Source of the DNA: Mansonella perstans
Lineage: Eukaryota > Nematoda > Chromadorea > Rhabditida > Onchocercidae
Reading direction: 5' to 3'
DNA: 64,000 bases
Assembly (NCBI GenBank): GCA_037074765.1
Contig: JBAMDO010000127.1
Coordinates: forward strand, 62,001-126,000
The notes beneath the pieces were generated by a model. That model was not told the DNA's origin. It made no database searches and worked only from the letters and a program-made list of their open reading frames with translations. The position numbers and the translations under genes were made by a program. Below, piece by piece: positions 1-64,000 of the stretch; position 1 is the first letter of the stretch; each line of letters opens with the position of its first letter.

Positions 1-106
1 TCATTTCAAAACACTACTGGGAAAGTTAGAAATCATTTGCTTATTAAATTTTATCTATTGATAAGCCAAAATAATTCGCAATTTGTATTTTTAAAGTTTT
101 TTTCAG

Positions 107-1512
107 GCATCAGAATGTCGACGGTCAGTTATAGCGGAGCATTTTAATATGGAATGGAATTCATCTTTATGTTCCAAAATGTGTGATATATGTTCTCAAG
201 CTAATGATGTTGAATGTATGGATGTGGCCAGTTATTGGCGACTGATGCTAGATATTTTAAAAAATGTAAACCTAATATGCTTCTAGGAAAACATAGTGCA
301 TAGAGTGAGAGCAATAAATTAAACAAGCTATGACAATTAGGATAGCAGTAGCTTATGGGATATTAGTCTAGTGTAAGCGAATTTAAAAAGAAGAGCTATT
401 CATGAATCAGAAGCAAATTGCTCATTTTCCGCTGCTTCATTCTTTTCCCAGTAGTTTTTTTTTTTCAAATTTTGCCTTTTTTTTACTATTAAGATTCAAA
501 AAAGTGATAGCAGTCGAATAACGGGCATGAAGCTGGTAGAGTTAACTTGCAAGAAAGTTAGCTCCGTAAGTCGAGAATTGGTCGAACTTTTAGTTGCAAA
601 ATTGATCCTCGATGGATATCTGAAAGTAAGGATTTCATATATTTTGTTTTGTAAGTGAAATTTCGCATCGAGAAATTCGCATTCTTTATGTGGTATAGAA
701 TTTAAAGATAATTTCTATTGTAAGATGAACTATTTGGGAAGCGTAAATTTAAGAAATAGAAATAGGAATATTAAGGAAATCTGAGCGTTTTTATCAGTAT
801 CAATGTTTAAAAATATAATTCGAATTCTGGACAGTTTGTATTTGCTAAAGAAATAAAGTAAGAGTAATTTCATGAAGTACTGGAACAAAGTATCGCTAAT
901 GCTAACAATTTCGTTTTTTTTTTTTTTTTTTTTTTCGAAATTCTTCGAGATTTCTCTCCAGTAGCGAGTAAATGATGGAAATAGTATAGCTGAAAAGAAC
1001 AGTTGGACTAATTAACTTTGATGAAAATAGATATGTTAATGATATATACGATATATACGATGTATAGGATGCTAACGAAAAAAACAAATCTACTTATATA
1101 TTAAAAAAAGAGTCAGATAAATTTGTAAAATTGAAGGAAAATTGAGTTGTTCAAAATAAATATCGAAACCAGCAATTGTTGATTTGTTTTTTCTCTGCTT
1201 TTTTTTTTTCATTGTAAGATCTTAAATTTTTTTTTTTAAATTTTAAAATTATCAATTTTCAGGAAGAGTTTCATTTTATTTTTAAATTTTAAAATTATCA
1301 ATTTTCAGGAAGAGTTTCATTTTACACCATATTCAATCATTAGCTATGTTGTACCAGGTGAAAAGAGTATAGAAATGGCGAAGAAATTGGATTGTCAAAT
1401 TACCTTTTCTATTCCTTCAGAATTAATTTGCAGTAGTAGAAAAACGAAAACATTTTCACGCAAAAGACCTTTACTTACTGATGATGATGATATTGTCGTT
1501 ATTCAAACGTAA
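107..1512 (+). CDS. RECQL: ATP-dependent DNA helicase Q1 (RECQL-like), 3' end only
   Basis: RecQ-family 3'-5' DNA helicase acting in genome maintenance in the nucleus; only the C-terminal 164 residues are in the window. Exons 107-265, 494-625 and 1309-1512 join in phase 0 and end at a TAA. The first visible exon holds the RecQ zinc-binding motif: ECRR, then LCSKMCDIC, giving the four cysteine ligands in the right spacing. The next two exons match the winged-helix (RQC) tail of RECQL, including a segment ending LILDGYLKEEFHFTPY and then ISYVVPG. The extreme C-terminus is basic then acidic (KRPLLTDDDDI). The helicase core lies left of the window. The last intron ends in a perfect 46-bp tandem duplication that gives two identical acceptors; only the second leaves an open frame. 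An AATAAA at 1664-1669 is a plausible poly(A) signal. The DDAH-like gene starts about 640 bp downstream on the same strand, so the two could share an operon (inference). Confidence 0.9.
1233..1324 (+). repeat. Perfect 46-bp tandem duplication spanning a 3' splice site
   Basis: Copy 1 is 1233-1278 and copy 2 is 1279-1324, identical base for base. Each copy carries a U-rich tract, the acceptor ATTTTCAG and the first 16 exon bases (GAAGAGTTTCATTTTA). Splicing at the first acceptor (exon from 1263) would meet an in-frame stop after nine codons, because the second copy's intronic part becomes coding. Splicing at the second (exon from 1309) gives the conserved RecQ tail. Confidence 0.97.
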
Positions 1513-2147
1513 ATTCAAACTTCAAACTATTCAGAAGTTATTCAAACTTCTTATCTAGGTTTAGAATCATATATTTTCCGTTTTATTTTTGCATGTTCCC
1601 TTTTCATCTGTACAGAAATATGTTAGATTCATTCAACTTGCCTGTTTAATACTATTATTTGTTAATAAATGAATTTGTTAAATTGCAAATTTTATTGATT
1701 TTTTTCTCTAAGGATAAATGCATCCATGCAATGTCATTATATGCTTTGAAATCGTTTGAAATTCTTCAAAGTAATAAAATAGCTACAATAATAAATTCAT
1801 TTAAATTTATCTTGTAACTAGGTTGAGTGATTTTGATTTAAGCTCTGAGGTTACAGGAATGAAGATAAGTGAGAGAGAGAGAGAAAGATATGAAGAGTAG
1901 TTTTTAGTAATAGTGACCTTGAGTGGTTTTTTTTTTTTTTTTTTTGTGTAATTGGACGACTCTTCAAAATAATTGGTTTGTGCAAGAGCTCGATTTGATG
2001 AGAGCGTTTAGACGCTGAGGAAGTGTTGAAATTAGAGCTGATGTGAAATAATATGAGTGTAGTTTTCCTAAATTAATAGCGTGATGGATTTTTCTACTGG
2101 TCAGTTTGTTGTAATGTTTTGAAAAAAATGAAAAGTTGCTTTTGCAG
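1513..2147. other. Intergenic, RECQL to DDAH-like
   Basis: AT-rich spacer with the RECQL 3'UTR, an AATAAA at 1664-1669, a short GA microsatellite at about 1871-1887 and a poly-T run near 1927. A strong acceptor, TTTTGCAG, ends at 2147, 36 bases before the first ATG of the next gene, and looks like a spliced-leader acceptor. No coding potential was seen between the two genes. Confidence 0.6.
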
Positions 2148-2183
2148 ACAATTGTAGAGATTGAACGAAATTACGATATCAGT

Positions 2184-4077
2184 ATGCTGTATACTCATGC
2201 TATCGTTGTTCGTATACCAAATACGATAAAGATGGAAAAGAAAATAAAGATTGATATATCGTTAGCTGGGAAACAACAGGAAGAACTTTGCGAAACACTT
2301 AGAGAGGTATATATATTGTTATATGTTTAAGGCCGATTCAAGACCTATACTTTTATAAAGCTTTTATTTCTAATTTAATAATTTGGTTATTTATTTAAAA
2401 TGATACTTTGCTGAATTGTTTCCAATAGAGATTATCTTTTTTTGTGTAATATGAATTTCTGATTTGTAGACGAAATTTCTTTTTCAGGCTGGTGTTGATA
2501 TCATTGAACTTTCAGCTAAGGAATATTGCACACAGCAAAGTTTGTACGCTGGTGATGCTGCTATTTGTATCAATGGTACTGCTTTGATAACTCGTCCAAA
2601 AAAAAGTGGAAGTCGCTTACGTGAGGTTAAATTCTTTTTGCATATGTTTCTATGTGAAATATATGACTTTATGAGGAATTTATGGGCTGATGAGGAGCCA
2701 AATGGAGCCAAGTGAAAATAGAAGATTAGATTGGTCCTTAGTGACAAAAAAGAGTTGACTTGATTTATAATGTGTCAGGAATTCTATTATGTTATGGGTA
2801 TTAAACGAGTTATTGGTTTGCAGATCAACAACTTACTTAATCAACTTGCTTGGCAAGTAGTTGAAACACCGCAAGTTTCGGAACATAACAAAGATATTAT
2901 ACTCGAGAGCAGTGATGTGTTATATACTGGTAAAGAGATATTTGTTGGTATACGAAAGAATGGTACGAACATGGAAGGAGCATTGGTATTCCTGCATATT
3001 TTTATTATTTTAAGATTAATTAATAATTAATTAATGTCATTTGTGTACAATGGATATTATTTATAGTTTTCATAATGAAAAGAATTTTTCAGTAATCATT
3101 ATTTAGTTTTTAGGTTGTTGCACGAACATTTTCTGATTTAGCTGTAGTACCAATTACAGTTCCTGGAAGTCAGCCTCTAAGATATTATGTTTCACTCGTT
3201 TTTCCTGATGTCCTTGCAGTAGGCAGTTCCAAAGAAGCAAAACAAGTCATTCAAGTATTTCTTCATCAAATTATTTTATTCTTTAAGTTATACGTAAGGC
3301 GATTTAATGTAAATTTATAATTTATTCAGTTCAACAATTTTCAAATCAAAAATAGTAAATTTTTCATTACTAGCAGCTCATTTTTCAGTTCATTGATCCA
3401 GTCATGCATCTCATATATCTCATTTAATTAAGAAAAGAATTAAAACAATTTTTTTTTAAATTCATTTTTAGCGGATGGAGCGTGAAGCAACCTTCCGTTA
3501 CAAAACTCTTACATTGAAGCATGATGAAGCTGTGAATTGTTTAAATGTTAATGGTTGCGTTATTTACCGACAAGATACATCAGAAACGGTATTTCTTGTA
3601 ATTCTTTTTTTTTTTTGCTAGTTGTAAATTCTCAAAAAAAGCATTAAGGCATTAGAGAAAAGATCACTTGGAAATTTTTATTACTAAAAATCAGTGATTA
3701 TAATTGCAGTTGGAAATTTTTAATATAAATTACATGATAGCATATTTTTTTCTTTGTCACATATATTATTCAGTATGTATAATTGAATAGCAATTTATAA
3801 AATGGAAGATGTTGAAAGATTGCAGAGTGATGTTTGCTAATTTCTCAAATTCATCATCGTTTTAAATCTCAATTAATATTCGACAATCACCTGTTACGAC
3901 AAATTATACATACGCTGATGTAGTTTATTTTCACTCATTCTTCAGAAATTTCAAACTCTTCATGAATCGATCCAAATGGCTGGAATAATTGCGAGTGAGC
4001 TAACAAAAATTGGCACCCCAATTTCACGTTTCGTTTTACTTACTACGAAAATGAGAACTTTGAAATCTCTCTGGTAA
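2184..4077 (+). CDS. DDAH-like protein, predicted catalytically dead dimethylargininase homologue
   Basis: Exons 2184-2306, 2488-2625, 2824-2985, 3114-3254, 3472-3588 and 3946-4077 all join in phase 0 and give 270 residues, close to the roughly 285 of vertebrate DDAH1. The family hydrolyses asymmetric dimethylarginine to citrulline and so relieves nitric oxide synthase inhibition. Landmarks line up throughout: YTHAIVVRIP at the N-terminus, TALITRP, SDVLYTGKEIFVGI, and VLAVGSSKEA followed by RYKTLTL. The catalytic positions do not. The acidic pair before the first core strand reads AGD instead of VED; the DGGDV motif reads ESSDV; the loop that holds the catalytic histidine reads QPLRYYVSL; and the last exon, where the nucleophilic cysteine should be, contains no cysteine. 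The start was chosen as the first ATG after the 2147 acceptor because homology begins there. Homology is clear; loss of enzyme activity is inferred. A regulatory or binding role is possible but unknown. Confidence 0.85.
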
Positions 4078-4197
4078 TTTATTTTTGATATCGTACATTT
4101 TAAGATATAGACAGCATCATGTAAATTTTGTCTCTCTTCGACTAACTCTTCATTTTATCTTGTACCTGTTATACTTATAGTGCTGAAGTTAAGACTA

Positions 4198-4390
4198 CTT
4201 TTATTGGGATTGCAGACATTCTTGCAAGATGTCTTTAATTTACCCGGACATAACATTTACTGAACATATAGCATTGCTGAATAGTAATTAGGCAAACCGC
4301 TTTTATTAGGGTTGTATATTCATGAAGGTGTGTTTCATTTATCCCGACATAGCATTTACTGAACTGAATAATAATTAGATAGGTAAAGAT
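4198..4390. repeat. Diverged tandem duplication, period about 104 bp
   Basis: A unit starting CTTTTATTGGGATTG and running through CCCGGACATAACATTTACTGA is repeated about 104 bp later as CTTTTATTAGGGTTG through TCCCGACATAGCATTTACTGA. The copies differ by several substitutions and small gaps. Limits are approximate. Confidence 0.6.
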
Positions 4391-5337
4391 AAACCGTTTG
4401 ACCTTCTTTTTTGATCTCCTCCTTCTTGGGATTTTCTTTTTTCTTACACAAAATACGAAGGGCTTCTTTGGTCTTTTAATTGTAGTTAGGTTTTTTTTTT
4501 TCACCAAAATAATCAAATGTATTGTTGCTGTTAAAGCAACTTTTTTTTTGCCAAATGTATGATAGTCTGTCTACACACTACCCAATCAGTGTAGTTGTTC
4601 CCGTTACCAAAACTACCAAAACCTGCAATTTCATACGGATTTATTTTGTGCCACTGTCTTATATATATTTCACTACGCATTTTTACATGCTGGAATGCGT
4701 AATGGCATTCATTGTTACATCCTAGAATGTATAATTGTTTCTCGAGAAGATGATATACAGCAGCAGTGAAACGACGTGGCAAATGAGGAGATATTCATGT
4801 TTTCTTTACGAAAGAAAAAAAAAATGATTGATATTTTTGCCATTAACAGATGATGGTAACAGTTTTTTCATTTTTGATATTAAAGTCATTATTTTTCCGG
4901 TGAATGGTCATCAAAATTGTATAACTTAATAAAACGGGGAGTTCCTTTCTTTTTTTCTTTTTTGTCTGAATAAATTATTCATTCCTTTGAAAATGTGTGC
5001 ATGACTGATTGAAGAAGATGAAAGGGATTTTTAAAGCAAAAAAAGGACTTTAAATAAAAAAATATTTGACAGTTATGACAGCTAGTTAGAGAGATATAAA
5101 ATGCAGCAAATAATTACAAAAATCATGCACAGATATAAATATATGATAAGAAGTATCCTAAAATAGCGTGACGAGAGCTGTTAATGCAATAAATAACCAG
5201 ATGGTTTAACAAAAAAAAAAAAAAAATCAAAAATCACAGTTGCAAATTTAACTTCAAGAAGAACTATCTAGAAAAATAAATCCAGAAAAAAGAAACGATG
5301 TACATAATATCAATGAATTTATGATGTAAGAAGAAAT

Positions 5338-5410
5338 AACTCCACATCACTCTCAGAAATTTCATCTTTAGAATTCTAATACTATAAAATCTTTTCACTG
5401 GTTTTGATTT
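5338..5410. repeat. Dispersed repeat fragment, copy 1
   Basis: About 70 bp beginning near GAAATAACTCCACATCACTC and running through TAGAATTCTAATACTATAAA resembles 12484-12555 (GAAATGACTCCACCACTCTT through TAGGATTCTAATACCGGAAC), with several substitutions and small indels. Two copies in one window suggest an old interspersed element. Confidence 0.5.
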
Positions 5411-5904
5411 TTTTTTTTCTTTAAAAGCCAAAAACTTGCCAAAAAATGATAGAACGAATCACTGTCACCTTCACTGTCCATTTCAGCTACTATCAATAGA
5501 TCCAGTCGTTTAAATAATGAGTTCATCACTGAACAGAAGTTTTGAGTATTTCAAAAAAATAGCTCTACTAATCAGATTCCACAATTAGAGGAAAATGCAG
5601 CTCTTTAGCATAATTCAAGTTCTTCAAATTTGAAGAACTTTTTTCAAGTGCATATCATATAAGTTTAAAAATTTGAAAAAACATTGTAGTTTTGGAATAA
5701 CTGGCATATCAAAGAAAAATGACTCAAAGCTGAGTGAGAAAGAAACCAGAAAAAGATATGTAAACATACTACTACTGCCAAAAAAAAAAGACAGAAGGAT
5801 AGCATTACATAAGGGTAGTAAGAGTTTAAAATTAGAAAAAATAATCCATTGTATACCATTCACCATTAATTATTAAAACTAATTAAGTTCATTAATTAAG
5901 GTAC

Positions 5905-6042
5905 AATATTAGTTTCCGGATGATGAGTTAAAACTAATACCTCTTGAACTGCGCAAAAGTTTTACAACATAAATTTCTAACCTCATCCCGCCTTTACTCA
6001 CTTCTTCATTCATGCTTTCCATCTCATCCAGAAACTAATATT
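5905..6042. mobile_element. MITE-like element with imperfect terminal inverted repeats
   Basis: The left end 5905-5927 (AATATTAGTTTCCGGATGATGAG) is the near reverse complement of the right end 6023-6042 (CTCATCCAGAAACTAATATT), with one mismatch and a 3-base difference in length. The total is 138 bp with no coding capacity. A hairpin-forming or non-autonomous transposon origin is inferred; no clear target-site duplication is seen. Confidence 0.45.
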
Positions 6043-6426
6043 ACATCCAGACCGAGAATACCAAGACAAAAAACATAAATTTTACTCCACGTTCCTTTAA
6101 CAAACTGAACATACCTAAAATCTCCGGCGCTATCGCCCGCGATTATTTCACTATTTCTCCACCTAACCCTCACAACTCATAAAAAAAGATTTTAGCAGTG
6201 TAAAAGAAATTAAAGAGAAATTTTGATATTGTTTCATTTGGGAATTTTCAGTCAACTATTCGCATCTATTTATCGAAAGGAAATTTCTAAAATTTTTTTC
6301 GATCAAAAGGACAGAAACATATGCGCGACTGTCACGTTATCTAAAAAAAAAAGATGAAATAAAATAAATAGAAAATTGCTGAATATGAAAAAAAAGATTG
6401 AGATCAATTTCCGGATACATATCAAA

Positions 6427-7405
6427 TTAGGCAATGGATGGATTTCCAAATGATGCTGGTGTCTGCTGTTGATTAACATTAGCATTCCATGCCGGATCTG
6501 TAGCACCTGTCATTGATGATAAATTTGCTTTTTTGCCCAATGCCAAGAAACCATAAAGTGTACCGGATGCAAAAATCATTCCACTACCAAGTACTGTATT
6601 TAGCTCAGTGCACAATAGTATTGGTAATACGCCCATGCTACAAAAAAATTTTAATTTTATGTACTCTTGAAATAATATATAATATTTATTTATAAATCTG
6701 AATGTTTCTTTCGGAAAAATTACTCCTAATAAATAGTAATCTTGAAGAAATCTAAAACGAACTATATTAATTTGTGGAAATGTACTAAAAAATTACATGC
6801 AGTAAAGAGCTGCTTTTTGCCAGTACTTTCGTGATTCCGAAAACATTGCAATTTTTTCAATGAAATCGATAAACATACAACAAAACGGAGCCTCTAATGC
6901 GACTATTAGTACACCAAATGCTCTGCAATTCATAATTAGCAAATTACAAAAATTAGTAACAGGAATAATTACCTTTTTCAAAAATGATACTACGATGTCA
7001 ATTAGAATGATATCTCTTAAGCTATCACTTATGAATTTCATTTTCAAATAAGTTTCGGGAAATAATTTATAATCAAACAATAATCCTTAAAAAGCTTAAT
7101 AAAATAAATATATGATCTTAATCAATAAAATCCTATAGCTCATAATAAAATTTATTAACTCCCGCTAACTAATATGAAATTGAAATTGCGCAATCAATAA
7201 TAATAATAACTAACAACTGTAGTAAAACAGCAATGATACATGTTGCGGAGAATGAAATTAAGCCAAGTACAGCAAAGAAAATAGCCACAAATCCACCAAA
7301 TACTCCAAGTCCTTTGGCCAGGAAACGTATCCACCATGGAAATGCCGCATTTGGATCATGCTCTTGCTGCATTTGCGTTTGCATTCCAGATGTTGCTGCT
7401 CCCAT
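6427..7405 (-). CDS. flwr-1: Flower-family membrane protein (calcium channel flower homologue, CACFD1-like)
   Basis: Exons, 5' to 3' on the minus strand: 7405-7215, 6922-6797, 6637-6427; phases match and give 175 residues, the usual family length. Flower proteins are small multi-pass membrane proteins of synaptic vesicles and endosomes, linked in flies to calcium entry coupled to endocytosis and to cell competition. After a polar N-terminus comes FPWWIRF, then a hydrophobic segment about residues 28-60, a second around 61-80 containing ALEAPFCC (the glutamate, about residue 74, is the proposed channel-filter acid), a linker with KYWQKAALYC, and a third hydrophobic pair ending SGTLYGFLALGKK. 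The C-terminal tail is polar and rich in Gln, Asn and Pro. An acceptor-like TTTACAG 34 bases upstream of the ATG (7440-7441 on the plus strand) fits trans-splicing. The exon 1 donor was chosen because it yields CIIAVLLQLAFGVL across the junction, as in homologues. Confidence 0.92.
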
Positions 7406-9439
7406 TTATGTTTATTGAAATTAACTTTTGTTAATAAATCTGTAAACTTAAATTATTACGCTTTATAGCTGCAAACTCAAAATTATTATGCCAATATACA
7501 ATTACTCTATTATATATGACAAAAAAAAATTTACATAAATATGAAAAAATCAGATTTGCAAATCTGAAAAGTGTCTAATTAACCTGCCAAATGAAAGGTG
7601 CCTAACTTCACCCTAATTATTTTAGACTTCTAAAAATAAATCATCACGTATATTCAAATCAAAATGAAACTTTCTATCACAATGTTAAAAGATTAAAGTG
7701 ATAATGATGAAGTAGCACTCTCTCTTGATAATATCTCGAGAGTATAATAATAGAAATTTTGCACACCATACACAATATTGATTTCTCGGTTTTCATTTTT
7801 CAATCAATATTTGTCAAAAAAAAAAATCCTATCGATCAAATCAATCAATAGTTTCATTAAATTCAAAAAGTATAACTGATTTCTTTATAACATCCAAATT
7901 ATATCATAGTAATTAATTATCATATTTTACTCATCATCACATAACTTACATGAATAATAATTAGTACTTACAACAACAACAACAAAAAAAACATATTGCT
8001 AATAAACTGAATGAATAAAATCCCTTCTTCTACACCGCAATATTAAAATTTGAAATAAAATTTTAAAGAAACATTGAAATACTTGAAATGTATTTAGACA
8101 AGAATAATTTTATCCAAGTATATAAATACAAGGATAAATACATCTTCAGTATAAATACATTCCATTCTAGAATCAAAAAATATATTTGTATAAATAAGAA
8201 GGCAGAAACATCAAAAATTTATACATACTGAAAATATAAGGCAAAAACTAAAACAATAAAAGAAAAAATGAAATAAGCGAACATGAACACAGAAGAAGAA
8301 ATATATAATGTAATAAAACTACATTAGGCTAAAACTAGGATTAAGTCGCAGGAATACGGCAGACTAGAAGGGAAATCATTTAGTTGAATAAAAGTTGAAT
8401 AAAAAAGAATGTAGAAGTATTGTCTCTATTAATTTCACACGAAAAATTTAAATGCACTTTTGAAAACTAAACAATTATAGATTTTGGGAAAAAAAGTTTG
8501 CAAATTCCAAATTGAAAGTGCAAACTTTCTAAACATCGTTTGGAAATTTGAATTTCAATTTTCTCGTTGCAGTAAATAAAATTTAAAGCATTCCTGCACA
8601 AGATAACGATATTTAAAAAAAAAAAACAAAACAAAACAAACAAACATTAACCGAAAATTCAAAAATAACCCGATGAATAATGAAAATACTTATGTAATGA
8701 AAATGATGAATTTTTAATTCGAAATCATTATTTTCCATTATTTTGACAATTTAATTACAATTCTATCTCTTTTTTTAAATATTTATTCTAATCTTTTTTC
8801 AACGACCACTAATCATTTGCATAGCAATTATTATTAGCCATCGAAAATTCTCAATGATTCTTTGCTTATCTTTTCCATTTTTTTTTTTACTAATAATAAT
8901 GAAATTTTAATATTTATCAAAAAAGAAATTTTCATTATACATAATAATATTCATTCTTCAAATACCATTCATAGTTAGCTAATACTGTAAAACTGTAGTT
9001 AATATTTAATACTGTAGTTCAAGCAATGACTCGCGAATTTGAAAAATTCTTAATTAATTTATAGCTAAATCAATGAATAACGTAAAGAAGTTGTAAAGAT
9101 AGTGTAGCAAATTGGCATAATCTCCAAATAACTGAAATGATCAAGAAGTGCACTTAAAGTTCATATTGGTACCGAAGATTAGAGCCACGTTTTAATAAAT
9201 TCAAGTTTTTTCTTATCTCAAACTAATTGAAATGTCCATCTAAGTGATGTTATAATGCCATTCCATTTATTTAAAACATTCGGAGCACAACAAAGAAAGC
9301 AAAACATAATAGTAACAGAGGAAACAAATCTTACATCCAAAATAATCGAATCTCATATCAAAAATAATTTTCACCATGTGTAAAATAACTGAAAAAATTC
9401 GATACATTTTAAACCTGAGAAGTAAATACCATAAAAACG
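7406..9439. other. Intergenic, MED14 3' end to Flower 5' end
   Basis: About 2 kb of very AT-rich DNA between two genes on the same (minus) strand. A complement of AATAAA at 9266-9271 is a plausible MED14 poly(A) signal. There are short A-rich runs and repeats of ATAAATACA type around 8118-8158, but no open frame with domain similarity. The spacing is long for an operon but does not exclude one. Confidence 0.5.
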
Positions 9440-12400
9440 TTATCGTTGTACGGTAAAATTATGAGCAAGAGAATAGATAGCTGGCCAGAGAGCTGGTTCA
9501 TTTGTTAGCGAGTATTGCTCGGAAACATTCGATAGAACAGTTGTAGCATTGCTCGCATCATCATCAGCACCATTGCTACGTCGGGCTACGGTATTTCTAG
9601 AGCAATAAAATAAAATTAAGCATGTCAGACGCGCAGCAGCACTTACCATCCTAAGCTCAGCAATAAACGAGAGAAAATAACAAGGATTGAAACAGATAAT
9701 TTAAGTCAAATTTGCATCAAGCAATAATTTACCTGCTTACTGTCAGATTTTTAGTTTTACAGATGACTTGAACAGTAAGACAGAGACTGGATAAGATAAG
9801 TGGACTTGCTAGCATAAAGGAAACTTTTCTTAACCTCAATTCATTTCCTCTAACCCGGAAATAAAGTTTTCCTCATTTTCAAGTCATCTGTAAAACTAAA
9901 AATCTAATTATTACAGAAAACTATCATAAATCTCACGTTTGCGTGTTATAAATGAGAGGTATCAAGTGTTTCGAAGCATCCATACTTTTTTCCGATGGGT
10001 TATGACGCGCTGGTCTTAAGCAAAGCTAAAAAAATTTTATATTGATATAATTAATGATAGATCAACGGAAAAAAACTTTCGACTTTATAATCTGCATATC
10101 TTGTTTTCCAGTACAACAGCAAAAAAAGCCAAACTCCATTTAAAAAAATGAATGTCTTTCAAGCACCTAACAAATTGTTCAATTCAAGGACACTTACTAA
10201 AATTAGGACGCTGATATTCGTCTGGTCAATAACAATACCAGGTGAAATGCGTGCTCGTGGTACTGATCCCTCTTGGCTCCACATCACTAGCTGTATTGAT
10301 GGACACCAAGGAGTATCCTCCGTCCAATTCTATTTGAGGAGAAACAATCACTTTTTTTTAAATACAACAGTATGAGATAAAATCATTTCAAAAATATTAT
10401 TGCACAAAAGTATGTTTTTTCACAAACGTCCTTTTTGCTAAGTACTGCATATTATCATGAATTCCCCGTCCATGTGATAAATCTGGAAAAATCTCGTATC
10501 CCAAAGGCATATTAATCGTACTGAACTTAATGGAAGAAATATATAACTTTAAATCCTCTGTCCCATAAATAGCTCGTAGTGATGCCAAAAATTATATTGG
10601 ATAAAACTTTCGAAATGTTTGTTATTCTCACTAACAAATATATGATAACTTACCATTTGCACATTCATTATACGAGTAATAGCCGAGAATGCACCTGGTG
10701 CAGCAAGCCTACAAGCATTAGCGAATGCAACTACAGCAATTTCATTACCCAATCGAGCAACAAATCTTATAAAGTAAAGCTCCGCCGCACGGATATCACT
10801 TTCAGCCGGAATATCTTCACCGTCTAAAGGCGTCAAAATTTGAATTATCACATAGTTATTGATACCAACAAAACTTCAGCTTTTTTTTAAAAAAAAAAAA
10901 CATGTAAAAAATTTTTTGAAAATCTGAACTCTATTGAGAAAACTGCAATAAGGATAGGAAATGAAAGAATGAGTCATTTTCCTATCTCTACGTTAATTCA
11001 CTCATCCCACTTCCATAATAAGAATTCTAACTTCTTTAAAAAACTTCTTTCTCCACTCATGAAAAAATTGAATTAGTTGAAGAAAACTTGCCGAAATCCA
11101 ACTTCATTTTCAAGCTCATAGTTTCTTCGTCTAGATAGATATTCATATTAACCAAAAACGGTTCATGCTTTAGGTTCGGTGGTGCAGCACCTAATACCGA
11201 TAATCGAACACTTTCTGGAGTTGCAATTAATTGTCGGAACTGAATCACCGGATGTGCACCTGATCCACGATGCTCTCGACGATATCCTTCTAATGCTGGA
11301 CCCAATTTCGACAAGTATGCTAATGCAAACAAATACTGATCGAGAGGACAATTTCCTGTAACATCCGTTAATCAGTACCAAAAAGAGATTCTAAAACATC
11401 AAACGCAAATGTAGCATCTAGCAAATCGAAAATATTAAATATCAGAATAACAGGAATTAAGATTGCTGAAAACTCACCAGAATCATCAACAGATGTCATA
11501 GTATTCAATGAGTCATGGTCCAACAAAATTGGGGTTTTCGAGCGATTGTCTGATGAATATCGCAAAGAACCAAAGCTATCTAAGGGTGGGACCGATAACG
11601 ACATATGTGACATTGGTGAGGATACAATTCGCGATGCAGGAGAGCGAACCATCTAAAGGTAAACGTACATGATTACTTAAATAAATTCAAAAACAATAAG
11701 GGTAGAAAAACTAATTATTTCAGAAAAAGTCATCTAAAATACTTTTGCTATTTCCCTGTTTTCCACTATATTCTACTGCATCTATAAATTCTACTTATTA
11801 AACAACAAATAGCATAAATTACCTGGTGAGATGGAAGCGATCCAGGCCCAGAACTGGTAGTTGTCCAGCCAAATGCACTAGGTGATTTTTCTTCATTTGT
11901 ACTTCGCAATTCCGGACTAAAAAAGGAGATATATATATATATTGAAAATAGAGTAATAATATTGAATACTTTCAGTTCGTCTCCTTTTCTATAAACTTAA
12001 GAAAAAGCGAAATGTTTTTAATCACAATAAGCATTTACCTTAAAAAATTACCACAAAACTGACGCAAACGGTATGCACAATTTGAACCTAGCGAGCAATC
12101 ACGTAAGCCAATTCGAGAACTACTCAATAAAAAGAATTCCAAATGCACATGACCATAAATTAAACGGATTCTGTATTCATCTACTATTGATATTGTAAGC
12201 TGAAAGAGAATATGCGAAGTTATTACAAAAACCTGATCAGTTTTGAATTAATAAATATGAATAAACCACTCCGCCATTTCGGCAGAAGATTATTCTATGC
12301 TAGCATGAGCAATCTGAGATGTGATCAATTCTAAATCTTGTAAAAACAACAGTCAATCATATTAGACGTTTAAATCGTTCAACTAAATATGATCTATACA

Positions 12401-15400
12401 AATAATTTATTTCGGAAAGTTCGAAGTTCTCGTCAATACTTTCACCCATTCTCCATTATCTGATCTTTCTTGGTATAGAAGAAATGACTCCACCACTCTT
12501 AGAAATCTTATCTTTAGGATTCTAATACCGGAACCTTTTTTCATTGGTCTGAACGCAAGAAATGGAAAAATCTAGTAATGCAACATGCTTGAGCATACTT
12601 TTAACCTTTAATTAATAATATCACCAATTTGCATACTTGCAAACTCAATGCTAATGCAGCGTCATAACCCATCATCTGACAAAATGCACGCAATGACTGA
12701 AGTCGGATTCGAGTGAATGAATGAAGTGCCGTAAGTGGAGCAACCGAATCAATTAAATATTGCACAAGACCGATCAGAGAACGCTGTTTGTTGAATCGTT
12801 CTTGAAGGCGAGGAGCCAACAGTACATGCGGATTCCACAAGCTATAATTATTTTTTGGACAATAAACTCTCCTAACTTACAACTTCACTTTTTAAGTTTA
12901 CAGAAACAATTACCACTTGATATAGTGGTTATAACCACTAAGTATATAAGTATATAACCTATAAGCATATAAGTATTAAGTATGAAAGTATAAAAGTGAA
13001 CCAAATTTTTGGCACGTCCTCAGGATAATATGTGAATACAATGATGAAAATTTAATGTGTCCATTACTGTTCTACTGTTTATATAAGTATATTAAATATA
13101 TAACCACTTGATACAGTACTTTTTAAAAAATCGCAGGCAAGTTGTTTACATATAACTACTCGTTTACTAACGTAAATATTAAAAATGAAAAGTAAGATCA
13201 TTAAATCTAATTCTTCCCCTTCTCATATCCTCTCATTCCACGGAAATGAAAAAAAAAAGTTTTGTTTTATAAGCAAAAAATTCTGCCCAGTGATTTTCTT
13301 TTGTAAATGACTACAGATCATTATTAACATAGATGACTAATACGACTGGTGAAAAGAATAAGAAAATGAACTGAAAAAAAAAAAAAAAAAAAAAAACCAA
13401 ACAGCTTTTTGATAGTAAACACGCAAAAATCATACGTTTCAGAATTGCTGAGATCAGTTATTGCCGTTCCACGAGTTGGTCCAATTCCAAACGTAAGATA
13501 AAAATATTGCTTATTATTTGAAGCTTTTTGCGTCCGCCACGAAAGCATCATTAACATATTACGATTTGAACCGTACGCCAACACAAACTTATGATACGTA
13601 AATGCCACAATCTATATGAGAAAATTACTCTTCAATGTAGGAGCTAAATGATCCCAGTCATATTCCATATTATTTCATGTTTTTAGGATTCCGACTGTCA
13701 ATAACCAGAAAGTTAGAATAAAAAATTAAGTTAGGATTTTCTGAAAAATATAAATTCACATCACCGTGTACTTGAAATAAGATTAAATCTAAATCACACT
13801 AAATTACATTAAATCTATATTCTACTTACATTACAGTACTTATTATAGTGACTATAATAAGCAGCTGCAAACTCCTTTACCGGATCAAACATATGCGCGA
13901 AAACGATTAAACGATCAATCATATGGTTCGAAACACTTTCCGATGTATTTGGTGATGAAACTCCTCCACTGCCATGAATTTCCATAACCGTCGTTTTTGA
14001 CTAAACAGTTGATTAGTCCAAAAAAAGTCGTTTATTTAATTGTAAATTAATGAGAGTACAGTTGGGTGGTATAGCTGCCAATTAGAGATGTTCATTGAGG
14101 TATAAACTCAGATAATACTTCTTCCAAGCAAAACATTTTCAGCGCAGAAAGAACTAAGCGAACCTTAGTGGAATCATAATCAGTACGCATAATAGGCTCA
14201 TAGAAATCAGCAACCAACGGTGTATTGATCAGAGTGCATTCAAATGGCCAAATAACTCGAGTTCTTGTATCCAGTCGAAGGCAACAGTTGATTATAGATG
14301 AAAAGAAATCATCGGATCCTGTGGGTACGGCTTCAGAAAAACTGGAGAAAAGAAAAAGCTTAAAACTCATAATTTAGCGACACTAAAATTAAAGAGGATA
14401 TCTAGAAAAATAGCAAAAAAAGAATACTTACTCTGTTATATGCAAAATTAGACCTCCAACTGTCGGTTCTACAGTAAGGGGCTTATACTTAACATTACGG
14501 CGATCTAGTTCTTTACAAATCCTCATGAATGCCAATCGATCATCCAAAGTTGCTACGGCTGACGTTAACAGTCTTCTGTCACCTAACCAACGGCGACGCT
14601 AAAACAATTCAAAAAATTGATATGATTAAAGAAAAAATTCTCGAATTGAATCAAGTTGAATTTTTTAAAATTGAATCAAGACCATTTGTCCTGACAATAC
14701 CTTCGCAGGTGGTTCCAAATCATCGTCATTTTTTGCGCTCGAGAAACTTGATTCAGGTAGCGTTGTCAACAATTGAGAAGGATGCAATCGCACCATATTT
14801 AACTTCCGCTCAACGTTTGACAACAAATACATATCAATGTTTACGCCAGTTTGCTCGCTTGGAGTAAATGAAACTATCTAAAAGATATTCAAAGTAAGAT
14901 GTTCAACAAGAAATATTCAAAGTCTTCCAAAATTAAATGTATTAGCATGCATAGTCATGAGTCTTTTTAATAATACCCACAAATATACCTCTATGTGTTG
15001 CAATTACAAATGACTCGAAAGATAAGCTAATTCTAAGCAAATTAAAAAGTCGGATATACAACTCCACACATTATACCTGAACAAAAAAAAGCTTACGAGA
15101 TAATATACTTCTTCTTTAATAAACTGAAGACATATCCGGTCAGGCGGTAATTTCGGCAAACTTGACAATCGAGTGCAAAACACATTTTCTGGAACAATTC
15201 GGACTGGGAGAGATGCAACTGCTTTGCGATACCGTTCCAGCATTAATAAAATCCTGTAAAAAAACAAATTCTCAGTTCTCAATATTTCTCAGTTTAATAG
15301 GAAAATGAACAAATTCTAAAATCCGAACCCGTTATGTAAAATGATTAGAGCTAATATAAATGGCACAAAATACCTTAGCCTATCCATTTTATCTGTGATT

Positions 15401-18400
15401 GTTTGCAAAGGAACGCGATCGTCAATAAGTTTTTCCAACTCTCGAAGTTCTGGACATGGTCCTAAAATTTGGAGACAATCCAAAAATGAAAATTTGGGAT
15501 TTCCTTCCTATTTATTTGTTCAAATGCTCAAAACAAACAAAATTCATTTTTGGTTAACAACAAAAAGTATCTTAGAACAAACTCAAAAGTCTACCTAATG
15601 CTCGCACAACTGCAATTACATTCCCAGAAAAATCATTTATTGATAAAACGAGCATTTCATCAGCATGTGACTCGGCTCCCAATAATGGATAAGTGAGCGT
15701 GGGAGCAGCTCTACCCGTAAGTGAAACAATAACCGGTGGTTTCAGTAAGCCAAGCCTCTCACGGATACGTAAAAGTCGTTCACGGCAACGCACACCAACT
15801 GTTTCCGATAACAAACGATTAATCGATAATCTTCTAAAAAGAATGCATGTTCGAAAAATTCGTTTTTGAGCGATGCTGAAGTTAAAATCACACTCGAAAA
15901 TTCACATATAAATAATAAAATACAAAATATGTAAGTCTTATAAATAAATGAAGAATCATCGTATTTCTGATGGTACAACTGCTGGCTTCAAACTAATGCT
16001 AAATTACACAGAAACCATCGGAACTTACCCGCTGCGATTATCTATGTACGGCAAATTTTTGCCTGGCGGAAAATGCCGTACACGTAAACCATTATTTCCA
16101 TTTTCTTTATCAATAAATATTTTAATCCTATATTGAGAAGTGTACCTGAAAACTTTGGAAGAGTTAAAATGAACTATAGAAACTGTTCAATGAAATGAAA
16201 ATAATAATGCAGTGGTAAACAATAAATTAGCGAAATTATAAGTAAAGCGTTTTAATGAATAACTTCCCTCCAACTACATGCCAGACTACAATCACCGAAA
16301 GAATGTAGAAAACTCAGCAAACTGCGGATTACAAAACAAAAGCAAATACCTATTATGTGTTCTCTTCAACCAATAAGCCATCGAAAGAATCCCGATATTT
16401 CGATCATATCGTTCGATGACTGCATACTGGCACATGTCGCCACTGAACACTTGAGTTGCTTGACAAAATAACACATCTAATTGCAACATTTGCGCAAATG
16501 AATGAAGTAAATTATATACTTCTTCAAGTGGCTAAAAAAAGAAAAAAAACCTTATATTAATTAAGGTTAACAGTTAATTTAAGTCTCTTAAATCTTAAAT
16601 GAATAAGGTCAAAGAATTACTACAATTGAACATAGTAAGATTCCGCAAAAAATTCCATCATTTCGAAGCCCTCATGCTTAAGGTATTTTTAACTTTTTCA
16701 TACAAAGTCAGTGAGATTTTTCTGGCTGCAAAGATTCAGAAATATTAGTCCGTTGTGGAAATACATACAAGGATTAATTAACATTTTCTATAAGGTAAGA
16801 ATTTGTTCATAAGAATCAAGAAAAATAATTAATAACCATGCATCAGAAATGAATAATGATGGTGACGCTAAATTTATTCCTTTAAATTTGCGATAGCACT
16901 AACCTCTACGCTTTTATCCATCCTCAATTGCAAAACATTATGAAGCATATTAACTTGCAATGGATGGACCAATTTAGTTCCAAAGCCAATTTCATAATCT
17001 TCTACCAGCATTTTGATGTTCAACAAAGTCCATTTTGTAGTTGACCGCTCACCCAACAATGTTAATGACACTTCAAATTCTCCATTAACAGTCATCGTTA
17101 CCTGCAAAATTTCTCACAAGACCTTTCAGAAAACTTTCTGCTCGCACAGCTGAGTTTGCTTTTAAAAATCTGATACTATTTGCCACAAAAAGATTTTAAG
17201 TTGTAAGACAATTTCACAGACAGTTAACTTCTTGAACTTATATATCTATTCAGAGCAAATCTCAAAAATTTACTATTCCATTTCTAATCACAGTTCTCGA
17301 AATGCAAGGCGAAAGTTTCGTTGCATAACTCGAGAGACGATACTGTATGACCTGATTGAGTCGAGCTAAGACACATGCTTCTTCCCGTGGCGTTATTGGC
17401 GGATCGGGAATGAAGCGGTTCTGCAAGTGGATTCGACATAAGTTTCTGAAGACATAATCTTGAACTATATAAAATTAGGAAAAATTATACTTCTCTGTTA
17501 TTTAAAAGAACATATCACAAAGCAAAATAAATATAATCAAAACCAATTTCATCTCTCCCGCAAAAAATCAAAAAACATCCTGCTAGAGCTCCTGAATGTA
17601 TCTGGAACAATTTATTACCTTAATACACAACGGAAGTCGTGGAAATGTCCCAATCGTAAGAACATCAACAGCTAAAGCCACTTGAAATGCCGGTAACCTG
17701 AATAAAAAAACCATCAGCATTCACATTAGCTATTCTGATGAGCCCAACATTAATTTCACGAAATGTTCCAATTTTTGGAAATTCTTGTTTTCACACTTTT
17801 TTTCATTTGAATATACCATTTTATATATTCATAATTTCATGCCCTTGCAAAAATGAATTTTGAGGAAATACTTTCATTACAAAGCTCAAAATATGGGAAA
17901 ATAAAACATCCTAATACAATAAATACGTTTTCTCTGTATCATAATTTGCAATACAGCACTGGTTTTCAAACTTATGCTTTTGATTTAACCTCGCAAAGAC
18001 AAGTTCCTCTCGTGCCAACTGTACCAAGCGATCAGCCGTATCCACGAAATATTGTGATTGCTGATCCAGGAAATAACAAATCGACTGAAAACACGAATAT
18101 TTAAAAAAAATTTTCATAGGAAATTTGTACATTATACACATCATCAATTATAAAACAATACTTACAGCACATGATTCGAATTTCTTCGATGATTTGACCC
18201 ATTTTACTACTGCGAGAAGTTTTATAAAAAGTACACGCGTTGAATGTGCAAATTGTACAATACTAATTTTCCTGTCCGAGTCGAGCTTTTTCGGCAATCT
18301 GAAATTCAAAAATTTGCAACAACACTTTACTTTTTTCTCTCACCCTCAAAAAAAATTTACTTAGTCTAACTAGAAAAAAAAATTTCTTTTTTTTCTGAGA

Positions 18401-18806
18401 GACAAAACGAAACGAGGAATACAAAAAGGCACTGTGTGCAGCTTGCATAGATACACATTTTTGGCTAACCTCTTGCATAGCATTTCGCTCATTTCAATAA
18501 ATATTACGATAATCTTCGGCCGCTCCGCTATACTGCCTAATATGACATTCAAACTGAACAAGAAATTAAGATCAAGTGAACTAAAAATTAATATTAAGTA
18601 ACAAAGTTCCCTCCATTAACCTTAAACTAATCAAATTCCTTGTAGCGCAACAAAAATTCGACAACTTACAACTCGGAAAGAACGGTAAGTTCATGAAAAA
18701 TTTGCTGCACGGCAAATTCAATTAGATGCCCTAATGGAATCACCGGTGGGCCACATTTTTCCGGTACAGTTGGCAACATCGGTTTCATATATTCTTCATC
18801 ATCCAT
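9440..18806 (-). CDS. mdt-14: Mediator complex subunit 14 (MED14/RGR-1), complete, 25 exons
   Basis: Backbone subunit joining the head, middle and tail of Mediator, the nuclear bridge between activators and RNA polymerase II. Exons, 5' to 3': 18806-18670, 18298-18166, 18084-17990, 17697-17619, 17420-17274, 17101-16904, 16531-16350, 16145-16029, 15833-15595, 15461-15374, 15253-15097, 14877-14701, 14598-14432, 14341-14119, 14000-13830, 13611-13436, 12841-12637, 12199-12039, 11916-11823, 11652-11478, 11355-11092, 10823-10654, 10329-10198, 10025-9937, 9596-9440. They sum to 3933 nt (1310 residues; human MED14 is about 1450). The N-terminal MED14 domain is clear: [48 protein letters not shown] and [14 protein letters not shown] Ser/Pro-rich linker occupies the exons at 11478-11916. 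The intron after the exon ending at 11092 starts with GC (GCAAGT), the only GC-AG intron found here. The start lies 24 bases behind a TTACAG acceptor, as for trans-splicing. Confidence 0.95.
9745..9905. mobile_element. MITE-like element with perfect 28-bp terminal inverted repeats
   Basis: Left arm 9745-9772 and right arm 9878-9905 are exact reverse complements over 28 bp (AGATTTTTAGTTTTACAGAT...). The 161-bp element has no coding capacity and sits in the last MED14 intron. Perfect arms imply recent insertion or selection for the hairpin. The family is not recognised and a target-site duplication is not obvious. Confidence 0.75.
12484..12555. repeat. Dispersed repeat fragment, copy 2
   Basis: Partner of the fragment at 5338-5410, in a MED14 intron; same orientation on the plus strand, diverged by substitutions and small indels. 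Confidence 0.5.
12912..13110. repeat. Degenerate AT repeat cluster with a 14-bp palindrome
   Basis: A MED14 intron segment with repeated ATAAGTATATAA-type words, two copies of CCACTTGATA(T/C)AGT, and the perfect palindrome GTGGTTATAACCAC at 12923-12936. It has no coding content. Confidence 0.5.
18470..18553 (-). other. Candidate 84-nt cassette exon in the first MED14 intron
   Basis: On the minus strand this stretch is preceded by TTGTTCAG and followed by a GTTAGC donor. It is 84 nt long, has the same phase at both ends as the flanking exons, and contains no stop in that frame. It would add 28 residues (beginning [13 protein letters not shown]) between LSE and LPKK near the MED14 N-terminus. 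Homologues have no insertion here, so constitutive use is unlikely; it is either an alternative exon or chance. Confidence 0.3.
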
Positions 18807-19871
18807 TTCGTCTTTTCAGCCTCTAATTTCGCTGTAATATAATGGTTTCTTTGATTATGTATGGCTAAATCCAATTATTTTGCAATTTTTTTTTTTTTTT
18901 TAACATGAAAGATTTTGTTTGTAACATTCCTTCAGGATAAAGAAAAAAAAGAGGTAAAGGTAGCAGCACACTGGTTACAAGGAACTGCTTTTCAGATGGC
19001 TAAATCAAAAATTTTTGAAAAATTTCGCGCTTTGTTTTTGAAATAGACTACTCTTAATGAATTTTTTGAACTCTTTTTTCGCTTCGAATAAAATTTATTT
19101 TTATACTTTCCAAATAGAACTTCTGGATTGTTTAACTAAATACAGAACTGATTAAAATGTTGCGATCGAAAAATGCGCTAAGAAGAAAGTACATTTCCAC
19201 TTGATGTGATCTGATGAATAACAAAATGTTTACTACTGAATGTTAACTTGTAAAATTAATTCATACTGTTTGCCTTTCTAGGCATTGGATTAATACCTGG
19301 AATGGTGACAGTAAAGTGAAAGTTTCTCAATCTTTGATACGCCTCAACATTTTTCCACTGAAATCAGAACAGGATATCCCATCGCAATGCATGAGAAATC
19401 ACTGTAACAAGATATAATTAAAATATGAGCACGCCAAAGTTGGTTTTGTAGCGTAACGTAGAAATGAGTGAATAAAAGGATTTGAGCCGATATTGACACG
19501 AGATGATGATCCAAATCAGTTAAAGCTTTTTTGAGGCGACTGAATAGCAGGTAATAAATTCTAAGAACAGTTTTGTACTGTATAACTGAAAAATCCAATT
19601 ATGATTAAAATCCATCAACAATTTAGAACTTAACATTTCAATCCAGAAAAATCACTAGTTTCCAAACATTGGCAGCGTTATGTGATATTAGCTCCCAAAA
19701 ATTAGCAGTTATTGATGAAAATGTAGCAAAATCCAACTAATCCCAAGATGCAATGTTTTCGCTCCTTTCTTATTTCAAAGTTTTTTTCAACTAATAATTA
19801 CATTTCATAAGCGATCATAGAATGAGCGGAATGCTGTAAAAGTTATTTTCTCGAAATTTTTCTATTTGCAT

Positions 19872-20013
19872 GACAAGCCAAGTTAGATTTTGATGGCAGA
19901 CCTGGCTGACAAGACAAGTTAAATTTTGATGGCAAACCAGGCCGACAAGCCAAGTTAGATTTTGATGGCAGACCTGGCTGACAAGCCAAGTTAGATTTTG
20001 ATGGTAGACCTGA
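19872..20013. repeat. 36-bp minisatellite, four copies
   Basis: Units start at 19872, 19908, 19944 and 19980, each GACAAGCCAAGTTAGATTTT followed by GATGGCAGACCTGGCT, with a few substitutions in the second unit and near the end of the last. The period is a multiple of three and more than one minus-strand frame is open across it, giving a 12-residue repeat (for example LPSKSNLACQPG). No gene context supports translation. Confidence 0.9.
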
Positions 20014-20795
20014 CACTTCACACAACTCAAGTAGTAGGAAATTTAGAAAAGAAATATCATGAACATTGTTCAAAAGTAATTTGAAATCAATTGTTGATGA
20101 TGTTACATTGTGTGCCAATTTTTTCTGTGTCAAATTTTACTACTGATAGGGCAACAAAATCCATATTGAGATAAAGAGACCAATTCAGGAATTGTAAAAT
20201 GATGGATGTGAATTGACCATCCAGACGCACCCCTTTTTTTCCAGTAATAATATAAAACATGGGAAAAGTATGGGAAAGCGGGAGAGCACCACAGACATAC
20301 TAGAAGAAACACATAGATTCGGCAGTTAGCCAATGATACAGGGCTGCAGCAGCAGTGAAAATTATCTAGGTTTAAACTTAAATAGCCAAAAATCAACGAA
20401 TTATTTTCAAAAAAAGTTTGTTTCTCAATATTCTCCCGTTATTCCTTACTGTTTTCTTTTTGTTTTCCATTCATTTCACCATATATTTTACCACGCAGAG
20501 AAGGAAAGGAAGGAAAAGGTTGTTCGAAAAGAAAAAGAAGGAATTATGCTTTTTCAAATATAATTTTACTCACAAAATATTCAACACTTGCACTCCATCT
20601 CTTCCTTTTCATTAGTGTTAGTTTTTTTCTTTTCCCTCTCTTTTATCATTTATGTCAGTTATCTAATTTGTTACAATATCTGCATTCCAGAGCAACTTGT
20701 ACCCGAACCTATTAAAAACATTGCAGCACCATAGCTGAAATTAGAGAATTTTGAAAAAAGCTGGAGTGCAAAGATGCGAGAGGTTGCGTGGCAGA

Positions 20796-20805
20796 GTATA
20801 TAAAG
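20796..20805 (+). promoter_or_regulatory. TATA-like element upstream of INTS6
   Basis: GTATATAAAG followed by a GC-richer stretch, about 590 bp before the INTS6 start codon. It could mark a transcription start for an outron or a non-coding 5' exon. Suggestive only. Confidence 0.25.
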
Positions 20806-21391
20806 TGAGCTGAACGAGTGGCACGATTCAGTTTTACAGCAGTGGTGTGTGAGCAATTTACATGGGTCGTGCGTGACGTGGTCGTGACGGATTTGGCGTG
20901 TGTGCTGTTGAACTGGGATTTGCCGGGATGGTTTGTTGATGATGTAATATTGATTTGTCTTATTTTTAATTCTCTGTCAAACATTGTACTCTTTTTTCTT
21001 TTTTTTCACTCACACTTTTATTTCAAATATAAATTACAGTAGGAAAATTTCAGTCAAAATTCCTGTCAGGTTTGCAGCTTGTTATTATTTATGTTATTGT
21101 TGAATTATTTCTTGTGATTTCATGGAAATAGAGTGTAAGGGAAAGAGAATTAGGAAGGAGGAGAGAGAGAGAGAGCGTTAGTAGAAATAAAGTTAAAGAA
21201 GTTCCTTTTCTTTCTTTTAGTGTGGTGATCGTGGAAAAAGAAGAGAAGGAAGAATAATACGGTGCTGGTAAGAATAATTTAGTTGTGATAGCTAATTAGG
21301 AGGAGGAGGACGAGAGTGGGCAAGACAAAAAAAAAAAAAAGAAGCGAAAGATTGGAACGGTGATCTTTGTGGGGATGTAAAGTGTGGAAGG

Positions 21392-24066
21392 ATGACAATT
21401 GTTGTTTTCCTCATCGATTCCAGTGCCTCGATGGCTCAGAAAACTTATCAGGGTACCGCGATGCTGGATGTAGCACGGTCTATTGTTGAATTGATTCTTA
21501 AGGTAATTCCCTCCCTGTTGTTTTCCCATCTTTCACACAGTTGTGATTCACAAATTATTACATAGGGAGTATTTATTGTGCATTTTTTTACAACAAATGA
21601 ATTTGATTCAAGCGAATTAATGTCCATTTTTCAATTCCTAGAAGGTTCTAAATTCTTTTGGGAACTGTTTTTAGTATTAAAAATTTTTTCAGATTTTACA
21701 TACAATACTGACAGTTGAAATATTTGTAAAACTTTTTTTTTTTTGTTGCCTGTCCCTTGCTGTTTGTTTTTTTTTAAAGTGAAGAGAATATAACCATTGC
21801 AGCAACGGGTACGTGATGCAAGTGCGCGTGGTGATCGATATATGCTGATGTCGTTCGAAGATTTTCCTATGAATGTAAAGGTTCGTAAAAGACTGAGCTA
21901 ACAATGCTGGAAATGTAAATTCACAAGTGGGACAGCAATTTTCTGGATTAAAGCTGAGAGTGCTGGGCGGGAGAAAAGGTTTCAAAGAAATTGTGCAGAA
22001 AGTGGGAAAAAGAGTAATGAGAAGCGCCAAAAGACATCATCAAGAATGGCGCACAATTCGTGCATTCTAAATGAAAAATTAAAAAAAAAAAAAACATTTA
22101 TGCAAAAGTTGAAATTCTCATATTTTGAGGACTAATCGCAAAAATAAAATTATAAATAAAGCTAAGCCTGAGCTGCTGCCGCTGTCATTAAGAATTTTCG
22201 GCGCAATGTTTGTCAGTTTTGAACTCGTCCGAAGAGTTCAGTGAAAAGCTGCCTGCTTCGGGGTGAAAAGTAACTCCTAATCATCGGGCGTATGGAGCGA
22301 TGGATCTCGCTTAAGGAAGAATGTTCTAGATTGTCGTGAAGCTGAATCCACGTGGTTGGAGGCAGCTCCACAATTCATGAAAACAGTAGTTCGACCTGTG
22401 CAGTCAAAATTTCAAGAAATCCAAATTCAACTAAATTAGAAATTGGAGGAAATTTTTTTCAAATTTTTGGAGCATAATAACAATAAAGTTTAAAATAGTA
22501 TTATGGGATTGTGTATACCCATCCTTGTTGATGTCTTTGGATTTTTTTGATTTGGTTAGTAAGATAAACTTTAAGGCAGTTATTTGGGTGCTTCCTCCAT
22601 TTTCATGATTAGAAAAGGACAAATAGGGAGAAATAAATATGAAGCACATAGAGAAAAGGAAGGGATCGTTAGTAATTTGAAAATGGAATTAGGTTAGAAT
22701 AAAATAAATGGGAAGAAAGTTTAAAATAAGAATAAGTTAACGTAACTGTGGCTCTTATAACGCAAATGTTACGGTCAATGAAGCTTTCGGTGAGCGGTAT
22801 GCAATTGCTTCGTAAATAAGGACATATTGTCGATTACAGTTGGCAATGATGAATGCATTGTCGAGATCTAACACGCTTATCCTTATTTGCTGAACAAAAG
22901 TGACCTTTAACTTTTGAATAATCTCTAGGAGTTATGTGTACAAACGTACCATTGGGACACAATTGGTCCATTAAATAAGCGTGAAAGGAAATGGTAAATC
23001 AGGTCCTGGTCGTATTATTAAAAGATAGGATGGAGCAGTACATCAGCACTGATATTTTTATGGCTTCGTTTGGAAAATTATCACTTCTCCATAAATCCTT
23101 CATTGAAAGCGAAGGGTTGAAGTGTTGAATTTTAAAATGGATGGTCGAACTATTATTTTAAAAATGGTTCCACTTGGAATCGAAATGCATCAATCAAAGT
23201 CAGTAGACCTAAAAAGCGTATAAATGATTTGGAAGGGATTGTTACTATTTTTAGAAATAGCAACTGTTCCATTTAACTTCGATACAATCGCATTGAATCG
23301 GAGTACACTGGTGAACTGTGACTGCAACAGATGATATAACAAAAAATAAAGTGATTTATAAAGTGCAGAAGGCGAGATGAAATGAGAAATTGAATGATTT
23401 AAATTTAAAAAAAAATCAATTGTGATGTGCGGGAATTTCATTTGCTAAAATATCCAGATGCTCAGTGGTCCAGAATAAGTTTTATTATTTTTCATTTAGA
23501 GATTAGTAAACCATGGAGTAGCTTGATATTTGACTTAAGAATAATGAGTCTTCACAAATTGTATTACACTATAAATAAGGTGTGCACTTGTTTATAACTG
23601 TAAAAGTACTCTGACTACAGTAAGTTATAAATGAACTTTCAGAATTTTGCTGAACAGGTATAAAGCTATGAAAAGTTTCTAGTTGAACAATGGCAGTTTA
23701 ATGTAAACGAAAAAGTACTGCTTATTTTAATTAATGTGGTTATCGTAGGTTACTGTTAATGTATTATTTATGAATGTTTCAGGCAGGATGGCGAGAAAGT
23801 CAAAGTATTTTCCAGGAACAATTGAAAATGCTGAAACCGCATGGTCTGACATCTTTTGGTGCTGCATTAGGCTCAGTATTAAGGTATTTATTAGCATTAA
23901 ATATTTCAAATGATAGCTAATGCCTATATTTATTTGGATTTCTATGGATTGAAGGCTGCTTTTTCTAGTGACATCAAAAGAAATTGAATTCATTGGGATA
24001 TCATGTCAAAAAAACAGTAGTAAAATGACAATAATAATACTTGTATTATTATTATTATTATTATTA

Positions 24067-24165
<99 letters not shown>

Positions 24166-24169
24166 GTTA

Positions 24170-24209
<40 letters not shown>

Positions 24210-25312
24210 TTCTACCATTATTATTATTAGTAGTAGTAGTGTTAATCTAATAATATAAATTACGCTGTCAAAACAACGGAACACCAGTTTCTCGTTTTCA
24301 ATGTTTCTTTCAAGATTTGTGAATGTGAATCGACTGCAAACTGGTATTGACAATTTTGGTGCTGGTCGTTATCCATTTTATATCGAACCGGTTGTTATAA
24401 TTAGTGTAACTGATGGTAATTGTTTGACATGCCCTCAGTTTGGAATTATCAATGAGGTAATGCTTCGGTCACTGGATAGTTTTATTAATTTTGTGCTACA
24501 GAGTTAAGTTAGAGTAATAGGACTACTGGTGTTAGGGCAGGAGATTATGGTAACAGATTTTTTAAACCATATAAGCTAAATATTGTAGTTTTGTCAATTG
24601 TTGTTTCATGAGAAATGTTTCAGTTTTTAATCTTTAATCTGCAAATAGCGGGGAAATTCCTTACTTCCCATAGCAAATGACTGGTTTTATGAATGTAGCC
24701 TATGGATGCTGGAAAACTTCAGCATGTGATGAATAATATATATTAATTGCTCCTTTGTTCCAGATCAAAGTTGCTAAGCCTACAGCAATTGGTAATGAAC
24801 TTACTGAAGAGCCGTTTAGATGGGATCAGCGCCTCTATTCAATAGTTCTGCGTCTCAGTGGTAATACTCCTATAGGAAAAGTTACTCCTGGAATGAATAT
24901 ACCTTCCGACAATAGCCCTATTGATGCAATGTGTGTTGCAACTGGGGGTAAGTTATCATTTAGAATGATATTTTTATTGTTTCTTTTCCTTATAAGTTAT
25001 TTTTTTCATCTGAATTGCTTTTAATATTTATAATTTATAGTAGGATTTCTCAAACAGCAACAGTATTTCTGGATAATTTCAGGACGATCATATTGCGTAA
25101 CATCGCATAAAATGCTCTCTCTCTGTGTTGAATCGATCGTTCAGAAATTGCAGCAACAAGGAATTGTTTTGCGTTTTGAAAAATATGGACCAGATCCTGC
25201 ACTGAATTTCGGTATTTTTCAGAATATCCGAAAATTCATTAATTTACGAATTTCAACTTCTAGTCCAAAAAGAATATTTACCTTGTAACTTCGAGTTTTA
25301 TTTCAAAAGTTA

Positions 25313-25344
<32 letters not shown>

Positions 25345-28300
25345 CAGATCGGACTAACGGCGTTGTTGAAAACGGAAATTCAAAAAAAAATGGTGAATTA
25401 GCATCTGTTTCTGGTAAAACATTTAATTCAGATAACTGGCATAATGTTACTTGTACAGTTTATTCGCGTGCATCTCGATCATATCCTGGTCACTGGCCCA
25501 TTCCAGAGGCGTTTTGGCCTGATCGCAGCATGTAATTTTTTTCTTTTTTAGTTTTTGGTCTTAAAACGCATTGCACAGTATCTTATCGTTTTATATTCTC
25601 ATTATGAGAAGCTTGGTGCTCTTTGTACGCTGTATTTTTACTCACCAGTTAAATTTAATTTTGTGATTTTGACCACCAGTTAAATTTGATTTTGTGATTT
25701 CCTGCTAATGCCTTCGCTTGCAGGATAAGTTTACCGCCACGAAAGGCTCATCCTTTGATCTCTTTTCGTTGTGAATCTTGTGAACCTCTTGTTTGTCAGG
25801 ATTTCCCATTTGATAAATATGAGCTTGAGCCTTCTCCTTTAACGAGGTTTATCTTAGATCGTAAACAACCTGGAGTCTGTTGGCAGGTATCATTTCGTTC
25901 TTTTCGTTTTTGTAGATTCCTTTAACCCATCTGATTGTTTGTACGGTGTCAGTGAGTTGAGGAGGTTAGCATCATAATCAATTCAAGATGAGATATTTGA
26001 ACCAATGGAATTTCAGCTAGTAATTGGCAAAGTGGTTTTCTTTTAAAAGGTCTGTCAGTGAATTTATTTTCTTTGCTAGATAATGAAATTTCCAGGTTTT
26101 TGTTCATAATTCAAGCATGCTTGGGACTTCACCGGCTCCTTTTGGATACCTCAAAGCGGCTACCAATTTATCGTGTGTAAATTTATTTATAATGCCTTAC
26201 AATTATCCGCTTTTGCTTCCGCTAATTGAGGAAATGAAGATTGATTCGAAAGCCAAAAACAGTCATTCCTGGAGGCTGCGTTTGGAAAAGTACTTCGCCA
26301 CAGTTCCAAGTTACTATTTACAAGTAAGGCTTATTTTTGCAATCAATTCTGAATAACGATTATTTATTACTGTTTTATATTCACTGCTTATTTTCATATG
26401 CTTCAATAATCAGGAGGCGATGTGATTCAGTTCATTTTTTGTTCCTTATCAGTAGATCTTTATTAATTAAAGTATTGTACACAGCATCAATACAGTAATT
26501 ATCCAATTATCTGGGAGAAAATAAAATTGTGCATAATTGATATTGGGATGAGTTAGGATTTTCACACTTTCAAATAAACCAAAGTGGGTTTGGGGAATAC
26601 TTTCGTATTTTTTATTTTTTTCAATTTAAAACCGCAAATTTTCTTTAGCCACTAAAAAAAGCATTTACTCGATTAAATATCACACATCCAATGTTGGAAC
26701 CTGATCAAATGCAGCAATATTCATACAATATATTGTCATATATCGCGAAGGTGAAGCATATGGCTCGTGAAGAATTTGAATCATTGTGTAGTACCATTGC
26801 AACAACGTTACAATTGTCGATCCCACTTGTATCAGTGGTTTGTTTTATATATAAATAATGTTGTGGGAAGCCAGTTATCCGATCAAAACAAATGGTTCTA
26901 GTTGTCCATATTATTTTAGATTGCTGTTCAGAAGCGTGCGCGTCTCCGCGATAGTCGAAGCATGAAAAGAATCTTTGGACATAGTGATAAAGACACTTTT
27001 CATGGATTCCAGGTCTTTCTTTTTATTCAGCATTTTTTGTTCTGAAGTATAATTTCTGCGTGAACTAAATTTCCTTTTTTCATCGTTTGTATATTGTATC
27101 TTGATTTACTGATTACATTTTATGATTCTTTGCCTGTAATGCATACCTGAAGATCCAGGATTTTTTGAGATTTATCGCGGTGGTCAAAATAGACGTCGAG
27201 ATTCGCTTCAGGTCATTATTATGAAGCTTTGAAGATTATAAGCGGATTAATTGCAGGTGCAAATTGATACTCCTAAAATATTGATTGCTCCATCATTGCA
27301 ATTCCGAAATCCATTCGAAATAAGACGGGGTAAACTCTTCGAGCAAGTACAGAAAATGCGAATCAATTTAATGCAACAGCTCAATATGGGACAGATACCA
27401 GTATTTGAAGGTGGTCGACCGGGCACCACTATCAAATTGCAACACGCCGGTTTGTTTTGGTTTTTCTAGTATTTTCTTAAGATGAAGTATTTTGTGTTGT
27501 ATGTACTTTTTTTTTGCAGAGGATTTGCACAATCTTCCTATTAGCCAGATGGGAAATTATCAGGAATATATCAAGAGCCTTGAATCTGTAGGACGTGGTC
27601 CACTTAGAGAAGTTGAACCTCAAGCAATTCGTGTGCACGCATTCGGGAACCCATTTAAAATCGATAAGGTGTTTAATTTTGAGATATTTTTGGGAAAAAG
27701 AAAAGCACTATGTGCATTTCAAAATTGAATTATATGCATTTGCAATTCTTGCAGAGTTAGATTCTTCTGTTAGTTAACTTGTATTACAGAAGACTATGAC
27801 GGTGGATGAAGTGGGTGAAGGAAACTTACTGGGGACTTCTACGAAAGTAGAAACTTCCAAAAAACGGTTGTCTTCGACTGGTTCAAGTGCTTCAAACACA
27901 GATAGCAGTCGCCCACCGCGGCGGAAGGCGGGGCCTTTAGCAGCTGATTCCTTATCTCGGTGGCGGTAAATGTTTTACATATTCAAATATTTAAGCTCTC
28001 TGTATCCTTTAATTTCCGAAATGTTGTGAAGTTTTCTAAATTATTTCGCATGCTCGTACTATTTCATCTTTTTCTAAAGTAATGTAGGAATGCATGTTTT
28101 CTCAGTTCTAGACGGAGGCGACGAGGTAGCACATCCTCATGTTCATCGATTGCTTCTTCTTTATCCGATCTCGATTTAACTTCTCTCATTTCCGATCTCT
28201 CTGCCGACGATACTCGTAAGTTTGTTGTATCACTTTTATCATTTGTTCCCCGCAACAGCGTATTCCCTAAATTGGTAAGATGGGTGTGTTTGTTACTCTC

Positions 28301-29129
28301 CAACATTTGCATTTCTTACTGCATGTCAATCAGTGCTATATGAAAATTCTAGCGCAGTTAATTGATCTGAATTGGAACCTTGTACTAAATTAAAGAAAAT
28401 TGGAGAGATTTATTCTCATTGCAGAATTTGGCAGAGCTAAAGATTTATGATCAGATAAGGATGCATTTCAAAAGTATGTTAATACTTTCAGAAGCAGCTA
28501 CTGATTTAGGTTGCAAACCGTCTACATCAGGTTTAAACGGTAATGTTTTGTCCAATGGTGATGTCTATGAAAAATCGCTAAAAAGAGTCTCCACGGCAAC
28601 GTCTCAGCTTTCACCAGTGGAGAAAAAATCACGTTTAGAAGGTGCATCGCGCTTAGACGAGTCGGCATTGAAGGAGAAAAAATTACTTTTGGGCAAATTT
28701 GTGAGGAAACTCGTAAACGGTACATGTCGCATAATTTAATTGTCTGACTAATTACAAATAGGTTTTTTTCAGCGGGCATGTTTTATTTTTTTCCTTTTTT
28801 TTGTCAGCAGGGCAATGTTGGAAGAACTTTAGCACTGGAACAACTTGATTTTGCGCATATGCATGGTTAGGTATAGATAGCTATAAAAGGAACGTTACTT
28901 CCATTTGATTCATAAATTTGCAAAATAGTAGTAGCAGAATATTTCAGCTGAAAAAGTGATGTCATTGCAACGTACGGAAATAGAAGATCTTTGTATCGTT
29001 GATCGTAGAATATGCTTGCGTTATGCATTACGTGAAGCAAGGCGATTTCGAAGGAAAGCATTGATAGATCTTATAACCAAACAATTGAACCAGATGCTAC
29101 CGGATGCTTCTATCAATAAAGATTTATAG
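21392..29129 (+). CDS. ints-6: Integrator complex subunit 6 (INTS6/DICE1), complete, 17 exons
   Basis: Subunit of Integrator, the nuclear complex that cleaves snRNA 3' ends and attenuates promoter-proximal Pol II; INTS6 helps recruit PP2A. Exons: 21392-21502, 21803-21880, 23783-23883, 24315-24456, 24764-24947, 25083-25211, 25348-25531, 25724-25886, 26096-26323, 26649-26837, 26920-27012, 27257-27449, 27520-27668, 27790-27965, 28106-28274, 28425-28719, 28948-29129; 921 residues (human 887). The N-terminus is a von Willebrand A domain with the MIDAS motif DSSAS (residues 9-13), GDRYMLMSFE, TGIDNFGAGR and EEPFRWDQRLYSIVLRL. The middle matches INTS6 closely (WPIPEAFWPD, FDKYELEPSPLT, NCVN-like CVNLFIMPYNYP, QMGNYQEYIK, HAFGNPFKIDK). 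A Ser/Arg-rich variable stretch is followed by the conserved helical C-terminus. The exon at 28106 was extended to a second donor at 28275 because that alone keeps frame with the next exon. This exon pair is the least certain part. Confidence 0.94.
22140..22390. other. Compositionally distinct block in an INTS6 intron
   Basis: Within the 1.9-kb second intron this segment is visibly less AT-rich than its surroundings (CTGAGCTGCTGCCGCTG, GGGCGTATGGAGCGATGG, CACGTGGTTGGAGGCAGC). No long frame, tRNA fold or known ncRNA is recognised. It could be a decayed insertion or an intronic RNA. Confidence 0.3.
24041..24215. repeat. (TTA)n microsatellite with TTG interruptions
   Basis: Nearly uninterrupted TTA/ATT trinucleotide repeat of about 175 bp in the third INTS6 intron, ending in a short TAG run near 24228-24239. 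Open frames across it (poly-Leu, poly-Ile or poly-Tyr) are artefacts of the repeat. Confidence 0.97.
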
Positions 29130-30480
29130 CTTATCATCAAAGACTACTTGAGATTTATGTTTAGCTTACAAATGAAAAAGATTTAATGAATGTGAAGGAG
29201 GGCTTTCTTTAGCTATGGATTTTAAAGAAAAGTATTGTGTATGTTATAAATTCTATTTACAACATTAGGAAAGCATTCCATACTTACGAATGTTGTCAAC
29301 CTCGATGTGATGTTTTCTTTTTCATCAGTGTTTTGTTTCTCATCGATCTCATTAGTTCACTTATTATTTGTGTTTTGAACTTGAACTTGCATGTACACTG
29401 CTATCACGGATATCTTATGCTTGCTCACCAAGGCGGGTGCTTCTTTATCTCTGTCTTTTGTCAGTGTACCAAATTTGCCTTGTTTAATATATCAGTCAAT
29501 TTGTATGAGGGATTTTCAGAAACTTCAATCCTTTATTGTATCTTTTCTAGAAAAAAGAAGCGTGGAAATAACTAATTTTGAGCGAAAATTATAATTGTTT
29601 GTATTTCCCTCCTTCGTATTAATCTCTCACTAACTTGAAGAGATTGACAAGGATGAGGTTTTTAAAAATTTTCTAGCAATCACTTGAATCCCATTAAATG
29701 AAGTTTTCAATGTTTGTGTAAAAATTTCATTATCCAGAAGATACATTCCCGGTGATGAACGATTTATTTGTTGTTGGCCTTAAATACAGTATGCATTTTT
29801 AATTTGTGCGATTCCATATAAGTTGTCCAAACATAATGGATTGGCAGTTAGTTGATGTACTGCGGTAAAAAATGTGAATTATGGAATGTAATATAGCACA
29901 AAAATAATTTCTAATTGATCCAGTTGCCTTTGTTCTTCCATAAAGTTGGGGATTCTTCCCATTAAATCAGCAAAACCATAGCTCATAATACCTAGATAAC
30001 CGATCTCTTCGATTTCGGAAAGTGTTTGGGGAATTCGAACATGCTAGTTTATCCGTAAGCAATGGAAGAATCTATTTGGAACTGTACAGATGCAAACCGG
30101 TTGCGTACATGAATCTGGGGGATGTTGGAAGTGGCAAAGCTTTCGTTGGATATCAGAAGTTCCAGTCCAAATATGAGCAAAAGTCTTACTGTTAATCATA
30201 AATTCTTAAACTGCTTACCTTGTTACTCTCTGATTCTTGTCAACTATGCTGTCAAGGACAGTACAATTGCAGAGATTTCAAGCACTATTAGTGCTATTCG
30301 TCGAAAAGCGTATTGACTCAACAATTTTTGGGATATTACTGAGAAAACAAGATGGTTTTGCCGGAAAATCGACGAATTACATTCATTGCTTGAGATGTCA
30401 AAATCAGCGAAATTCAAATGTCATCTATTCATGTCAGCAAAACAAATGCATAACGAGATTTTCAACAAGCACGAAAAAAT
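29130..30480. other. Intergenic, tail-to-tail gap between INTS6 and RUVBL2
   Basis: Convergent 3' ends about 1.35 kb apart. The stretch contains several frames of 60-110 codons; none shows a recognised domain, and one (30122-30499) runs through a stop at about 30314 and overlaps the last RUVBL2 exon in antisense. No gene is called. Confidence 0.5.
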
Positions 30481-33543
<3,063 letters not shown>

Positions 33544-34309
33544 CTTTCCCAAAAACAACCCTATTCGAATAAATCTCAAAATTATATTTGATCAGAAAAT
33601 GACAACAATTAGCAAAATAGGACGATTGGAAGGAGGTATAGGAAAACTGGAAGAAGCATGAATGACAGGAACGGAGGTTCAGGGAACACGTTTAAATTGC
33701 CCGCAATCCTGTTCTGCGTTTTCTACGGCAGTGTAAATTTAATCATGAAATATTGCGGTCCCACTTACAACGGCAAGTCATTATGCAAATAATTCGTCCT
33801 TCTGTTTCGTAATGAGTATAAAGAATCCATTAAACGGTATGATTATTTGCAAATCAGACAAATATTATCACTTGTGGAGCATGATAACAGAAAATAAAGA
33901 AAGAAAGAATATTAATGAAAACTGCACAATGTCTTAAGAAGTCTTTGAAATGCAATTTTAAAAAGATTACTGAAAGAAATTGATCATTTGTTGATTAGAA
34001 AAAAATTTCACTTTCTCTACTTTCTGCATAGTAAATGATGGTTTTGTTGTTAATAAATGATGAAAAGCAGAACAATAATATTTCACGCAGCAATTGAAAA
34101 AATTAAACATTGAAGGAGAAGAAAGGAGTGGAGTTGCTGAGAAATTGCTAAAAGTAAAATTAAAATTTCCAGCATCGATTTAACCTAATTTAAGTGCAAA
34201 TTCCCTTTTTTCTTTCATTAAACTACATTAACAATAAAATTCGTTGTTATCCGCCATAATTATTTATATGTTATGAGATTTGCAGGAAACTTTGAAAGAA
34301 TTCCACCAT

Positions 34310-34433
34310 TTCATTGCGATATATTCCTATACTTATGAAAAAGATTCGTAAATTCATTCTACCGCTTCATTGCGATGTATTTCTACATTTATGGAAAAAT
34401 TTCAAAAATCCATTCCCCTGCTTCATCGCGATG
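34310..34433. repeat. 56-bp tandem repeat, about 2.2 copies
   Basis: TTCATTGCGATATATTCCTA begins at 34310, TTCATTGCGATGTATTTCTA at 34366 and the truncated TTCATCGCGATG at 34422. The first two copies share most bases, with scattered substitutions. Confidence 0.75.
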
Positions 34434-35010
34434 AAAAAAATCCCAGCAATTCAAAAAAGAAAAAACCGCGCTCTACAATACCCTGCATTGCTTATAACAA
34501 AACTGAGTATCATTCAGTTGTTATGGCAACAGCCAATCAGATTAGAGTGAATTAAAGTTGATGAGCTGGACGGTTGGGTTATTCATTCATTGTCAGTTTA
34601 GGTCGTTGATGGGGTCGGCTGCTTGTGCTGCTACTTGGGCGCATATTTATATGTGCATAATTTTGCATCATTTTTGCGTATTCTTTTGTAAGTTTTTAAT
34701 TATAAAAATTTATTGTTAAAATTTAATTTCTGTTTTGTGTTACTAATTTAAGGCAATTTATATATGTTACATGTTTGCTTGGCTTAATCATTTTTTTTTT
34801 ATGCAATTAGTAATTGAGTAATGTTATTACTGATTACATTATCAGTTAGAATTATTTTCTTCATGTTTACATATGAATAATTACGTAATGAAATTGAGTG
34901 GAAATTTTTCAGATCATCACTTCCACCTATTAATAACAACAAATTATTTTTATGACGTGGTCCCTGAAATTATCAAGTATCGATCGATTTGTCTGTAGTG
35001 CGCGTTGTTG

Positions 35011-35068
35011 AGCTCTCTCTCTCTCTCTCTTTCTTTCCCTCTCTCTCTTTCTCTCTTTCTCTCTCTCC
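35011..35068. repeat. (CT)n microsatellite
   Basis: Pyrimidine tract of CTCTCT with TTTC interruptions, upstream of the BET gene. The apparent Arg/Glu-rich frame on the opposite strand is an artefact of the repeat. Confidence 0.9.
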
Positions 35069-35980
35069 ATGGTACTTAGAGTGCCTGAACGTAGTGCATG
35101 TTGTTGATTGCTCACTGTCGCGTTGTGATAATCGATTTTTTTCTCTACTTCCCTCTTTCATATCTGTTGTCTTTATTTTAACTCTCTGTTGGTCTATGCA
35201 TGCATCGTCTTAAAAATATCTCTATGTATGTGATAGCGCGTAGACAAACGCGCGTCGCGGAAAGCCAATGAGATGCGTGCGTGCGCGAGCGCAAGTAACG
35301 TGCTGACGTGTTGATTTCATCATTCCAGATCGATCGATATAACATAATTGTGCTGGGAAAGATAATGCATGTGGAGGATTTTTCACACGTTTCACGTAAC
35401 ATATGTATTTTAGGTTGCATTATTGGCATAATAACTGTTTGGGAAAGTCATGCGCTTAAATTTCCATCATTTTCTTAGTCATTGCATATTATAATCACTT
35501 GATTTTACCTCTTCAGGCGGAAATGTGCTACAGGGTTTTCTATATTGTATTTTGAAACGACTAAAACAAAAGTCTTGTAAATTCTATTATCTGCGATGTA
35601 GAAGCATATTGTAATGATGATACTGTGCTTTGTTGGAGATGAATATTTTACAATGTGGTGTTCGCTATAAGTTGAATCGATGTAAAACTTTTGTACTGGG
35701 AGAGATGTGTGCGTGGTTGTAGAAAGTTATGCGACATTAGTCATTTTTACGCAACATGTATCGTCGCTTAATTGTTGAGCAAATTCTTTAGAGCATAACT
35801 CAATAAATTTGTATCAGCTTTGAATGTAGGAAGTGTGGATATGAGAAACATAAAAGTTGTGGACGAATCTAGACTTGTGGATTATATTTGATTCTATTAT
35901 CTTACTTCCTATGGCCGATGTTCTTTTTGTACTGATTAATATAGGGTTCTCTATGTGATGTGTGGTATGTCCTACATTAT

Positions 35981-35997
35981 TTGAAGAAATTTCAGAA
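35981..35997 (+). promoter_or_regulatory. Probable spliced-leader acceptor before the BET start codon
   Basis: AAATTTCAG ends at 35995, two bases before the ATG at 35998, with no upstream coding exon in frame. This spacing is characteristic of nematode SL trans-splicing. Similar acceptors precede the starts of the DDAH-like gene (2147), Flower (7440), MED14 (18832), the exchanger (50707) and IF1 (62651). This is inference from position and consensus only. Confidence 0.5.
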
Positions 35998-38900
35998 ATG
36001 TCTGTTTCTGCGGCCTCAAGCTCAAATGCAAACAGTAGCAGTAATGAGCCAGTAACAACTAGTGGCAGCACTCTGGGAGCGTCAGAAAATCCATCTGCAT
36101 CGGATGAGAAAACATCAGTGGAAATGGAAAACATTCATATAGAGGGGTCGCAAAATGGAGAAGCCTGTTCGGAGCAGCATGTTGATGATGGAGATAATGA
36201 CGACACTGCTACTGATATTGGTGCAGCTGCTCCATCAACAAATGGCTGGGAGTCGCCGCGACAGGTGCATTTTCGTCTTAATGCGCATATTTTGCATGTA
36301 ATTAAATGCTGGTTTTAGTTTATTACCAGCGTAAGCATCACTGCAAGTATATTTCGTCAAAGCTAAATCAAATTTTATAGGAAGCAATTAATGGGGTAGT
36401 ACAGCCGCGTGTGATCCCACCGCCAGGTAAGCCAACACGGCATACAAATCAGTTAGAATTCATGTTGAAAGAAGTCCTGAAACCAGCAATGCGTCATAAG
36501 CATGCTTGGCCGTTTATGAAACCAGTAGATGCTGTACGTCTAGGATTGCCGGTACGTATTCCTTTGTAACTCAAGTTTGACTGTTATTATGTGTTCTGAA
36601 GAGGATTCGAAAAAGTTAGAAACCAATAATAATTTTGAATTTTTGAAGGATTATCACAAAGTGATCAAGCGTCCAATGGATATGAATACTATCGAAAAGC
36701 GCTTGCGCAATTGTTACTACTACTCGGCAAAAGATTGCATGCAAGTAAGTAGGCTCTTATTTTTGAGCTGGAAACGGTGTGTGCGGAAGGATACTGTTCG
36801 GGTCCGAAATAATATCTTCGCGGTATTCTCTTGTCTTTCCCGTTCCAAGTGTTCAAAAAAAGGATGGGTGAATGTATCGAAAAATTGGTTAGGAAAATGT
36901 AGTGGGTTGTTGTGTGCACACAACTGTGTTTCCCTTCCCATTAATTTGAACTTGGAAATATTTCCCGCAACGAAATTGTCTTGGGAAAAAGGAATTCCTG
37001 TCTCAGTTTCATGTTCTCTAAAGGCAATTTTTCACATTTTGTTTTTTCATCGTGAGGAGTAGGAAAGTTTCTTTAATCTCCCAGTTTTAACCAATTCTTC
37101 TACCGAATGAATTGGATAACTGATAACTTCTCTTCTTTTTAAGGTTGTTTTGAAGTTTAATGATTACGAGCGGGAAATATTTTCGTATCACTTTTTTGTT
37201 TCAAATTTCCTTCAATTAGCACCCTTCGATTTTGATGGGCGCTGTTTAAAAGTCATTTGCAAAGAGAACATCGCAACGCGAGCATATTTCATAAGTGGTT
37301 CGGTTGAAAACGAAAGAAAACGAGGATTATGTGGCATTAATTTCATTTGATTCAACCATTTTTTTGGGCTGCTTCATTTCCGTTCACTCCTAAATTTTTG
37401 GTGTTTGAACTTAGCTGTGTTCATGTGTTTGTACATTTTTTTTTCATCTAGTTTTTTTGAGTTGGGGAGATAAATTGGGTTTTTTTTTGTGTGAAAAGTA
37501 GTATTTGGAGAAAGAAATTCCTTTTTCCGTAGAATGTTTTACATTATGAGTTATAATTATTGATGTGAGAAAAGAGGGAATTTATGGTTTCAAGCTGTCG
37601 GCTGGATGCAGGAGCACGATTTTTTCGATTACCAAAAGTTTTGGCAGTATGAGGGGGCTTTATCATCATACATTCAGTTGATCTTTTTATCTCTTTTTTC
37701 ATATTTTGTGTTTTTATGCAATTTTTAAGTTACATAACATGTTGTGTTATTGTTATGCTTTTTCACATGAATTATAGCGACTCTGACTTGATACTGTTCC
37801 TTGGTATACGTCAGATGCTGTGACTTGTGCTTCAGAGTAATTGTTTATAACATGTCACTGTTTTAATGGGGACTACTGATACTAAACAAGAGTGCGACTA
37901 CAAATGCATATGAACTCTTTCACAGGGAGGGATTTTATAATCAGAATGAATATATGTATATAGATGTGTGATGCCATCTCTTTGTGTAAACTATAAAAGG
38001 TGCCGACATGACACTTTCTGTAGCTTACATGTTTGCATTTGAATGAATGAGGAATGTCAGTCGTTGTTGATTCGAGACAGAAATCCCGACTTACGTAACT
38101 CGCGAAAGTATAAAATAGAGATGACATTAAAGTAATGGTCTAAATGAGCTGAAGTAAAGTTGGCCGATTTATTGACTGGGATCTTGAAACGAGGTTTTTA
38201 GATCAGATTTTTTGGGAAAATGAGGGAGAAGAAACCAACATTCATTGCCAATGAGGTGAGCTAAAATTAGTATAGAATAATACGAATGGTTAATATTTTT
38301 TTGCATGCAGTCGCAGTAATGTAGAAGACACTTTAGTCTTTGTGATCTTAGTAATCGCACGGTTAAACCTGTGCTATCATTTATTTAACATGCATGGTTT
38401 TTTTTTTTTGTTTTTTGTTTTGCAAGTCTAGCACTTTAGGTAGAGAAATGCGATTAGTTCCCCTTCCGCAGAAATCTGGGATATGATCTTAATTTCATAT
38501 ATGTATAAATGTAAATGCTGTACTTGTTCTCTTTGTTTCCGAAGACTTGTTCTTTATTCTGTTGCGAAGGACATGCGGAATAAGTAGGTTGAAAAGGAAT
38601 AGAAGCGGAAAGGTTTGGACTTCTTTGTTTCGGTTATCATAAATTTCGCTGTTCTGGAGCTTTCCTGTGCTGTTGTAGCTTATGGCTTTTTGCGATGAGT
38701 GTGAAATATAATTGAAATCCTTCCTTGGAATTCTTCCTCTGATAGCAAATGTATGTAAAAAAATTTAACTGTATAAGATTGGAAGTGGAACTATCTTTCT
38801 TTCTATTCAGTGTTGTTATCTTTAGTTTTGAGAATATTGCTTTGGTGACGGACCGGTATAGATCATAATATAATATGGATAAACGAAGTATTGGGGAAGA

Positions 38901-41900
38901 GGAAGGAAGGCGGATTAAAAGAGAATTCTAAAATTCTGGTTAACATTTCTTTCAATTTCATATACTTAATTGTTATCACTGAAAATTTATGAATTACGGT
39001 CAAGAATTAGGAATGAGATTCAAGCGCAGAATAGCCTCATCTTTGGCCTTTCAGATTCCAGTCTGAGTTCCCCGTTTCTCTATGCTGCTTAGTGTTCTTT
39101 TGTGAGTTCTTCTTTTGAAATCCCTTTCTTGAAGTAAGGCCTTTAAATATGCAGTTATGCATCAGACCTTTCTGGATTACGAATTTTTGAGAGAAAACAT
39201 GTGTGCCTTTATGAATATATGCAGTTTAATTTGTACAGTTTGTTGTGTATGCTTGGGAGTGGATGGGAATTGTTGCAGCTTAAATATTTGTTATGCAAAA
39301 ACTGTTGCCACTTTAAAGCTTGAAATAGCTAGCAGCTAAGCGCGGTTCTCTTTGTTCAGGACGTTATGACAATGTTCAACAATTGCTACACGTACAACCC
39401 TCCTGAGTACGGGGTTTATATGATGGCGAAGAACCTGGAACAGTACATTCTCACCAAACTCGCAGCGATGCCCCCGGAAGTAAGGCTTTTTAATTGTTCA
39501 CTAGATCTGTTTTTGCTAGCTTTCAGGATTTTGAGTCCATTTTTTCCAACTGCTACAAATTCAACCAAAACGAGGACGACGTATCACTTATGTGCAAGAA
39601 TGTGGAAAATTTGTACAGAGAAAAAATGAAACTTCTGCCGCCTCAGGTATTTCTGAAACTTTCACACTGTGCGATACATTCGGTATCCCATGGGTTTGTG
39701 AATGTTTTTTTTTTTTTTTTTTTTTTTTATTTTTTGCAGCTAGAATTTATTTGTGTTACCCTGATATCCTTGACTTTTTTTCAGGAAGTGGAAATACCAC
39801 GTCCAACAGCTAAACGAGCTACTGGTAAGGCGAAAAAGTCAACTGGTCGTGTTGCAGTTGTTAAAGGAGGTAGATTGTTCTTAAATTTACATTAAGACAA
39901 TTGCAAGTTATATCTTGTATTTGATAGTTCATGAGTTTCAATTTCAGGGAGTCGTGAATCGTCTGTATCTGTACAACGTGGTGCTGCTGATAGCTCATCG
40001 ATTTTTGATGCTGCAGGCAGTGGAGCCATCCATGCATCTGCAGCAGCTACTGTAGACGATGTTCATCCAACGTCATCGCAAGCTCCTGTTCAGCCTGTTC
40101 TTCCTTCGAAGGTTTCTTTGTTTCTCTGAAGAATTTTCCGCTGACATTATTGGTGTCAGTTCCAATTTTGTTTGATGAATTTCGCAGCTGAGGAAGACAT
40201 TTCAGTGTTTCTTGACAAGTGGAACGTAGTTTTAGGTTCAGAAAGGTGTCAAACGGAAGGCAGACACAACAACATCATTTGGTGATGATGTCGTTAGTGC
40301 AAAAATTGCAACTCGTCGAGAATCTGGACGACCACCTAAAAAGCCAAATTACTTTATTGACTATAATCAGTTGAAGCCACGTTTTAAAGGCAAACAAACG
40401 GAGCAGATGAAATTTTGTCAGCGTCTCGTTAATGAATTATTTACGAAGGTAAATACAACAGATTGTGTTGTTTGGGATGAAGTATTTCCGAAGAATTGCT
40501 GCTGCTCTTTTCTAGAATAGTGTGGACAGTATTGTTCGTCGCAGTATTGAATTTAAGAATTTTTTTTTAGTGTAAAAAAACTGGAAGATATTTTTTAACA
40601 GTGTTGATGATTGCTAGTTTTTCTCAGTGATATTCTATTATAGCAGTTCGTTTTTTTTTTTTTTTTTTTTTTGACTATTTAGATTGCAGTGTAACATCCC
40701 TTTGTTTGCTCTTACTTGAACACTTTTTTTTTTAGAAGTGTAAATCGTTTACTTGGCCATTTCTCGAACCAGTGGATGTCGAGGGTTTAAAGTTGGAAGA
40801 TTATTATGATATAGTGAAGAATCCAATGGATTTGGGAACGATTAGGTAATGGAATTTTGATTTGAAATGTCAGCATATCTACAAATAACGCATATTTTGG
40901 CCTTTCCTTTGTATGATTTAAGATTATAATAATGTGCGAGATAATCGTTTAAGTTGGAGGGAGGTTTTTAAATATTGGTTTCTGTACTGCGTTTTTGAAT
41001 TCTTTCCCTGTAACGCATGTAGCAGATTAGTCATTTTGTGTTTTTGCCTTTATTTTCATAAAAAACTTCGTGAGCAAACAATAGTTTTAAGAAGGAAGTT
41101 GGATGCTAAGCAGTATGCTACGCCAGAAGAGCTACGGGCCGATGTTATGTTGGTTTGTGAGAACTGCTACAAATACAATCCCACATCGGATCCTATCCAT
41201 CAGCATGGTCGAGCTCTTCAGGTTACTTAATAACTTGGATTTTTTTTTTCAAAAAACGGATTTTTTTTTGATTGTGGAAGAAGCATTTTCAGAAGTATTT
41301 CGAGGACAAATGGCGCCAAATGCCTGAGGAATCAGTAATAGTTGACGAGGGGACAACGGCAGCACAGGTGGTTGCAGGAGTACTTCCTGCACCAATAAGT
41401 CACGTCACACCACCAGGTCATGTGATCACGTCTGCCTCCGCAATAATCAAGGATGACTCATTAGTGTCTGGTCTTCCTCTTGTACCACTGGATGTTTCAT
41501 CAGGTGTTATTGACAGTGATGAACATATTGATCTCATTTTACTTGCTTTGCAAACTGAAACTGCCAAATGTCAGGAAAAAATATCTGAACTCCAGCGTCA
41601 TTCTCAGGAAATTTTGTCATTGAGGTTTGATTTTTTCTTTTTGATTCATAGAATATAAGTCAAGTCATATAACGGGGATGCAAAGAATGTAGCTTAATTA
41701 GCATAATAGTATTTGAGACTGTTGCGACTCTTACTGTTTGTAGTGGTGATTCTGATATATTATAGGCTGAAACGAAGAGAGGCTCAAGCAAATCATCTGC
41801 CGGTCCCGGTTCTTTCGGCAGCCACTGTAGGCACTCTTCAGTCTTTGGTTTCAACGCAGTTTTCCTTTGTTGCCGGTAGCCCAACGCCGACGATGAAGCC

Positions 41901-44900
41901 ATCCGTCACATATCCAGCCAGCAGTGGTGCTGCATCCGTGTCACGTAAAAAACCTGGCCGCCCTGCCAGAACTTACCAACAGCAAACTTCAGGAATACCT
42001 ACAGGATTGCGCACGAATAATGTTGCTGGGGAGATATCGTCTGAGGAACGAGAACTGAAGAATGAAATGAATTCACCGTTGAGCAAAGCTGCTCATCAGC
42101 GCCACGTCCAAAATCCAGTGCATGCGTCTTCTGCAGGTGTACGTCCAGCAACAGCGGTCCCACCTCAAGGAACACTTCCGAAACCTTTGGAACAAAGTGT
42201 ATCAGCGTCAGTAGCGCGTAAGCGTGGTCGACAACCGGGCACTAAAAACAAACCAAAGACAGATACAACACAGTCGGGTACGCCTACAGCAGATGCGCTA
42301 CCACGGCAGTCTGGATCAAGAAGAGTGCGTGAAGATTATGACTTCGATTCCGAAGATGAACGCACTGCAGAGCCAATGAGTTATGACGAAAAGAGACAAC
42401 TTTCGCTGGACATCAACAAGCTGCCGGGTGATAAGCTCAGTAGCGTAAGTTTTTGTAAATTGCTTTCGGATATCATTGGGTTTTTTAATTGATGTTTTTT
42501 TTTTCTCATGGGAAAAATACTTTTAGTTTTGGGATTCGTTCAAGTATATTAAATTTGATTTTGAGGCGTATGAATCAGATTTTTATTGTAATGCTATTTA
42601 CAGCAAAAATATTGCACCATGATATCTGTGCATCTTACTTTTGAAAATATGAACTACAAACCGAGTTTTTAATTTTATGACATTTCATATTTTAGGTTGT
42701 CAGTATAATTGAATCTAGAGAACAGCTTCCGGGTTTTAACCCTGAAGAAATTGAAATTGATTTCGAGACACTCAAACCAACTACGTTACGGGAGTTAGAA
42801 GCATTTGTTGCTGCGTGTTTGAAGAAGAAACCGAGGAAACCGTACAGTATGTTTCATTTTTTTTAAGTCACTGTTGTGCCTTTGCAATTATGATTCATAA
42901 ATATTAATAGTTCCATTATTGCAGCACCGAAGTCGCAAAAAGAAGTTGAGATTAAAAAACGAGAACTGGAAGAGAAAATTAAAGGTTTAGGCGGAGTAAT
43001 CACTGCTACACCTGTAACTGTAGGTTAGTCATTCTCTCGATTGAAATTTCATTCAAGCAGTAGTGTATCAGTTTTCGTCGTTTTTCACCTTGCAATACAT
43101 CTATTCCAGCCCAAAACGGTGCACGAGCAGAGCCGACAACCACGGGTAAAGGCGGTGAACCATCGTCTTCAGAATCCTCGTCAAGTGAAGATGACTCGTC
43201 GTCGGATTCGTCATCCTCGGATTCCTCAGATAGTGAATCAGGTTAGAGTGTCGTTTGAAAAGTGACCTGAGATTTTAAAGGCGCTTTCAACGTTTTGTTG
43301 TTCTTGTCTGTTTGATTTTATTTTAGAAACTCATTTTTATGTACTTACCTCAATAGCAACCTCATCAGCATTTTGTTATAATTTGGTTGCTTAGTTCAGG
43401 CATTTGATTTCGTTTTTTTTTTTTTTTTTGAACCATTTTTTAATGCCAGGATGTACCAGTCTAAAGTAACAGTAACTTTTAATGTTTTTTGGTTGCTGAT
43501 TTCTGTTATATATAATCTTAAAGGACTATTGTTTTTGAATTAGAGGAGGTGATCTTTTAACTTAAATGGCGAAAGCTCGGTTATCGAGAATATGTGATGC
43601 TATTATTTACCATGTAACGTTGTGCCCGTAAGTGCAATATCTACAACAGGCAACACAGTCGCATGCAAATCTCTCGCTATATAAATGGTGGTTGACGCTT
43701 GTCAATAGGGAAAGGTTTTTTAAAGAAAATCAATTTTAAAATTCATTTTATAAGCTAAAACAAGGCGAAGTAGCTAAAGACGAGAAATCGCAGTTCTGTG
43801 ATTCTCTATCGCTTTTTGCGCAGATTTCAATAATTGCTAGAACGGAACCATTTGCGATCTTCATTATTATAAGTAAATAACGATAGCTATCTTCTGAAAT
43901 TTTTCGGACCAACCTTTTTTCCTGGCTTGTTTTTCTTTTTTTTTTCTTTTTTTTTTTTGCACATCACTTATTAGGATGAATATTCATACTTAGTGCATGG
44001 AGGGATAGCGAGCCTGTGGGGAAAGGAAAAAAAAATCACTATTTGTGTTGATAACCTGAAGTGGAATTGCACTTCCGGAAAGGGTTTATTTGTTGTATTT
44101 TGTTCAGTTTTTAAATTAAAAAAGGAAAAGATGAAAAATGAAGATACTGTCCAGAGAGTGTTGTTCCACACATCTCTTATGGTTATTTCCTTTACTTTTT
44201 TCGTGATGTGCAAAAACTTTTTTGAATGTCTTTGTTTTGTCAAACTTTTTTGTTGAACTTAGTCATAATTTCTCCGTTTTTTTTCTTTTTGTTTTTTCTA
44301 ACCCCTTTTTAGACCCTAATTTTTTATTCAGAAAGAGTCAGCAACGAATAGCTCTCTCCACTGTTTTTGTACGAGGGAGTATTGTTTGTGTCCGATATAA
44401 TGTACAGCGATCTTATTATTACTTATTCAAAAGAATGTTTTAAATTCTGCCATTCCGTGTTCCTGTCTTCCGGCTGATAAGTAAATTTTATCTGATCTTA
44501 TCTATTTGTAAGAACATTGGAACATTGTCAACTTGTGTTTTGAGTCTTACTGTATCATTTTCCATGTTTTTCCTGGTAACGATGTCATGGTGCATCTTTT
44601 TTTTCCTTGTTGCTTTTTCCGTAAAAGTAGCGGTATTTTTTTGAAATATGTCAGTAATTGATTAATTTTATACGATCCTCATTTCACAGTATAGCGATCT
44701 TATCATTATGTGATGTCGATGAATTACTAATTTTTGTTCTTCCTTTTCTTTTTGTTGTGCATGTAGTATTATTGTTGTTTTGTCCGTTTCAGTTCCACAG
44801 CACATATATTTATCATTCATCCTTCATAATAAAACAAGTCATTTTTACTCATATTGATATCATGCAAAATATGGCGAATAACATGGATCAGGAAAGTTAG

Positions 44901-47243
44901 GCGTCAATCACCATTCGTACAAAAGCGAGAGTTTTGTATGTTAAACTAAAAAAAACTTTATAATCAAGCTATATTCACCTAAAATAAGCCTCTCGGTTTA
45001 TTATTTCAGAGACCACAGGTAATGCAAAAGTGGAGCATCAGGGACAGCGTGTTGGTGCTGAAAAGTTACAAGGTGCTGAGCATTCAACAGAAAAGGTGAA
45101 ATTCTGTCCCATACTTGATATCAGCAAAGTAGAAAAGGAGTTCAGGAATGTGTACGATGGAACCTATTCTGAATTGCTTCGGTGATTGTAATAATCAGCC
45201 ATATGTTGAACTGCTGGAAGTACGATTAGAATGTGCACTAAATTAGAGAATTCATGATTTAAAATTAAAAAGTGGTTGTTTGAAGAAGGAAACAGCAGCA
45301 CCAACTGCACCATCTACAAACAGTCAGCAACACCAGCTGAGTCCTGTACTGCAACATCCTACAAATCATTTTCAGTTGGGAAATGCTAAAGGTAATTTCC
45401 GCCTATTTGATTTAGACATAGAAAAGATTATGTGTTGTGAATCTTTGAATAATCTTGATTTTAATTGGATTTTTAAATGCTTTAAATTTAAACATAAAAT
45501 TTGGTGAACATTGGTAAATTTCTTCTTTTTCTTAGCACCCTGAAGTAGCCGGAAAGTTAGCAACCTGACCATTCAAAAATACATTCGGAGTACTCTCAAA
45601 GAGAAAATATAACCTATATTAATCAGCATACATTGATTCCGCCAACCTCTCCATTTTATACTCAATAGGATATTCTGCAAGCAACCTGGCCATTCAAACT
45701 ATTCTTCATTATGTGGATCGTTTTGATTTCGTGAGTGATATCTGATTTCTTTGGTATCTAGTGTGAACATTTAATTAATTTTGCAGAAGAGCAAGTGGAC
45801 AGCGGTTCTTCAACAGTGATAGGAAACCAGCTTGTTACTGTGAATTCTAGTAATGTATTATCTGCTCCATTGCAACCACAGCACGCACAACCGCAAATTT
45901 CTGGCGGATCAATACTTGATCAGTTGCTACCGGCAAAGCAAAATGGTTCGTTAGCTAGCTAATGAATCATCTGATAGTTAAGCAAGCAGTAAACTACTTT
46001 ATTTGATCAGATGGTTGCTATCAAGTAATTTATGCTTGGTGATTTCCATATGCGTATCAGTGGTGATGTATAGCACTGATTTCGAATATGATTTTAGCAT
46101 TGTAATCTAATTATTATTCCAGTGGTTTTTTTCTTTTGTATAATTCTTATAATGTTTTTAAGCAGACATTAAATGCGATGCTATTGAATGAACAGGGATG
46201 ATTAGGAAAATCTTATTAGTATTAAAGTATTCATTGGAATAAATTTAGAGGGGAAGAAAATCATTCACAATAATTCTTTTCAGAAATGGAGGACAAAACT
46301 GGTATAAAGAAATTGTCTGGATGGGACACCTTGGCGAAGAAAAGCCAAAGTGGTAATCTAACTATGCAAACTTCAACGCAGTTTGAGCTATTTCGAAAGC
46401 ATGCAAGGGAAAAGGAAGAAAAGGTTTTCTAGAGCTTATTAATTGCAAATGAACGCATGTTCCAGACTGAATCCTTGGAAAATCATGGTGTCGTATTTTT
46501 AATGATAAAACTGTGTAATGGTAATCTGCTTTATAAGGATTGCATTGTTTCAAATTGAAGCGTAAGCAGCTGAGAGTGGAAGAAGAACGGCGACGTCGTT
46601 TGAAGGAACAAGAAGAAAAAGAACGTGCTAAGGATCAAGCTGCAGCTGAAATTGCCGAGTTAGAGCAGAGAAGACAAAATGAACTCTTACGTCAAAAAGA
46701 ACAAGTAAAATTTGCGATTTATTGTGATTCTATAAGGCAGTAGTGGAAAAAACATAACCTCTAAATTAAGCTTTTGGAATATTTTGACGGTTCCATAATA
46801 TTGCAACGATTGCTAAATCCTAAGTAAGAAAAGCTAGATATTGTACGAACTGTGTGAATGTGAATTGATTTGCGCGAAATCTTTTTTTGAGTGTTAATTA
46901 TCATAATGTTTTGATGAATTATTGTGTCACAGCAGATTACATGAGAAAATTGTTTTGCACTTAACTGAGACAAATACGACTCAAGTGTAATTTGTTACTT
47001 AATTAGCACTGGCTCGTGCTATCTGGTGAGGGCTTATCAGTTTTTGTCCTCGGCTGTTAATGTAATGTTTAAATGAAAATTATCTGCTAACCAAATATAA
47101 AAGTAAAATTTGCGAAGCTCCTGCAAAAAAAAAAAAAAAAAAAAACTAAATTTCAGGAAAGACGACGTCGGGAAGCAATGAGTACAGGTGGTGATGTTAC
47201 AAGCCAGATGGATTTAATGCTCAATTTTGAAGCTAATTTCTAA
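35998..47243 (+). CDS. bet-1: BET family double-bromodomain protein (BRD4-like, BET-1), complete
   Basis: Nuclear reader of acetylated histones that promotes Pol II elongation. Exons: 35998-36264, 36381-36551, 36649-36744, one of 39360-39479 or 39527-39646, 39785-39869, 39948-40111, 40236-40448, 40736-40845, 41092-41221, 41293-41624, 41766-42444, 42696-42846, 42925-43023, 43110-43241, 45010-45095, 45286-45391, 45787-45945, 46284-46423, 46561-46704, 47157-47243; 1156 residues. Bromodomain 1 (about 110-218) has [22 protein letters not shown] and an alternative second half. Bromodomain 2 (about 350-460) has [23 protein letters not shown] and ENCYKYN. The NET domain (about 765-840) has [20 protein letters not shown] and [21 protein letters not shown] Ser/Asp/Glu-rich SEED tract follows (exon 43110). 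The C-terminus carries the long-isoform BRD4 motifs: [27 protein letters not shown], a basic coiled coil, and ERRRREAM with an FEANF end, which in BRD4 binds P-TEFb. The exon at 45286 has a weak acceptor. Confidence 0.95.
39360..39479 (+). other. bet-1: BET bromodomain 1 alternative exon A
   Basis: Exactly 40 codons, phase 0 at both ends, bounded by TTGTTCAG and GTAAGG. It encodes [18 protein letters not shown] and continues through helix C to KLAAMPPE. It supplies helix B, the acetyl-lysine-binding Asn (last N of CYTYN), the BC loop (PPEYG) and helix C. Its third codon positions are visibly richer in G and C than those of neighbouring exons. Confidence 0.85.
39527..39646 (+). other. bet-1: BET bromodomain 1 alternative exon B
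   Basis: Also exactly 40 codons, phase 0 at both ends, bounded by GCTTTCAG and GTATTT, 47 bp after exon A. It encodes [18 protein letters not shown] and continues through helix C to KMKLLPPQ. The binding Asn is kept (CYKFN), but the BC loop is acidic (QNEDD) and helix C differs. Either A or B joins the next exon (GAAGTGGAAATACC) in frame. Confidence 0.85.
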
Positions 47244-49818
47244 AAATAATTTTCAAAATGTATTCCTTATGTTTTGCATAAATTCCAGTGATTAGTAGTG
47301 AGCGTTTTGCTCATAAAATGTTCATCTGTTTATAATATAAAATTTTAGCACTTTATCTGCAATTGGTTCATTTTTAGGCTTTGATGGCAGAATAAGAAAG
47401 GAATTTGTTGTGTTTTGTTGATTTCTTTCCTCTGAGTAATCTGAAAATATCAGGGTTTTTTCGTTTTTATTAATAAAATAGTGAATCTGGAGAGTGTTTG
47501 TCACAAATTTAGGGATTTTTGAAAATTGAAGGACACAAAAGAAATCATCTTTATAATTATTGTTAACTTTTAGTTAGGTTTTTATTAAAGTTATGATTTA
47601 ATTGGGGATGATGGGAATGACTATGTAGTTTGAGTGTTTGGGTTGTAAAGGTGTAGTTTATAAGGACATTCCTTTCTGTAAATTTTAGATTCTTTTTCGG
47701 GAGGATTTCAATAATTTAGGTTTTGTACAGTTTCTATGATGGTTTGAGTTTATTCATGTCAGTTTTTAAATTTTAGTTTCATTATTTCATCGCCTGACAT
47801 TGTTTTATTACAATACAATAGTATCACCAACAGAGATTCATTTACTCTTCATTTTTACAAACATTGTGCATTGTTGGTGCAAATTTTGCTTATTTGCCTT
47901 TTTTATAGGAAAAAGATATGTTGATGAATTTTTTTCTGCACTAGTTTTACGGTAGCTACTTATTTCCCAGAGGTTGTAACATTGTTTTGTGTGGAGAAGT
48001 TTGGAGAAATCACTGTATCAATTATGCATATAATTTGAATTGACGTTTAATTTTCCTGAAATATCAATATTAAAAGAACAAACATTTGAATGTTTTGCTT
48101 GAATGTGAACAGTTAAAGGATAATCTTGTTTAACTCTTTTAGGAAACATGAAATAGGATGGTTCACTTCCATATTCAATACATTTTTAATTGCATCATTC
48201 CTTACGGTAACATATATCATTTAGTAAAATAATATTACGATTAAGCTGTGATATCATCTTAAAATGGAAATTTTGCTGATTAAATTTAGTTAGCCATTTT
48301 GATTGATCAATAAAATAGAAATTTTCTTGTTACTATAATTAATTAATGTGCAAATCATCGCGCGTGTGTGGTAATTTGTGAATTGCATGCTTCTTTTTTT
48401 TTTGTTCATGAATTGGAAGATTTTTTTTTAATTGCGAAAACATTTTATCGTATTTCATTAATTTTAAAATGGATGTAATATTATCATCAATTATAGTGGA
48501 ATTGTGAGATCAATTTTTTTTTTCTTTTTTTGCCGTGATATTCTTTTGATGAGATTATTTTTTCGCGTAGTTATAAAGATTAAAGTTTAAAAAATGGAAA
48601 ATCAAATTGCAGAAGTGTATACGGTAAAAAGAAAAAAATGCATGAAGCACCAATCATTATTTTTGTTTGTTACGGTCGTTGCGCAGTTCAATTCAGTGAA
48701 ATAAATTTACAAAAAAAGTGTAAACTTATTTCCATTTGGAAAAAAAGTGCTTTTGATATTGGTTGTTTTGCTTTGCTTACCATCTTTTTTTTTTTTGTCC
48801 TTTCATCATAACTATGTATTCATGAAATTTTTAGAAATTATAAATTTTCCTCTCTGTGACATTTTATTATTTTATAAAATAGTGAAAGAGAGTCAAATCA
48901 TTTCTGCAATAATTTCCCTCATTTATCGTTTTATTATCACCAGCAAGAATCCGAAATATTACGCGGTCCCTCTTGTGTCATTATTATTTTTTTCTTTGCT
49001 TGAATAATATGAAACTTATTGTCTCTTTCTCATCAATAATCTTTATTTTCCGATTGATTTTTTTTTTTTTTTTTACATTTTTGCTCATCAAAGAATGGTG
49101 GGGAAATGATAATAATAATAGTAATTTAAAATATTTGCTAATTAATGAAGGAATAAAAATTGTTGTTAAATCTTATTATTCTTAATGGAGCGTATTTCAT
49201 AAAACTATTTTTTTTTGAAAAATAAAATAATGAATTTAATGTTTGGTTTACATGAGAATAAAAGAAATAGTGTAGCTTGTTGAAATATGGTAAAGGTAGA
49301 AGTAAGTACTGCAAGTTCGATTTAATTTAAAATTTTTTCATTGAACAGGATACTGATTTATACGTGTGTGTATATATTTGTATGTGCGTGCATGTGTGTA
49401 TCTACGACATGTTAAGGATTAAAATAAGCCTCGGGCAGTATGAGTAAAATTTGATGAGTGGATATGGGTAATGTCTATTTCTGTTTCCGGGAGTTATTTA
49501 GGGTTTATCACAATCATTAATTGCACTTGCAAGTGTATCACCTTGCTGTATCTTAAATTTTCATTTTAAAATTTCAATAAAATATTTATTGCTCCTATAA
49601 AAGGATGAGTCATCGAATTTTAATTTCAAGAATTTTGTAATGGAGAAAAATGATTAATTGAAAAGCTAGTGATAAGATAAAAATGGAAATATATGTATGA
49701 TTCGGTAAAATTAAGCTTAAGAGTTTTAATGATTGTTACATTGAATTGATATTTCTGGTTAAAGTTATTTTTATCGATCAAATTCTATCCTGATTTGAAA
49801 AATGACACAAATGACAAA

Positions 49819-49864
<46 letters not shown>

Positions 49865-49957
49865 GCATACACATGCACACACACATGTACACATGCATAT
49901 ATGCACGCACACCCATGCACACATATACATGCACATATGGACACATATGTACACAAA

Positions 49958-49993
<36 letters not shown>

Positions 49994-50032
49994 GACATCT
50001 GCACATGGAAATATGCACGCACACCCATACAT

Positions 50033-50063
<31 letters not shown>

Positions 50064-50707
50064 TACACAGATTTCATTAAAGGTAATTTTATTTTAAAAT
50101 CATTTATGATGGATTGATCTAAATTGTTAAAAAATAACTCAATTATAGCTTCTGATTTAAAACCCAATTGAGTAGAACGGATATTTGCATATTTAATTTG
50201 TGTCATTCATTTAAAATAAAAGGGTAAAAGCCATTAAGGATATTTTAAAATTAAAATAAAGCCATTAAAGATATGTTGTAATTTTTTAAATTGCTACTGC
50301 ATTTGTCTTTTCTTTCATTTCTGTCCCTCTTCTCCTTCTTTTTCTCTCTCTCTCTCTCTTCGTGCCGGTCAGTAGGCATATTGGTACATTTCTTTTTCTT
50401 TTTTTCGGCACAATTTAGAAAAAATATTTTTGGCATTTTGAAATCAATATTGGATTGAGGATTCATCTGAAATGGTGGAAGACATAGTGACATCATCGAT
50501 CGTTGATCGATCTGTGTGTGTATGTGTGTTATCACTCATTATTGTTTATTGTTTGTTGTTTTTGTTCAATATTGTTGTTTTCGTTTAATGTTATTGTTTC
50601 TGTGTAATGCTGTTGTTAGTGTTTTCGTTTAATGTTATTATTACTGCGCACGGTTTCTCGCTCGCCATCCCCACTGTTGAAATTTGTTGTAAATAAATTA
50701 ATTGCAG
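47244..50707. other. Intergenic, BET 3' end to exchanger
   Basis: 3.5 kb of AT-rich DNA between two plus-strand genes, including the BET 3'UTR (AATAAAA near 47474) and a compound CA/TA microsatellite at 49821-50058. A CT run lies at about 50343-50360. No coding exon was recognised, and the gap is long for an operon. Confidence 0.5.
49821..50058. repeat. Compound (CA)n/(TA)n microsatellite
   Basis: Two pure CA runs (about 49821-49857 and 50033-50056) bracket degenerate ACACATGCACATA and TATATA sequence. The many Cys/Val or Thr/His frames here are repeat artefacts. An alternating purine-pyrimidine tract of this length could adopt Z-form DNA. Confidence 0.97.
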
Positions 50708-50766
50708 CACTTATTGATGCTTCTCCGGAAACGAAAGGTAGCAAAAGAAAGAAGCAAAATTCAGTG

Positions 50767-53700
50767 ATGAATAAATGTAAGTAGTTTTCATGTTTTTCTT
50801 CTGAATTTCATCACTTTTTGTTAAATTGCATAAATTTCGGAATTCATAATTTGTACTTTATTTTTGTTCAGTAAAAAATTTGTTAAACTGTATAAATTCC
50901 GGAATTGCAATTTGCTTCTTATTTTCATTATTTGCATTTAATGATTTTCTGTAAGTTTGGTTATTTAAGTAAATTTATTGAGCAAAGAAAAGATATAATT
51001 TATTTTTTAAAAACAGAAAAATTTGTGATTTTTTTCCAAAATAATAATAAACTTATCTGTATCCGGAATCCGGAAATATATATTTTTTCTTACGATTTAT
51101 TGAGAGTAATTTTTTTTTTTAATGCTTACACATAAATGATATTATTGAGAAGACTAATTTAAAAAAGTAGAAACAAAATTAAAACCTCAAAAGTAAATTG
51201 TTTAAGCCTAAGCCTAAATGTTATATTTTCTTTTGAGAAACCTGTAATTCGGTTATATAAACAGTCTATGTTGTAGTTATACTGTAGTTACATTCTGATA
51301 TCCTGATAAAGCAAAAAATTTTCAGAGAAAACTTGTGAAACTGAATAACGAAATTCTTAAAAAGATGATTTTTTCCGAAGATTATCCTGATCTTTTTTTT
51401 TGCTTTCATGATTCATTCAAATAGATACTGACTTTTTTTTTACTTCGTAGAATTTACTAGAAGATACATAGAAAAAAATCCTTTGATCATATTTCAGGTA
51501 AATTATTGCTACTGTTGTCGTTATTGTACCTACAATGCGTTTCCGGATTTGGTGGAAGACATGATTCAGCGGAACATATTGAACAAGCCGCTGAGAAGGT
51601 TATTGGAAAATTATTTTTAAGTTTCTAATAGAAAGCATGAAATTTAAGAAAAATTGTGAATTATGAAAATAATTCCAGTTTATAGTTTTTTCCCTAAACT
51701 TGTTTATTGTATAAACATATACAGTAAACTTCATTATGGTTCATGAAACTTCCTTACAAAACTTTGCTTTTTTTCAGAGAGCATACAGTATTCATCGAAT
51801 TGATACTTTGATTTTATTGATTTTCGTTACTCTGCTTGTTTTAATTGTTCTTACGGCATGGTTCTTTAAGCATCATCGCCTTCGGTTCATTCATGAAACT
51901 GGTCTTACGTTATGTTATGGTTAGTTTTGTCTTTTTTTTTTACACTTTACAAAAGCTTAATATCAGCGAATTCCAGCAGATAATGAAAATTAGATTAGCC
52001 GCTTAACAGCTTTGGTATTTTTTGGAATATATTCCTGCGAGGATATCGAAAGTATATAACTTTTACCTTGTAAGAAATAAAACAAGTTTCCATGTAGGGA
52101 AATTTTGCAATTTTGACTTATGCCATTTTTAATTAGTTTATCGATTGGTCGGTTGGGCTTTTATAAAATTTCATCTGATTATAGGGAAAATCGTTTAATT
52201 AAAGAAAACGTTGATTACAGTCTAGATTATATAGCTTTATGCAATTGTTCCCTTTCATTCAAAGCAATGTTAAATTTTCATTTCTTCATTCAGTTTAATT
52301 TATATGAGTTATTTTGAATTTGAATATCAAGTATATTTGGTGCAGAATAAGCTTTCGATTGTTCTGTTTAATTTGCAGCTTAAAACGGATCAATTTCAGG
52401 TTTATTGATTGGTCTTTTACTACGTTATACAAATATTGGTGTGATTGAAAGTCAGACGATAGATGTAATGCAAAAGAACAGATCTGTTGTGCATGATCCA
52501 CCAGATTATTTACGACTTGAGGTTCGGTTATTTAACTTCAAATATGTAAACATTTGAAAGAATTAATGACTTTTCCTAATGTTACATAGATATTGTAATA
52601 TCGTATCTCTATTACTGTATTTGAATATCATATTTTCGTGCTATCGTAAGCTACTCAAGTAACGCTTTACTTCATATTATGCATTATATGAGAAGTGATC
52701 GTTTCACATTTCAGTGATTTCTTTAGCATTTTTCTATCATATTCAAAATATCATTCAGTAATTTTATTAATATTCTAAAATTTTAGGTTGAACCGGCAAA
52801 GACGCAGAAAGTACAGTTTCATTATGAATTAATAGAAGGGTTTTTTGGAGATAAAGAAAAACAAACTGAACGACATCTTGAACAAAAGGTATGTTTTCAT
52901 TTTTTTCAACAGCTTACTGTAATTTATCTCTCTGTTACAGTCTCTTCTTTCAAATTGCTTATTAATTAACGAATGAAATATTGTTGTTAATTTGTTTTAC
53001 TTTTAGGCAGTGTTTTCTCCGGAGATATTTTTCAACCTACTTCTTCCACCAATTATTTTCAATGCTGGCTATAGCTTAAAAAAGGTGGCAGTTAATACAA
53101 CTTTTTTGCAAGCTACAGAAGTATTTCAAACTTCTTAGCTTAGCTTAGAAGTTCTTGCTTAGTAAGTAATAAAGCTATGCTATTTTTCATTCTATTGCTG
53201 TGGCATGCATTCAACGAAATGGCGAAAAATCATTTATGGTGTTTCAGTTGCATTTTTTTCGGAATATTGGCAGTATTCTGACATTTGCTTTTGCTGGTAC
53301 AACTATATCAGCTGTAATTTTTGGGTACGTTTCTTGACATAGTTTCTTGTTCGTTTGATTTTTGAAATTTGCTCTAGTAAATTTAATCCAATTTTCATCT
53401 GGAATCTAATTTCATTTCTTGTGTCTTGTTTCATTTGATAAATTTTGTCCAAATTATCCGATAAATATATCGGCCCAATAACTACTTAAGCTATATCTAA
53501 TCGATCATATATTGGCTCGAATTGTTCGTTATTTTTTTTTTTTTTTTTTATAGTTTGTTTTTAAATTCCGTATCATATCAAAATATTTTTGCTTTTAGAG
53601 TTATAATGTATACATTTTGCTGGTTGTTCGCTTCATCATTCACATTTAAGGAACTTTTTTTTTTCGGCGCACTAATGTCATCAACTGACCCTGGTTAGTT

Positions 53701-56700
53701 AGTTTGTTTTCTCATTTTGTGACAATTTTCTAATAGTATGGATGTTCTGTGATTTAAAAAAAAAAAGGAAACATTATCATTTGATGCATTAGAATGTGAA
53801 TGAAAAAAAATTCGATCAGATTATTTCCAAATTTGACATTTAAAACTGATTATAGTGGATTATAAAGTTTTAGAGTAGGTTAATTTTTATTTTAGTATTA
53901 TGAAAGCTTTTATCATAAGATTATCAATAATTTTAATCTACAAAAATTATCAATAATTGTCGTTGTTATTATGTTCTTCTGCTAACAAAAATAATTGTTA
54001 TTTGTTCTAATTTCATTAATTGTTACTTAATTACTATTGTCATTATTGTTATTATTATTGTTATTGTTATTACTATCAATTATTGCTGCTATTAGGTTTA
54101 TTACAATATCTTGGAATCGATAAGTTTATGTAGTGATCTATTTACAAAATAAGATCTGATGAAAGCCACATTTAAATTTTCCAGTTTGTTTCATTTTAAG
54201 GATTCGTATGATAGTGTAGTGGTAGTGCTTTTAATACGAGGCACATAAGAATTCAGGGTGGAGGCTTAGTCGGTGCCTTCATACTTGGTAGCGTGTGCAA
54301 GAGGGAAGTACATTGTTGTTGTCTCAGTTGATCATCATTAATTTCGATGGTTCTGATTTAAATGCAATGATGTTACAGTAATTGAGGAGTTAAGTTGTTA
54401 CAGTTGTTACTGTTACAATACTTCTTATTTTGAGGTCCTTAGGGAATAGAAAGGCTTACACGTTTAATGAGCTATGAAAATATTTCAGTAATTTCAAGGA
54501 ATGATTCTGATCTCTTTGCTTCTTTCTTCCCTGAAAGTTGCATAGGAGAAAGATGAAGTTTTATTCTTTAAATCATCTATGCTTATTTAAGAGAAACTTA
54601 GTAAAAAAAAATTTGAAATTTGGAATTTGAAAAATCATTTGAAATGTTTGAATATAATTCATCATTGTTTAGTTTTTGATAATAGCACTGAATAATTTTC
54701 ACTTCTATTTAATAGGTTGTATTGTAAGGTAATTGTAATTTACTGTAATTTTATCTTTTATGATACTTTTAAATTAAAGCAATTACAGTATCAGTGTTAG
54801 CTGTTTTCCAAGAGATGAAGGTGGAATCAGATCTCTATGCATTGGTTTTTGGTGAAAGTGTACTAAATGATGCGGTTGCTATTGTTTTATCAAGGTAAGT
54901 CATGTTTTATTTGTTACTAAAAATTTGATTTTTTTAAATCCAATTTGCAAATTTAACGCTATAGGTGGTCAGCTGTAAAAGATAAGTGGTAGAATTTACT
55001 ATTAGCTTCTGTTTATTATTATTACTAGGAATGCTAGATGCTAGATTGTTATAAAATAGCATAGTTGTTTAAAATAGAAGCTTTAAGATTAATTGTAGTA
55101 GTTTGTTAAATTAAGATTAATTGTACTTTTTTAATTGTAGTTAAGATTAATTGTAATAGTTAGTTAAGATTAATTGTATTTTTTTAACTGTAATTAAGAT
55201 TAATTGCAGAAGACTTTTTTGATAGCTATTGATATTTGAAACAATTACAATGAAGATTTCATTAATTTAATGAAAGTGATTAATTAGCATTCGTTGAATC
55301 ATATTAAACTTGTCGGAAAAGCTATTAAAAAACAAAAAAACGTATGCAGAATTTCTGTAAAAAAGATTGGCTTTAATTATGGAATACTTTTTTTTAAAAT
55401 CTATATTCTTAGCAAGCAAAAATTAAATTGATTTTTTTGTATTAATATTTTTTTAAGTATTAATTTTTGTTATTAGTTTAATTTTTTAATTAGTATTTTT
55501 TCAAATTGTCTTATTTCAGTTCGGTGGATAATTTTGCTGCTTCAGATAAATCATTTGATTTGAATTCGTTGTTTGCCGCTATTATAGACTTTTTATCTGT
55601 TTTTTTCGGTAAATTTCATTTTAAGAGTATAATGACTTGTCTAAAATTTATATGCATACATCAGTATACGGCTCTATTACGTTGCTGCAAATTCTTTATT
55701 GTTGGAAAAAATGAAATTTGAATTTTATTTTTTTTTGGAAAATTTTTTAGTCTTTCACGATGTATTATTTTACACTCATTTCAGGATCACTTCTATTGGG
55801 TTCAGTTATTGGTTGTGCTACAGCACTGATCACTAAAATGACTGAAATTAAAGAGTTTCCATTGCTTGAAGCTGCTCTTTTCATTCTGCTTTCGTATTTA
55901 TCGTTTCTTCTTGCCGAATTTGTGGAACTTACAGGTTTGTAATGTTGTTATCAGTTAGTCGATTAGATTTAAATTCGTATTTTAAATGCATTTTCGTGTT
56001 ATAAAGAGCATCATTTTCATTAGATTAATTAGCTAAGTAACAGTTTCCATACATTTATTCCTAGTGTGAATCTTATAGAGATAAAAATTTCCCCAAAGCA
56101 TTCTAAAATTTTATGCTACTTCAGGAATTGTGGCCGTTCTTTTTTGTGCTATATGTCAGGCTCATTATACTTACAATAATTTATCAGATGAAGCAAGAAT
56201 CAGAACAAAGCAGTTTTTCGAGGTAAGTTAAAAATGGTGCTTATGTACGATTTCTGTAATTGTTGATCGAGAGAAAAACACTAAACCTTATTTCATATTC
56301 CAAAATATTTTACATTGCAGTACATTGAAATGTTCTTTCGTTTTGTCCATGCAGGTGGACGTAAAGCAGTGAATTGAAAGATACTAACCAAGAAAGATAT
56401 AGAACGTATACAGTAAAATTATAATTAAGTTAATACGGTGATAGTGTTTTGATTTCTCAGGAAGTTTCGTTCTTGATGGAAAGTTTTATTTTCTGCTATA
56501 TTGGAGTAAGTGTTTTCGTATCACACAGTCAACAATGGAGTATTTCCTTTTTTCTTTGCACCCTGGTAAAATAGTTTTCTCATTTGCAATAATTATCTTT
56601 TTTAGAATTTCGCTCTTTTTCTAATAAAGAACATGTTTTTATCCAAATCATAAAATGACTAATTTGTTTGATTAAATGAAATTATTAAATCTTTATCAAA

Positions 56701-59621
56701 ATGTTATTACGAATTCTATGGAAAAATTGCTGCTCTATTTTCTAGCTTCTTAGTTGAAGGTCAGTCTGCTGTTTAAGTATTTAAGTATTTATTTTGATTT
56801 AACTGATGAAGTATTTCATTTTTAATTCTTGGTATTCAAGCGTTTTTTCTTTATAAACGTTTGTTATCTTAAACTTATATATTTTTAGCTTTCGTTGTTT
56901 TTATCAAGAGCGGCTCATATTTATCCGGTTTCTGCCTTGTTAAATATCCGTAGAAAACCTAAAATTCCTCAGCGATATCAACATATGATGCTTTTTTCGG
57001 GTAAAATTTCTCTTTTTCTTGAATTAATTATCAGTACTACTAATTAACAATACAAACTGTTATTTATTTCCTTAAGTTTATTTGTTGAACTTAATTGTTG
57101 TTAGAGAATTCGTTTTTGTACAAAATTAGAATTCGCAAGGGAAAACAAAACTGCAAAACCTGTCTGTCATTTTTCAAATTAAATATTTTAATTAAAGGAT
57201 TGCGCGGTGCCATGGCTTTTGCACTTGCATATCGTAATACCTCAACAGATAATCGTCAGATTATGGCTACTACTACCAGTATGGTTGTAATCGTAACTGT
57301 ATTGTTCAATGGTGGCCTTACTTCCTGGTTTACGGAGTATTTGGGTATCAGGTCACTTATTTCTTGTTTTTTTTTTTTTTTTTTTTAGATTATCGTAGGA
57401 TAGAGTTTGAGTTGAAGGACTAAAAAGGGATTGTTGATGTTGTAGGTGAAAATAGTTGTGAAAAATATATATAATTGTTTGCTGTTACATATTTGAAGAG
57501 ATGTTTTCAAGCGGAATTATCGCTTTAGACATGGTGTTGATGCTCATGATGATGTTCAACCACAAATGACCCTGGTCAGCGTTTCATTTTTTTTTTTTTT
57601 TTTTTTTTTTGTCTAAATAGAGTCGAAATTCTCTAGGACGATTGAGGAAATTTTCGAAGAAAAATATTTTCTTGGAAGGAAATTTTAACATGTATGAAAT
57701 ATTGCTGGTATATAAAGCATCTTATGTGATAAATTTTGTTGTACTACTATATATTTGATATGTAGGATGACAGCATGGATACAACTCGTGTCAGTGGACA
57801 AAATCCTTGGGATAAAGCATTCCTTTCTCGAAAATGGTACAATTTTGATGCATGGTAAGTGCTTCATCTCTTTAGTTTTTTTTAACTCTCATCTTTTTTA
57901 TGAGCCAAAACTCTTGGACATAAGTTTTTTTTTAACTAGATATTTAATTATTTGAAAAAAAAAAAAAGATGGTGATAATTATCAAATTGTTTACGTGTTC
58001 TACAACTTCCACAATGGCTGTCAGTGATATTTTTAATTGTAAAATTATTACTAGCTTCCTCCTTTATATTCATGTTTTATTTAATGAAGAATTGTTTTTA
58101 GCTTTATGAAGCCATTCTTAACTAATGCAAATCCAACATTACTGGAGACAATGCCACCATTTATGGCACCATTTGCGAAAATATTCACAACTAAGGAACA
58201 GTTAGCTATGGTATGTATTATTTGCAATGGTTACTGCTGGTTAAGCTTTGTGGATGATTAACTAACAGGAAGGGATTCGGCAAAAATTGAAAAATTAATC
58301 ATACGCTAATTAATGTGAAGACAGTAAAAAAATATTCATTTCATATAACTGGTGTTAATTCTGACAGTAAGTATTAATTAATGATAAATCATATATATTG
58401 AATTTTACTACTGTTATTGTTATTGGATTTCCCACAACATTCTAATTGAAATTGAAATTTCGTACTAGTTGAAATTGAAATTTGTTGTGCTTGCAGTTTT
58501 CTGATATCGACAGTAAATTCTGAATATTTATTTTTTTTTTGTGAACTTTTAGATTTCTCCAATTTTTTCTACATTTATTGTTTTCTTCAAATTAAATATA
58601 TTGACTGACCCCCCTCCCGCCATTTAAATGGCCATTTATTTGTTTGTTTCAGTATACACGAACAGTTAATAATGGTTCAGTAAGCAATCAGTCCACATCA
58701 AGCGACAATCCATTTCTGCGGGTACGCTATTATAATTCACTCGATAGAATAACGATGAACAACAATTTGTCAAAGTTATAGAAAAAATATGCTTCATATG
58801 GCTTCTTCATTCGGTGTGTAGAGAGAGAGAGAGAGAATATTCCTTTGGATAACTTCTTTTTCCTACTTGCTTCATAAAATATAACCTGCAGTTAATTAAT
58901 GATATTAATATTTTTTCTTCCTCCTTATGTACCATACAAAATAGTATCTTAGTATCAATGCAATTTTAATGTTTAATAAAACATTAAACAATATATTTTG
59001 CGAGTTTTAATGAATGATATTTCAATAAAATTTTCAAGTTTATTAATTAAATTAATTAGAATTACTAAATCATAGTGTTGTACTGACAGAAAAGGTTTTG
59101 ATTTGTTCTTCGGAATCATATTATAGCAGTTATGTATATGATATTTCTAAGTTTAACAGTTTAACAGACACAAATTTGCTCCCAAAATTTGATCAATAAA
59201 GAACGTGGTCCAAAGTGTTAAGTATCTTTTTACTATTGATTCGATAGTTTGTGGAATAAAATTTTATTTATGCAAGAAAATTATGGCCACAATACTAATT
59301 AATTATATTTATGCATTTGTATACATAACTATTTGTTAAATTTAATTTTGACCCTAAAATAGTATTCACGAAAAAAAAAGAAAAAAAGGAAAATCTCTTT
59401 TTAATATTTCAAATTCTTTTTTTGATGCTAATTAGATTAATTAGCTAATTAGACTAAATTGAAGCTGAATTAATAATATCAAGTATTTCATTGGATGCAA
59501 ACAATAGAGTAGTAGTACTGCTGCTGCTGTTGGAGGAGAATAGTTGGAAAATAAGGAAATTTTATTTTTTTTTCAGCCATTGGAAAATGCTGCTATTGAT
59601 GAAAAGTATATAATTGAATGA
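50767..59621 (+). CDS. nhx-5: Endosomal Na+/H+ exchanger (NHE6/7/9, SLC9A6-like), complete, 20 exons
   Basis: Exchanges luminal protons for Na+ or K+ in endosomes and trans-Golgi. Exons: 50767-50776 (after 59 nt of leader in the exon from 50708), 51498-51598, 51778-51919, 52400-52521, 52787-52888, 53007-53084, 53248-53324, 53599-53693, 54780-54894, 55520-55608, 55785-55934, 56125-56222, 56461-56565, 56889-57000, 57198-57351, 57529-57574, 57766-57854, 58102-58210, 58653-58721, 59577-59621; 635 residues (human NHE6 about 670). The split first codons give a signal peptide, [20 protein letters not shown]. Then come [16 protein letters not shown], the inhibitor-binding stretch [46 protein letters not shown] with the ND pair of the ion site, [28 protein letters not shown] and [14 protein letters not shown]. 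The C-terminal tail after WYNFD is short. The start depends on a 10-nt coding piece and is less certain than the rest. Confidence 0.93.
54206..54284 (+). other. tRNA-like fragment in an exchanger intron
   Basis: A 79-base stretch starts GTATGA and ends TCATAC (perfect 6-bp closing stem) and contains an A-box-like TAGTGTAGTGGTAGTGC. The B-box region (GAATTCAGGG) is poor and an anticodon arm is not convincing. It may be a decayed tRNA-derived sequence; it is not a functional tRNA call. Confidence 0.2.
55084..55209. repeat. Degenerate tandem repeat of TTAAGATTAATTGTA
   Basis: Five copies of a (T)AAGATTAATTG(T/C)A core separated by variable T-rich spacers, in an exchanger intron. Confidence 0.75.
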
Positions 59622-60897
59622 TATCAGTGGAAAAAGATAGCAATTATTGGTTGATTGGTGTTGGTTTTTACTTTTTTTTTATTGCTATAGCTTAATTGTC
59701 CTTTTGATGCGCACTTACTTATTTTTATGTCATTTATGCGTGTTTTTTATTTTAATTTCAAGTTTGCCAAACAAAAACTCAAATTTTAATTCAGTAAAGA
59801 TTACTTGAGTACAGTAGCAAAGAAAAGTACAGTAATAGATACCGTACTGTAGAAAAGTACAGATTAAGTACAGTAGTGAAGAAAACAAAAGCTTAATTAG
59901 TAGCTTTATGGAGAAAGAAGGATTCGAAGAAGGTTTTATAGGGTATAAATTTAATTAAGAACTTTTTAATTACCTATTCATGATCTTGCTTATTCTGACT
60001 TCTTACATAGCGTATTTTCTGCCGCTATAATAGCTACACATATATTTTAATCGATATTAGAATTTCATAAATCGTATAGTAGTTTAATTAGTAGCTTTGT
60101 GAAAGATTGATTTACAAAATATACTGCGTTTCCGAAAATTTTTCTTTCTTTTGCAAATCATAATTATTTCCATAATTATTGTTTTACAGTCATATATATG
60201 CACTTTTTTTTGCAGTCATATATATGTTTTTCAAACGTTTAAAGAATCATACCTGTTAATCGGAATCTCCCGTCAAAGAATAGCAGCACGCGTCTTTTAT
60301 GAGGCCCATGTCCGACCTTGTTGTTGTCATCTTTGGCCCATATCCGTCTGACCTTGTTGTTATCTTTACATTCCAAAACATTTGTTTCATCCCTTAGTGC
60401 GGACAATTCTTTTGATGATGATTTTTATTGATGTATGCACCAAACAACCAATAAATATGGGTTGTTGTTTCTCCAAATTCCACTTTTTCGGGTAATTAGT
60501 TGGCAGTCAGTAATTATTTTATTTATTTCTGCTTTCATTATTTTCGAAGTGCAAGTTTTTCACAAGTACAAGCTGTAAATTTATTTTTGTGCTTCAAAAA
60601 AAAAAGACCGCTAATTTGTGAAATACAACGAGTAATGCATTGATTGGTCTGTGTGATTTATTATAATACAAATAAAACTCTATCAAAAGAAAATGGTTCT
60701 CTTTGCATACAGAGAGAAATACTACTACATTAAAAATAATTATGAAAGTACAAGCGCTGAAAAGAGCATTTCATTTTCCAATTTTGAAATTTTTTATTAT
60801 ACATTAACTAATCTACTAATTACAATATAACCGCACTGTTTCTGAGCATCTTTAAGATAAACCAAAAACTCGAAGGTGCCAGAAGGGAAATTTTGAA
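59622..60897. other. Intergenic, tail-to-tail gap between exchanger and IF1
   Basis: Convergent 3' ends. A cluster of GTACAGTA repeats lies at about 59807-59875, and a roughly 33-bp duplication at about 60302-60367 (GGCCCATGTCCGACCTTGTT and GGCCCATATCCGTCTGACCT). A complement of AATAAA at 60793-60798 suits IF1 polyadenylation. No gene was seen. Confidence 0.5.
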
Positions 60898-62641
60898 TTA
60901 TGGGTTTTTTATCTGATGCTCTTCTTTTTCCAATTCATTTACGCGACGTTTCAAACGATCGGCTGCTTCTTGATGTCCACGTGCACGACTTTCATGCTCT
61001 TCTATTTCACGTTCCATTTCTTTCCGCAAATTTTTATACTGCATTCGTAGCGATTTCAACTGCTCTTTTTCCTGCAAACAAAAAATTAAATTTCATTAAT
61101 TTAAAAATGTGACAATTCTCCACTTCTATTTCCACGTATTCGTTGCAAGATATCTCTATATTGCAAAATATATAAAATGCGGATTTGGCGAAAATATTTA
61201 AAGCAATTCTTCGCTATCGTTAACGAAATATAAAGGTCAGTGATAATGATTAGTAAGAAGCTTTGGAAATAATTTATGAAGTGGACCGTGAAAACTTCCA
61301 TTAACAATATCGCAGAAATATAATAAAACTTCCAACATAGCATTATTATTGGTTCTTGTATAATGCACCAATTATTCGCTATATTAAATAATTATACCAT
61401 ATAAATATATACACACACAAAACGGTACATTCCTGTACGTTTTAGTCTATATATCAAATCATACGATATATCATATCATAGATTCAAAGAACAAAGAAAT
61501 GATGATATAGCATCTTTACCAAATTTTTAAAATATGCCTCTTCGCGTGCAGCTTCCAATTTACCGAAAGCACCACCAGCATCACGTATCGATCCACCCGA
61601 ACCACCACCCTATAAACTGAATAACTGTTTGAAACACACATATTAAAATTCTTTTGTAAATATATAAAGGTCTACAAAGGTCTTGAACTGCTTTTTTAAA
61701 TGTATTCTAAACAACTTTGCTAATATATTTTTGATAGTGATAAAATCTCTCCTTGTTTTTCTCATTCAAGAGTGTAATCAAACAATAGCAAAAATGATCA
61801 GTTTTTCACTATTCATAGTCTTTCTTTTTACGAAACGGAATGAATTCTATACTAGTCAAATATACGAAACGAATTCTACACTAGAATTCTATACTTTATT
61901 CTGTACTAGAATTTTATACTTTATTCTATGCCAGAGTTATATACTTTATTCTATATTAGAATTCTATATTTTAACGAATTTCATAAACAAATTCTATCCT
62001 AGCCGTAAAATCAAATTGAGATGAACGGAAACAGAAAGCACCTTTCCACTGCCGCTCCCAAAATCACCCACTTGACAGAAACCTCGTTTTATCGATCTGC
62101 AAGGTAAATATTGCAAATACTAATTAATAATTAAGATAATATATATTAATGTGACGTAGTAATAATAATATGATATTCAGTGAGCTGTCAGACAATGAAA
62201 ATGTTAGTGTTTCACTTAATTCAAGTATATATTCAATAATAGATTGGAAGTTAAAATAAAACATAATTTCGGAAGTATTTTTAAACAAAAATCGCAACGC
62301 GATTATACTCTTGCTAATACACTAAAAACAGTTTTAATACAAAATGAACTATTATCAATACACATAGATCTCTTTATTATATACTTCACATCCATCTTGT
62401 TGCTAAACAATCGTTTCTAAGATGGATAACAGGGAAAAATCTAACATTTATTGCATTCCAGTAATGAAAGTAGTATAGCAATGGCAAAGGAGAACAAGAT
62501 AACAAAGTGATTAGTTCTAAAACATTCAACAATTGTTGAAATTGAATAATTTTTTGTGAAAAAATTCGTGACCGTGAAAAAATTGTTAAACACTTACCGA
62601 GAAAGACTATAGGTGAAACGTGATGAATGCGTGAGTGTCAT
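60898..62641 (-). CDS. mai-2: Mitochondrial ATP synthase inhibitor IF1 (ATPIF1/MAI-2-like), complete
   Basis: Inhibits hydrolysis by F1-ATPase when the mitochondrial membrane potential falls. Exons, 5' to 3': 62641-62598, 62096-62042, 61609-61520, 61071-60898; 120 residues. The N-terminus MTLTHSSRFTYSLSRSIKRGF is basic, hydroxylated and lacks acids, as in a matrix-targeting presequence. A Gly/Ser stretch leads into the family signature GGSIRDAGGAFGK and EAAREEAYF, the inhibitory helix that inserts into F1; the conserved Glu and Tyr are present. The C-terminal half is a predicted coiled coil (KEMEREIEEHESRARGHQEA onward) ending in HQIKNP. It lacks the paired histidines that give mammalian and C. 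elegans IF1 its pH-dependent oligomer switch. An acceptor TTTTAG ends nine bases before the ATG, suiting trans-splicing. Confidence 0.92.
61846..61978. repeat. Degenerate 23-bp minisatellite in an IF1 intron
   Basis: About five copies of an (A)GAATTCTATACTTTATTCTRTACT-like unit with substitutions and length changes. Confidence 0.7.
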
Positions 62642-64000
62642 TATTTTTGCCTAAAATTAAAATAAAGTCATAAATTAATCTACTTGACTTATAACCATAA
62701 CTGGAACTAAAATGAAGCATGAAATGAAACTAAGAAGAAGATGTGAAATTAAACGATCAAAAAATTCTCAAAACTGTTAGAGTTAGAGGAAATTTTTTAA
62801 AAAAAGTTCGAGGAAAAAAGAAAATGCCATGGCCTATAACACCTACCAACTAAAACGAAACCAAATAAAATGACAAAAACTGGGAAATGATCAAAGCTAT
62901 AAGCCATGAAGCTTCTAGGTGAGATCATAAATTTGCAATTCGTCGCAACAAGAACTGTTAAGAAATGAAATGGATAGAGACTACTGTAGTAGTTAGGTAG
63001 GATTGGTGAGGAGATGATTGATATAGGCTTGTTTGTTGGTATAGCAAAATAAGCCTGGATTGGCCCGGTACTTTGTATATCAGATTAAGACTGGTCCCTA
63101 CTACACTTTACATATCAAATTAAGACTGGTCCCAATACTTTATATACCAGACTTGGCTTCATTTATTAATAACTTTGAAAGAGAGAAGAAAAACTGGCCA
63201 AGTAATGATTTTTCTCATAATATTAAAATTTTCTCACTTTTTTTTTTCCTTTTCCCGTCTTTTGGAAAAGACAAAGAAGGAAGATTTAATTTGCTGAAAA
63301 TATGAAATGATACACAAAACATCATGCAAGAACTATATGATGTCTATTTTTATCTAACATTAACTCTTGCGTTTCACGCAAGAAACGTAATCCAATGTTT
63401 TGCCTCACGTGAAAGTTAATTTAATATTATTTATCGAAGTTACAATCAGAAGCCGTTATATATATATATATATATATACTAAAACCCATACATAGCTCTG
63501 CTTATTAAATTGTACAAACATTTCTGTAAGCAAATACGATATGCCCGGTTTATAATTAATACAGCACTGAAAAGCTGATATTGAAAAAATGAAACCAAAT
63601 CACTTACCGTTATTTCATTAGTAACTGCCAACACACTTGTACATTCCTTTCAAATGTCCTATACTTATGACATAACAGTATAGTGCACTTAAAAGAAATG
63701 CACAAGTGCAGAGTGGAAGAAGGATGATATTTTCATCAGAACGAAATTTTACTATTAATGTGTCTTAAAATGATTAATCTTTTATGAGATTAATTTTAGT
63801 ACTGTTAATATCGAAGTATCATTATTGCTTTGCGAAAGTTCTGAATGAGCATTTAACCCATTGTGGATGAATTAGAAAAATACAACATATTATCCTGTAA
63901 GAAAGGCGGCGCAAAAAAAATTAAAACTATTGAAGGTAACTTAAGTTTAGCATAATTAAGAAATGTTAAAGACGGTCAGAATAGCAGAAAGAAACTATCC
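62642..64000. other. Region upstream of IF1 to the right edge
   Basis: 1.36 kb of AT-rich DNA, the presumed IF1 promoter and outron. It includes about three copies of a roughly 34-bp repeat (63066-63155), a TA run at 63457-63477, and a short inverted pair at 63369-63418 (GCGTTTCACGCAAGAAACG ... CTCACGTGAAAG). No gene was recognised up to the edge. Confidence 0.5.
63066..63155. repeat. Tandem repeat, period about 34 bp, about 2.7 copies
   Basis: GTACTTTGTATATCAGATTA followed by AGACTGGTCCC recurs as ACACTTTACATATCAAATTA followed by AGACTGGTCCC, and again in truncated form as ATACTTTATATACCAGACTT. Confidence 0.75.

Follow-up and report, generated by a model that had tools for sequence, protein, structure and literature searches.

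Tandem, very probably mutually exclusive exons encode alternative versions of half of bromodomain 1 in the bet-1 gene of Mansonella perstans and other chromadorean nematodes

The 64,000-nucleotide stretch of Mansonella perstans DNA which we analysed (hereafter the window) contains on its plus strand a gene which, judged by protein similarity, is bet-1, the BRD4-type BET gene of this filarial nematode. Over approximately 890 residues the predicted BET protein is 91% identical to that of Wuchereria and 88% identical to those of Loa and Brugia. The exons of the Wuchereria (P0004) and Brugia (P0014) proteins fall in order along the window in tblastn searches. Pfam identified the Bromodomain family (two stretches), a BET domain and the BRD4_CDT motif PF17105 on both of these proteins, the last at residues 1119–1157 of P0004. 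Because the orthologues combine a pair of bromodomains with an ET domain and the C-terminal motif of BRD4, the gene was assigned to the BRD4 type and named bet-1. Fourteen exons between 35998 and 43241 give a 916-residue open frame, and do so alike with either of two alternative exons, A and B, which are described below. The tblastn matches to the bet-1 orthologue run on past 43241, to 47240.

The first coding exon lies at 35998..36264 and is spanned by the tblastn match of P0004. A TTTCAG two bases 5′ of the first bet-1 ATG (35990–35997) is possibly a spliced-leader acceptor-like site or the end of an intron in the 5′ UTR. Exon 2 (36381..36551; tblastn) encodes the start of bromodomain 1 (BD1), comprising helix Z, the WPF shelf and the ZA loop, and exon 3 (36649..36744; tblastn and model) continues from helix A into the beginning of helix B; both are common to the two forms of the protein. 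The intron at 36745..39359 leads to exon A (39360..39479), a spacer (39480..39526) and exon B (39527..39646), and these are followed by an exon which is again common to both forms (39785..39869; tblastn). Most of BD2 was placed by tblastn at 40736..41221 (exons 40736–40845 and 41092–41221), and no alternative exon for BD2 was seen within those limits. The C-terminal part of the ET domain and a Ser-rich stretch lie at 42696..43241 (exons 42696–42846, 42925–43023 and 43110–43241; tblastn and Pfam). The last coding exon (47157..47240) carries most of the BRD4_CDT-type C-terminal motif and matches P0004 residues 1131–1158 with 100% identity. All of these features are on the plus strand. The introns between 35998 and 43241 measure 2615 nt upstream of the pair, 47 nt between A and B, 138 nt from B to the next exon and 71–287 nt in the other eleven cases; downstream of 43241 the gaps between tblastn matches, which are match ends and not splice sites, are all >130 nt.

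A RuvB-like 2 gene lies on the minus strand at 30774–33591, head to head with bet-1 and approximately 2.4 kb from it (the piece 32788–33072 was called by search and the remainder by eye). The interval is possibly a promoter region common to two chromatin genes. At 49750–50210 the window contains a long simple repeat, with His-Thr and Cys-Val runs, which gives spurious reading frames on both strands.

A preliminary description of this DNA had reported two adjacent exons of equal length, in phase 0 on both sides and 47 bp apart, and this was confirmed. A and B are 120 nt (40 codons) each, the upstream exon ends in phase 0 at 36744, the downstream exon starts in phase 0 at 39785 and all splice sites are GT-AG, including the GT and AG at the ends of the spacer. 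Compared in register, the two exons are identical at 15/40 residues and 63/120 bases. Either exon encodes the remainder of helix B, the acetyl-lysine (KAc)-binding Asn (exon position 13 in both), the BC loop (PPEYG in A, QNEDD in B) and helix C. It had also been proposed that each of them completes a BET bromodomain 1, and we found that for either spliced BD1 (124 residues) the best matches in the PDB were BRD4, BRD2 and BRD3. The same PDB chain scored 143.1 bits with the A form and 143.4 bits with the B form, and residues 1–119 of both forms aligned to BRD4 BD1 without gaps in the alignments to the two best PDB chains.

We compared AlphaFold2 models of the Wuchereria A-form protein (P0004) and the Brugia B-form protein (P0014) to locate the exon within the fold. 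In both models BD1 helix B covers residues 174–191 and helix C covers residues 197–213. All BD1 helices fall at identical residues in the two models, and the B model has one additional short helix at 133–136. The exon had been described as encoding helix B, the BC loop and helix C; the models of both forms agree for the BC loop and helix C but not for the whole of helix B, of which only the last two thirds are included, as the exon starts at residue 180. The helical blocks of BD1 are confident, with block pLDDT values over residues 181–220 of 86–95 (A) and 82–92 (B), and the ZA-loop blocks are weaker (73–87 in A and 56–74 in B). Mean pLDDT for the whole protein is low (56.0 for P0004 and 52.9 for P0014), most of the chain being below 50.

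The exon pair is highly conserved among filariae. Between orthologues carrying the exon in question, A (three orthologues) and B (four orthologues) are identical at 39–40 of 40 residues, compared with 74–81 of 89 for the N-terminal exon of bet-1 in the compared filariae, a difference which excludes chance as the explanation. Exons 2 and 3 are identical in all five. This degree of conservation, close to that of the rest of BD1, together with splice-site dinucleotides which are intact at both exons, makes it highly unlikely that M. perstans uses only one of the exons and carries the other as a relic, even though known Caenorhabditis elegans cDNAs are of B type only and key residues are missing from one form in each of two other nematode models (both described below). 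We also searched the whole 75.7-Mb genome with the A-form and B-form BD1; no third alternative exon or further close copy was found, and the matches were otherwise weak ones to other bromodomains.

We then surveyed nematode BET proteins for the two exon types. In total 73 rows were classified, comprising all 69 rows of one protein search together with P0092 and P0168–P0170 from two more; the search that yielded P0092 gave the best 120 of 311 matches, and its other 95 new rows (vertebrate or unnamed) were excluded. Fifty-five rows were chromadorean and 18 were outgroup or unnamed. It should be noted that the protein database merges sequences at 90% identity, so that the two isoforms of a given species, A and B, would normally be clustered together and represented by one sequence. 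The 55 chromadorean protein models divided into 17 with A only (P0024 being read by eye), 16 with B only, 17 with A then B and 5 which were irregular: P0022 (A plus the tail of B), P0169 (an A remnant then B), P0070 (A then unrelated residues), P0071 (a truncated model) and P0043 (neither A nor B). In all 17 models with both types A was upstream of B, and in 14 of them the starts were exactly 40 residues apart, counting three models which begin within A; the three exceptions were P0026 and P0032, with a shortened A, and P0065, with 8 extra residues between A and B.

The pair is therefore present in other nematodes, with neither A nor B absent from all close relatives, and near relatives are represented by opposite single forms. 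These include Wuchereria (A) versus Brugia (Bm4523 isoform k) and Loa (B), Parascaris (A) versus Ascaris (B), Ancylostoma (A) versus Necator (B), Ostertagia and Cooperia (A) versus Haemonchus (B), Pristionchus mayeri (A) versus P. fissidentatus (B), and Bursaphelenchus xylophilus (A) versus B. okinawaensis (B). The single-type entries are predicted proteins rather than sequencing reads, and in a few of them, such as P0053 and P0069, the N terminus is truncated or the downstream join is unusual. The occurrence of A-only and B-only models in closely related species across Chromadorea lends good support, at the level of predicted proteins, to the earlier proposal that A and B are alternatives.

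The 17/55 serial models, which include the Brugia entry Bm10119 isoform c, count against strict exclusivity. Together with the 47-nt spacer and its GT and AG, and the exact 40-residue spacing in 14 of them, they are what would be expected if both exons were constitutive and every transcript carried A followed by B, in which case the bromodomain would contain an additional helix-loop-helix. We regard this arrangement as very improbable, as 33/55 models have one type only, A or B alone completes BD1 without gaps, and the exon starts inside helix B, meaning that a serial product would gain a second partial B-BC-C unit. The three printed C. elegans cDNAs also have a single B-type unit, as read by eye. 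We read the serial A and B models as gene-prediction joins, such as predictors would give from two in-frame exons, and retain alternative use of A and B as the preferred reading.

Brugia malayi (P0014, P0068) apparently has two bet-1 copies, Bm4523 and Bm10119, which are approximately 90% identical including gaps; isoform k of Bm4523 has B, and isoform c of Bm10119 has A and B in series. These may be paralogues or sex-chromosome copies, and the M. perstans genome has one copy. Both exons may already be present without comment in the Brugia gene models, in which isoform k of Bm4523 is named. An extra HVLEHFHNATVR-like stretch between BD1 and the SRESS motif was observed in P0015, P0029, P0030, P0035, P0036 and P0092 and is absent from the window model; it is perhaps another optional exon.

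To examine the history of the pair we constructed a midpoint-rooted tree from 27 A, 28 B and 10 outgroup exons (40 columns). The A rows and the B rows were each set apart by a branch with strong support (99/99 and 100/98), and A attached beside Trichuris and Trichinella with moderate support (95/67 and 92/77). The B branch was long (1.54), and with 40 columns, a midpoint root and an unsettled bootstrap the attachment point of B is unsure. Mean identity over the 40 positions was 25.3 within A, 27.0 within B and 13.7 between A and B, and the outgroups were closer to A (17.0–22.4) than to B (12.8–15.5). The Trichinella and Trichuris rows had a single A-like form only, and the B form was seen in Plectus. 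These sequence comparisons suggest that one old tandem exon duplication lies behind the A and B groups. In the simplest history the duplication would have occurred before Plectus split from the other sampled Chromadorea, after which A would have retained the older character and B would have evolved rapidly before its sequence became constrained.

An origin of exon A as a copy of the gene's own BD2 was also considered and rejected: NPP after the Asn is also found in Trichinella BD1, and the A rows group beside Trichinella and Trichuris BD1 in the tree, which was built from BD1 exons. Human BRD4 BD2 was matched at 86.5 bits by the A form and at 72.0 bits by the B form.

For C. elegans, PMC9835578 prints three bet-1 cDNAs (bet-1A, B and C), and these contain only the B type (one stretch translated and the others read by eye). 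No Caenorhabditis protein was among the matches listed in three protein searches, one of which gave the best 120 of 311. We infer that the A exon was lost in C. elegans. The pair may have gone unnoticed because the three printed C. elegans bet-1 cDNAs are all B-type.

We next compared the pocket residues using BRD4 numbering, in which Asn140, Asp144 and Ile146 are given by PMC10726358 and the other positions were counted from them. Cys136, Asn140, Val146 and Met149 are identical in exons A and B of the window. The differences are at position 139 (Tyr in A, Phe in B), at 141, 142, 144 and 145 (PPEYG versus QNEDD at 141–145) and at 147–148, so that form A has a BC loop without the acidic pair at 144/145 and form B has an acidic EDD loop and Phe139. 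The preliminary description had noted that the gatekeeper position follows the Asn; this position does not differ between the forms in the window, and as it is Val in both exons, the gatekeeper is not the switch there. Across the 27 A rows position 146 is Val in 18 and Ile in 9, the latter all from other nematodes. All 28 B rows have Phe139, Glu143, Asp144, Asp145, Val146 and Met149 (EDDV plus Met). In the A rows position 144 is Tyr, Ser, Phe or Cys, and position 145 is Gly in 18/27 and Asp or Glu in 7/27. The KAc-binding Asn is found in 26/27 A rows and 28/28 B rows.

Two models depart from these patterns. In form A of Bursaphelenchus xylophilus (P0020) the KAc-binding Asn is replaced by Cys, and in form B of Pristionchus fissidentatus (P0056) the NCY motif reads ACS. 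One form may have been lost or be non-binding in some lineages, or the models may be wrong.

According to PMC10726358, Asp144 is present in all BET BD1 domains and His437 in all BET BD2 domains, a swap which has been exploited for domain-selective inhibitors. Among our outgroup rows, insects and Trichinella also have Glu or Ser at position 144, indicating that the Asp144 rule is not universal in animals. As aligned here, the exon swap hits the very position (144) which separates the two human BET pocket classes, and it is plausible that exchanging A for B alters the acetyl-lysine or peptide preference of BD1. The two exons could instead be alternatives with little effect on peptide binding, tuning stability, partner binding or total BET activity: the two window exons do not differ at the gatekeeper Val, Asn140 or Met149, the WPF shelf and the ZA loop are encoded by common exons, and each exon has a net charge of −2 (hand count). 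We consider this unlikely, although it deserves some weight, since the conserved differences are at the pocket-rim positions 139, 144 and 145, Asp144 and Asp145 are found in 28/28 B rows with no Asp144 in the 27 A rows (Asp or Glu at 145 in 7/27), and inhibitors of human BET proteins discriminate between BD1 and BD2 through position 144 (PMC10726358). An altered binding preference is the reading we favour.

Taking the locus and the survey together, we consider it highly probable that bet-1 carries an old tandem exon duplication whose two exons are spliced as alternatives, giving two BET proteins which differ in half of BD1. On this evidence the exon pair is real, conserved and very probably mutually exclusive, and a functional consequence is likely. 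We infer exclusivity at the RNA level, its regulation and altered binding. In the proposed mechanism exon 3 would be joined to A or B, and A or B would then be joined to the next exon. Either exon would complete BD1, and the two resulting BET proteins would be identical except for half of that domain. The two forms would have different preferences for acetylated peptides and inhibitors and would be picked by cell type or stage. Because the exons are 120 nt each, products with both or neither stay in frame; errors would therefore escape frameshift removal and the choice must be set during splicing, and for the same reason the absence of such products cannot be argued from frameshift.

With its GT and AG ends the A-B spacer could itself be spliced. 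Introns of approximately 47 nt are ordinary in C. elegans, and small introns are normal in nematodes. That C. elegans splices introns of such size speaks against an exclusivity imposed by steric hindrance in the 47-nt spacer and not by regulators, as does the RNA fold over the spacer, which revealed no unusual structure and was less stable than shuffled sequences (z = +1.3). The spacer could nevertheless hinder the joining of A to B, as its 47 nt are fewer than the 71-nt minimum of the other mapped bet-1 introns, and steric hindrance is a recognised route to exclusivity (PMC3585155); we regard it as a possible but doubtful sole cause here. It should be noted that a B. malayi RNA-seq study set the minimum intron at 50 nt (PMC3236722), a setting under which an A-B junction of 47 nt would have escaped detection unless annotated.

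Turning to regulators, we scanned seven splice-factor motifs in three introns against 500 shuffles. In the upstream intron UGUUGUG occurred 3 times against 0.51 expected (4/500 shuffles), UUGUUGUG twice against 0.22 (11/500 shuffles) and GUGUG 7 times against 2.82 (15/500 shuffles). Nothing was found for the other four motifs in this intron or for any of the seven in both short introns, and the whole-window counts of TTGTTGTG (7 versus 3.9) and TGCATG (45 versus 37.6) were ordinary. The length of the upstream intron and the three UGUUGUG sites in it, which are possible but weak CELF sites, weakly suggest a CELF-type regulator such as UNC-75. Rfam gave no match over 34000–47000 at gathering scores.

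Mutually exclusive exons are a known kind of splicing and are described as rare in C. elegans, with fewer than 100 events (PMC7434440). The same paper reports that coq-2 and mrp-1 use equal-length mutually exclusive exons, and coq-2 in helminths is the nearest parallel to the bet-1 pair described in the sources available. Exons 6a/6e of coq-2, in C. elegans and other helminths, are likewise a tandem equal-length pair remodelling the core of one protein; they are conserved across helminths and their isoform ratio shifts during the life cycle (PMC7434440). However, coq-2 encodes an enzyme and not a chromatin reader, its exons are 134 nt, it has been studied by RNA-seq and genetics whereas the bet-1 pair is known from sequence, and C. 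elegans keeps both coq-2 exons while its printed bet-1 cDNAs are B-type only. Exons 4a–c and 7a–b of C. elegans unc-32 are also mutually exclusive exons of one nematode gene, but of a different protein and with known regulators, the CELF protein UNC-75 and RBFOX proteins (PMC3585155), compared with only a weak UGUUGUG excess in bet-1.

Among BET genes, vertebrate BRD4, BRD2 and BRD3 have the same domain order and a BD1 which aligns without gaps. In vertebrates, however, the two pocket types, with Asp in BD1 and His in BD2 at 144/437 (PMC10726358), are separate domains, whereas in the bet-1 gene described here one domain position has two alternative C-terminal halves. In BRD4, long and short isoforms are distinguished by their C termini (PMC10968829). 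The bet-1A, B and C isoforms of C. elegans come from the orthologous gene and have a B-type BD1, but they vary chiefly at the C terminus and the A-type exon is absent from the three cDNAs (PMC9835578). We found no description of an exon swap in a BET protein or bromodomain in the literature searched, from which subscription journals were mostly missing; nor was the pair described among the papers listed for mutually exclusive exons in nematodes or for bet-1 and the Brugia gene names.

BET proteins occupy a central place in transcriptional regulation and are targets for drugs. One BET inhibitor, JQ1, is reported to be adulticidal for Brugia malayi in vitro (PMC6890932), and our own literature search on BET inhibitors in parasitic nematodes found nothing. 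We think there is an even chance that one BRD4-type gene has supplied two BET readers since early chromadorean evolution, one with the older-type loop A and one with the derived, constrained acidic loop B, that stage- or tissue-specific splicing would redirect the reading of acetyl marks and inhibitor sensitivity, and that the known C. elegans cDNAs keep the B pocket only. If splicing does alter the BD1 pocket, worm BET specificity would be set at the RNA level, and inhibitor studies would have to weigh two BD1 forms; work in C. elegans may miss one of them. The exon pair would also offer a natural experiment, replicated across many nematode lineages, on the BC-loop residues which decide acetyl-lysine reading.
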